41,425 nucleotides of DNA from Planctomycetia bacterium (GTDB lineage Bacteria > Planctomycetota > Planctomycetia > Pirellulales > UBA1268): NCBI GenBank assembly GCA_009922585.1, contig RFVE01000004.1:1-41425 (forward strand), given 5' to 3'. Within the stretch, counting starts at the first letter, position 1, and each line of letters starts with the position of its first letter. The position numbers and the translations under genes were made by a program. This document shows, in pieces, positions 1 to 41,425 of the stretch. Under the pieces are notes generated by a model. That model was not told the origin of the DNA. It searched no databases and was given only the letters and a program-made list of their open reading frames with translations.

Positions 1-27
1 CGCTCTATCCAATTGAGCTACGAGGGC
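1..27 (-). tRNA. tRNA-Arg, 5' part only (runs off the window)
   Basis: The reverse complement begins GCCCTCGTAGCTCAATTGG, followed by ATAGAGCG. This is an acceptor 5' strand, U8-A9, and a D arm with GG in the loop. The D-loop ends with an A at the position that marks tRNA-Arg (A20), which is why arginine is the best guess. The anticodon lies outside the window, so the isotype is not proven. Confidence 0.7.
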
Positions 28-197
28 TTTCGCACGGACGTGCAACTGCTGCCGCCGCGGTGAATCCGGATAAAACCGCTGCAGCAGGCGTTAGCATCGC
101 AAGTTTAGCACTCGCAACTCGTGTAAACCAGCAGGAGGCGTTTCGCAGGGCAGGGGACGCGAAACAGCACCAACCCGGTTACAGCACTCTGCCCGGC

Positions 198-1232
198 TCA
201 GGCACTCCGCCGCAGCGGAACCCGCGACCGCCGCCGCGGTCGGCTGATGCCACCGCCCGCATGGCCCGCCTCAAACCGCAGACTGCGGTCAACCGGGGCC
301 GGCTGGCCGTCCTCAGCAGGACGAGTCTGGATCAACTGCCGCAGTTCCCGGAACCGCGGCACGTACCAGCCGAACTGCAGCACCGCCACCAGCCGGCCAG
401 CCAGCATCGGCAGGGTGCCCAGCGGCGCCCGAACCAAGGCATGCCGGAGCACCTCGAAGACATGCAGCACCAAGCTCCGCAGAATCGGCTCCGCAGCCAA
501 TGACCGCCAGAACAGCCGCTCGCCATAGAGGCCAGCCGCAAAGGCCCGCTGCGGCCGCTGCCGCTCATCAGCCGCCACTACCCGCGACGCCGGCTCAAGC
601 ACCACCCGGCCACCGGCCGCCCGCAACGACACCGCCATATCGGCGTCGGCATACTCATCACCGCACGACAGACAAAAGCCGTTGGTCAACCGGGCCAGCA
701 TCTGACTGCTCCAGAACCCAGCCTCAAGGGTCGGGCCCGACGGCAACGGATGCTCAGCCACATGAAAACCCTTCACTCGCGAGGCATCCCCCCGCGGTCG
801 CAGGCAGACCCGGCGACCACCCCGACGGGTCTCGATGCCGGTCGCCACGATCCGATCAAGGTCGTCGGATGCCAGTTCTAGCGGCACCACCGCCCCCACC
901 TGCTCGCTGGCAAAGTGCTCGACTGCTGCCTCTGTCCAGAACGGCGTGGCCCGCCAGCCCGCCGCCAGCACATGCAGAATGCGTCCCCGGCTGGCCGCCA
1001 GCCCGAGGTTGATGCAGGCGACGCGGTTCGAGCCAATGGGCGCCTTGATGAAGCGGACTTCTTCATGAACATTCCAGGGATCACCATACTCAAAGCCAAG
1101 CACGACGATGATCTCAGATTCGTTCGGCCGATTCTCGAGTACGCTGACCAGCGTCTCTTCAAGGGCCGCCGCATCAGTTGGAGCGGGAATGACGATCGAG
1201 AGCCTCGGTGGGCTGCTGATTGCAGTCGGCAT
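198..1232 (-). CDS. GT-A fold (family 2-like) glycosyltransferase
   Basis: The 344-residue product opens with a typical GT2 strand, LSIVIPAP, followed by a helix (LEETLVSVLENRP) and a second strand (EIIVVLG). A later block, ACINLGLAASRGRILHVL, matches the region where GT2 enzymes recruit NLG..A.G for nucleotide-sugar binding. The C-terminal third is basic and hydrophobic and may contact the membrane. It would transfer a sugar from a nucleotide donor; the acceptor is unknown. The usual DxD is not obvious, so activity is not certain. The ORF could start further upstream at a TTG (1280); I chose ATG 1232 because MPTAISSPPRLSIVIP is the normal distance from the first strand. No clear Shine-Dalgarno was seen for either start. 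Confidence 0.7.
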   Translation of the reverse strand: MPTAISSPPRLSIVIPAPTDAAALEETLVSVLENRPNESEIIVVLGFEYGDPWNVHEEVRFIKAPIGSNRVACINLGLAASRGRILHVLAAGWRATPFWTEAAVEHFASEQVGAVVPLELASDDLDRIVATGIETRRGGRRVCLRPRGDASRVKGFHVAEHPLPSGPTLEAGFWSSQMLARLTNGFCLSCGDEYADADMAVSLRAAGGRVVLEPASRVVAADERQRPQRAFAAGLYGERLFWRSLAAEPILRSLVLHVFEVLRHALVRAPLGTLPMLAGRLVAVLQFGWYVPRFRELRQLIQTRPAEDGQPAPVDRSLRFEAGHAGGGISRPRRRSRVPLRRSA

Positions 1233-1390
1233 GATGGGCAGTGCCCCGTGAGCAAGCTGTCTGGAGAAGGGGCCAGTCAAGGCCGCCTGCTCCGTTTGTG
1301 AGCCAAGGGGAAAACAAACTTCACCCTGGGTTCACTGCCACCGCCAGCGGCAGTGGCAAATGTCTTTTTGTGCTGCCTGACGTTCCCCGC

Positions 1391-1660
1391 TTAGGCTGCG
1401 GCCCGTTGTGGCTGCAGTTCGTTGAAGAGATTCACGGTGTGCAGCATCTCACCATCGGCGTTGTAAAACTGCACCACGCCGCAGTCGATCAGCCACATCG
1501 CAAACATCTCGGTCGCCCGATAGCAGCGGGCGACACAGCGGCCACGGTCGATCCGGATGTTCTCCTGAAGATCGGTCGCATCGTCGTGGTCGGCACCAAG
1601 CTCAACGAACAGCCGGGTAACCATTTCCCGCACGTCTGCGGCATTCATATGCAAACGCAT
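1391..1660 (-). CDS. small conserved planctomycete protein, function unknown
   Basis: The ORF track lists 137 residues from 1804, but a strong AGGAGG nine bases before an internal ATG fixes the start at 1660 and gives 89 residues. The product is mixed alpha/beta with a central RIDRGRCVARCYRA and a C-terminal block ending VQFYNADGEMLHTVNLF. I recognise this pattern from planctomycete genomes as a short conserved protein without an assigned function. It has no signal peptide, membrane segment or catalytic motif. It stands alone between two minus-strand genes. Confidence 0.75.
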   Translation of the reverse strand: MRLHMNAADVREMVTRLFVELGADHDDATDLQENIRIDRGRCVARCYRATEMFAMWLIDCGVVQFYNADGEMLHTVNLFNELQPQRAAA

Positions 1661-1669
1661 CTCAAGCAA

Positions 1670-1675
1670 CCTCCT
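1670..1675 (-). promoter_or_regulatory. Shine-Dalgarno AGGAGG fixing the start at 1660
   Basis: On the minus strand AGGAGG is followed by nine bases and ATG. This is one of the clearest ribosome sites in the window and shows that the upstream part of the 1391-1804 ORF is not translated. Confidence 0.7.
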
Positions 1676-1903
1676 GTTGCAGTCTGGTCGGACGACCTCA
1701 TGTCGCACGCGGGCGGGACGGTAACCATCAGCCCCGATCTGACGGAAGGCTGGTTTCCGATCACCCGCTGCTCCATCCGCCAATCTTGTGATCGTCAACG
1801 ACACTGAGCCCGAATCAGCTCTTGTCAGGTCGGCTTTTCAATCCTCCTGACCCACCAACTCACCCCAGAATGACAGCCGGGAAACGGCAGTTCGTGCCGA
1901 TGA

Positions 1904-2692
1904 CTACAGCCGTTCGGTCCAACTCGCCAATCCGTAGCGAGACGCCACCAGCTCCGCCGCCTGCTGCTGTGGCCAGTTGGCCTCGTCTCGCCAGGCCCCG
2001 AAGGCGGCCCGCACGGCCGCATCGATCTGCTGCCGACCCAGCGCAAGGTTGGCCAGAAATGCGTCGTGGCTTCGCTGCTGTCGATAGGCCGGCTCGCGGG
2101 GCGGATGCCGTAGCAGCTGCCCAATCAGCTCAAGCGGAAAATCGTCGAGCAGCGTCCCGTGATAGAGCACCCCCCGCCGCCGAACCCGCAGGGCGTTGCC
2201 CGAAATCTTGCGGATGCCCTCTGGCATGCTCACCGTCAGATCAGATGTGCCCTGCCGGCTGACTGGCCTGCCGGCTGCTGTCAGGGCCGCCGCCAGTGGG
2301 TCGAGCATCGCCGCATGAATCGCATCAATCGGCGGTGGCTCGGCATGGGGGGTGACCACCATCCACATGATGCAGCCAGGGCCCAGCACCACCGTCGCCC
2401 CACCGCTTGGTCGCCGCAGCACCGACACCCCCAGCCGCTGGCAGGTCGGTAGGTCAACCTCCTCGGCCAGCCGGCTCGAGGACCCAACGACCACGGCGGG
2501 CTGCTCGGCTTGCCAAGTCCGGACGACTGGCATCGTCAGCCTGCCCTCATTGGCCGCATCCAACAGGGCCTCGTCGATAGCCAACTGCTCTGCCACGCTG
2601 CGTGGCCCGCCAACCACCGTCTGATCCAGCCAGCAGGCCGCAGCCGGCTTTGACAGCGGCTGCAGAATGGCTCCAGAAATCGCGTCACTCAC
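1904..2692 (-). CDS. lipoate-protein ligase A-like (BPL/LplA/LipB superfamily)
   Basis: The 262-residue product has the two signature blocks of the lipoate/octanoate ligase fold: RRPSGGA (about residues 93-99, binding the acyl-adenylate) and RKISGNA with the catalytic-type lysine near residue 162, followed by YHGTLL. The family attaches lipoate, or transfers octanoyl groups, to the lysine of E2 and GcvH domains. The C-terminal accessory domain of E. coli LplA is absent, as in many short members, so ligase and octanoyltransferase roles cannot be separated. The ORF track runs back to 2977 over the divergent gene. I placed the start at GTG 2692, which has GAGG eight bases before it. An E2-like protein lies at 17163. 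Confidence 0.8.
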   Translation of the reverse strand: MSDAISGAILQPLSKPAAACWLDQTVVGGPRSVAEQLAIDEALLDAANEGRLTMPVVRTWQAEQPAVVVGSSSRLAEEVDLPTCQRLGVSVLRRPSGGATVVLGPGCIMWMVVTPHAEPPPIDAIHAAMLDPLAAALTAAGRPVSRQGTSDLTVSMPEGIRKISGNALRVRRRGVLYHGTLLDDFPLELIGQLLRHPPREPAYRQQRSHDAFLANLALGRQQIDAAVRAAFGAWRDEANWPQQQAAELVASRYGLASWTERL

Positions 2693-2821
2693 CTGTCTCA
2701 CCTCTAGGCGAGACAGTCTATCATGCAGGGGAGGCGGTTCGGCCGGGCGTCGGCCGCGGGTTCGCATGGCGGGCCGCAGGCTGCCTCGGTTCACCACACC
2801 GCACACCCCAATCAAAGGCCC

Positions 2822-3814
2822 ATGGCAGAGACCCCGCAGCGACCAATCAACCCCGACGACAGCCTGCCACCGGTCGAGCCACCTAGCGCGGCGTTTCTGG
2901 TGCAGCTGTTTCTGGTGCCCGGCCTGATTGTGGCGATCATTGTCTGTGTCTGGCTGGCCTTCCATTGGCTGGCGCACCTCGGCAACGATCCGCAGGCCTA
3001 CGTCCGCACCCTTCGCCGGGCGAACGAGGGCCGCTGGCAGGCCGCCCTCAATCTTGCGAACGATCTGCGGGGTCCCGGCGGCAGCCGGCTAAAGTCTGAC
3101 GCCGACCTGGCGAGTGAACTCGGCAGTATTCTTGACGATGAGGTGGCCAGCGGCCGCACCGGCGAGCAGTCGCAGACCTTGCGACTGTATCTTTGCCGGG
3201 CGCTTGGTGAGTTCACGGTACCCGACGCGGCTGCCCCGCTCGTTCGGCGAGTCACCGCCGACGGCGACAACGAGACGACCCAGGCGGCCGTTGAGGCACT
3301 CGCGGTGCTGGCAACCAACTTGAATGAAGCCGGCCGTTCATTCACGGACCGCAAAGCTGTGGTTCAAGCTGTGGTTCAGGCCTCCGCTTCAGCCGATTCA
3401 AAGGTCAGGAATGCCTGCGGCTTTACGCTGGGTGTGCTGGGTGGGGATCAAAGCGGAGAGGCCCTCCTGCGGCTGGCAGCAGATGACAACGCCGATGTGC
3501 GGGCCAACGCAGCGCTGGGTTTGGCGAGGCTGGGCAACAGCGAAGCCTATGAAGCACTGGCTGAATTGTTGGCAACCCCTGACATTGAGACGACAGCAGC
3601 CTCATCAGACGAGGAGCAGTCGCAGCGGTACAAGCGGGTGCTCTTGGTGGTCAATGCCCTGCGAGGCGTCGCTTCGTTGATTGATGCCACCGGTGAGCAG
3701 CCGCCGGGTGCAGTGACCAAACAAGTGGAAAAGCTGCAAGGCGACAAGGTTGCGGAGGTCCGCAGCAGTGCAACGGCGATGCTTACAAAAATCAGCCGCC
3801 TTGCCAGTGAATGA
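2822..3814 (+). CDS. membrane-anchored HEAT-repeat protein
   Basis: The 330-residue protein has a proline-rich N-terminus, one membrane helix at about residues 25-50 (FLVQLFLVPGLIVAIIVCVW), and a soluble helical region of HEAT-like repeats, seen in units such as RNACGFTLGVLGGDQSGEALLRLAADDNADVRANAALGLARLGN. These repeats usually mediate protein binding. The start is taken at ATG 2822 (MAETPQRP) rather than the ORF-track start at 2723, because the earlier stretch looks like spacer and overlaps the divergent promoter region. It is transcribed away from the lipoate ligase gene. No specific function can be given. Confidence 0.7.
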   Translation: MAETPQRPINPDDSLPPVEPPSAAFLVQLFLVPGLIVAIIVCVWLAFHWLAHLGNDPQAYVRTLRRANEGRWQAALNLANDLRGPGGSRLKSDADLASELGSILDDEVASGRTGEQSQTLRLYLCRALGEFTVPDAAAPLVRRVTADGDNETTQAAVEALAVLATNLNEAGRSFTDRKAVVQAVVQASASADSKVRNACGFTLGVLGGDQSGEALLRLAADDNADVRANAALGLARLGNSEAYEALAELLATPDIETTAASSDEEQSQRYKRVLLVVNALRGVASLIDATGEQPPGAVTKQVEKLQGDKVAEVRSSATAMLTKISRLASE

Positions 3815-3934
3815 GGTGGGTCGCCAATCGCGATTCGGCAGCAGTGTGGCAGTGACGTAAGCCCAGCCGCGGCCGGGTGCCCAAGTCCTCGAGCTAGACG
3901 TTCACGCCGGCCAGCTGGGCCAGCCGCCTCCTGC

Positions 3935-4045
3935 CACCCGGCGGCAGGATGTCGCCCATGAGCACCGATGGAAGGTCACAAACCTCGGCTTTGTGACGTT
4001 CCGCCCCAGGGAAAGTTGGGCAATATGCCCGAGCTTTCCCTGAAG
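3935..4045 (-). repeat. three-hairpin dispersed element, copy 1
   Basis: Read on the minus strand this holds three hairpins in a row: GGAAAGCTCGGGCA-TAT-TGCCCAACTTTCC (4010-4039), GGAACGTCACAAA...TTTGTGACCTTCC (3970-4002), and GGCGACATCCTGCCGCC (3940-3956). The same three hairpins, in the same order and spacing, recur on the plus strand at 19669-19780. It lies between the stop of the HEAT-repeat gene and the stop of the AroE-like gene, so it could act in the 3' ends of both transcripts. Confidence 0.75.
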
Positions 4046-4053
4046 CCATGGGG

Positions 4054-4899
4054 CTAGCAATCTAAAAATTCATCCAGCGCATCCCGTAACAGTTCGGTAT
4101 CAGCTTCAATGCCAGTGAGTCGCTGAAAGTCGATAGCGAGGATCGCTGTGGCCACCTCCAGTCCATCCACCCGGCAGGCCCTGGCGGCGGCGGCGGCCTC
4201 AAGAACAGGCGATGCCTTGGGCGCGAGTGATGTGTCGACTACGACAAGGTCTTCTCGCAGCCCGGTCAGGTCACGCGGTATTGGAAACGGCTGCTGGTCA
4301 GCTGCCACCACAACCAGCCCCGCCCGCTCCGGGATCAACAGTTCGGTCTCATCAGTCTCAGTTGGCAACAGGCTCGCCTGCCCACCCTCAATACCGACAA
4401 TTGCTTGCACCATGCTGTCACCACCGTCATGCCACGGGTCAGCGACGATGATCTCAGGCACGCCCGCCAACGTCAGTTCCAGGGCGGTCGCTCGGGCCAG
4501 CAGGCCACTTCCGATAATGACGGTGGGCGAGGCAGCGGGATCAGCATGCAGCCGCACCGCCTCCAGCAGGCCACGGCCTAATGTGAGATGGCCGCTAAGG
4601 CCATCGGGAGTTCTTTCAATCAGGCTGCAGCCACCAGCGAACTGGGCCGCAGGGCTGATCGTAGAGAGCAGTTCGGCAGCCGGTTGCTGCAGTGAGCCCG
4701 CCAGCAGACAGCCCCGAAAGTTCATGGCAGCCAGCCCGTCAAGGGCCGCGGCCAATCGTTCGGGTTGGACCTCAAGCGTTACAAATCGCCAATCAAGCGA
4801 GTCGCCAACAACCACCCGCTCAAACAAATACTGTGCCGGGGTGCCTGCCGCCGGATGTCCCAACAGCGCGATCACTTCCTGCAACGCTGGGTTGGTCAT
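4054..4899 (-). CDS. shikimate dehydrogenase-like protein lacking catalytic residues
   Basis: The 281-residue product follows the AroE layout: an N-terminal substrate-domain start (ALLGHP), a segment equivalent to FKGxNVTIPHK, a Rossmann strand TVIIGSGLLARA (about 127-137), and a C-terminal helix like the AroE end. The catalytic positions are changed. The NVTIPHK region reads CLLAGSLQQP, so the catalytic lysine is gone, and the GxNTDG block reads GHLTLG, so the substrate aspartate is gone. It is therefore unlikely to reduce 3-dehydroshikimate. The start at ATG 4899 follows GGAAGGAG. A GTG at 4941 overlapping the TPR gene stop is an alternative, and either arrangement suggests coupling to that gene. 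Confidence 0.65.
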   Translation of the reverse strand: MTNPALQEVIALLGHPAAGTPAQYLFERVVVGDSLDWRFVTLEVQPERLAAALDGLAAMNFRGCLLAGSLQQPAAELLSTISPAAQFAGGCSLIERTPDGLSGHLTLGRGLLEAVRLHADPAASPTVIIGSGLLARATALELTLAGVPEIIVADPWHDGGDSMVQAIVGIEGGQASLLPTETDETELLIPERAGLVVVAADQQPFPIPRDLTGLREDLVVVDTSLAPKASPVLEAAAAARACRVDGLEVATAILAIDFQRLTGIEADTELLRDALDEFLDC

Positions 4900-4933
4900 G
4901 GCTCCTTCCGCCAATCCAGGGGGCCCAAATCGG

Positions 4934-5512
4934 TTATACACCCTGCTCGATCACCGCGACAAATCGCGGATCGTCACGGATTGGGTCGAAGTCTCGCTCG
5001 GCGTTGGTGAGGGCTCGGAAGCGATCGTCGGAGGCGATCGCCCGGGTCAGGAAGGTGACCGCTTCGGTGACGTTGCCCGCCAGCGAGTGATAGCACGAGA
5101 GGTTGTAAGAAAGGATGGGCTCATCCGGGCAGGCGACCACACCCTGCGTGAGGGCGGCGATTGCATCAGTCAGGCGGTCAAGCCGTTTCAGACACCAGCC
5201 CAGCCCCAGCCAGGCAGCAACTGACTGCTGTTGCTCGGCAACTGCTGCCCGAAAGTGCGGCAGGGCCTCGGCGAACCGTCCTAACGCTCGGAGGGCCTCG
5301 GCCCGCAGGACCAGCGGCTCACCGCCCAGTCGGTTTTCGTCTGGCAGTTCGTTAAGCAACTCTAATGCCCGAAGAAGCAGCCGCGATAATGCCTCTGAGG
5401 GCGGTGCGTCCGGTTGACCGCCGAGTTCAGCCAGTTCGATATACCCCGAGGCCTGCCTCAGCAGCATCGCCTGCCGGGCCTTTTCGTTCGTGTTTTGAGG
5501 GGTTGTAGTCAT
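4934..5512 (-). CDS. TPR-repeat protein
   Basis: The 192-residue soluble protein contains several 34-residue TPR units, for example LRALGRFAEALPHFRAAVAE, AAWLGLGWCLKRLDRLTDAIAAL and LSYNLSCYHSLAGNVTEAVTFLTRAI. It ends with a DFDPIRDDPRF motif that is common at the end of bacterial TPR proteins. It is probably a scaffold for protein contacts. The start is placed at ATG 5512; an ATG at 5551 also exists and neither has a good ribosome site. Its stop lies just before, or overlaps, the start of the AroE-like gene, so the two are likely cotranscribed. The opposite strand carries the divergent FecR-like gene. Confidence 0.7.
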   Translation of the reverse strand: MTTTPQNTNEKARQAMLLRQASGYIELAELGGQPDAPPSEALSRLLLRALELLNELPDENRLGGEPLVLRAEALRALGRFAEALPHFRAAVAEQQQSVAAWLGLGWCLKRLDRLTDAIAALTQGVVACPDEPILSYNLSCYHSLAGNVTEAVTFLTRAIASDDRFRALTNAERDFDPIRDDPRFVAVIEQGV

Positions 5513-5774
5513 GGCCGTGCCGACGCGGATCGTGGCGATGTCGGTCTGCATAGAAATAGTAGGAGGAAAAAAATCTTATGGGGCGGAACGTACTGTTTCT
5601 GCACTTTTACGGCCAAAACATTCATTTTGTTCGTCGCCGGCAAGTTTGTGGGTGGCCATTTGGTACGGATTTTGGCTCGGCATGTCACTAATCTTTCAAG
5701 AGGAGGCTGCGTCCGACGTCAAAGGCTTGGACGCCGGCCCGACCCCCCCAGTCAAAGGGAATGGAGCGATGCCG

Positions 5775-8096
5775 ATGAAACTCACCCTGCGAACCCTTCT
5801 GGCCTGGCGGGATCGGGTGCTACCCGAGCAGGATCACATCGAGTTGGACCAGAAGGTGGCTGCAACCGAACTGGCCCAGAAACTGGAGCAGAAGATTCGC
5901 GATGTCCTGGCCAAAACCGAACTGCCAGCCGCTCAGGTGCATGGCCGGGGGCTGGCAGCCAGCGCTAACAGTGTGGCTGAGTTTCTCGACAACGCGTTGG
6001 ATCCTGAGCTGCTGGGGCCGTTTGAAAAGAACTGTGTTGATTCAGATGTCCAGCTCTGTGAAGTCGCAGAGTGCCATCATCTTCTGGCTGGTATGGCCGG
6101 TCAGCCGGAGCTGACAACCGAACTCAATGAGGAAGAACGTCGGCGATTGGGTGAGGCAATCAAGCGACACTCGGAGCAACTGGCAGCAGAAACAGAGCAC
6201 GCGATCGATGTGGCCAATGCCCGGGCTGTTCGGGCTGAACTCGACGCGATTGAACAGGGGGCGGTCAATTCTGTCGGTGAGCCGCAGACCTCACGCACAC
6301 CGCGGCGGCGATCGCGGGGGCCGGTTGTTGCAGCGGCGGTGGCAGTCGCTTTGTTGTTGCTGTTGGTGGTGATCCTCGGCGTGCAGCTCGCTCAGAGTGG
6401 CCGCACCAACCGCGAGCAGCAACTTGCCGCGCGACCGCCGGTGGCTGACGACGTACCAGCACTCGTTGCCGAACCACCTGCCGCTGTGGTTGACAAACCT
6501 GCACCGCCTGCTGCGGTGGTTGGTTCGGACGATCAAGCTGGTCCACCGGCAGCTGAGGTCGAGCAATCGCTGGTGGCCCAGCCAGAGGCTACCGAGCAGC
6601 CTAAAATGGCTGCGACCACGACCAGCCCAGCAGAGGCCAACCTTCCAGACTCGCCAGCGGCCGCTGCACCGCCGCCGCCACCCGCCGTTGCCTCGATGGC
6701 TGACCGTCCCCAAGTACCACAGGGGACCGCCATGGCTATCGCTGCCACCGCTCCACCACCAATGGCGCCTCAGCCTGCGGCTTCCGCGTCTGTTGCCGGG
6801 CAGACCGCAGTCACCCCGACCACCATCCCTTCGGCTTTTCCAGAAGCAGAGGCCAGCCCGCCGGTGCTTGGCTTTCTGGACAATGACGCCATCGTTGGCA
6901 GCGGTTTTGTGTTGCACCGTACCCCGGCGACTGATCCAGCTGAGCTGGATGGCTGGCAGTGTCTGACTGCCGGTTCGCAGTTATCGGTTCAGGATGAGGT
7001 GATGGTGCCACCCGGGCTGAGCCCCAGCTTTAGTATCGGAAGTGTGCAGGTGCAGATGCGGCCTCGCACCCACGCGGTGCTCAAAATTGACAGTGCGGGA
7101 ATGCCGCGGGTCGAGTTGCTGGCAGGCAGCCTGACTATTCGCTCGTCTGAAAAAGCAGCCCAGTTGGGACTGGCAGCTGGCGGCCTGAACGGGGTCATCC
7201 TTTCGGGGTTGCTGGGTGGCGTCGCAGTTGATGTCAGCCGACTCCCCGACAGTGAGCTAGCCGCTCGACAGACGACGCAGGCTCTCGTGGCCCGGCTGGT
7301 GCCGCTGACGCAGCCCATCAACTGGCGGCAGACGCAAGCGAGCGGCCTGCCTCCACGGGTGCTGCTGCGAGGCCTTGAGGCTGAGGCTGAGCTGCGGCCG
7401 TTGGAGCTCGTTCAGTGGTCTGAGACGAGTCCACTCACGGCAACGCGGCAGGCCATCACCGAACTGCCCGACTGGGCGACACCGTTGCGACGGATCTCAT
7501 CGCTTGATAAAGACGCCAGCGAGGCGCTGGTCGAGGCGGTTACCCAGGGCGAACCGCTGCTGAAGTCACTCATCGAACTGTCGGTCGATCGGCGAATCGA
7601 AAACCGGATGATGGCAGTCGAAACGCTCGCGCTGGTCGGCCATTATGACGAACTGGTTGAATTGCTTCGTGAACCGCCACCCAACGGACCAGCTGCCGGC
7701 CGCTGGGAGCAGTTGGAAGGACAGACGGTTCCAGTAGCCTTTAGCGATCCGACACTCGCACGGGTGCTAGAGAAAGCCTTCCGTGATCATCTGGAGGCCA
7801 CCCAGGCCCTTGCCGCAATTGGGCTGGCCCGCCGTAATCTGCCTGCCACATCGGCGGATGATCTGACGAGGCAGTTGATCGATCTGCTTGAAAACGAGGA
7901 ACTGATGCTGCGACGGTATGCCTATGCCTGGCTCTGCGAGCGGTTTCAGCTTGAGCCCATGGAATTGATCCAGTACCGGGCCGACTGGCCCGCCGAACAG
8001 CGGCGTGACGGTGCTGACTGGTGGCGAAACCGATTGGAGAAGGGACTCCTGCTGCCGCAGCAGACGGGCTCTTCGGGAGTCAGCAGCGGGCAGTGA
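5775..8096 (+). CDS. planctomycete-type membrane protein with FecR-like outer domain
   Basis: The start MKLTLRTLLA is characteristic of a protein family I know only from planctomycetes. ATG 5775 is preceded by GGAG at eight bases; the ORF track starts much further upstream at 5511, which has no such site. The 773 residues comprise a cytoplasmic N-terminal region of about 140 residues (including NSVAEFLDNALDPE), an Arg-rich stretch, a single membrane helix at about 182-203, a long Ala/Pro/Val linker to about residue 345, a beta-rich segment resembling the FecR domain (around VELLAGSLTI), and a helical C-terminus. It probably spans the inner membrane and may take part in anti-sigma-like signalling, but that is inference from layout. 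Confidence 0.7.
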   Translation: MKLTLRTLLAWRDRVLPEQDHIELDQKVAATELAQKLEQKIRDVLAKTELPAAQVHGRGLAASANSVAEFLDNALDPELLGPFEKNCVDSDVQLCEVAECHHLLAGMAGQPELTTELNEEERRRLGEAIKRHSEQLAAETEHAIDVANARAVRAELDAIEQGAVNSVGEPQTSRTPRRRSRGPVVAAAVAVALLLLLVVILGVQLAQSGRTNREQQLAARPPVADDVPALVAEPPAAVVDKPAPPAAVVGSDDQAGPPAAEVEQSLVAQPEATEQPKMAATTTSPAEANLPDSPAAAAPPPPPAVASMADRPQVPQGTAMAIAATAPPPMAPQPAASASVAGQTAVTPTTIPSAFPEAEASPPVLGFLDNDAIVGSGFVLHRTPATDPAELDGWQCLTAGSQLSVQDEVMVPPGLSPSFSIGSVQVQMRPRTHAVLKIDSAGMPRVELLAGSLTIRSSEKAAQLGLAAGGLNGVILSGLLGGVAVDVSRLPDSELAARQTTQALVARLVPLTQPINWRQTQASGLPPRVLLRGLEAEAELRPLELVQWSETSPLTATRQAITELPDWATPLRRISSLDKDASEALVEAVTQGEPLLKSLIELSVDRRIENRMMAVETLALVGHYDELVELLREPPPNGPAAGRWEQLEGQTVPVAFSDPTLARVLEKAFRDHLEATQALAAIGLARRNLPATSADDLTRQLIDLLENEELMLRRYAYAWLCERFQLEPMELIQYRADWPAEQRRDGADWWRNRLEKGLLLPQQTGSSGVSSGQ

Positions 8097-8139
8097 AATG
8101 GCCAAGATTGGCCTGCAGAACCGTTGAAACGCCGGTCGT

Positions 8140-8168
8140 TTGTTCCCACCCGAGACCTGTTCTATGCT
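8140..8168 (+). promoter_or_regulatory. possible sigma-70-type promoter for the hpf-pts run
   Basis: TTGTTC and TATGCT are separated by 17 bases in the 240-base gap before hpf. The match to TTGACA/TATAAT is moderate. It would give a leader of about 160 bases. No other plausible promoter was seen in this gap. Confidence 0.3.
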
Positions 8169-8336
8169 CATGAATAGTTGCGGATGAGATTCGCAGCGGC
8201 GATTGGTCAGGCGGACAACTCGCAGCCCGACGCACCCTCGTTTCAGGGGTGTTGCCCGTGGTGGCGGGATTTGTGTCCAGCCGGCTCGTTTCGCAAGGTT
8301 GTGTGAGTCAGACTTGATTCAGAAAGGATCGGTCTT

Positions 8337-8657
8337 GTGCAGATAAACGTGTCGGCCCGTCATGGCCATCTGAGCCCCGTTTCACAAGAAAAAATTGTGG
8401 CAAAGGTGTCACGGCTGCAGCGATACTTCAATCAAATCACATCGCTCAATGTCACGGTCGACTTCGCCAACACCTCGTTGCCGGCCGTCGAAATCATTGC
8501 CTCTGCTGAGCACTTTCATGAACTTGTCAGTCATGAAAGCTCAGCCAACCTCTGGCGGAGCATTGATGGTGCTGTTCAAAAACTGGAACAGCAACTGCGG
8601 AAGCACAAAGAAAAGGTGCGGGACCACAAACATGCGGAAAGCACCCGGCGGGCCTGA
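8337..8657 (+). CDS. hpf: ribosome hibernation promoting factor (HPF/YfiA, short form)
   Basis: The 106-residue protein shows the HPF/RaiA pattern: MQINVSARHGHLSPVSQEKI at the start, a beta strand with VDFANTSLPAVEI, and a basic helical end (KLEQQLRKHKEKVRDHK). The family binds the 30S subunit in stationary phase and blocks or dimerises ribosomes. The length fits the short form without the dimerising C-terminal domain. The start is a GTG with AAGGA eight bases ahead. It is the first gene of a run continuing into PTS genes, an order also known next to rpoN/ptsN in other bacteria. Confidence 0.88.
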   Translation: MQINVSARHGHLSPVSQEKIVAKVSRLQRYFNQITSLNVTVDFANTSLPAVEIIASAEHFHELVSHESSANLWRSIDGAVQKLEQQLRKHKEKVRDHKHAESTRRA

Positions 8658-8684
8658 ACCGCGGGGATTACGGGTAGCGAAACC

Positions 8685-9091
8685 ATGAAATTTTCAGATT
8701 TTGTCGCAGTCGAGGCGATTCGCCCCAACATTGTCGCGACATCCAAAGAGGGTGTCATCCGTGAGATGACGCAATCGTTGGTGGACGCCGGCAAAATTGC
8801 TTCCAATGAAATGGAAAGCATCGTCAAGGTCCGAGCGTCAATCGGCTGATTGGTACGGTAGCCATCAGCCAGCAGGGCGTTGACTTTGAGAGCCTCGATG
8901 GTGATCCGGTGCAGCTATTTTTCCTGCTTGTTTCGCCCCCCGATCGCCCGGGTGACCATCTGCGGGCGCTTGAGAACATTTCGCGGCAGCTGCGGGATGA
9001 CACGTTTTGCAAGACCTTGAAGGAGGCCACCGGCCCCCATGATGTCTGGCGGCTGCTTGAAGAAGCTGACGCCCAGAGCATCGCTTCGTGA
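8685..9091 (+). pseudogene. PTS EIIA (PtsN/fructose type), frame-broken with active-site region missing
   Basis: The first frame reads MKFSDFVAVEAIRPNIV... to ESIVK, a normal EIIA-Ntr/Fru N-terminus, and soon hits TGA. At about 8826-8834 the homology moves to another frame and continues SVNRLIGTVAISQQGVDFESLDGDP, then QLFFLLVSPPDRPGDHLRALENIS, to the end. Compared with the family, roughly 24-30 residues between these parts are absent, including the GxAxPH block with the phospho-accepting histidine. As written it cannot accept phosphate from HPr. Neighbours hpf and ptsH are intact. It could be decay or an assembly gap; the sharp join favours the latter. Confidence 0.75.
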
Positions 9092-9098
9092 CCCTTTC

Positions 9099-9482
9099 AT
9101 GAACGATCAGTTGATCGAATCACCAATGAATCAGACCCATTCCCGTGAAGTCATCGTCGCACTTGAGCAGGGCCTCCATGCCCGGCCAGCCGACCTGTTC
9201 GCGCGGGAAGCCCGCCGCTGGCAGTCGCGGATTGAGGTAGTCGGCAATGCCCAGCGGGTCGATGGCAAGAGCATTCTCGATCTGCTGACGCTTGCTGCCG
9301 AGGAAGGCACGCGGCTGGTGGTTGAGGCGACCGGCCCCGATGCCCGGGAGGCGGTTGATGCAATCGGCAGCTTGTTCGACCAGAATTTTGCGACCGAGGT
9401 GGAATCGGTTTCGCACCCCAACACAACAGACCCAGAGAAACGGCCCCCGGGCGATGCTTCCGGGGAACGGGCGGTGGTCTAG
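9099..9482 (+). CDS. ptsH: HPr family phosphocarrier protein
   Basis: HPr signatures are clear: GLHARPAD with the phosphorylated histidine, VDGKSILDLLTLAA with the regulatory serine, and GPDAREAVDAI near the end. HPr passes phosphate from enzyme I to EIIA proteins. The start is placed at ATG 9099, eight bases after the EIIA stop (127 residues); ATG 9126 would give 118 residues and the histidine near position 18, closer to standard HPr. The protein has an acidic, Pro-rich tail of about 25 residues beyond the usual 85-90. It lies in a hpf-EIIA-HPr-EI run with no EIIB or EIIC in the window, which suggests a regulatory rather than a sugar-transport PTS. Confidence 0.88.
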   Translation: MNDQLIESPMNQTHSREVIVALEQGLHARPADLFAREARRWQSRIEVVGNAQRVDGKSILDLLTLAAEEGTRLVVEATGPDAREAVDAIGSLFDQNFATEVESVSHPNTTDPEKRPPGDASGERAVV

Positions 9483-9731
9483 ACCGGCTCCGCTTGGCAG
9501 TGAACAACCAATTTCCGCCCTCGACTGGTGTCGGGAGTGGGAACTCGGCAACGGTCGCCTTCCGCGGCCCGAACCCGAGATCAAGAATCCAGACATAAAC
9601 CAGATACAACCCAGACAAGGAGCCGGCGACGCCGGGCGCCTGGACAGTGGGATGCTGATTGCCGGTGGTGCGAACCGTCGCCGGCCGATCTCCCCGCTCG
9701 GTCCAGCTGCTGCCTGCGTCACCGTGGGGCC

Positions 9732-11471
9732 ATGCTCAAACTTCAAGGTATTGCCGTTTCGTCGGGGGTGACCATCGGCGAAGCGCTCGTGCTCGACAGC
9801 GAGGGCTTCCGGATTCCCCGGCGGTTCGTCGCCCGTAGCGCCGTTGACACAGAACTGCAACGGCTGTCGCACGCTGTGGCCGAGACAGCGGCTGAAATCG
9901 AGCGGAACCGCGATGCCATCCGCGAGGAATTGGGCGAGCAATACGCAGCCATCTTCGATGCCCATCTGGCGATGCTGCACGACCAGCGGCTGCAGCAGGA
10001 ATTAACCAGTGCTGTACGGGATCGGAACTGGTGGCCGGAATATGCCGTCAGTCGCACGCTGCGGAGATATGCGAAGGTTTTCCAGAGCCTCGACAATCAC
10101 ATCTCGCAGCGGGCCCACGATATCTATGACATCGAAAAGAGTCTGCTGCGAAACTTGTTGGGGCAGCGGAGAGAGACGCTGGCAGCAATCTCTGAGCCGG
10201 TCGTCATCCTGGCCCACAACCTGACGCCAAGTGAAACGGCAGGCCTCGACCGGCGGTTTGTCAAGGGATTTGCGACGGAACTTGGTGGGCCAGGCAGTCA
10301 CACTGCGATTGTTGCTGAAGGCCTCGAAATACCCGCGGTTGTCGGTATTGGGCCGTTTCTGGCCGACGTTTCCGGCGGTGAGCCGGTGATCCTTGATGGC
10401 AACCAGGGGGTCGTCATCCTTCAGCCTGATGAAGAGACGATCGCCCGCTATCGGCTCGAGGTTGAAGCAGCCGAGACGGTGGCAGCCACACTCGACCGGC
10501 TGCGTGATCTTCCGGGTGAAACCACCGACGGCGTCCGAGTGCAGATCAGCGGCAATATTGAGTTTCCCGAGGAGGCTGAGCAATGCCTCCGACGTGGCTG
10601 TGACGGCATCGGTCTTTACCGTACCGAGTTCCTCTATCTCACCAGCAAGCAGGAGCCGAGCGAGGAGGACCACTACCGGGCCTACCGCGAGGTGGTGGAG
10701 GCGATGAGTGATAAGCCGGTGGTCATCCGCACCCTCGATCTTGGCTCGGACAAGATGCTGACCGAGACCAGCCCCGAGGAAGAGCGGAACCCTTGCCTCG
10801 GACTGCGGAGCATTCGGCTGTCACTGCGGCAGTTGCCGATGTTCCGTACCCAGCTGCGGGCGGTGCTGCGGGCCAGTGTGCATGGTGACGTCCGGGTGAT
10901 GTTTCCGTTGGTTTCGACCATTCTCGAGCTTCGTCAGGCCCGGATGGTGCTCGCTGACGTGATGGAAGACCTTGCCGAGCACGCCATCGACTTCAACCCC
11001 AAGCTACCGATCGGCATCATGGTGGAAACACCTGCCGCCGCGATGATGCTCGATGCCTTCATCAAGGAGGTTGACTTTGTCTCGGTCGGCACCAATGACC
11101 TGATCCAGTACACCCTCGCAGTCGATCGCGGCAACAAAGACGTGGCTGATCTCTACAGTGCCTGCGATCCGGCGGTGCTGCGACTGCTGAAGCGGTCGCT
11201 CGACGTGGCAGCCGAGGCGGGCGTGCCGGCCAGCGTCTGCGGTCAGATGAGCAGCAGTGTCATGTACACCCAGTTGCTGCTGGGGCTGGGGCTACGGCAA
11301 CTCAGCGTGCCGGCTGCAGCCATTCCCGAAATCAAGCAGGTGGTCCGAAGCGTATCGGTCGCCGATTGTCAGGCGGTCGCCGCACGGGCGTTGGAAATGA
11401 ACAGCGCCCGCGAGGTGAAGGCCTTTTTGCGCGATCAGATGCGCCGCCTTTTGGCGGAGACGGTTGCGTGA
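9732..11471 (+). CDS. ptsI: PTS enzyme I (phosphoenolpyruvate-protein phosphotransferase)
   Basis: The 579-residue length equals that of classical enzyme I. The ORF track starts at 9528, but MLKLQGIAVSSGVTIGEALV from ATG 9732 is the true N-terminal pattern. The swivelling-domain histidine is at about residue 190 in GGPGSHTAIVAEGLEIP. The PEP-binding barrel has VSVGTNDLIQYTLAVDRGN, and the catalytic cysteine is at about residue 503 in SVCGQM, where the usual Glu after CG is Gln. It autophosphorylates from PEP and passes phosphate to HPr. The 249 bases between ptsH and ptsI show no ORF of their own that I can support. Confidence 0.92.
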   Translation: MLKLQGIAVSSGVTIGEALVLDSEGFRIPRRFVARSAVDTELQRLSHAVAETAAEIERNRDAIREELGEQYAAIFDAHLAMLHDQRLQQELTSAVRDRNWWPEYAVSRTLRRYAKVFQSLDNHISQRAHDIYDIEKSLLRNLLGQRRETLAAISEPVVILAHNLTPSETAGLDRRFVKGFATELGGPGSHTAIVAEGLEIPAVVGIGPFLADVSGGEPVILDGNQGVVILQPDEETIARYRLEVEAAETVAATLDRLRDLPGETTDGVRVQISGNIEFPEEAEQCLRRGCDGIGLYRTEFLYLTSKQEPSEEDHYRAYREVVEAMSDKPVVIRTLDLGSDKMLTETSPEEERNPCLGLRSIRLSLRQLPMFRTQLRAVLRASVHGDVRVMFPLVSTILELRQARMVLADVMEDLAEHAIDFNPKLPIGIMVETPAAAMMLDAFIKEVDFVSVGTNDLIQYTLAVDRGNKDVADLYSACDPAVLRLLKRSLDVAAEAGVPASVCGQMSSSVMYTQLLLGLGLRQLSVPAAAIPEIKQVVRSVSVADCQAVAARALEMNSAREVKAFLRDQMRRLLAETVA

Positions 11472-11519
11472 CGCCCGCGTCCCACCACGGGACGCTGGGA
11501 AACTTCAAAAGGATGAATG

Positions 11520-13121
11520 ATGAAACAGGAAATGCTGATCAACGTGACGCAGGCGGAAGAATGCCGCATTGCGATCATCGAGGACGGGCAACTGGAAGAG
11601 CTCTACGTTGAGCGGACCAGCCAGGAGAATTTTGTTGGCAACATCTACAAGGGTCGGGTGGTTAACATTGAGCCCTCCATTCAGGCCGCCTTTGTCGACT
11701 TTGGGGTGGGCCGAAACGGCTTTCTACACATCAGTGATATTGAGCCACAGTACTACCGCCAGGGTGGCCTCGACCCGGACAAGGCCTTTGAGCTCACCGA
11801 ACCAGGAAAGTCGTCCGGCGACAGCGACTCGGGCCGTAGTGCTGACCGCCGCCGCAAGCCCCGGATTGGCGACCGGCCGCGGGTGAAGCCGCCAATTCAG
11901 GATGTGCTGAAACGCGGTGATGAAGTGCTGGTGCAGGTGATCAAGGAGGGCTTCGGGACCAAGGGGCCGACACTGTCGACCTACATTTCAATTCCAGGCC
12001 GTTACCTGGTGCTGATGCCGCCCCTGGGCAGGGTCGGTGTCTCCAAGAAGATTGACAACGAACGGGAACGGCGGTTGCTGCGGGACATCATGCAGACGCT
12101 GCAGCCACCGAAGGGTGTCGGCTTCGTGGTGCGGACCGCCGGTACCGAACGAACGAAGTCAGAAATGGCCCGCGACATGGCCTATCTGCTGCGACTCTGG
12201 AAGAGCATCGTGCGGCGGATGCGGAAGTATTCTGCGCCAATCGATATCTATCAGGAAAGCGACATGATCATCCGGACAATCCGGGACATGTTCACTGAGG
12301 ACGTCGGCAGGATCCTGATCGATGACCCGGCTGCCTATGAACGGGCACGCGAGTTCCTGGAACTGGTGATGCCGAAGTACGCCAGCCGGCTGCAGCTGTA
12401 TGAGGGCAAAGAGCCACTCTTCTACCGCTATCGGCTGGAGGAGGAGATCAGCCGCATCAATCAGCGGAAGGTGCCGCTGAAGGGGGGCGGGTCGATCGTG
12501 ATCGACACCACTGAGGCGTTGGTGGCAATCGATGTCAACTCCGGTAGCTTCCGTAGCGAGAAGTCGGCTGAGGAGAACGCCTATCAGATGAACCTCATTG
12601 CCGCCAAAGAGATCGCTCGCCAGCTCCGGCTGCGTGACCTCGGCGGCGTAATCGTGAACGACTTCATCGACATGCGGCGGGAGAAGTACCGGCGGGGGGT
12701 TGAAAAGGCGTTGCATGACGCCATGAAGCGAGACCGGGCGCGGACCAAGGTGCTGCGGACCAGTCCCTTTGGTCTGATCGAAATGACCCGGCAGCGGATT
12801 CGACCATCTTTACGCAAGAGCATTTTTCGCGACTGCCCTACCTGTGACGGGACCGGTATCGTCAAGACGGCTGAGAGCATGGCGATCGAGGTCATGCGGA
12901 TGCTGCAGCTATCCGCTACCCGTGAAGACATCGCCCAACTCACTGTGACGGTGCACGACGAGGTGGCAACTTGGATCAACAACCGGAAGCGGCGGGAGAT
13001 TGCTCAGTTTGAGGACGCCTCGCACGTTCAGTTGCATATTGTCGGGCAGGACACCGCGTCGCCCGAGCATCTGGCGATAGAGGCTCGGGATTCCAACGGT
13101 CGTGGGGTGCGGTTTCCATGA
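11520..13121 (+). CDS. ribonuclease E/G family endoribonuclease
   Basis: The 533-residue protein starts with the S1-type domain (VGNIYKGRVVNIEPSIQAAFVDFG), which carries a charged insertion of about 50 residues (GDSDSGRSADRRRKPR). The catalytic Mg2+ aspartates are in VAIDVNSGSF (about D338) and VNDFIDMRR (about D381), and the zinc-link CPTC motif is near residues 439-442. It lacks a long RNase E scaffold tail, so it is closer to RNase G in size. It would cleave 5'-monophosphate RNA for mRNA decay and rRNA maturation. The start at ATG 11520 has AAAAGG seven bases ahead. It follows ptsI by 48 bases and precedes rplU. Confidence 0.9.
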   Translation: MKQEMLINVTQAEECRIAIIEDGQLEELYVERTSQENFVGNIYKGRVVNIEPSIQAAFVDFGVGRNGFLHISDIEPQYYRQGGLDPDKAFELTEPGKSSGDSDSGRSADRRRKPRIGDRPRVKPPIQDVLKRGDEVLVQVIKEGFGTKGPTLSTYISIPGRYLVLMPPLGRVGVSKKIDNERERRLLRDIMQTLQPPKGVGFVVRTAGTERTKSEMARDMAYLLRLWKSIVRRMRKYSAPIDIYQESDMIIRTIRDMFTEDVGRILIDDPAAYERAREFLELVMPKYASRLQLYEGKEPLFYRYRLEEEISRINQRKVPLKGGGSIVIDTTEALVAIDVNSGSFRSEKSAEENAYQMNLIAAKEIARQLRLRDLGGVIVNDFIDMRREKYRRGVEKALHDAMKRDRARTKVLRTSPFGLIEMTRQRIRPSLRKSIFRDCPTCDGTGIVKTAESMAIEVMRMLQLSATREDIAQLTVTVHDEVATWINNRKRREIAQFEDASHVQLHIVGQDTASPEHLAIEARDSNGRGVRFP

Positions 13122-13241
13122 AATGAGTTGAAAAAAGCCATTTTCCTCCGGGAGACTGGATTTTTCTGCCGGGTAATTACACTAGTGAGTTCTCCGCTGC
13201 CGCGGAGCTAACACCGTTTCTGCATGACGAAGGATTTTCCG

Positions 13242-13525
13242 ATGGCTGCCACCCCCAATTCCACCGACGCCAGCACCGCCGACACCATGGTTGGGGGCGG
13301 ACACCACTATTGCATTATTGCCGACAGTGGCCGGCAGTACCGGGTCAGTGAGGGGCAGGAACTTGAGGTCGATTTCCGTCCGGTGGAACGGGGCAGTGAA
13401 CTCGTGCTCGACAAGGTGTTGGCCACATCCAAAAGTTCCGTCGCCGCAAGAATTATCGCCGCCGCACTGGCCATCGTTCTGTCGCTACCAAGATCCGCAT
13501 TAGCGAAATCCCGACTGCGGGCTGA
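13242..13525 (+). pseudogene. rplU: 50S ribosomal protein L21, frame-broken with middle missing
   Basis: Frame one gives the L21 beginning (HYCIIADSGRQYRVSEGQ ... ELVLDKVLA). At about 13420-13426 the homology moves to another frame and gives the L21 end, HIQKFRRRKNYRRRTGHR, then KIRISEIPTAG and a stop at 13525. About 30 residues of the central beta domain are absent. L21 is normally present and important in bacteria, so a real defect here would be severe unless a second copy exists. The start follows AAGGA and adds about 20 extra N-terminal residues. The usual partner rpmA (L27) is not downstream. Confidence 0.8.
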
Positions 13526-13865
13526 GCCGCCGATGGCAGCCGTCCGGCGGAAGCCGGCGGCAGTGGTGCTGCTTGACGCCGCGCAAAACTTTTAGCCTGT
13601 CCGGTTGCTGCAACTCCTGGCGTTCTGCTGCAGGTGAGTTCGCTCTGTAGAATCAACCAGCTGGGGTTTTGACGGTGCGTTTCGCGGAACAGCACTCTGT
13701 GAAGCCCGAGGCGCGAGCCGAGGGAATGTGGTTCCCGGATCGACAGACGCGATTTCCCTCAGCTTGCGCTTCGGGCTTCGAAGCACGGCTTTTTTTGGAA
13801 GCCGCGAAGGTAGACCGTCAAATGACGGAAGCAGGCTGGCAGTTGTGAGCTACCGGTGGCTACGC
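13526..13865. other. gene-free region between convergent rplU and ubiD-like gene
   Basis: The 340 bases hold the long palindrome at 13701-13779 and a second short hairpin with a T-run just after it (CGGCTT, TTTTTGG, AAGCCG, about 13787-13805), which could help end transcription. No coding potential or RNA gene was recognised elsewhere in it. Confidence 0.6.
13701..13779 (+). repeat. long palindromic repeat (AAGCCCGAGGCGCGAG family), copy A
   Basis: Arms of 26 bases, GAAGCCCGAGGCGCGAGCC(GAGGGAA) and TTCCCTCAGCTTGCGCTTC(GGGCTTC), flank a loop of about 27 bases. Two of the three deviations from perfect pairing are G-U compatible, which points to selection on RNA folding. A second copy is at 34888-34963. 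I recall very similar intergenic palindromes in planctomycete genomes. Confidence 0.8.
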
Positions 13866-15758
13866 CTATTGAAAAACGTCGGCCAAGGGACCACCAGCCT
13901 GGCAGAGGGCGTCTACCCGAGCCGTCACCGCTGGGTCTTCCTCGACCGGCGGCGCATGGTGCGGCTTGAGCCGGGCGTCAATCACCAGCGGGCCGGCACA
14001 GCCCCAGTGCTTGTTGCGGGTGCCTGCCTCAACGCCATGAACATCAGCCGCAGGGTTTGACCGAGTGAACGTGACCCAAAGAAAGTTCGCCAGATCGGCG
14101 GCCGTGAAGTCACTGTTGTCCACTACCACCAGCAGCGGCCAGTCTCGCAACGGATGATCCCTGCCGATCGCCGCAGTCAACCGGTCGATGTCGGCTGTCC
14201 AACTGGCTGCCTCGGTCGCCTGCCAGATTGCCGCCTCGTCGGGAGCAGTCAGCGTCGGCCGTGGCTCAATCAGCGGGCCACTGATTGCCACCACGCCCGG
14301 CAGGCAGACCCTTGGGTTGGCAAAGCCAGCTGGCAGCGGCAGGTTGCCAGAGAGGCTCGTCGGCAACTGCCGCACCACTGGACCGCGGGCGGCGATCACC
14401 AGTTTCGAGCCGGCATTGAAGCCACTGCCGGAGTAGTCGAGCGTGTCGATTGTCGTCTCGGTCTGGAAGTGGCAGTCCCGTCGCCAATCGACCCGGGCAA
14501 GCAGATGCCGCAGAAAGGCGGGCACGTCATGGGCATCGAGGCCGGGAGCATCGGCCCCGTCCACGATGCAGAGGTACTTCGCCAGCGACAGCTGTCCCTG
14601 CCCGAGGATGGCGGAAGCCTGGGTGAGAAGTTCGGCCGGCCGGGTTGAAGGCCGCCAGGGCAGGTAGCGTTCGCTGCCGACGGCCAGTAGCAGCGGATGA
14701 ACCCCCGAGGCATCGACGGCATGGATGCTCGAAATGCCGGGCAGCACCGTCGGGATCACCGGGCCGGTCAGTTCGTGGACCAGCCAGCCGAAAAGAGTGT
14801 CTTCCTGTGGCGGCCGGCCGACCACCGTCACCGGCCAGATCGCCCCCTCACGCTGCCAGACATGGTCGACCCGTAGGACCGGAAAATCATGCTGCCTGGC
14901 GTAGTAGCCAAGGTGGTCCCCGAAGGGGCCTTCAGGCTTGGTTGCCTGGCCGGTAATCGTGCCTTCGATGACGAAGTCGGCGTCGGCGTAGATCGACGGT
15001 CGGCCCGGCCGCCTGATCATCGGGATGCGGTGGCCGGCCAGTGCGCCGGCGAAGGTGAGTTCAGAGAGCCCCTCGGGCAACGGCATCATCGCCGCGACCG
15101 CCATGGCCGGGGTGCCACCGACAAAAATGGAGACCTTCAGCGGCTCATGGCGGGCCAGGGCGGCGGCATGGTGTACCCCAATGCCCCGGTGAATCTGATA
15201 GTGCAGGCCGACCTCTTGGTCGGGCTCATAGGCATTTCCGCGGAGTTGCACCCGGTACATGCCCAGGTTTGACTGTTTGATTGACGGGTGATCCGGATGT
15301 TCGGTGTAGACCGCCGGCAGGGTGATGAAGGGACCGCCGTCGCCCGGCCATCCGGTCACCCCGGGTAGGCTTGAGAGGGGCACTTCGTGGTGCATCACCG
15401 CCCCCCGCCGGACCGGGCGGGGCAGCATGGCCAGGGCGTCGACTGGGCTGCGCCAGTACCGCCAGGGCTTCTGAAGGGCTGCGGTCGGATCAATCTTCAA
15501 CTCAACCAGCCGACGGACCCGCTCAAAGGTGTCGGCGAAAATTCGCTCCACTCGCTGCTGAGTGCCGTAGAGGTTGACCAGCACCGGTGTGCTGCAGCCT
15601 CGGGCGTTTGTAAACAGCACCGCCGGACCGCCCGCACGGAACAGCCGCCGCTGAATTTCGGCGATTTCCAGGTGCGGGTCGACCGGGTGATCAACCGCCA
15701 CCAGCAGGCCTTCCTGCCGGAGCGTTTCGACGCACTGCCGCATTGTTCGAAATCCCAT
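13866..15758 (-). CDS. UbiD family decarboxylase
   Basis: The 630-residue protein fits the larger UbiD subgroup. Recognisable parts are KQSNLGMYRVQLRG, HYQIHRGIGVHHAAALARHEPL, and the conserved PEGPFGDHLGYY block with catalytic acidic residues. UbiD enzymes use prenylated FMN to (de)carboxylate unsaturated or aromatic acids. The substrate could be the quinone precursor 4-hydroxybenzoate or a menaquinone/futalosine-route intermediate; the sequence does not tell. The start at ATG 15758 has AGGAGG five bases ahead, so the ORF-track extension to 15794 is not used. No ubiX-like gene is in the window. It is divergent from rarA. Confidence 0.85.
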   Translation of the reverse strand: MGFRTMRQCVETLRQEGLLVAVDHPVDPHLEIAEIQRRLFRAGGPAVLFTNARGCSTPVLVNLYGTQQRVERIFADTFERVRRLVELKIDPTAALQKPWRYWRSPVDALAMLPRPVRRGAVMHHEVPLSSLPGVTGWPGDGGPFITLPAVYTEHPDHPSIKQSNLGMYRVQLRGNAYEPDQEVGLHYQIHRGIGVHHAAALARHEPLKVSIFVGGTPAMAVAAMMPLPEGLSELTFAGALAGHRIPMIRRPGRPSIYADADFVIEGTITGQATKPEGPFGDHLGYYARQHDFPVLRVDHVWQREGAIWPVTVVGRPPQEDTLFGWLVHELTGPVIPTVLPGISSIHAVDASGVHPLLLAVGSERYLPWRPSTRPAELLTQASAILGQGQLSLAKYLCIVDGADAPGLDAHDVPAFLRHLLARVDWRRDCHFQTETTIDTLDYSGSGFNAGSKLVIAARGPVVRQLPTSLSGNLPLPAGFANPRVCLPGVVAISGPLIEPRPTLTAPDEAAIWQATEAASWTADIDRLTAAIGRDHPLRDWPLLVVVDNSDFTAADLANFLWVTFTRSNPAADVHGVEAGTRNKHWGCAGPLVIDARLKPHHAPPVEEDPAVTARVDALCQAGGPLADVFQ

Positions 15759-15763
15759 ACCTG

Positions 15764-15769
15764 CCTCCT
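15764..15769 (-). promoter_or_regulatory. Shine-Dalgarno AGGAGG fixing the UbiD start
   Basis: AGGAGG precedes ATG 15758 by five bases on the minus strand, which excludes the longer start at 15794. Confidence 0.65.
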
Positions 15770-15874
15770 GCGGTATGGTAGCCACCGCCGGCAAGGCTGC
15801 CGGGTAAAATCGAGAGACGTGACGGGCGTTGGACTGAATAGTTGTCGTTGGAACGAACAGAAACAGCCGGCAGG

Positions 15875-17224
15875 ATGGCAGATCTCTTTACCGCTTCGCG
15901 GCAGGCGAACATCGAGCGGGCAGCCCCGCTGGCTGCTCGCATGCGGCCGAGGCGACTGGCCGACTATGTCGGCCAGCGGGAGATCATCGGCCCGGGAAAG
16001 CTGCTGCGGCGGCTGATTGAGGCTGACCGGCTGGGCTCGGTCATCCTCTACGGCCCCCCCGGGGTCGGCAAGACGACACTAGCCGAGATCATTGCCACTG
16101 AAACCCGCCGTCGGTTTGTCGAACTTTCGGCAACCGCCTCGGGCGTGAAGGAGCTTCGCGAAGTGATCGAGGCAGCCCGCCGCCGGCTTGAGGACGACGC
16201 CGTCCGCACCTGTCTGTTCATCGACGAGATCCACCGGTTCAACAAGGCCCAGCAGGATGTGCTGCTGCCGGATGTCGAAAGTGGTGTGCTGGCGTTGATT
16301 GGTGCCACCACCCAGAACCCGTTCTTCGCGCTCACGCCGGCCCTTGTCAGCCGCAGCCGGATCTTTGAATTGGAAGCACTTGCCTCTAAGGACGTTGCCG
16401 AGATTCTCAGCCGCGCGCTTACTGACACGACCCACGGATTTGGTGGGCAGCAGATTGAGCTTGCTGCCGACGCCCTCGCGTTTTTGGTTGAGACCGCCGA
16501 CGGTGATGCCCGCCGGGCCCTCGGCGGCCTTGAGGTGGGCGTGCTTTCGTCACCTGAGCGACCACTGGCCTTTACGTTGGAACTGGCTCGTGAAAGTGTT
16601 CAGCGGAAGGCAGTGATCTATGACGCGGGCGATACGCATTACGACTGTGCCAGTGCGCTGATCAAAAGCATCCGTGGCAGCGATGCCGACGCCGGGCTCT
16701 ATTGGCTGGCCCGGATGCTGGAAGGGGGCGAGGATGTCCGGTTTCTGGCCCGTCGGCTGGTGATTCTGGCCAGCGAGGATATTGGCAACGCCGATCCACG
16801 GTCGCTGCTGATCGCCGTTGCCGCCATGCAGGCGACCGAGTTTGTCGGTCTGCCTGAGTGTCAGCTGGCCCTGGCCCAGGCGGTTACCTACCTGAGCCTC
16901 GCCCCCAAGAGCAACGCCTGCACCAAGGCAATCGCTGCCGCCCGCCACGACGTTCGTGAAAAGGCGACCCTGCCGGTGCCAAGGCACCTGCAGGACAAAC
17001 ACTATGCTGGCGCGAAGCGGCTGGGCCACGGTCAGGGCTATGCCTATGCCCACGATGCCCCTGATGCAATTGCCAGACAGGACTACCTTGGCGTTGAGCG
17101 ACACTATTACGAGCCCACCAGCCGGGGGCTGGAACGAGATCTGGGCGAACGGCTGGCTGAGATCAGGCGGCGGCTGAAGGAGGCCCATCTGCCACCGGAT
17201 CCGCCAGCTGGCGAAGCTCAGTGA
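15875..17224 (+). CDS. rarA: replication-associated recombination protein A (AAA+ ATPase)
   Basis: The 449-residue RarA/MgsA protein has MADLF at the start, Walker A GPPGVGKT (about 60-67), Walker B LFIDEIHRFNKAQQD (about 110-123), a sensor GATTQNPFFALTPALVSR, and the C-terminal tetramerisation part with RHLQDKHYAGAKRLGHGQGY. The family works at stalled replication forks with SSB. The ORF track begins at TTG 15842; ATG 15875 matches family starts better, though its ribosome site is poor. Its last 62 bases overlap the 3' end of the convergent E2-like gene. Confidence 0.92.
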   Translation: MADLFTASRQANIERAAPLAARMRPRRLADYVGQREIIGPGKLLRRLIEADRLGSVILYGPPGVGKTTLAEIIATETRRRFVELSATASGVKELREVIEAARRRLEDDAVRTCLFIDEIHRFNKAQQDVLLPDVESGVLALIGATTQNPFFALTPALVSRSRIFELEALASKDVAEILSRALTDTTHGFGGQQIELAADALAFLVETADGDARRALGGLEVGVLSSPERPLAFTLELARESVQRKAVIYDAGDTHYDCASALIKSIRGSDADAGLYWLARMLEGGEDVRFLARRLVILASEDIGNADPRSLLIAVAAMQATEFVGLPECQLALAQAVTYLSLAPKSNACTKAIAAARHDVREKATLPVPRHLQDKHYAGAKRLGHGQGYAYAHDAPDAIARQDYLGVERHYYEPTSRGLERDLGERLAEIRRRLKEAHLPPDPPAGEAQ

Positions 17225-17951
17225 CCAGTTCCTGCTGCAGCAGCTCTTCCAGCCGCATGAGGCTGCGAGCAACCAACGCCCCGTCGACTACCCGGTGGTC
17301 GGCGATCAGAGTCACCCGGCAGCGACCGTCAGCGGCAAGTGGGCCGTAGGCCAGGCTCGAGGTGCAAAGCGTCGGGTGAAACCGGTTATCGGCACCGAGG
17401 CCAGCGAGCGTCGATAGACTGAAGGTACCCAGCCGCGCAGCGCGTTTGGGCGAGGCTGACCGCAGGTTCCAGCGGAGGACGGTTCGTCGCAACCAGCCGG
17501 GCAGCATTTCCAGCTCCAACTGCCGCTTGAACATTTCGGCGAGGGGCTTGCAGCCGCATTCATCAATGAACTGTTGGATGTCGGTAAGCGGTCGTTCGTC
17601 TGGTCGGTCGAGCCTTGCCCAGCAGAGCCGCTCGACGCCCTCCTCGAGCCGATTAATGGCAACGGTCGCCACATTCTGCTCGGTCGTCGCCAGCCGCGGC
17701 CTGAGGCCGGGGAGAAACCAGCTGCGGAGGGCGGGTGTCTGCCGAACGACAAGTCCGTAAGCCTTGAGGAAAATGGCGGCCCAGCCGATCCGCTGCCGGC
17801 AGGCTGCCCGGGCAGCGGCCAGTTCGGCCAACTGGCACTCGCGGTCGACAGGGAAGAGGGGGATCTTGCCGGCAAGCACTGCTACGTCGGCGATACAACT
17901 GCGATTGCCGTCGCAGATAGTCGTGGTGACTGGGGAGTGAGACTGAGCCAT
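17163..17951 (-). CDS. 2-oxo acid dehydrogenase E2-like acyltransferase domain, stand-alone
   Basis: The 262-residue protein resembles the catalytic domain of E2 acyltransferases (chloramphenicol acetyltransferase fold). Its C-terminal ADHRVVDGALVARSL contains the H-x-x-x-D-G active site. There is no lipoyl domain or peripheral-subunit-binding domain and no E1 or E3 gene nearby, so it is not an obvious dehydrogenase core. It may be a free-standing acyltransferase or a structural relative. It begins with MAQSHSPVTTTICDGNRSC; no clear ribosome site was found. Its 3' end overlaps rarA by 62 bases tail to tail. Confidence 0.65.
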   Translation of the reverse strand: MAQSHSPVTTTICDGNRSCIADVAVLAGKIPLFPVDRECQLAELAAARAACRQRIGWAAIFLKAYGLVVRQTPALRSWFLPGLRPRLATTEQNVATVAINRLEEGVERLCWARLDRPDERPLTDIQQFIDECGCKPLAEMFKRQLELEMLPGWLRRTVLRWNLRSASPKRAARLGTFSLSTLAGLGADNRFHPTLCTSSLAYGPLAADGRCRVTLIADHRVVDGALVARSLMRLEELLQQELVTELRQLADPVADGPPSAAA

Positions 17952-18118
17952 GACAGCAGCGGCTGGGGGGAGTTGCCTAGGAGGAAGCTTTGGGAATAGA
18001 ACCGACTCCCGGGACGCGGGGAAATGCCAGTTTTTCCGTCCGCTGGCCGCCGCCTAGCGTTGCGGGTGATACCACTGCTGTTTTCACCGAAACGTCTGCT
18101 AAACTTCGCTGGATCGTG

Positions 18119-18192
18119 GTGGTTGTAGCTCAGTCGGTTAGAGCGTCGGTTTGTGGTACCGAAGGTCGCGGGTTCGAATCCCGTCAGCCACC
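18119..18192 (+). tRNA. tRNA-His (GTG)
   Basis: A full cloverleaf is visible. The acceptor is GTGGTTG/CAGCCAC, the D arm is GCTCAGTCGGTTAGAGC, the anticodon loop TTTGTGGT contains GTG, and the T arm is GCGGGTTCGAATCCCGT. The base before the acceptor is G (18118) and the discriminator is C, so the tRNA-His-specific G-1:C73 pair is genomically encoded. CCA is not encoded. Confidence 0.95.
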
Positions 18193-18219
18193 CTTTCCTT
18201 TCCTACTGGGTCCATTCCG

Positions 18220-18525
18220 ATGAGTCAGCCTCTTTTTCGTCCCTGGTTTGATGCGGCGACCGATTCGCAGTTGTTGACCGAATACGCCCGCAAGCTCGAT
18301 TCATTCCACGAGGCTCTGGCTGATCGTCGGGTTGATCAAAAAGAACTCGAGGCGCAAGAAAAGCTCGTTGTTGAACTGATGAAGGAGGTCGAACCGCTGC
18401 TGGACCCTGAGGCGTACGAGAAGGTGACTCGACTGCTCTGCGAGGTCACTGCGTACGACCTGATGACAGCTTTCCATATTGCTGGGAAGGCCCGAGGCGT
18501 GCCACCCGCTGATAGTGGCAGCTGA
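18220..18525 (+). CDS. small helical protein upstream of topoisomerase VI A, function unknown
   Basis: The 101-residue protein starts MSQPLFRPWFDAATDSQLL and is largely charged helix (KELEAQEKLVVELMKEVEPLLDPEAYEKV). It has no signal or membrane segment. It lies 27 bases after tRNA-His and 47 bases before the topoisomerase VI subunit A gene, so it may be cotranscribed with that gene. I do not recognise the family. The start at ATG 18220 is chosen because the longer ORF (18151) runs through the tRNA. Confidence 0.6.
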   Translation: MSQPLFRPWFDAATDSQLLTEYARKLDSFHEALADRRVDQKELEAQEKLVVELMKEVEPLLDPEAYEKVTRLLCEVTAYDLMTAFHIAGKARGVPPADSGS

Positions 18526-18572
18526 GTCAGTTCATCCGACTGTCCACCGATTCCGTTTCCTTCGATTCCGCC

Positions 18573-19666
18573 ATGGCAAAAAAAGCATCTCGCAAGGCCG
18601 CCTCGGCCAACGGCACGGCCACTCTCCCACCGGTTGACCGCAAGACCCGCAAGCTCATTATCAATCTGGCCAATGAGGTGGCAGTGGCTGCCGAGAAGCG
18701 GCGGGACCCGCATCTCGATATTCCGGCCCGCAGTCTCTCGAACGTGCGGTTCAACAAGACCCGAAAAATCATCGAGATGGGCGGGCAGAAAAACCGGCGG
18801 CAGCTGTTCAATCTGTCGCAGGCCAAAAGCTACATGCAGACACTGCTGGTGGCCACGGGCTGCAAGTCGCTGATCGATCAGCAGAAGACAACCAGCATTC
18901 GAGGCTTGTTCTATCTGCTCAAGCACACGATTGAAGGTACCCGTGAGGAAACCTTTGGCACCCAGGACGAGTGTGATCCGATCATCGAAGATCTGGAGGT
19001 GACCCTCGAGAGTCTGCGGGAGGAGTTGCACGTTTACGCCAGCAACCGGGGCGGCATGGTCGGTCCGATCACGCTGATTGACTCCGGCGACGAAATCGAC
19101 TGCTCGCGAATGGGATCTGGTGGCTACAGCATTCCGTCGATCGTTGAGGCGGAGGTGATCCAGTTCAAAAAGTGTGACGCCAGCTTCATTCTGCATGTCG
19201 AAAAGGACACGGTCTGGCGACGCTTCAACGAGGATAAGTTCTGGCGGAAGCACGGTTGTCTGCTGACCCATGGTGGCGGCCAGCCACCGCGGGGCGTGCG
19301 ACGGATGCTCTACCGGCTGCATCACGAGTTGAAGCTTCCGGTCTACTGCCTGCTCGACAACGACCCGTGGGGTTACTACATCTACTCGGTGCTCAAGCAG
19401 GGCTCGATCAACCTGGCCTATGAGTCGAAGCGAATGGCCATTCCCGAAGCCCGCTTCCTTGGGCTCCGGTCGCAGGATTATGAGAAATGCAGCCTGTCGC
19501 CGAGTGTACAGATTGCCCTGACCGACTCGGACATCAAACGGGCCAAGCAGATCGCCGCCTATCCGGCTTCAAGCTTGAGGTTGAGTCGTTGATTTCGAAG
19601 GACATCAGCTATGTCACCGAGGTCTACACGCCCGAGCGACTCGCGGCGGAGGATTGGCTGGATTAA
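18573..19666 (+). pseudogene. DNA topoisomerase VI subunit A (Spo11-like), frame-broken near the end
   Basis: The main frame carries the 5Y-CAP catalytic motif TSIRGLFYLLKH with the tyrosine at about residue 114, the Toprim glutamate in LHVEKDTVWRRF, and the Toprim DxD in LLDNDPWGYYIY. It reads well to DIKRAKQIAAYP. There (about 19562-19565) the frame shifts and the true C-terminus continues as GFKLEVESLISKDISYVTEV to a TAA at 19666. About 17-20 residues following AYP are missing (AYPWF... in relatives). Topoisomerase VI relaxes DNA with subunit B, which is not adjacent. It is an archaeal-type enzyme also present in some bacteria, including planctomycetes. Confidence 0.85.
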
Positions 19667-19668
19667 TT

Positions 19669-19780
19669 TCACGGAAAGCTCGGACATCCTGTCCGACTTT
19701 CCTTGGGCGGAACGTCACAAAGCCAAGGTTTGTGACCTTCCGCTGGTGCTGATTGGCGACATCCTGTCGCCGGGTGGCAG
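19669..19780 (+). repeat. three-hairpin dispersed element, copy 2
   Basis: Hairpins are GGAAAGCTCGGACA-TCC-TGTCCGACTTTCC (19673-19702), GGAACGTCACAAA...TTTGTGACCTTCC (19709-19741) and GGCGACATCCTGTCGCC (19755-19771). It begins three bases after the true top6A stop. Copy 1 (3935-4045, minus) has the same architecture with paired changes in stem 1. A fragment, CACGGAAAGCTCGGGCCTCC, recurs at about 20045. Confidence 0.8.
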
Positions 19781-20223
19781 TGACATGGGCTGTTGTGGGC
19801 CGATGGGAGAACGACTTCGAATGTGCTGCTTGTCCGGTCGCTTCCGCTCCCGGCTTCCCCTTTCATACCTTCGTCGACGAGGTCGGGGGTGCCCCTGCCT
19901 ACGAGCGAGCTCTGGAAGCAAGCGAAGCCTGGAGGGCGAAGTGTAGCGGACCGGCAGTGAGCGGAGGCCAGGAGGGCCGACGTGAACGTCCAGCGAGTGG
20001 GCAGGGGCACTCCCGACCGGCTGGCTTTACGGCCAGGGCTGGCTTCACGGAAAGCTCGGGCCTCCAGTTGCTGGTTGGCAGAAACTGCTCGGAAGCCCTG
20101 GGATCGGTCCCCCAGTTCGTGTCGGGGGCTCTCGGAGCAGATCGGAGTTCACACGCGTTGCCGTGCAGGGCTGTCAAACTCTATCTTCAGTCTCGTCGCG
20201 TCCACCCCCTCAGCAGTTTCCCG
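19781..20223. other. repeat-rich gene-free region before the GT90-like gene
   Basis: No ORF here looks like a protein, although the ORF track extends the next gene through it. It contains GTCCGGTCGCTTCCGCTCCC at 19832, nearly repeated at 35070, and a fragment of the three-hairpin element at about 20045. The rest gave no recognisable RNA or promoter. Confidence 0.5.
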
Positions 20224-21169
20224 ATGCCTGTAAAGTCGTCATCCTTCTCCCCCTTCCGGCGGTGGGCTCCTGCCTACTGGCGAACTCTGGTGGCGAAATT
20301 TTATTGGCGGCCGCTTGTTTCTGGCCCTCCGCTGGGTTTTCGCACGGCTGACTTTGAAGATTCGAGACTCACGGGCAAGCCCTGGGTCTATCGCGTTTCG
20401 TACGATCCTCGGGCCTTTGGGCAACGGATATGTCTGACATTCGCTCCCTGTGATCCAGCCACAATCGATCTGAAGCGGCTGCAGATCATCGTTGCGGCTC
20501 TCTGGCAAATGCGGTGCTGGCAGCCTGATTTGATTTATCACGACGTCCATGTGGATCTGAGCGATTGCGTGGATGGCGACCTGCCACATTATGTTTTTCG
20601 TGTCGCGAAGCGTCCGGGTGAGCAACACCCGCTGCTCCCCAACCTGCACCTTCTGAGTAGACGTCGCGGTATTCCGAAAGCGAAACCGTGGGAAAAGAAG
20701 GCAGACACTTGCTGGTTTCGTGGTGCGGCCACCGGCGATACGAAATTTGAAAAGAACAAGCGGGTGGCCATTTGTCAGGTGGCCAAACAGGTTGCCCGTG
20801 TTGATAGCAGGCTGACATCAGCCCCCGGAGTATCAGCAGAGTTTGTCGAGAGCTGCCAGCGTGCAGGCATTATGGGGCCGCCAACCTGCTTTACGGAAAT
20901 GAACAATCATCGCTATCTGCTCGACGTCGATGGGAATACCACGTCGTGGGATCGTTACCTGCGAATCGGTCTATTTGGTGGGGTTCCGATACGGTTTGAA
21001 CCATTCTGGACGGAGTATTGGCACCAACAGCTTATCGAGGGACAAAACGTTGTGACCGTTGATCGCACGACGTTTGCAGATCAGCTGGCCTCGCTTCGTG
21101 CGAACAGCATTGTCACGAGAGGCCGTCCTGAGGGTATTCGCGGATCGTTGGGCTGCCTGCCGTTCGTAA
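20224..21169 (+). pseudogene. GT90/CAP10-like glycosyltransferase, frame-broken near the end
   Basis: The protein from ATG 20224 (MPVKSSSFSPFRRW) shows the CAP10/LpsA-like pattern: CWFRGAATGDTKFEKNKRVA and later HRYLLDVDGNTTSWDRYLRIG, which correspond to the donor-binding blocks WRG...R and the DGN..S motif. The ORF track ends it at 21204 in an odd tail. At about 21105-21112 another frame continues naturally as ALSREAVLRVFADRWAACRS to TAA at 21169, so a short block after LASLRAN seems lost. It probably adds a sugar to a surface polymer. The convergent DegT aminotransferase would fit a nucleotide-sugar or polysaccharide role. Confidence 0.6.
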
Positions 21170-21294
21170 TCGCTCAAGCGGAAAAGGGCCCTGGATGGCG
21201 TTGACGCGTACCAGCCGCAGGAGGCGGCGGCAGCGATTGCCTCGAACCCTTGGCGTTCGCGGCATCGCTCAAGCGGAAAAGGGCCATGGATGGC
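21169..21294 (+). repeat. 31-base direct repeat, two copies 95 bases apart
   Basis: ATCGCTCAAGCGGAAAAGGG(CC) followed by TGGATGGC occurs at 21169-21199 and 21264-21294 with one difference (C or A before TGGATGGC). Similarity continues weakly to GCGTA after each. The first copy begins on the last base of the proposed GT90 stop codon. Confidence 0.85.
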
Positions 21295-21303
21295 CTTTTC
21301 CGC
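21273..21303. terminator. hairpin between convergent genes, possible bidirectional terminator
   Basis: GCGGAAAAGG and CCTTTTCCGC form a perfect 10-base stem over the second copy of the direct repeat, six bases past the aminotransferase stop. No long T-run follows on either strand, so it is not a classical intrinsic terminator. The first repeat copy cannot form the same stem. Confidence 0.4.
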
Positions 21304-21309
21304 GTAAAG

Positions 21310-22602
21310 TTAGCACCGTACATCGTCCGCCCGGCCGATGAGGCCGGTGCGACTGAGTTGTTTCGGTGCTGTGATTGTGTTGCTGCCTGCCTCCGTGCGG
21401 GCCATGTCAGCTGGCACTGATGGGCGACCAAAGAACTCGGCAATCCGACCGACGACCGTGAGCTGCTCCTGCGGCTCAAGCTCTGGAAAAATTGGCAGGG
21501 CCAGGGTCTCGTGGGTTGCCTGTTCGGTGACCGGCAGATCGCCTGGCTGCCAGCCGAGATAAGCAAAGCACTGCTGCAGATGCAGGGGCACAGGATAGTA
21601 GATCTCGGTGCCAACCTTCGCCTCGGTCAGGTGGGCTCGGAGGGCGTCTCGCTGGCCATCAGCAACGCGGATGACGTACTGATTCCAGACATGCCGGCCG
21701 CGGGTGTCGGCCTGGGGCAGGGTGATGATGTCAGTCAGCCCACAGCGGGCAAACAGGTCGGCGTACCGGGTGGCATTTTGCTCACGGTCGGTTGTCCAGG
21801 CATCGAGGTAGGGCAGTTTGATCCTCAGTACCGCCGCCTGAAGTGAGTCGAGCCGACTGTTGATTCCGACCACGTCGTGGTAATACCGCGGCTCCATGCC
21901 GTGAACCCGCAGCTTTCTCAGAGAGTCAGCCAGATCATCTCGAGTGGTGGTCAGGAATCCGCCATCACCGAAAGCACCGAGGTTCTTGGTGGGATAGAAG
22001 CTGAAACAGCCGATATCGCCGATGCCACCCGTGCAGCGTCCGTGCCAGGTTGAAAGAATCGACTGAGCCGCATCCTCAATGAGCGGCAGGCCAGCGGCCT
22101 CGGCGATCGGTAGCAGGGCGTCCATGTCAGCCGTCTGGCCGAAAAGATGAACCGGCATAATTGCCCTGGTACGGGGGCCAATGCGGCGGGCGACGTCTTC
22201 GGGGTCAACGAGAAAGGTCTTTGGGTCAATATCGGCAAACACCGGAACGCCGCCGAGCCTGGTCACCGCGCTTGCTGTTGCGAAAAAGGTGTAGCTCGGC
22301 AGAATCACTTCATCACCGGCCTCAAGGCCAAGGGCCATCAAGGCCAACAGCAGGGCGTCGCTACCTGAGGCACAGCCGATCACGTGGGGTACATCCAAAG
22401 CGGCGGCCAATTCGTTTTCCAAGGCTGCGACATCGGGTCCGAGGACAAACCGACCCGATTCACAGACCTCATCAATCGCCAGGCGAAACTGTTTTTGGAG
22501 CGGTCCGTTCTGCCGGTCGATCGCGAGTAGCGGAACGCTTTCCAGCAGACCGGTATTCGGCGTAGGTCCGTCGTCAGCGCCGGAAGCATGGCCAGATGTC
22601 AT
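21310..22602 (-). CDS. DegT/DnrJ/EryC1 family PLP-dependent aminotransferase
   Basis: The 430-residue product shows the full family pattern: SGRFVLGPDVAALENELAAA, CASGSDALLLALMALG, EVILPSYTFFATASAV, VHLFGQTADMD, EDAAQS, and the PLP-lysine block FYPTKNLGAFGDGG. The C-terminal part has the usual YPVPLHLQ. Members transaminate UDP- or dTDP-ketosugars, or act as sensors. It sits tail to tail with the GT90-like gene, which supports a surface-sugar role. The start is placed at ATG 22602 (MTSGHASG); the longer ORF start at 22785 would add a basic, unconserved stretch. A GGAG lies about 12 bases ahead. Confidence 0.88.
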   Translation of the reverse strand: MTSGHASGADDGPTPNTGLLESVPLLAIDRQNGPLQKQFRLAIDEVCESGRFVLGPDVAALENELAAALDVPHVIGCASGSDALLLALMALGLEAGDEVILPSYTFFATASAVTRLGGVPVFADIDPKTFLVDPEDVARRIGPRTRAIMPVHLFGQTADMDALLPIAEAAGLPLIEDAAQSILSTWHGRCTGGIGDIGCFSFYPTKNLGAFGDGGFLTTTRDDLADSLRKLRVHGMEPRYYHDVVGINSRLDSLQAAVLRIKLPYLDAWTTDREQNATRYADLFARCGLTDIITLPQADTRGRHVWNQYVIRVADGQRDALRAHLTEAKVGTEIYYPVPLHLQQCFAYLGWQPGDLPVTEQATHETLALPIFPELEPQEQLTVVGRIAEFFGRPSVPADMARTEAGSNTITAPKQLSRTGLIGRADDVRC

Positions 22603-23063
22603 TGCCGCAGATTCTCCGCAGGGAGTCGGGGTGCCACGACTGGTTGACCAATCGTGTGGTTTTGAAGGAATCGTCACAATCGGCCCAGGTACTCCAATCC
22701 GTTTTTTACGGGAACCCGCCCGGCGATGGGCCGTCGGCCAGCGGATTGGAAAGGGTGAGTAGTGCTCCGCTGGTAGGGCTGTCAAGGTCAGGGGCAGCCT
22801 TCCGGGGAGGGCAGGGAGCCGGTTGGCAGGCCATGGTGTTTGACAAGAGAAGGGAAGCCGTCTTACATTTCAGGGTGGTTTCGGCAATTTTTGCCGAGCA
22901 AGTGCGTCTTTTGCCTGTTCGTGAGTCTGCTCTTGGCTATCCCCAGCAGTCGGTTTTGTCGGTCTTTGCTGTGGGAGATGGTCTGCCTTGGCAGCCCGGG
23001 ATACCGGTTGCCGTTTCGGCAGGATCAGGCAAGGCTGCTCGGGGTTTGAAACGGCGGGAAGCA
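22603..23063. other. divergent intergenic region before tex, leader of about 190 bases
   Basis: The 461 bases separate the aminotransferase and tex starts. The tex frame stays open throughout (ORF track 22596), but its translation shows no domain. One good promoter lies at 22840-22869. Downstream of it is a T-rich leader with a small stem CGGCAATTTTTGCCG near 22884. Nothing else recognised. Confidence 0.5.
22840..22869 (+). promoter_or_regulatory. probable sigma-70-type promoter for tex
   Basis: A perfect TTGACA (22840-22845) is followed after 18 bases by TACATT, or after 17 by TTACAT. It would produce a leader of roughly 190 bases before the tex ATG at 23064, and it argues against translation from the upstream ORF start. 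Confidence 0.5.
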
Positions 23064-25925
23064 ATGGTTTTCACGGCCGTCATTGACCTGGAGAAAATCT
23101 CCAAGCGGCTGGGCTTGCCGGAGGCGGGTGTTGTTGCCGTGATCGAATTGCTCGATCAGGGAAACACTGTCCCTTTCATCACCCGGTATCGACGGGACCA
23201 GACGGGTGGCCTTGATGAACTGCAAGTTCGTGCGGTCGCTGCGGCGATTGTCCAAGCCCGTCAGCTAGCCGATCGGAAACAGACCATCCTGCGGACAATC
23301 GAGGGGCAGGGCAAGCTGACCCCCGAACTGCAGGAGCAAATCGAAACAGTTGAAAACCCCAAGGTTCTCGAGGATATCTACTTACCGTTTAAACCCAGAC
23401 GGCTCTCGCTTGCCGAACAAGCGAAGCAGCGGCGGCTAGAACCTTTGGCGAAGGAGATCCTGGCAGGTGACCCTCAGGCGGCCATACCCGAGACGCGGGC
23501 CGCCGACTTCATCGATGCTGATGGCGGCGTGGCGACCGTGGCCGATGCCCTGCTGGGGGTCGGCCACATTATTGCCGACTGGTTTAGTGAGCGGCCTGAT
23601 CTACGGCAACGGCTGCGAAAACTGTTGTTTACAGAGGGGCGGCTGCGGAGCCAGCGAATCGAGACACCGGGCAAGCCTCAGTCGAAGGTTGCCAAGCACT
23701 TTCGGGATTATTTTAAGTTTGACGAACAGATTCAGAAAGTCCCACCACATCGGGTGCTGGCAATCAACCGTGGCGAGCGGGCCAAGGTTTTGCGGGTGCG
23801 GGTCGAGGGGCCGGTGGAAACCATTCAGTCGATCGCTGATGAGTTGCTGGTGCCGGCGGACCACCCGCACGCCGAACTGCTCAAAGCCTGCTGTCGTGAT
23901 GCTCTAACACGACTGATTCTGCCAAGCCTCGAACGCGAGGTGCGGCGGGAGATGACCGACGCCTCGGAAGAACATGCCATTGCGGTCTTTGCTCGGAATC
24001 TGCGGAATTTGCTGCTGCAGCCACCCGTGACCGGAAGGATCGTGCTAGCGATCGACCCCGGCTTCAAGAGCGGCTGTAAGGCGGTCGTACTCGATGCCTG
24101 CGGCAAGCCGCTGGCCCATGAGATTCTGCACATCATCGGCAAGGCCGAGCAGCGGGCGGCAGCAGCTACTCGGATTGTCGAACTGGTGCGGGAGTACGGC
24201 TGCAACGTTATTGCCGTCGGGAACGGCACTGCGGGCCGTGAGGTCGAATCACTTCTCGCTGAGTTGGTCGTTGGTGACCTGCAGGAACAGAAGGTCGCCT
24301 ACGTATTCGTCAACGAAGCCGGCGCCAGCGTCTACTCCACCAGTCAGTACGCCCGGGAGGAGTTGCCTGAATTCGAGGCGGCTTTCCGGGGGGCGGTCTC
24401 AATTGGCCGCCGGCTGCTCGATCCGTTGTCCGAACTGGTCAAAATTGAGCCAGCCAATATCGGGGTGGGGCTCTACCAGCATGATGTCAAAGCTCGGCAT
24501 CTGCATGCCTCGCTCAACGAGGTGGTCGAGGGCTGTGTGAACTACGTCGGGGTCGACGTGAACACTGCCAGCCCAGCACTGCTGCGGTATGTGGCCGGGC
24601 TGAATCAGGCCGTGGCCCGGGGGATCGTCGACTGGCGGTCGGCGAAAGGAGCGTTTACCTCACGGGAACAGTTCCGAGAGGTGCCCGGGTTTGGTGATGC
24701 CGCCTACGTGCAGGCAGTCGGCTTTCTGAAAATTGCCGACGGGGCCAATCCACTCGACGCAACCTGGATTCATCCCGAAAGCTACCCAGTTGCTGAACGC
24801 CTGCTCGAGAAAATTGGACATGCGGCGACTGATTTAGGCGACCGTGAAAAACAGGATGAGATTGCCGCCGCAATCAATACGCTCGACCATGCTGCCGTGG
24901 CTGATGAACTCGGCGTCGGTCGCTTGCTGATGGCTGACATTGTCGAACAGTTCAAGCGGCCTGGCCGTGATCCCCGGGAAGATCTGCCAGAGCCACTGTT
25001 CAAACAGGGGGTGCTGAAATTCGAGGACCTTGAAGTCGGGATGGAACTGCGGGGTAGCGTTCTCAATGTGGTGGACTTTGGGGCCTTTATTGACATCGGG
25101 CTGCACGACAGCGGGCTGGTCCATATTAGCCAGTTGTCGAGCGGTTTCATCCGCGACCCCCATGCTGCCGTCGTGGTTGGACAGGCCGTGCGGGTCTGGG
25201 TGATGGAACTTGATAAGACTCGCCGCCGTGTCGCCCTGACCATGATCGACCCGAAGTCGAAGCGACGTCCAACGGATCAGGGGCGGGGCCGACCCCGGAA
25301 CAGCCGGAAGGAGGGCGATCAGGCAACCAAGTCCATTCAACCGAACGCGGATGGCACACCGCGATCGACTGGGGAACGGCGTGAACGACGGAGGTCTCAT
25401 GGCGGTGAACGTCGCCGAGAGCAGCCCCGGGGGCCGCGGGTCTACAGCTCAAGTCGCGGTCGGGAACCAGCGAAGCCAATCAGCGATGAGATGAAGACCG
25501 GTCGCGAGCCGCTGCGGACTTTTGGTGACCTCAAACAGTTTTTTGATGCCCACCATGAACCCAGTGACGCCCCTGCTGGAAAGGCACGGAAGCGGGGCAA
25601 AAAGCCTAAACCATCGGAGCCGATGCAAGCTGAGCCGAAGCTTGATCAGGTTGACCCCGGGAGTGGTCAGGCGGCAGCAGTAGCTGAGGCCGACCACGAG
25701 AATATCTCAGTGAACTCGGGTGAGGGAGTTGAGGAGCCGCCAGCGGGTACTCGGGGAACCGATCCCACCACGCCATCTTTGGGTGAAGTTGCACCAGCGT
25801 CGGGTGAAACAGTCGCGAGTGAATCGGAGGGGCCGCTGACAACCCCAGCTGCTGAGTCCACAGCCAACCAGCTGCCTGCCTCATCACCAGAGGCGGCTGC
25901 CAGTGAGAAGCCAGAAACAGACTGA
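23064..25925 (+). CDS. tex: Tex-like RNA-binding transcription accessory protein
   Basis: The 953-residue protein has the complete Tex order: helical N-terminus (GNTVPFITRYRRDQTGGLDE), YqgF/RNase H-like domain (AIDPGFKSGCKAVVLD, then VIAVGNGTAGRE), helix-hairpin-helix parts (GVGLYQHDV, VNTASPALLRYVAGL, FREVPGFGDAAYVQAVGFL), and a C-terminal S1 domain at about 655-730 (GSVLNVVDFGAFIDIG). The final 220 or so residues are a charged, low-complexity tail rich in Arg, Gly, Glu, Pro and Ser, longer than in E. coli Tex. Tex binds nucleic acid and affects transcription. The start ATG 23064 follows GGGAAG. Confidence 0.93.
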   Translation: MVFTAVIDLEKISKRLGLPEAGVVAVIELLDQGNTVPFITRYRRDQTGGLDELQVRAVAAAIVQARQLADRKQTILRTIEGQGKLTPELQEQIETVENPKVLEDIYLPFKPRRLSLAEQAKQRRLEPLAKEILAGDPQAAIPETRAADFIDADGGVATVADALLGVGHIIADWFSERPDLRQRLRKLLFTEGRLRSQRIETPGKPQSKVAKHFRDYFKFDEQIQKVPPHRVLAINRGERAKVLRVRVEGPVETIQSIADELLVPADHPHAELLKACCRDALTRLILPSLEREVRREMTDASEEHAIAVFARNLRNLLLQPPVTGRIVLAIDPGFKSGCKAVVLDACGKPLAHEILHIIGKAEQRAAAATRIVELVREYGCNVIAVGNGTAGREVESLLAELVVGDLQEQKVAYVFVNEAGASVYSTSQYAREELPEFEAAFRGAVSIGRRLLDPLSELVKIEPANIGVGLYQHDVKARHLHASLNEVVEGCVNYVGVDVNTASPALLRYVAGLNQAVARGIVDWRSAKGAFTSREQFREVPGFGDAAYVQAVGFLKIADGANPLDATWIHPESYPVAERLLEKIGHAATDLGDREKQDEIAAAINTLDHAAVADELGVGRLLMADIVEQFKRPGRDPREDLPEPLFKQGVLKFEDLEVGMELRGSVLNVVDFGAFIDIGLHDSGLVHISQLSSGFIRDPHAAVVVGQAVRVWVMELDKTRRRVALTMIDPKSKRRPTDQGRGRPRNSRKEGDQATKSIQPNADGTPRSTGERRERRRSHGGERRREQPRGPRVYSSSRGREPAKPISDEMKTGREPLRTFGDLKQFFDAHHEPSDAPAGKARKRGKKPKPSEPMQAEPKLDQVDPGSGQAAAVAEADHENISVNSGEGVEEPPAGTRGTDPTTPSLGEVAPASGETVASESEGPLTTPAAESTANQLPASSPEAAASEKPETD

Positions 25926-25960
25926 CGAGCATTTCGATAAAAAGCTCATTGGTCAGCCCA

Positions 25961-26182
25961 TCACCGTTCGCGGAAGGTGATTCTGCCTTTGGTCAGATCG
26001 TAGGGCGAGAGTTCAACCCGCACCTTGTCACCCGGGACGATCCGGATGAAGTTCTTTCGCATTTTGCCGGCCACGTGAGCGTTGACAATGTGTCCGCCCT
26101 GAATCTGGACCCGAAACCTAGTGTTGGCCAGCGCCTGGGTGACGACGCCCTCAACTTCGAGTGCTTGCTCTTTTTCCGCCAT
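25961..26182 (-). CDS. infA: translation initiation factor IF-1
   Basis: The 73-residue single S1/OB-fold protein matches IF-1 throughout: [42 protein letters not shown], and [21 protein letters not shown]. It binds the A site of the 30S subunit during initiation. AGGA lies a few bases before the ATG. It ends tail to tail with tex and follows prfB on the same strand, so two translation factors are neighbours. Confidence 0.96.
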
Positions 26183-26261
26183 GGGGTTCCTGTGGAAAAC
26201 GGTTGTTGACAGGCTCGAACTCTATCCTGCCCGGGAAAAAACGTCCAGTCAGGCCGTTTGC

Positions 26262-27384
26262 TTACTCGTCAACCGCCGCCGGGGCGGCGTCAGAAGCCTT
26301 CCACCGTAGGTAGGCATCGAGAAAACCATCGAGGTTGCCGTCGAGCACACTCTGGAAATTTCCGACGTAATGACCGGTTCGCTGATCCTTCACCCGCTGG
26401 TCAGGATGCAGGAAATAGTTGCGAATCTGTGAACCAAAGCCAGTCTTGGGCTGCAATTTGTATTTCGCCAGCTGTTCGGCCTCGCGTTTTTCCTCTTCCA
26501 GCCGGGCCAGTCGCGACCGCAGCATTTTGATCGCCGTGGCCCGGTTTTTGTGCTGGCTGCGTTCGCTCTGGCACTGCACGACAATGCCAGAGGGAAAGTG
26601 GGTTAGCCGGATGGCACTGGAAGTCTTGTTGACATGCTGGCCACCGGCACCGCTCGCCCGGAAGACATCTTCCCGAATATCCTCGTCGCGGATTTCGATA
26701 TCGGTGTCGTCGTCACTGATCTCCGGCGAGACATCGACCGCCGCAAAGCTGGTCTGCCGCTTGCCTTCAGCATTGAAGGGACTGATTCGTACCAGCCGGT
26801 GGATGCCCATCTCGCCACGAAGATAGCCGTAGGCCCAGGGGCCGCGAATGGCGATGGTGGCGTTCTGAATGCCGGCCACGTCATCATCCTGCCGGTCGAG
26901 CAGTTCGACGTCGAGATCGCGTTTGTTGGCCCAGGCGGTGTACATCCGCAGCAGCATCTCGGCCCAGTCGTTAGCGTCAGTCCCACCATCCCTGGCATGG
27001 ATTGAAATGAGGGCATCGCAGGCGTCATGCGGCCCAGACAAAAGTGAGGTAAGCTCCAGTTGATCGACGAGCTTTTCCACTCGCTCGACTTCAGCAAGGA
27101 ACTCCTCTTCGAGCGACTCATCCTCGCGGACCAGCTCACCGAGGGCCTCAAGGTCGGCCGCCGCTGCGATCGTTTCATCGAGCGGTTTGAGCACGGCGTT
27201 GATCTGCTTCAGTTCAGCGACCGTCGCCTGCGCCTTGTCGGAATCGTTCCAGAAGTCGGCTTCGCCCATCCGCTCTTCCAGCCGGGCGGCAGCGGCCGTG
27301 CGACCGGCGTAGTCAAAGAGAGTCTCGCAGTTGAAGGAGCCGGGCGTGAATCTCGTCTGCTCGATGAAAAAGCGTTGTGTCCAT
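26262..27384 (-). CDS. prfB: peptide chain release factor 2, with programmed +1 frameshift
   Basis: The body has the RF2 stop-recognition SPF (VRISPFNAEG) and the catalytic GGQ (SGAGGQHVNKTSS). The ORF-track N-terminus is not RF2-like. The real start is ATG 27384 in another frame: MDTTLFHRADEIHARLLQLR, then DSL, then an in-frame TGA at 27315-27313 within CTTTGAC. A +1 slip there continues DYAGRTAAAARLEERMGEADFWND. The product is about 373 residues. This is the known RF2 autoregulation, in which low RF2 lets the ribosome shift at its own UGA. RF2 releases peptides at UGA and UAA. Confidence 0.92.
27312..27318 (-). promoter_or_regulatory. prfB programmed +1 frameshift site CTTTGAC
   Basis: On the minus strand CTT TGA C is in frame with MDTTLFH..., and the RF2 body continues in the +1 frame. 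The C after TGA is the weak-termination context known for prfB. Upstream bases are CTGCGAGACTCT, with no clear AGGGGG-like Shine-Dalgarno stimulator. Confidence 0.88.
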
Positions 27385-27462
27385 GCGTCGGATTCTACGG
27401 CCGGTCGCCCCGGAAGAAAAAGGGGCCCGGCGTGAGAAGCCCGAAACCGGCTCGGCCAACTC

Positions 27463-28620
27463 CTACGCCCGTTCGACTCGATTGCCGGGGATGCGGCGGA
27501 TGAGTCGGCGGATCTCCAGGGCCGAGAGCGTTGCCAGCAGTCGTGACGGCTCGAGGCCGGCAGCGTCACCGACAGCATCGATGTCGGCCGCCCGATGGCC
27601 GTCGGCGGTCTGATCGATCACCTCGAGCACCTGCCGTTCAAGTCCGTCCAGCTGCAGTTCGGCCGGGTGCCGTACCTCACGGCCGGCCACGTCGGTCACC
27701 GATTCAAACAGGGGCCCAAGTTCCTCAAGGATTTCATCGACGTTTGTCGCCAGGGTTGCCCCGTCACGAATGAGTTGGTGGCAGCCCGCCGACACCCGGC
27801 AGTCGATCGGACCAGGCACGGCAAAGACCTCGCGGCCCTGCTCACCCGCCAGCCGGGCAGTGATCAACGCCCCGGACCGGGCCGAGGCCTGCACGACCAC
27901 TGTGCCCAGCGAGAGTCCAGAGACAATGCGATTGCGGCGAGGAAAGGCCCCGGCATGCGGCTGGGCAAACGGCGAGCACTCGCTGATCACCGCACCGTGG
28001 TCGCTGACCTCGAGGGCCAGTTCACGGTGCTCCGGCGGGTAGATCTGCAGCAGGCCGCTGCCGAGCACCGCCAGGGTGCGGCCTCCGGCGGCAATCGCGC
28101 CGCGGTGGGCGGCGGCATCGATGCCCCGGGCCAGCCCGCTGATGACGGTGCAGCCGGATCGGGCAAGACCGCTGGCCAGTTGTTCAGCCACCTTCTTGCC
28201 ATAGGCCGTGGCATGCCGAGCCCCAACGATGGCGACCGCCAAGCTGTCGGTCGACTTAAGCTGGCCCCGTACAAACAAGATGTCGGGTGGGTCATCGATC
28301 TGGGACAGCAGGCGGGGGTAGCGGGCTGTGCCTTCGAGCATCACGTCGATGCGGTGCCGCTGGCAGTCGGCCAGCAGCCGCTCGGCCGCTGCGAAGCCGG
28401 CATCAGCCGCGATGGCAGCCGCGGCCTTGGCCGTTACGTTTTCGACCGCAGCGAGGGTTCGTTGATCGGCGGCGAAGATCGCTTCGGGCGAGCCGAACCG
28501 GGCCAGTAGTCGCCGTCGCATGACGCTTCCGAGACCCGGAACGGCAGCCAGCCGCAGGCGGCTGAGCAACTGCTGCTCAGTTGGCTCGCCGGCGGGGATG
28601 AATCGAGTGGTTGCCAACAT
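27463..28620 (-). CDS. dprA: DNA processing protein DprA (Smf)
   Basis: The 385-residue protein has the N-terminal helix-hairpin-helix-like region (LRLAAVPGLGSVMRRRLLARFG), the Rossmann core (AIVGARHATAYGKKVAEQLA, then SGLARGIDAAAHRGAI, GSGLLQIYPPEH, FPRRNRIVSGLSLGTVVV and ARLAGEQGREVFAVPG), and a C-terminal winged-helix-like domain. DprA loads RecA on incoming single-stranded DNA in natural transformation. The start has GAGGTG about six bases ahead. It lies 78 bases upstream of prfB and has its own promoter at 28653-28681. Confidence 0.93.
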   Translation of the reverse strand: MLATTRFIPAGEPTEQQLLSRLRLAAVPGLGSVMRRRLLARFGSPEAIFAADQRTLAAVENVTAKAAAAIAADAGFAAAERLLADCQRHRIDVMLEGTARYPRLLSQIDDPPDILFVRGQLKSTDSLAVAIVGARHATAYGKKVAEQLASGLARSGCTVISGLARGIDAAAHRGAIAAGGRTLAVLGSGLLQIYPPEHRELALEVSDHGAVISECSPFAQPHAGAFPRRNRIVSGLSLGTVVVQASARSGALITARLAGEQGREVFAVPGPIDCRVSAGCHQLIRDGATLATNVDEILEELGPLFESVTDVAGREVRHPAELQLDGLERQVLEVIDQTADGHRAADIDAVGDAAGLEPSRLLATLSALEIRRLIRRIPGNRVERA

Positions 28621-28637
28621 GCCAGCACCTCTTATGA

Positions 28638-28655
28638 AGTGAATAATTGTTCACT
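28638..28655. promoter_or_regulatory. inverted repeat, possible operator of dprA
   Basis: AGTGAA-TAATTG-TTCACT is a perfect six-base inverted repeat. It overlaps the -10 element and the likely transcription start of the dprA promoter, the position expected for a repressor. Its core GAATAATTGTTC differs by one base from the GAAC-N4-GTTC pattern of Gram-positive-type LexA boxes, but the regulator is unknown. Confidence 0.5.
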
Positions 28656-28681
28656 ATACACCTCGATGCGTCGGCTGCCAA
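28653..28681 (-). promoter_or_regulatory. sigma-70-type promoter of dprA
   Basis: On the minus strand TTGGCA (28681-28676) and TATAGT (28658-28653) are separated by exactly 17 bases, which is close to consensus. Transcription would begin about 20-25 bases before the dprA ATG at 28620, leaving just room for its ribosome site. Confidence 0.6.
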
Positions 28682-28726
28682 GCGATCGGCAGGAAGAATG
28701 TGACGTGGCACCGCAACTGCTGGTCT

Positions 28727-29119
28727 TCAGCTGCCGGCCTTCAGCTCGGCCAGATGCTGAGCGGTGTCGACCAGCCGCTCCCAGTTGGCCTCGACATATT
28801 CCGGCGGCCCGCCCATCTGGGCGACGGCGACGGCGACCTCTTCGGTCGGCACCATCTCGATCGCATCCCACGGACAGACCTTGAGGTCGTAGGGATTCGA
28901 CTTTTTGCCGGGAATGTGCACACAGACCTCGCAGCCAACGCACCGCTCGATGTCGATCTCACACCAGCTCTGCAGGTTGTGAAACTGGTCGTACTGCTGC
29001 ACCTTCACGATGCAATCGACCGGGCAGACTTCGAGGCACGACTCGCACCCGGTGCAGTTGTCGGCGTTGATAACAGCCAACTCTTTCGGCAGCTTTTTGC
29101 GGGGGCCCTGCTTTGCCAT
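28727..29119 (-). CDS. ferredoxin with two [4Fe-4S] clusters
   Basis: The 130-residue protein has CTGCESCLEVCP for one cluster and CVGCEVCVHIPG, continuing to KVCPWD, for the second. The spacing before the last cysteine of the second site is enlarged (NPYDLKVCP), as in bacterial 2[4Fe-4S] ferredoxins of the Alvin type. The C-terminal 40 residues (GGPPEYVEANWERLVDTAQ) form an extra helix. It would be a small cytoplasmic electron carrier. Neighbours dprA and lysA give no hint of the partner. Confidence 0.9.
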   Translation of the reverse strand: MAKQGPRKKLPKELAVINADNCTGCESCLEVCPVDCIVKVQQYDQFHNLQSWCEIDIERCVGCEVCVHIPGKKSNPYDLKVCPWDAIEMVPTEEVAVAVAQMGGPPEYVEANWERLVDTAQHLAELKAGS

Positions 29120-29218
29120 AGTTCTGATATCGGTGAGTTGGGGGGCCGGATTTGAATTTCCACCACTATAGCCGCGAAAAATCGGACGACCAAACCGATT
29201 CGTTGCTGGGCGGCCTGG

Positions 29219-30565
29219 TCAGGTGCCTTCCGGCAGCCCGGTCGTCGATTCCCCACGAAACAGCTCTTCGGCCGTCTGCCTGGCCCGCACCAGCTTGGCG
29301 TCGCCGCCGTCGAGCAGTACCTCGGCCGGCAGCGGCTTGGAGTTGTAGTTGCTGGCCATCACAAAGCCGTAGGCGCCGGCCACCTCCAGCAGCAGCAGGT
29401 CGCCGACGCGGGTCGGCGGCAGGTCGCGGGTGGCGACAAAGCCCCCTTCTTCCTGCGTGAAAATATCACCCGACTCGCACAGCGGGCCGCCGACTGCCAC
29501 CGGCTCAAGCCCCTCGGGCACACTGCTGGCTGCCGGGCAGAGGCTCATTGGATGATACGACCCGTAGAGCACCGGCCGGGCGAGTGTATGGAAGCCGGCA
29601 TCGACCAGCAGGTATTTCTTGCTGCCCTGCCGCTTGATCGCCCGCACCTCGGTGACGAGGGTGCCCGCCTCGGCGGTCAGGTAGCGGCCCGGTTCAATTT
29701 CGAGGCGAATCCGATGGCCGAAGGCATCTTCCAGCCGTTTGCGGGTGGCATCCCAAAGCTCGAAGTAGCCCGACAGATCGGCCCGGGTCTCCTCAGGTCG
29801 GTAGGGCACCGGCAGGCCACCACCGGCACTGATGGTGGTCAGCGATCGGCCGATCTCGCGGGCAGTTTTTTCCAGGGCCTCGGCCACGGAAGCCAGATGG
29901 GCCAGATCGGTGCCGCTGCCGATGTGCATGTGCAGGCCGGTGACCGCCAGCCCCGCCCATTCGGCGCGGCGAAGGGCATCAGGCACCTCTGCATGCCAGA
30001 TGCCGTGCTTCGAACCCTCGCCACCGGTGTTGGTCTTTTGGCTGTGGCCGTGGCCAAAGCCGGGGTTGATGCGGAGCGTTACGTCGGCACCCGGCACCCG
30101 CTCAGCCAACTGCTCGAGCATGTCGGCTGAGCCGCAGTTGACATGAACGCCGTGACGCACGACCGCTTCGAGGCTTTCGCGATCGAAGATGTCGGCTGTG
30201 TAGACAATCGGATGAGCCGGCGGCAGGCCGTCGGCACTTGCCGCTGGCGTGGTGGGATAGCCGGCGGCCAGTGCCCGGGCAATTTCACCGTGGCTGACGG
30301 CATCGACCAGCACCCCTTCGCGGCGAACCAGATCGAGCACCGCCAGATTTGAGCAGGCCTTCTGGGCGAACCGGACGGTGTCCCAGGCCGCCAGATCGGC
30401 ACACCGCTCGCGGATGACGGCGGCGTCGTAGACATACAGAGGTGTGCCGAAGCGTTCAGCCAATGCGCGGACATCGACACCGGCGAGCTGGCGGCGGATG
30501 CTGGGGGGCTGGCTCGCGGCTGCCGTGGCGGCCTCAGCACAATCGGCGGTATTGGGAGCGTTCAT
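29219..30565 (-). CDS. lysA: diaminopimelate decarboxylase
   Basis: The 448-residue fold-type III PLP decarboxylase closely follows the E. coli LysA pattern: RFAQKACSN with the PLP lysine, GFGHGHSQKTNTGGE, GLHMHIGSG, ISAGGGLPVPY, EIEPGRYL, and GPLCESGDIFTQEEGG with the active-site cysteine. It converts meso-diaminopimelate to lysine. The start is placed at ATG 30565 (MNAPNTADC), so the ORF-track extension to 30739 over the divergent M50 gene is not used. The residues between start and core are Ala-rich. Confidence 0.93.
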   Translation of the reverse strand: MNAPNTADCAEAATAAASQPPSIRRQLAGVDVRALAERFGTPLYVYDAAVIRERCADLAAWDTVRFAQKACSNLAVLDLVRREGVLVDAVSHGEIARALAAGYPTTPAASADGLPPAHPIVYTADIFDRESLEAVVRHGVHVNCGSADMLEQLAERVPGADVTLRINPGFGHGHSQKTNTGGEGSKHGIWHAEVPDALRRAEWAGLAVTGLHMHIGSGTDLAHLASVAEALEKTAREIGRSLTTISAGGGLPVPYRPEETRADLSGYFELWDATRKRLEDAFGHRIRLEIEPGRYLTAEAGTLVTEVRAIKRQGSKKYLLVDAGFHTLARPVLYGSYHPMSLCPAASSVPEGLEPVAVGGPLCESGDIFTQEEGGFVATRDLPPTRVGDLLLLEVAGAYGFVMASNYNSKPLPAEVLLDGGDAKLVRARQTAEELFRGESTTGLPEGT

Positions 30566-30670
30566 GGGCGGACGTGAGGGGGTGCCTGGCAAAAAGATGG
30601 GTCGAGGAAAAAATCTCTTTTGAAGTCTACCAGCCTGCTGGAGCAATGACCGGCTATCCTGACGAGCGAC

Positions 30671-31645
30671 ATGCCTTCTTCCCCCAATATTCCTCCCGCT
30701 GATCCAGACGCTGAGATGGTCCCCTGCGGGCCTGACCAAGTGGGCTCAGCTCACCTGCCGCCCGGCTGGCAACCGCCGCGGCATCGGCCAAATCAGCCAC
30801 CTGCCGGGCGACTGCGGCTGCAGATCTATCTTTATCTCGGCACCTGCCTGACCACCTTTGCCGCCGGCACGGTTGGCTGGCAGCCGCTGATCCTTGGGCT
30901 GGACGACACCTTCTGGGCCGACGTCGACCAGTACTGGCCGCGTGGTGTGAGCTACATGCTGGCAGTGATGGCGATTTTGACGGCCCACGAGGCGGGGCAT
31001 TTTCTGGCGGCCCGGCAGCATCGGATTCCAGCGACGCTGCCCTTCTTCCTGCCGGTGCCGGTGATGCTGACCGGCACCCTGGGGGCGGTGATTGGTATGG
31101 AAGGCTCGCGGGCCGACCGCCGGCAGTTGTTCGACATCGCCCTGGCCGGCCCGCTGGCTGGCCTCGCGGTGGCGGTGCCGGTGCTGGCGGTCGGTATGGC
31201 CACGGGCACACCGGGTGAGAGCAATCCGTTCGCCCTGCCGCTGCTGGGGCAGTGGCTGCTGGCCGCAATCAGACCCGACCTGTCCGCAGGCCAGACAATT
31301 GCCCCCAACGCACTACTGATGGCTGGCTGGGTGGGGCTGCTGGTGACGGGGCTCAACATGATTCCGATCAGCCAGCTCGACGGCGGGCATGTCTGCCACG
31401 CCCTTTTTGGCCGGCGGTCGTACCTGGTCACCCGGGCGGTCCTGTTGGGGGCGATTGGCGGCATTATCGTCTTCGGCGGCTATCACTGGGTGGCGATGGT
31501 GGTGATCATCACCTTCATGGGGGCGGACCATCCGCCGATCCGTGACGAGGGCCGACCGCTCGACCGCTGGCGGCAGGCCCTCGGGCTGGCCTCCTGCCTC
31601 ATTCCGATCGTGACGTTCATGCCGGAGCCGCTCCGGCTGCCCTGA
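30671..31645 (+). CDS. M50 family intramembrane zinc metalloprotease
   Basis: The 324-residue membrane protein has HEAGH at 106-110 and the second metal-binding motif LDGGH at about 236, both inside hydrophobic helices. Between them is the DRRQLFDIALAGPLAGL block seen in plant EGY-like and bacterial site-2-protease relatives. About eight membrane segments are visible. The N-terminal 45 residues are Pro-rich and soluble. There is no PDZ domain, unlike RseP. It cleaves membrane-bound substrates, possibly anti-sigma factors. It is divergent from lysA across 105 bases. Confidence 0.88.
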   Translation: MPSSPNIPPADPDAEMVPCGPDQVGSAHLPPGWQPPRHRPNQPPAGRLRLQIYLYLGTCLTTFAAGTVGWQPLILGLDDTFWADVDQYWPRGVSYMLAVMAILTAHEAGHFLAARQHRIPATLPFFLPVPVMLTGTLGAVIGMEGSRADRRQLFDIALAGPLAGLAVAVPVLAVGMATGTPGESNPFALPLLGQWLLAAIRPDLSAGQTIAPNALLMAGWVGLLVTGLNMIPISQLDGGHVCHALFGRRSYLVTRAVLLGAIGGIIVFGGYHWVAMVVIITFMGADHPPIRDEGRPLDRWRQALGLASCLIPIVTFMPEPLRLP

Positions 31646-31736
31646 CGCGTGGTGTTCGTTGACGCCTCCCCATCACGCCCGCACAATAGACCTGAATGGC
31701 TCCACTCCAACAGTGGATCGCTGGCCGCACAGTCCG

Positions 31737-31744
31737 AGGAGGTG
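31737..31744 (+). promoter_or_regulatory. Shine-Dalgarno AGGAGGTG fixing the glyA GTG start
   Basis: AGGAGGTG ends four bases before GTG 31749. This shows that the N-terminal fragment ([17 protein letters not shown]), which is not in the ORF-track frame, is the true glyA beginning. Confidence 0.75.
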
Positions 31745-31748
31745 ACGC

Positions 31749-32909
31749 GTGAATTTTGTCGAACTGGAAGATCCCGAGATCTGGTCGGCCATAGCCGACG
31801 AGCCAGCCCAGCGGTGATGCAGGTAGTGGGCAGCGTCCTGACCAACAAGTATGCCGAGGGCTACCCAGGCCGCCGGTACTACGGTGGCTGCGAGTTCGTC
31901 GACAAAGTTGAGGACCTGGCCCGCGACCGAGCGAAGCAACTCTTCGGGGCCGAGCACGCTAATGTGCAGCCTCACTCAGGCAGTCAGGCCAACTCGGCAG
32001 TCTACCTGGCGGCGATCCAGCCTGGCGACACGGTGCTGGCCTTCGACCTGGCCCATGGTGGGCACCTCACCCACGGCATGCGGCTGAACAGCTCTGGCAT
32101 CCTCTACCGCTTCGTTCACTATGGTGTCCGTCAGGACGATCATCTGCTCGACTTCGACCAGATCGCCAGTCTGGCCCGCGAGCACAAGCCAAAGCTGATC
32201 GTGGCCGGCGCCAGTGCCTACCCGCGGGAGATTCCCCACGATCGCTTTGCCGAGATCGCCCGTGAGGTTGGGGCGAAACTCCTCGTTGACATGGCCCACT
32301 ATGCCGGACTCGTGGCGGCCGGTATCCACAACAGCCCCGTGCCCGTAGCCGACTTTGTCACCAGCACGACCCATAAGACCCTGCGGGGGCCGCGGGGTGG
32401 CATTGCCATGTGCCGGGCTGAGCATGCCAAGGACCTCGACCGGTCTGTCTTTCCTGGTACTCAGGGCGGGCCATTGATGCACGTCGTTGCCGGGAAGGCT
32501 GTCGCCTTTGCCGAGGCTCTCCGTCCTGACTTCAAGGCCTATGCCCAGCAGGTCGTCGATAACGCCCGCGTGCTCGCTGAGGCGGTTGCTGCTGGTGGCG
32601 TGAAGCTGGTCAGTGGCGGTACCGATAACCATTTGATGTTGGTTGACGTCACGCCACTGGGCCTCGGCGGTAAGCTGGCGGAGGAGGCCCTCGACCGCTG
32701 CGGCATCACCTGCAACAAGAACATGATTCCCTACGATGAGCGGAAGCCGGTCGATCCCTCCGGCATCCGGCTGGGCACCCCGGCGCTGACCACCCGCGGC
32801 ATGGGAGCCGACGAGATGCGGCGGGTGGCGCCGTGAGGTGGCAGAATTGGCCGAGCAATTCCCAGTGCCGGCGGCCCGGCTGAGTGAGCGGCAGGAAGTG
32901 GTGGCCTGA
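31749..32909 (+). pseudogene. glyA: serine hydroxymethyltransferase, frame-broken twice
   Basis: The true start GTG 31749 encodes [17 protein letters not shown] and meets TGA. At about 31800-31806 homology resumes in a second frame, [20 protein letters not shown], and continues through [11 protein letters not shown] with the PLP lysine to [14 protein letters not shown] second break at about 32828-32834 leads to a third frame, [17 protein letters not shown], ending at TGA 32909. About 17 residues are lost at the first break, including the conserved ELIASENY, and about 20 at the second. The final TGA overlaps the next ATG, which supports the third frame. SHMT makes glycine and methylene-tetrahydrofolate from serine. 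Confidence 0.88.
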
Positions 32910-33755
32910 TGCCTCCACCGGCCGCCCGGAAACTGCGGCTGGGGCTGGTGCAGTCAGCCTGTACGGCTGACCGTGAGGCCAACATTGAACAGGCCCTTGC
33001 CGGAATTGCCGCTGCCAAAGCGCAAGAAGCAGACGTCGTTTGTCTGCAGGAACTCTTCGCTGGCGAGTATCCCTGCCAAGCCGAAGAGCATGACCGCTTC
33101 GCTGAGGCAGAAAGCGTGCCAGGCCCGCTGACTGATCGGCTGGCTGCCGCCGCCTGCGAACATCAGGTGGTGCTTGTCGGCAGCGTCTTTGAGCGGCGGA
33201 GCCACGGCCTGTTTCACAACACGGCGGTTGTCTTTGACACCGACGGGTCGCTGGCGGGGACCTATCGCAAGATGCACATTCCCGATGACCCGCACTATTA
33301 CGAGAAGTTTTATTTTACGCCGGGTGACACGGGCTTTATCAGTGTGCCAACCAGCCGGCTGCAGGTCGGCCCGCTGGTCTGTTGGGACCAGTGGTATCCC
33401 GAGGCCGCGCGGCTGACGTCGCTGGCCGGAGCCGAGGTGCTCTTCTATCCCACCGCAATCGGCTGGCTCGACGGCGAAGAGCAACTGCACGCCGAACAGT
33501 ACGAGTCGTGGGACACGATGCTGAAGAGCCATGCCATTGCCCGGCCGCGAAGGGCCGCTGCGATTCTGGGGGGCGAGCGTGGTCTATGCGCCCAACGGTC
33601 AGCGGCTGGCGATTGCCAGTCACGACACCCCGGCAGTGCTGGTAGTTGACTGTGAACTCAGCCAGATCGAATGGTCGCGGACCCGCTGGCCCTTCTTTCG
33701 GGATCGCCGCATCGATGCCTATGCTGGTCTGCTCGCCCGCTGGGGAGAGGCCTGA
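32909..33755 (+). pseudogene. aguB: N-carbamoylputrescine amidase (nitrilase family), frame-broken
   Basis: The nitrilase catalytic triad is present: Glu48 in CLQELFAGEYPC, Lys121 in GTYRKMHIPDDP and Cys158 in LVCWDQWYPEAAR. The frame reads well to TMLKSHAIA; then at about 33540-33545 homology moves to another frame, GREGPLRFWGASVVYAPNG, ending WPFFRDRRIDAYAGLLARWG at TGA 33755. Only about 11 residues (the NGxxVAAVNR strand) appear lost, roughly 32 bases. It hydrolyses N-carbamoylputrescine to putrescine, and the next gene makes its substrate. Start and stop overlap both neighbours as TGATG. Confidence 0.87.
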
Positions 33756-34789
33756 TGCCCGCCGCCACGCCAGCCTCGCCGCCAGCTGCCGGCTATCGCC
33801 TGCCGGCTGAGTGGGAGCCGCATGCAGCCACCTGGCTGGCCTGGCCGCATCGGCGACAGACCTTTCTGGGAGACTTTGCCAACATCCCGCCCGCCTTTGT
33901 GCGGCTGGTGCGGTTACTGGCTGGCTACGAGCCGGTGCGGGTGATCGGGACCGGGCCGGTGTTGGATGACGCCACCGCGCATCTGCAGGGCATTGCCAAT
34001 GTTGAACTGATCGATATTCCGACGAGTGACTCGTGGCTGCGGGATACCGGCCCCGTGTTCCTCAAGCCGCTCACGCCCGGGCCGCCCCGCGCCGTTGTCT
34101 TCGAATTCAATGCCTGGGGGGGCAAGTATCCGCCCTGGGATGCCGACGCTGCCGTGGCGGGCCAGATGGCGAGCCGTCTGGGGTTCGATGCCGTGCAGCC
34201 GGGGATCGTGCTAGAGGGCGGTGCGATTGAGACCGACGGTGAGGGCACGTTGCTGGTCAATCACCGCTGCATCGACAACCCGCAGCGGAACCCAGGCCGC
34301 AGCCGGGCGGAACTGACCGACGTGCTCCAGCAGTCACTCGGCATCGAGAAGGTGCTCTGGGTGGGGGGCGAACTGGCCGGCGATGATACCGACGGCCACA
34401 TCGACCAGCTGGCCCGGTTTGTTGCCCCAGGGCGGGTTGTGGCTGCCCGCCAGCCCGATCGAAATGATCCCAATCACGAGCCGCTTGAGAACAACCTGAT
34501 TCTGCTTGAGACGCTGGTTGATGCCCGCGGCCGCAGGCTGGAGGTGATTCCACTCGACCTGCCACCCCGCGTCGGCTTTGCCGGTGTCCAGCTACCGGCG
34601 AGCTATCTCAACTTCTATCTGCTCAACGGGGCGGTGATCATGCCAACGTTTGACCATGCCGCCGACGCTGCGGCGATCAAGACCCTGGCCGGCCTGTTTC
34701 CTAGCCGGACGGTCGAGCCATTTTCAGCCCTCGAGCTCATCCGCGGCCGTGGGGCAGTGCATTGCGTGACGCGGGACCAGCCGGTGTAA
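33755..34789 (+). CDS. aguA: agmatine deiminase
   Basis: The 344-residue protein of the peptidyl-arginine deiminase fold is complete: PAEWEPHAATWLAWPHRR, SDSWLRDTGPVF, FNAWGGKYPPWD, VLEGGAIETDG, GDDTDGHIDQLARF, LPASYLNFYLLNG, and the catalytic cysteine at about residue 337 in GAVHCVTRDQP. It converts agmatine to N-carbamoylputrescine and ammonia. The ATG overlaps the stop of the amidase gene, so both putrescine steps are translationally coupled. The ORF-track start at 33671 lies inside the previous gene and is not used. Confidence 0.94.
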   Translation: MPAATPASPPAAGYRLPAEWEPHAATWLAWPHRRQTFLGDFANIPPAFVRLVRLLAGYEPVRVIGTGPVLDDATAHLQGIANVELIDIPTSDSWLRDTGPVFLKPLTPGPPRAVVFEFNAWGGKYPPWDADAAVAGQMASRLGFDAVQPGIVLEGGAIETDGEGTLLVNHRCIDNPQRNPGRSRAELTDVLQQSLGIEKVLWVGGELAGDDTDGHIDQLARFVAPGRVVAARQPDRNDPNHEPLENNLILLETLVDARGRRLEVIPLDLPPRVGFAGVQLPASYLNFYLLNGAVIMPTFDHAADAAAIKTLAGLFPSRTVEPFSALELIRGRGAVHCVTRDQPV

Positions 34790-35260
34790 CGGTGGTTTGG
34801 GCACCCACGAAGGCAGGCGGAATGTGTGTGGATGATTGGCTTGGCAGCCTTCGGGCGCAAGTTTTGCTGGTGCGACCGAACTCCGGAAAGCCCGAGGCGC
34901 GAGCCGAGGGAATTCGCACCGGGGGCAGACTAAGCGGCTTTCCTCAGCTTGCGCTTCGGGCTTCTAAGAATGGGCTTTTCTGCTGGAAGACGCGAGTCCC
35001 GCACCATCATAAAGTCGTAAGCCGGGGGATCAGCAGTGCGCGTTGCAGTCGGAAGCGAGCATGCTGCCAGTCCAGTCGCTTCCGCTCCTGACTTCCTGGG
35101 GTGGCCGACTGTAAGGCGAGCGCTTCCCCTGGCTTCCCCTGATTGCCCCGCCTGACAATGCGGTCGGTCTTGCGGCGAGGAGACGGGGACGCGACTATCC
35201 CGCCGCAGGGTCTGCCGCAGGCGGTGGTAGCCGGCGTGAAACGTCAGGAGACGGAGTGTC
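34790..35260. other. gene-free region with palindromic repeat between aguA and doxX
   Basis: The 471 bases contain palindrome copy B (34888-34963). They also hold GTCCAGTCGCTTCCGCTCCT at 35070, a near-copy of 19832, which pairs with GGAAGCGA at 35051 as an inverted repeat. No ORF in the track here shows domain-like sequence. Confidence 0.55.
34888..34963 (+). repeat. long palindromic repeat (AAGCCCGAGGCGCGAG family), copy B
   Basis: The left arm AAGCCCGAGGCGCGAGCCGA(GGGAA) is identical to copy A, and the right arm TTCCTCAGCTTGCGCTTCGG(GCTT) nearly so. The loop has diverged in sequence but is similar in length. The conserved arms and variable loop point to selection on the stem. Confidence 0.8.
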
Positions 35261-35755
35261 ATGGAACAGGTTGCCAATTTTGTGCAGGGCTGCGTGTCGC
35301 TGCTGGCCCGACTGATGATGGTGGCGGTCTTTCTGTTCAGCGCCTTCGACAGCAAGATCCGGCACTTTTCACAGACGGCTGAATACATGCGGAGCGAAGG
35401 GATCCCTAATCCACGGCTCGCCCTGTTCGGCGCGATCGGGCTGATCCTGCTGGGCGGGCTCTCACTGCTGGCCGGTGCCTGGACCCGCATTGGGGCCGCC
35501 TTCTTGTTCGTCTTCCTGGCGGCTGCCACCTTCTACTTTCACGATTTCTGGATGATCGCCGATCCGGTTCAGCGGCAGTTGCAGGTGATCCAGTTCATGA
35601 AGAACATGGCCATCGGCGGTGGATTGCTTGCCTTGATCTACGCCGGCGGTGGTCCCTGGAGTGTCGATGGCTGGATCGAGCGGAAGCTTGAAGAGGTGGA
35701 AGCCAGCCCGGCAACCGGCACCGGCAAGGGTTCCACCCGATCGAAGGCCGCCTGA
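35261..35755 (+). CDS. DoxX family membrane protein
   Basis: The 164-residue protein has four membrane helices of the DoxX/DoxD-like type, with LARLMMVAVFLFSAFDSKI first, then LALFGAIGLILLGGLSLLAG, GAAFLFVFLAAATFYFHDFW and the NMAIGGGLLALIYAGGG end. Members are linked to quinone or sulphur redox chemistry, but the biochemical role is usually unproven. The last 25 residues are polar. AGGAGACGGAGTGTC precedes the ATG. It is the first gene after the repeat region. Confidence 0.85.
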   Translation: MEQVANFVQGCVSLLARLMMVAVFLFSAFDSKIRHFSQTAEYMRSEGIPNPRLALFGAIGLILLGGLSLLAGAWTRIGAAFLFVFLAAATFYFHDFWMIADPVQRQLQVIQFMKNMAIGGGLLALIYAGGGPWSVDGWIERKLEEVEASPATGTGKGSTRSKAA

Positions 35756-35850
35756 TCTTCTTTCGACGCAGTCCGCACCAGACCGTACATTTGTCTTAGC
35801 CATGGTCTTCATGGTGAGGGTCGGTCTTCCTTCTTGCGGCATGGCGACAA

Positions 35851-36624
35851 ATGGTCTTTCCTCTTGGCGACGACAACTCCGACCGGCAGCGGCTGCCGGT
35901 CGTCACCTGGTCGCTGATCGCGGCCAACGTGCTGGTCTTCGTGCTGTTCCAGCAGGGTGGGCAGAACGACAATGTGACACTCGCCTTCTGCCAAGTGCCG
36001 GCCGAGATCATCTCCGGCCGGGACATCGTGACCGAGGATGCGGTCCGTGAGGTCGTCTATCAAGGGCAGCGGCTCCAGGTGCCGGTGCCCGGCCTGCGGC
36101 CCACGCCGATTCCGGTCTGGCTCACGCTGATCACGGGCATTTTTCTGCACGGCAGCTGGATGCACCTGCTGGGCAACATGTGGTTTCTGTTCATCTTCGG
36201 CGACAACGTCGAGGACGACATGGGCCACTGGCGGTACATCATCTTCTATCTCGCTAGTGGCGTGCTCGCCTCGCTGGCGTTCGTCTTTCTCAACGCCCGG
36301 GGAGAGGAAGCGCTGACACCCTGCCTGGGAGCGTCGGGGGCGATTTCTGGGGTGCTCGGTGGCTACCTGGTGCTCCACCCCAACCGGCGGGTCAGCGTGA
36401 TTCTGCTGCGGATCATCATGGATGTCCCTGGCTATGTGGCGGTTGGCATCTATTTTTTGATGCAGATCGTCCTCGGCTTTTCGGACACCGGCGGCGGCGT
36501 GGCCTACTCGGCCCACGTCGCCGGGTTCATCGCCGGGCTGATCCTGGCCAAGCCGCTCAGCGATAGTGACATTCGCCGGCAGGCCGACCAGCTGGTCTCG
36601 TTCCGGCGGCGGCGGGATGGGTAG
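35851..36624 (+). CDS. rhomboid family intramembrane serine protease
   Basis: The 257-residue membrane protein carries the catalytic serine at about residue 162 in GASGAISG and the catalytic histidine at about 222 in AHVAGF. The HGSWMHLLGNMWFLFIFGD block (about 100-118) gives the oxyanion residues. Six or so membrane helices are visible, with a soluble loop between helix 1 and 2 that is longer than in E. coli GlpG. It cleaves single-pass membrane proteins. The C-terminus is basic. No strong ribosome site was seen at the ATG. It is 95 bases after the doxX gene. Confidence 0.92.
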   Translation: MVFPLGDDNSDRQRLPVVTWSLIAANVLVFVLFQQGGQNDNVTLAFCQVPAEIISGRDIVTEDAVREVVYQGQRLQVPVPGLRPTPIPVWLTLITGIFLHGSWMHLLGNMWFLFIFGDNVEDDMGHWRYIIFYLASGVLASLAFVFLNARGEEALTPCLGASGAISGVLGGYLVLHPNRRVSVILLRIIMDVPGYVAVGIYFLMQIVLGFSDTGGGVAYSAHVAGFIAGLILAKPLSDSDIRRQADQLVSFRRRRDG

Positions 36625-36675
36625 CCGCTCTCGTTGCCCGCAGACAGGCCCGCGACCAGAACAGGAGCCTTTCCA

Positions 36676-37692
36676 ATGCTCTTCGGAGAGTTTTTGCTGC
36701 TCGCAGCTGTCGTGGCCGTGGCCGGCTCGCTGCTGGCCCAGTCGGCTGATGCGATTGCTGAGGTCACTGGACTCGGCCGGTTGCTGATCGGCAGCCTGAT
36801 GCTGGCCGCAGTGACGTCGCTGCCCGAACTCTCGGTTGACATCGCCGCGGTGCGAGCCGGCCTGACCGACCTGGCGGCCGGTGACCTTTTTGGCAGCAGC
36901 CTGATGAACCTGCTGATTCTCGCCTCGATTGATCTTACGATTCGCTCCGGCCGGCGGATGCTTTCCCGTGAAGCCGCTTCGCATGCCCTTTCGGCGGCGC
37001 TTGGCATCGCCTTGACCTCGCTTGCCGGCCTTGCCGTGCTTACGGCAGGCAGGCTTCCCGAGGTGACGCTGCTGGGTATCAGCGGCTGGTCCTGGGCCAT
37101 TTTGCTGGCTTATCTGCTGGGGGCGCGGATGATCTTCATCGATCAACGGATTTCAGCTCGACTCGCGGCTGAGGCCCGAGCAGGTGCAGCCGCCGAAGAG
37201 CCGCCACATGCTGCCACTGGCCCGCTCTGGCGGTCGGCGGTGCTCTTCGCTGCCGCCGCAGTGGTGCTGGTGCTGACCGGGCCGAGGCTTGCCCATGTGG
37301 CTGGCGACTTGGCCGAGCAGACGGGGTTGGGCGGCACGTTCGTCGGCACGACGCTGGTGGCGGTGAGCACCTCGCTGCCAGAGTTGGTCGCCTCGATTAC
37401 TGCGGTCCGGCTTGGAGCTATCGACTTGGCAATCGGCAACACGCTGGGCAGCAATGCCTTCAACATGGTGTTGTTTGCCCCGCTCGATGCCTTTCACGAG
37501 GGGCCGCTGTTCGCGGCGGTGTCGATGTCGCATGCGGTGACCGCTTTTGCAGTGGTCATCGCCACGGCAATCGCCATCCTCGGCCAGCTCTATCATGCTG
37601 AGCGGCGGCTGCCGCTGATCGAGCCCGATGCCTTTTTGATGCTGCTGGTGCTGCTCGGCGGATTGGTGTTGGTTTATTATCTGCCGTCGTGA
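36676..37692 (+). CDS. Ca2+/cation antiporter family protein (sodium/calcium exchanger type)
   Basis: The 338-residue membrane protein has two inverted halves, each with the alpha-repeat signature: TSLPELSVDIAAVRAGLTDLAAGDLFGSSLMNL in the first and TSLPELVASITAVRLGAIDLAIGNTLGSNAFNM in the second. The glutamates in TSLPEL bind cations. The central loop is Ala/Glu-rich and cytoplasmic. The ATG at 36676 has AGGAG nine bases ahead, so the ORF-track start 36634 is not used. It is followed closely by a P-type ATPase, so ion homeostasis genes are adjacent. Confidence 0.9.
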   Translation: MLFGEFLLLAAVVAVAGSLLAQSADAIAEVTGLGRLLIGSLMLAAVTSLPELSVDIAAVRAGLTDLAAGDLFGSSLMNLLILASIDLTIRSGRRMLSREAASHALSAALGIALTSLAGLAVLTAGRLPEVTLLGISGWSWAILLAYLLGARMIFIDQRISARLAAEARAGAAAEEPPHAATGPLWRSAVLFAAAAVVLVLTGPRLAHVAGDLAEQTGLGGTFVGTTLVAVSTSLPELVASITAVRLGAIDLAIGNTLGSNAFNMVLFAPLDAFHEGPLFAAVSMSHAVTAFAVVIATAIAILGQLYHAERRLPLIEPDAFLMLLVLLGGLVLVYYLPS

Positions 37693-37735
37693 ACCAGCCG
37701 ACTGCTACTAATCCCGGTCCCGTCACCTCTGCCTT

Positions 37736-40588
37736 TTGCTGGTGCGGCTTCGCTCTTACGAGCAAACACAGAAACAGTCCAACGACCGTAGCCGGGAGGC
37801 TGATGACAGCCGCATCGACTGGCATGCACTGTCTTCAGCTGAGGTGGTGCAAAGGCTGGAAACCGATGCGGCGGCGGGGCTTGCTCAGTCGCAGGCTGCT
37901 GGCCGGTTAGCCGAGCTGGGTCCGAACCAGCTGCAGGAGTCGCCGCCGCCACCCTGGTGGCGGAAACTGCTGCGGCAGTTTCAAGATCTGGTCATCCTAA
38001 TCCTGATCGCGGCAGCGGTGATTTCGGGGCTCCTGGGCGAATGGGCCGATACCGCAGCCATCGTGGCAATCGTGCTGGTCAACGGCCTGATTGGCTTTCT
38101 GCAGGAAGAGCGGGCCCGGCAGGCGCTCGCTGCGCTCAAACGGCTGTCAGCTCCTGAGGCCCGGGTGACCCGCGACGGCGAGCCCCGGTCGCTGCCGGCC
38201 GACCAGCTGGTGCCAGGTGATCGGATCGAACTCGAAGCGGGCGACAACGTGCCGGCGGACGCCCGGTTGCTGACGTCGGCGAGCCTGCGGGTGACCGAGT
38301 CGGCGCTGACGGGTGAGTCTGAGCCGGTCGGCAAGCAGGCTGATGCGGCGGTGGCCGAGGCCGCCAGCCTCGGTGATCGGACGACAATGGTTCATGCCGG
38401 CACCGTAGTGGCGGCGGGCCATGCCGTGGCGGTGGTGACCCAGACCGGTATGCAGACCGAGCTCGGGCGGATTGCCAGCCTGCTGTCGCGGTCAGAGCCC
38501 GAAATGACACCGCTGCAGCGGCGGCTGGGGGAGTTGGGCCGATTGCTCATCATCGTCTGCCTGGTGGTGGTCGGTGTGATTTTCCTGCTTGAAATCGGCC
38601 GGGGTGGTGGCCTGCTCGACGTGCTGATGCGGTCGGTCAGCCTGGCGGTGGCGGCGGTGCCCGAGGGGCTGCCGGCAGTGGTGACACTGGTGCTGGCGAT
38701 CGGCCTGCAGCGGATGGTTGCCCGCAACGCATTGGTCCGGCGGCTGCCGAGTGTGGAAACGCTCGGGTCAGTCACCGTGATCTGCTCGGACAAGACCGGC
38801 ACGCTTACCCGCAATGAAATGACCGTCCGCGAATTGGTGACGCCGTCGGGTCGCTACGAGGTCAGTGGCGCGGGCTATGACCCCCACGGCAGCTTCAAGC
38901 GGCTGCCGGACGATGGCGAACCGACACCGGTGACGGCCCGCGACGACGCTGACCTGTGGCGGCTGCTGTCGATCGCCCTCCGTTGCAATAACGCCACGAT
39001 CCGACCGACCGGTGACGGGGCGACCTGGCAGGTGGTGGGCGACCCGACCGAAGGGGCACTCGTGGTGGCCGCCCGCAAGGCGGGCCTGGGTGGAGACGAT
39101 GCTGACGAGCCGATCCTGCTGGAAAAACCGTTCGACTCGGAACGGAAGCTGATGTCGGTGGTGGTGCGGCGAGAGGCAGGGCCGCTGGTCTACACCAAGG
39201 GGGCCCCCGAAGTCTTGTTGGGCCGTTGTGTGGCCGAGCAACGAAACGGCGAGGTGGTCAGCCTGACCGACGACCGCCGCCGGGAGATTCTGGCCACTGC
39301 CGCCGGCATGGCCGACCGGGCCCTGCGGGTGCTGGCCCATGCCTGGCGGGAGCTTGAGCCGCATGATCCCCTGCAGATGGCCGACGGGCACGTGGCGGCA
39401 GTAGCGACTTCGGCTGCCGACATCAGCGAAGCCGAGCTCGTCTTTGCCGGTCTGGCAGGAATGATTGACCCGCCTCGCGATGAGGTTCGCGCCGCGGTTG
39501 AGACCTGCCGCTCAGCCGGCATCCGCCCGGTGATGATTACCGGCGATCATCCCGCCACAGCCCTGGCGATCGGCCGGGAGCTTCGGCTGGTGGATGATGC
39601 CGATGGTGATCGGGCAGTGACCGGGGCCGACCTCGACAGCCTTGACGACGATGTCCTGGTCGAGACGGTTGGGCAGGTCGCGGTCTATGCCCGTGTCTCG
39701 GCCGAGCACAAGCTGCGGGTCGTAAAGGCCTGGCAGCGGCGGGGCGAGGTGGTGGCGATGACCGGCGACGGCGTCAACGACGCCCCGGCGGTGCGGGCGG
39801 CCGACATCGGTATCGCGATGGGGGTGACCGGCACCGATGTCACCAAGGAAGCCTCCGACATGGTGCTGACCGATGACAACTTTGCCTCGATCGTCAGCGC
39901 GGTCGAGGAGGGCCGTGGTATCTATGACAACATTCAGAAGTTCATCCATTATCTGCTCTCATGCAATGCTGGGGAGGTGATCCTGATGTTTGTCGCGGCA
40001 GTCGCTGGCTGGCCGGCACCGCTGGCGGCGATTCAGATTCTCTGGCTCAATCTGGTGACTGACGGCCTGCCGGCTCTCGCTCTGGGCCTCGAGCCACCCG
40101 AGCGGGACATCATGAGCCGGGCACCGCGGCCGCCCCGCGAACCGGTCATTCCGCTGCGGCGGGGGCTGCTGATTCTCACCCACGGGCTTTTGGTGGCGGC
40201 GGTCTCGATCGTCGCCTTCTGGCTGACCTGGCAGGGTGAGGCCTGCCGCGAGGCCGAAGCCCGGACGATTACCTTCTGTGTGGCCGCCTTCGCCCAGTTG
40301 TTCTTTGCCATCGGCTGCCGGAGCGAACGGCAGACCGCCTTCGGCCTCGGCTTTTTTTCGAACCCCTGGCTGCTGGTGGCAATAGTGCTGTCGGGTCTGC
40401 TGCAACTGGCAGTGGTGATGCTGCCAGGGGTGCAGTCGGTCTTTGAGATTGAGCAGGCCCTTGAGGCAGAGTGGGGTCTGGTCCTCGGGCTTGCCCTCGT
40501 GCCGGTGACGGTGATCGAACTGGCAAAGCTACTGCCTTGGCCGGACAGGTCTGCCCCCGGTGGTCGCCGAGAGGGAAGTGTGCGATGA
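37736..40588 (+). CDS. P-type cation-transporting ATPase (P2-type, Ca2+-ATPase-like)
   Basis: The 950-residue product has the N-terminal cation-ATPase domain (DWHALSSAEVVQRLETD), TGES (about 192), the transmembrane motif VAAVPEGLPAVV (about 305), the phosphorylation site SDKTGTLT with Asp at about 352, an ATP-binding KGAPE, and TGDGVNDAPAV at about 675. Ten membrane helices are plausible. The PEGL motif fits Ca2+/Mn2+ or Na+/K+-type P2 pumps; the ion cannot be set. The start is uncertain: TTG 37736 or GTG 37742 both lack a ribosome site. An ATG at 37803 after GGGAGG is in another frame, so the 5' end may itself be damaged. Confidence 0.9.
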   Translation: MLVRLRSYEQTQKQSNDRSREADDSRIDWHALSSAEVVQRLETDAAAGLAQSQAAGRLAELGPNQLQESPPPPWWRKLLRQFQDLVILILIAAAVISGLLGEWADTAAIVAIVLVNGLIGFLQEERARQALAALKRLSAPEARVTRDGEPRSLPADQLVPGDRIELEAGDNVPADARLLTSASLRVTESALTGESEPVGKQADAAVAEAASLGDRTTMVHAGTVVAAGHAVAVVTQTGMQTELGRIASLLSRSEPEMTPLQRRLGELGRLLIIVCLVVVGVIFLLEIGRGGGLLDVLMRSVSLAVAAVPEGLPAVVTLVLAIGLQRMVARNALVRRLPSVETLGSVTVICSDKTGTLTRNEMTVRELVTPSGRYEVSGAGYDPHGSFKRLPDDGEPTPVTARDDADLWRLLSIALRCNNATIRPTGDGATWQVVGDPTEGALVVAARKAGLGGDDADEPILLEKPFDSERKLMSVVVRREAGPLVYTKGAPEVLLGRCVAEQRNGEVVSLTDDRRREILATAAGMADRALRVLAHAWRELEPHDPLQMADGHVAAVATSAADISEAELVFAGLAGMIDPPRDEVRAAVETCRSAGIRPVMITGDHPATALAIGRELRLVDDADGDRAVTGADLDSLDDDVLVETVGQVAVYARVSAEHKLRVVKAWQRRGEVVAMTGDGVNDAPAVRAADIGIAMGVTGTDVTKEASDMVLTDDNFASIVSAVEEGRGIYDNIQKFIHYLLSCNAGEVILMFVAAVAGWPAPLAAIQILWLNLVTDGLPALALGLEPPERDIMSRAPRPPREPVIPLRRGLLILTHGLLVAAVSIVAFWLTWQGEACREAEARTITFCVAAFAQLFFAIGCRSERQTAFGLGFFSNPWLLVAIVLSGLLQLAVVMLPGVQSVFEIEQALEAEWGLVLGLALVPVTVIELAKLLPWPDRSAPGGRREGSVR

Positions 40589-40655
40589 TTTCTGGAATGG
40601 TGTTTTGGTCGTCATGCGGCCCCGTCCTCGTCGTCTTCTGTGAGTACGCAACCCT

Positions 40656-41338
40656 ATGATCAAACGCATTCTGGTTGGACTAGGAACCAGCCGCTCGGCC
40701 GAGTCGGTTGTTAGTCATGCGGTCGAACTGGCCAAGACCAACGGGGCGGAACTGCTTGGCCTGGCGGTCATCGATCAGACCCGGCTCGAGTGGACCGGCC
40801 CGCGGCCCATCGGCGTCGGGGTCGAGGCCCTGACGGCCGAACTGCGGCACGACCGCATGGAGAAGGTGGCGGCCGAGATCGCCAAGGCGAATGAGCTGTT
40901 TGCCAGCAAGTGCGGTGAGGCCGGCGTAACCCACCGCACCTGTGAGCGAACCGGTGATCCGTTTGAAATCGCTGCTGATTTGGTGCGGTACCACGACCTC
41001 TGCGTATTCGGCTTGAGCGGCCTCTTTGAGCATGACGTGGTGCCCGAGCCGACCGACAGCCTTGAGCGGCTGGTGGCCACTTTGGGCGTGATGCTGCCAC
41101 CTGCCAGCGGCGGCTAGAAGCGGTGCAGGGCTACTTCGAGGCCCATGGTCGCAGTATCGAAACCGACTTTGTCGCGGGCGATCCCTCCCACGAACTGGTG
41201 CCCTACGCCCAGAACTGGGGTGCCGACCTGATCGTGGCGGGGAACTCGGCCAAGAACCTGCTGCTCCGCAAACTCTTCGGTGAGACAGCCCTGCAGCTCC
41301 TGCGGGAGAGCCCGCTGCCGCTGTACCTTGCGCAGTAG
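40656..41338 (+). pseudogene. tandem universal stress protein, frame-broken in the middle
   Basis: The first domain starts MIKRILVGLGTSRSAESVVSHA and reads to EPTDSLERLVA, then hits a stop. At about 41074-41082 homology moves to another frame, FGRDAATCQRRLEAVQGYFE, continuing GADLIVAGNSAKNLLLRKLFGETALQLLRESPLPLYL to TAG at 41338. The ATP-binding GxS region of the second domain is present. About 60 residues between the domains seem lost, the largest gap in the window. These proteins bind ATP and respond to stress. The gene follows the P-type ATPase by 67 bases. Confidence 0.8.
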
Positions 41339-41425
41339 GGACGCGTTGGCTTGGAGCGACCGGACCGGCAGCCTTGGTGATGCCGCCGTTCGGGGTTGCC
41401 CATGCCCTCTCGCTTGACGTTCACT

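Follow-up and report, generated by a model that had tools for sequence, protein, structure and literature searches.

The window analysed here, the whole stretch of 41,425 nt, holds three copies of a palindromic element of about 105-115 bp: two that are closely alike, a and b, and one of a divergent subfamily, c. Copy b (19668-19780, + strand) follows the gene for topoisomerase VI subunit A (18573-19666, +), copy a (3931-4044, - strand) follows a shikimate-dehydrogenase-like gene (4054-4941, -) that is convergent with a HEAT-repeat gene (2723-3814, +), and copy c (21204-21308, -), detected with a covariance model (E 4.6e-12, filters off), starts 1 nt past the TAA of a gene for a DegT/DnrJ/EryC1-type aminotransferase (21310-22785, -). 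An initial annotation had recognised a and b and placed them directly after gene ends. Both copies exist, inverted relative to each other and with 83% mean column identity (their inverted arms are 83 nt long and 89% alike). The placement is exact for b, which begins 1 nt past a TAA stop (19664-19666) when account is taken of a frame break near 19565, and looser for a, which lies 9 nt past the TAG at 4056-4054. At the break, about 55 nt that are present in orthologs of the topoisomerase gene are absent, through either a real mutation or an assembly error.

In the direction of the gene that precedes it, the element runs TTCACG, hairpin H1, CTTGG, hairpin H2, a spacer and hairpin H3. The hairpins lie at 19673-19702, 19707-19743 and 19755-19771 in copy b and at 4010-4039, 3968-4004 and 3940-3956 in copy a; copy c has GCGGAAAAGGCCATCCATGGCCCTTTTCCGC as stem 1 and GCCAAGG as the loop of stem 2. 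Conserved bases are mostly unpaired, namely the leading TTCACG, the CATCC tips of H1 and H3, the CTTGG linker between H1 and H2, and the H2 loop GCC(A/G)AGG. The replacement of GGACA/TGTCC by GGGCA/TGCCC in stem 1, described in the initial annotation, is real, as is the unpaired C of both copies (19679 in b, 4033 in a). In copy a, one stem-1 pair is broken, with C facing A, and the foot of stem 2 is damaged. Hairpin folding of copies a and b was much better than that of dinucleotide shuffles (z about -4.9 and -5.0) on both strands, as it must be for palindromes, and a 25-base stem-2 pattern with 3 mismatches allowed gave 2 matches in the window against 0 expected. A pseudoknot between the CTTGG junction and CCAAGG of the H2 loop was rejected: by eye several copies do not keep it, and with hardly any linker the 15-bp stem is too long to be bridged. 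Rfam searches at gathering and relaxed thresholds returned no relevant match, and our literature search found no earlier description of the element.

Other repeats accompany the element. Module B (19825-20020, +), a long imperfect hairpin of the form GTCCGGTCGCTTCC...GGAAGCAAGCGAAGCC...GCGGACCGGCAG, often lies downstream of it, in this genome and in other genera; module B occupies about 20 places in the genome and recurs in the window at 35062-35096. Beyond it, at 20044-20068 (+), lies a remnant of a further copy that comprises the 5' arm of H1 alone, with CTGGC just before it. A third dispersed repeat, family C (GAAGCCCGAGGCGCGAGCCGAGGGAAT ... TTCCCTCAGCTTGCGCTTCGGGCTTC), occurs at 13689-13797 and 34875-34982. 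Several array ends (downstream flanks of loci L004, L018 and L013, on contigs C118, C610 and C84, respectively) also have in common a module with the sequence GTTCGGCACGGATGCTGTGTCGTTTTTGAGG or a near match to it, and its T-run could mark a terminator.

Copy number and family range

The window's own assembly, G000, spans 3.38 Mb in 616 contigs and is 90% complete. There were 50 BLAST matches in this assembly, some 25 of which were long. A first covariance model, built from 17 own-genome copies, found the element in 20 of 59 relatives, all 20 in one family of freshwater Pirellulales, and in 0 of 23 genomes from other families of the order. A second model, built from 37 copies from many genera and applied at E<=0.001, gave lower bounds of at least 53 copies in G000, at least 41 in its congener G009 and at least 62 in G011, which belongs to another genus; the low-GC congener G005 gave 0 copies. 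Among the 9 candidates scored per genome in a phylum-wide search there was no match beyond the own genome, which is weak evidence. The initial annotation had proposed a covariance-model search of this and related genomes, with only two copies and no covariation as the outcome that would count against the element; the search instead returned the tens of copies given above and strong covariation across one family.

Copies often lie near contig ends of the 616-contig assembly, as an assembly artefact might. However, independent assemblies of many species hold the element, with E-values that reach 1e-27, and these multi-genome matches refute chance similarity or artefact, the probability of which we regard as negligible.

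The arms are genus-specific while the architecture recurs across the family. Copies cluster (21 matches in a 400-kb sample of G011 fall in a handful of clusters) and form head-to-tail arrays with exact units as well as mosaic arrays with modules B and C. Truncated half-copies are followed by whole copies. Within the window's genus (G000-G009) the element was found in G000, G004 and G009, with no copy found in G001-G003 and G005-G008; by eye, this element-free group is lower in GC.

Placement at stop codons and the 5' motif

We examined placement for leading copies preceded by an open frame of 100 codons or more. They have the same orientation as the gene before them and start exactly 1 base past its stop codon in 13/32 cases in G000, 14/23 in G009 and 12/39 in G011. 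Copy b belongs with these when the break in its gene is taken into account. Among 44 such stop+1 copies from the three genomes, the stop is preceded by C in 38 and followed by a pyrimidine in 42, as compared with 41% and 62%, respectively, at 197 ordinary G011 gene ends (p 6e-10 for the C before, 4e-7 for the pyrimidine after). TAG makes up half of the stops at these 44 copies from three genomes versus 16% in the background, which is from G011 only. The junction motif is thus C-T-R-R-Y, that is, C plus stop plus pyrimidine, with CTAG preferred; in the window, TAA and T right before the TTCACG of copy b (19664-19667, +) form its stop-plus-pyrimidine part. Copies off stop codons tend to C-T-N-R-Y (CTAGC, CTGGC, CTTGC, CTCGC), and CTATT was also seen.

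The commonest junction is a rare sequence. The 400-kb sample of G011 contains 76 CTAGY sites where about 1,120 are predicted, a ~15-fold shortage, yet this is the pentamer most often found beside the element. In the same sample (loci L195-L214), CTAAY is about 10-fold rarer than base composition predicts. By our estimate about 18% of extragenic C-T-R-R-Y sites in the G011 sample are sense stops, so that a target motif together with exclusion from genes would explain much, although not all, of the placement at stop codons. A fixed short sequence lies right 5' of the left end, where it may serve as an insertion target. We found no consistent 3' motif at single copies. Nor did we see a clean recent insertion matched by an exact empty site, so the element ends given here are putative. 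If the motif does direct insertion, it is a short sequence that would tie the element's choice of insertion site to stop codons.

The same placement is what would be expected of a functional RNA element at 3' ends, whose hairpins would act in the transcript as a terminator, a block to 3' exonucleases or a sensor of terminating ribosomes, with selection keeping it at particular genes. Leading copies lie on the sense strand, often 1 nt past the stop, and next genes rarely follow close behind. Against this, the 5' motif is also present at copies off stop codons, and by our estimate only about 2-3% of G011 genes carry the element. A purely translational signal at stop+1 is weakened by these non-stop copies with the same kind of pentamer and by the preference for CTAG. 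Among the alternatives to a mobile DNA repeat, a regulatory or terminator function in RNA is the strongest, but we consider it unlikely. In G011, the gene directly upstream of one copy (L084 / L129, contig C17) encodes not a protein but tRNA-Arg.

Covariation without a wobble preference

The two arms of each hairpin change together. In the alignment of 17 own-genome copies, which was not fitted to a model, standard pairs fill 94.5% of pair cells, and both sides have changed in 67 cells against 21.8 after shuffling. In the alignment of 37 copies from many genera, which was fitted to the model and thus leans to structure, 95.2% of pair cells are paired, 31 of 35 pairs show double changes, and the cross-genus covariation score is 0.641 versus 0.146 for shuffled alignments and at most 0.117 for slid partners. 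Together with loops that are conserved while the stems covary, such a pattern would ordinarily be read as a structured RNA.

A selected RNA helix is expected to tolerate G.U in preference to A.C. This preference is absent in 144 copies from three genomes, with rows aligned by the model: mismatch cells number 88 for G.T and 111 for A.C (binomial p 0.12 for the difference), and the sense strand has no excess of G.U. G.T makes up 1.9% of element cells versus 7.9% in 24 tRNAs from the same loci, a comparison in which only the G.U percentage is a fair contrast, since the tRNA structures are ARAGORN brackets that may not mark A.C. Because G.U is no commoner than A.C, and rarer than in tRNAs, the paired changes are not evidence for RNA function. 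There is no T-tract past any hairpin, except where H1's own arm supplies one; the upper H1 of copy b is terminator-like in score only because its own lower arm holds Ts. The initial annotation had left open whether the copies were a structured RNA or a mobile palindromic unit. The paired changes cannot be used for the first half of that suggestion, and the second half is better supported, by the many copies, tandem arrays, genus-specific subfamilies dispersed through genomes and 5' junction motif.

The covariation thus does not indicate selection on an RNA fold, and a DNA palindrome fits it better. Template-switch correction of imperfect palindromes is a known route to complementary arms, and the paired changes fit a palindrome maintained in DNA either in this way or through replacement by other copies. 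Strong covariation is usually good evidence of a structured RNA; here it is strong yet comes without a wobble preference, which points to maintenance at the DNA level, and we suggest the count of G.U against A.C as a simple test in covariation-based RNA discovery.

Correction of this kind could in principle suffice by itself. The palindromes would then be ancient, inherited vertically at each gene end, never mobile, and perfect only through template-switch (quasipalindrome) correction. The double changes with almost no wobble intermediates are consistent with such a history, as are a paired change from A-T to G-C at one site between two close species and an H2 sequence specific to the topoisomerase VI-A locus (see below). 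However, same-genome copies at different loci are up to 93% alike and nearer to each other than to orthologs, which needs copying between loci and makes a wholly vertical origin highly improbable.

Shared gene ends, sequence turnover and probable mobility

Gene ends that bear the element in more than one genome were found by comparing the upstream proteins. G000 and G009 have 6 such ends in common against about 0.3 expected, by our estimate for 34 x 25 copies in genomes of about 3,000 genes. Although G000 and G011 belong to different genera, they have 3 such ends in common, besides a further match that at 27% identity appears to be a paralog; for G009 and G011 the number is 2. At all 6 ends common to G000 and G009, the G000 copy resembles copies at other loci of the same genome more than it does its ortholog, with identities of, for example, 93% versus 77%, 86% versus 65% and 93% versus 73%; the G009 partners are likewise nearer to same-genome copies, one case being equal. 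An element thus persists at these gene ends across genera even as one sequence gives way to another. The half-copies that stand before whole copies, together with the head-to-tail arrays, may show a route by which this turnover takes place.

The end of the topoisomerase VI-A gene departs in part from this behaviour. The element, or a clear part of it, lies right past the stop in 20 of the 34 family genomes for which sequence beyond the stop was available and in 0 of 45 outside the family, as counted by eye and with the model and with the family assigned by identity and tree position rather than by named taxon. On the tree, its presence there needs 7 changes versus 12.9 when shuffled. Three copies at this locus, L141 (in G011), L246 and L252, share an H2 of the form GCATTCGGAGCCGC...GCGGCTCGAATGC, and a fourth (L269) has its outer part with a different H1; this H2 was not found in any other copy compared. 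The element at this locus is conserved about as well as the coding sequence, which the flank beyond is not. The locus-specific H2 and the coding-like conservation imply that the topoisomerase VI-A copy is partly vertical and may be selected, and the conservation looks more like the mark of a selected function than of plain parasitism. An RNA role is most plausible here, where occupation of the same gene ends across genera and conservation of the element, though not of its flank, speak for it; against it, congeners lack the element at the same genes.

Hairpins with a bulged base, a short target-like 5' motif, head-to-tail arrays and the lack of obvious terminal inverted repeats would all suit a non-autonomous derivative of IS200/IS605 or RAYT (HUH, Y1) elements, in which a Y1 transposase would cut beside C-T-R-R-Y and move the REP-like hairpins. 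Planctomycetes are among the bacteria with class 3 Y1 (HUH) proteins, whose hairpins are reported to be atypical, to reach high copy number at times, and to have a CnGA foot (PMC6006769). The junction of the present element is instead C-T-R-R-Y, and its genus yielded no such enzyme: Y1_Tnp was found in 0 of 10 genomes and a RAYT match in 0 of 5, although drafts can miss genes. For the other genera of the family, our cross-tabulation gives 9 cases with both element and Y1 transposase, 8 with the element only, 5 with the transposase only and 4 with neither, so that presence of the element does not follow presence of the transposase, and the 113 kb around Y1 genes in the family contain 4 element matches, about as density predicts and no more than chance. 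RAYT-like proteins of other genera (genomes G020, G035 and G027) score below the curated cut-off. The G020 gene (L320, 1024-1716) has an element copy about 125 nt upstream, but this copy equally follows closely on the end of the gene before it; the G035 gene (L321) sits among GTAGGACAGGC palindromes of the GTAG(GACAGGC) type, an ordinary REP system distinct from the element, which itself lacks the GTAG/CGTC tag. Taken together, these results make a Y1-driven derivative very doubtful. An IS110 transposase was also dismissed as a candidate, being a single gene found only in the own genome among 12 tested.

The closest resemblance is to REP and BIME sequences in the broad sense. As in these, short extragenic palindromes are present in tens of copies at 3' gene ends (the copy numbers in the three genomes are given above) and build mosaic arrays, here with modules B and C, and their arms vary between subfamilies while pairing is kept. 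The element differs in consisting of three unlike hairpins in fixed order and mostly in one orientation to the gene, in its exact stop+1 placement and C-T-R-R-Y junction, and in having no RAYT found in its genus. REP superfamilies tagged with GTAG or CGTC are likewise extragenic and near the 3' end of the upstream gene, and their termini are able to supply the stop codon (PMC3733652). In the present element, neither GTAG nor CGTC is found at the hairpin foot, where C-T-R-R-Y is followed by TTCACG, and the stop of the topoisomerase VI-A gene is the gene's own, its position being kept with and without the element. Membership in the tagged REP superfamilies or in IS200/IS605 is not supported by these tests. 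Palindrome-associated transposable elements (PATEs), which are palindrome-bearing non-autonomous repeats, are longer and tied to IS200/IS605 ends. Integron attC sites are also hairpins of conserved structure and variable sequence that lie right after stop codons and have unpaired bases, but the host genes here are conserved chromosomal genes rather than cassettes, and inspection of the element alignments and consensus found no GTTRRRY/RYYYAAC cores.

We therefore favour, with a probability of about 0.6, a REP/BIME-like composite palindromic DNA repeat that spreads within the genome and has an insertion-target-like 5' motif. Its mode of action is likely that of a mobile palindrome of the REP type, and it may have a secondary function at the ends of transcripts. 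Such a repeat would spread, presumably by transposition, as a DNA palindrome, with recognition probably of the hairpin or of the single strand. New copies would land beside C-T-R-R-Y, with CTAG preferred, a sequence that outside genes is often C-stop-pyrimidine, and tandem and truncated copies would then build arrays. Older copies would be lost or overwritten, leaving the gene end with an element while its sequence turns over, and the arms would stay complementary through DNA-level processes, namely replacement by other copies and probably template-switch correction. A bolder proposal, which we make tentatively and expect to fail sooner than to hold, is that machinery other than a known HUH/REP transposase recognises C plus stop plus pyrimidine at gene ends, keeps a three-hairpin DNA element there and continually overwrites it with the sequence of copies at other loci of the genome, the resulting DNA-level covariation mimicking a structured RNA.

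In four loci past the topoisomerase VI-A stop (L244, L257, L259 and L266), a palindrome of the GACAGGC-GNAT-GCCTGTC type interrupts H1 near its tip, as if palindromes served as targets for other palindromes.
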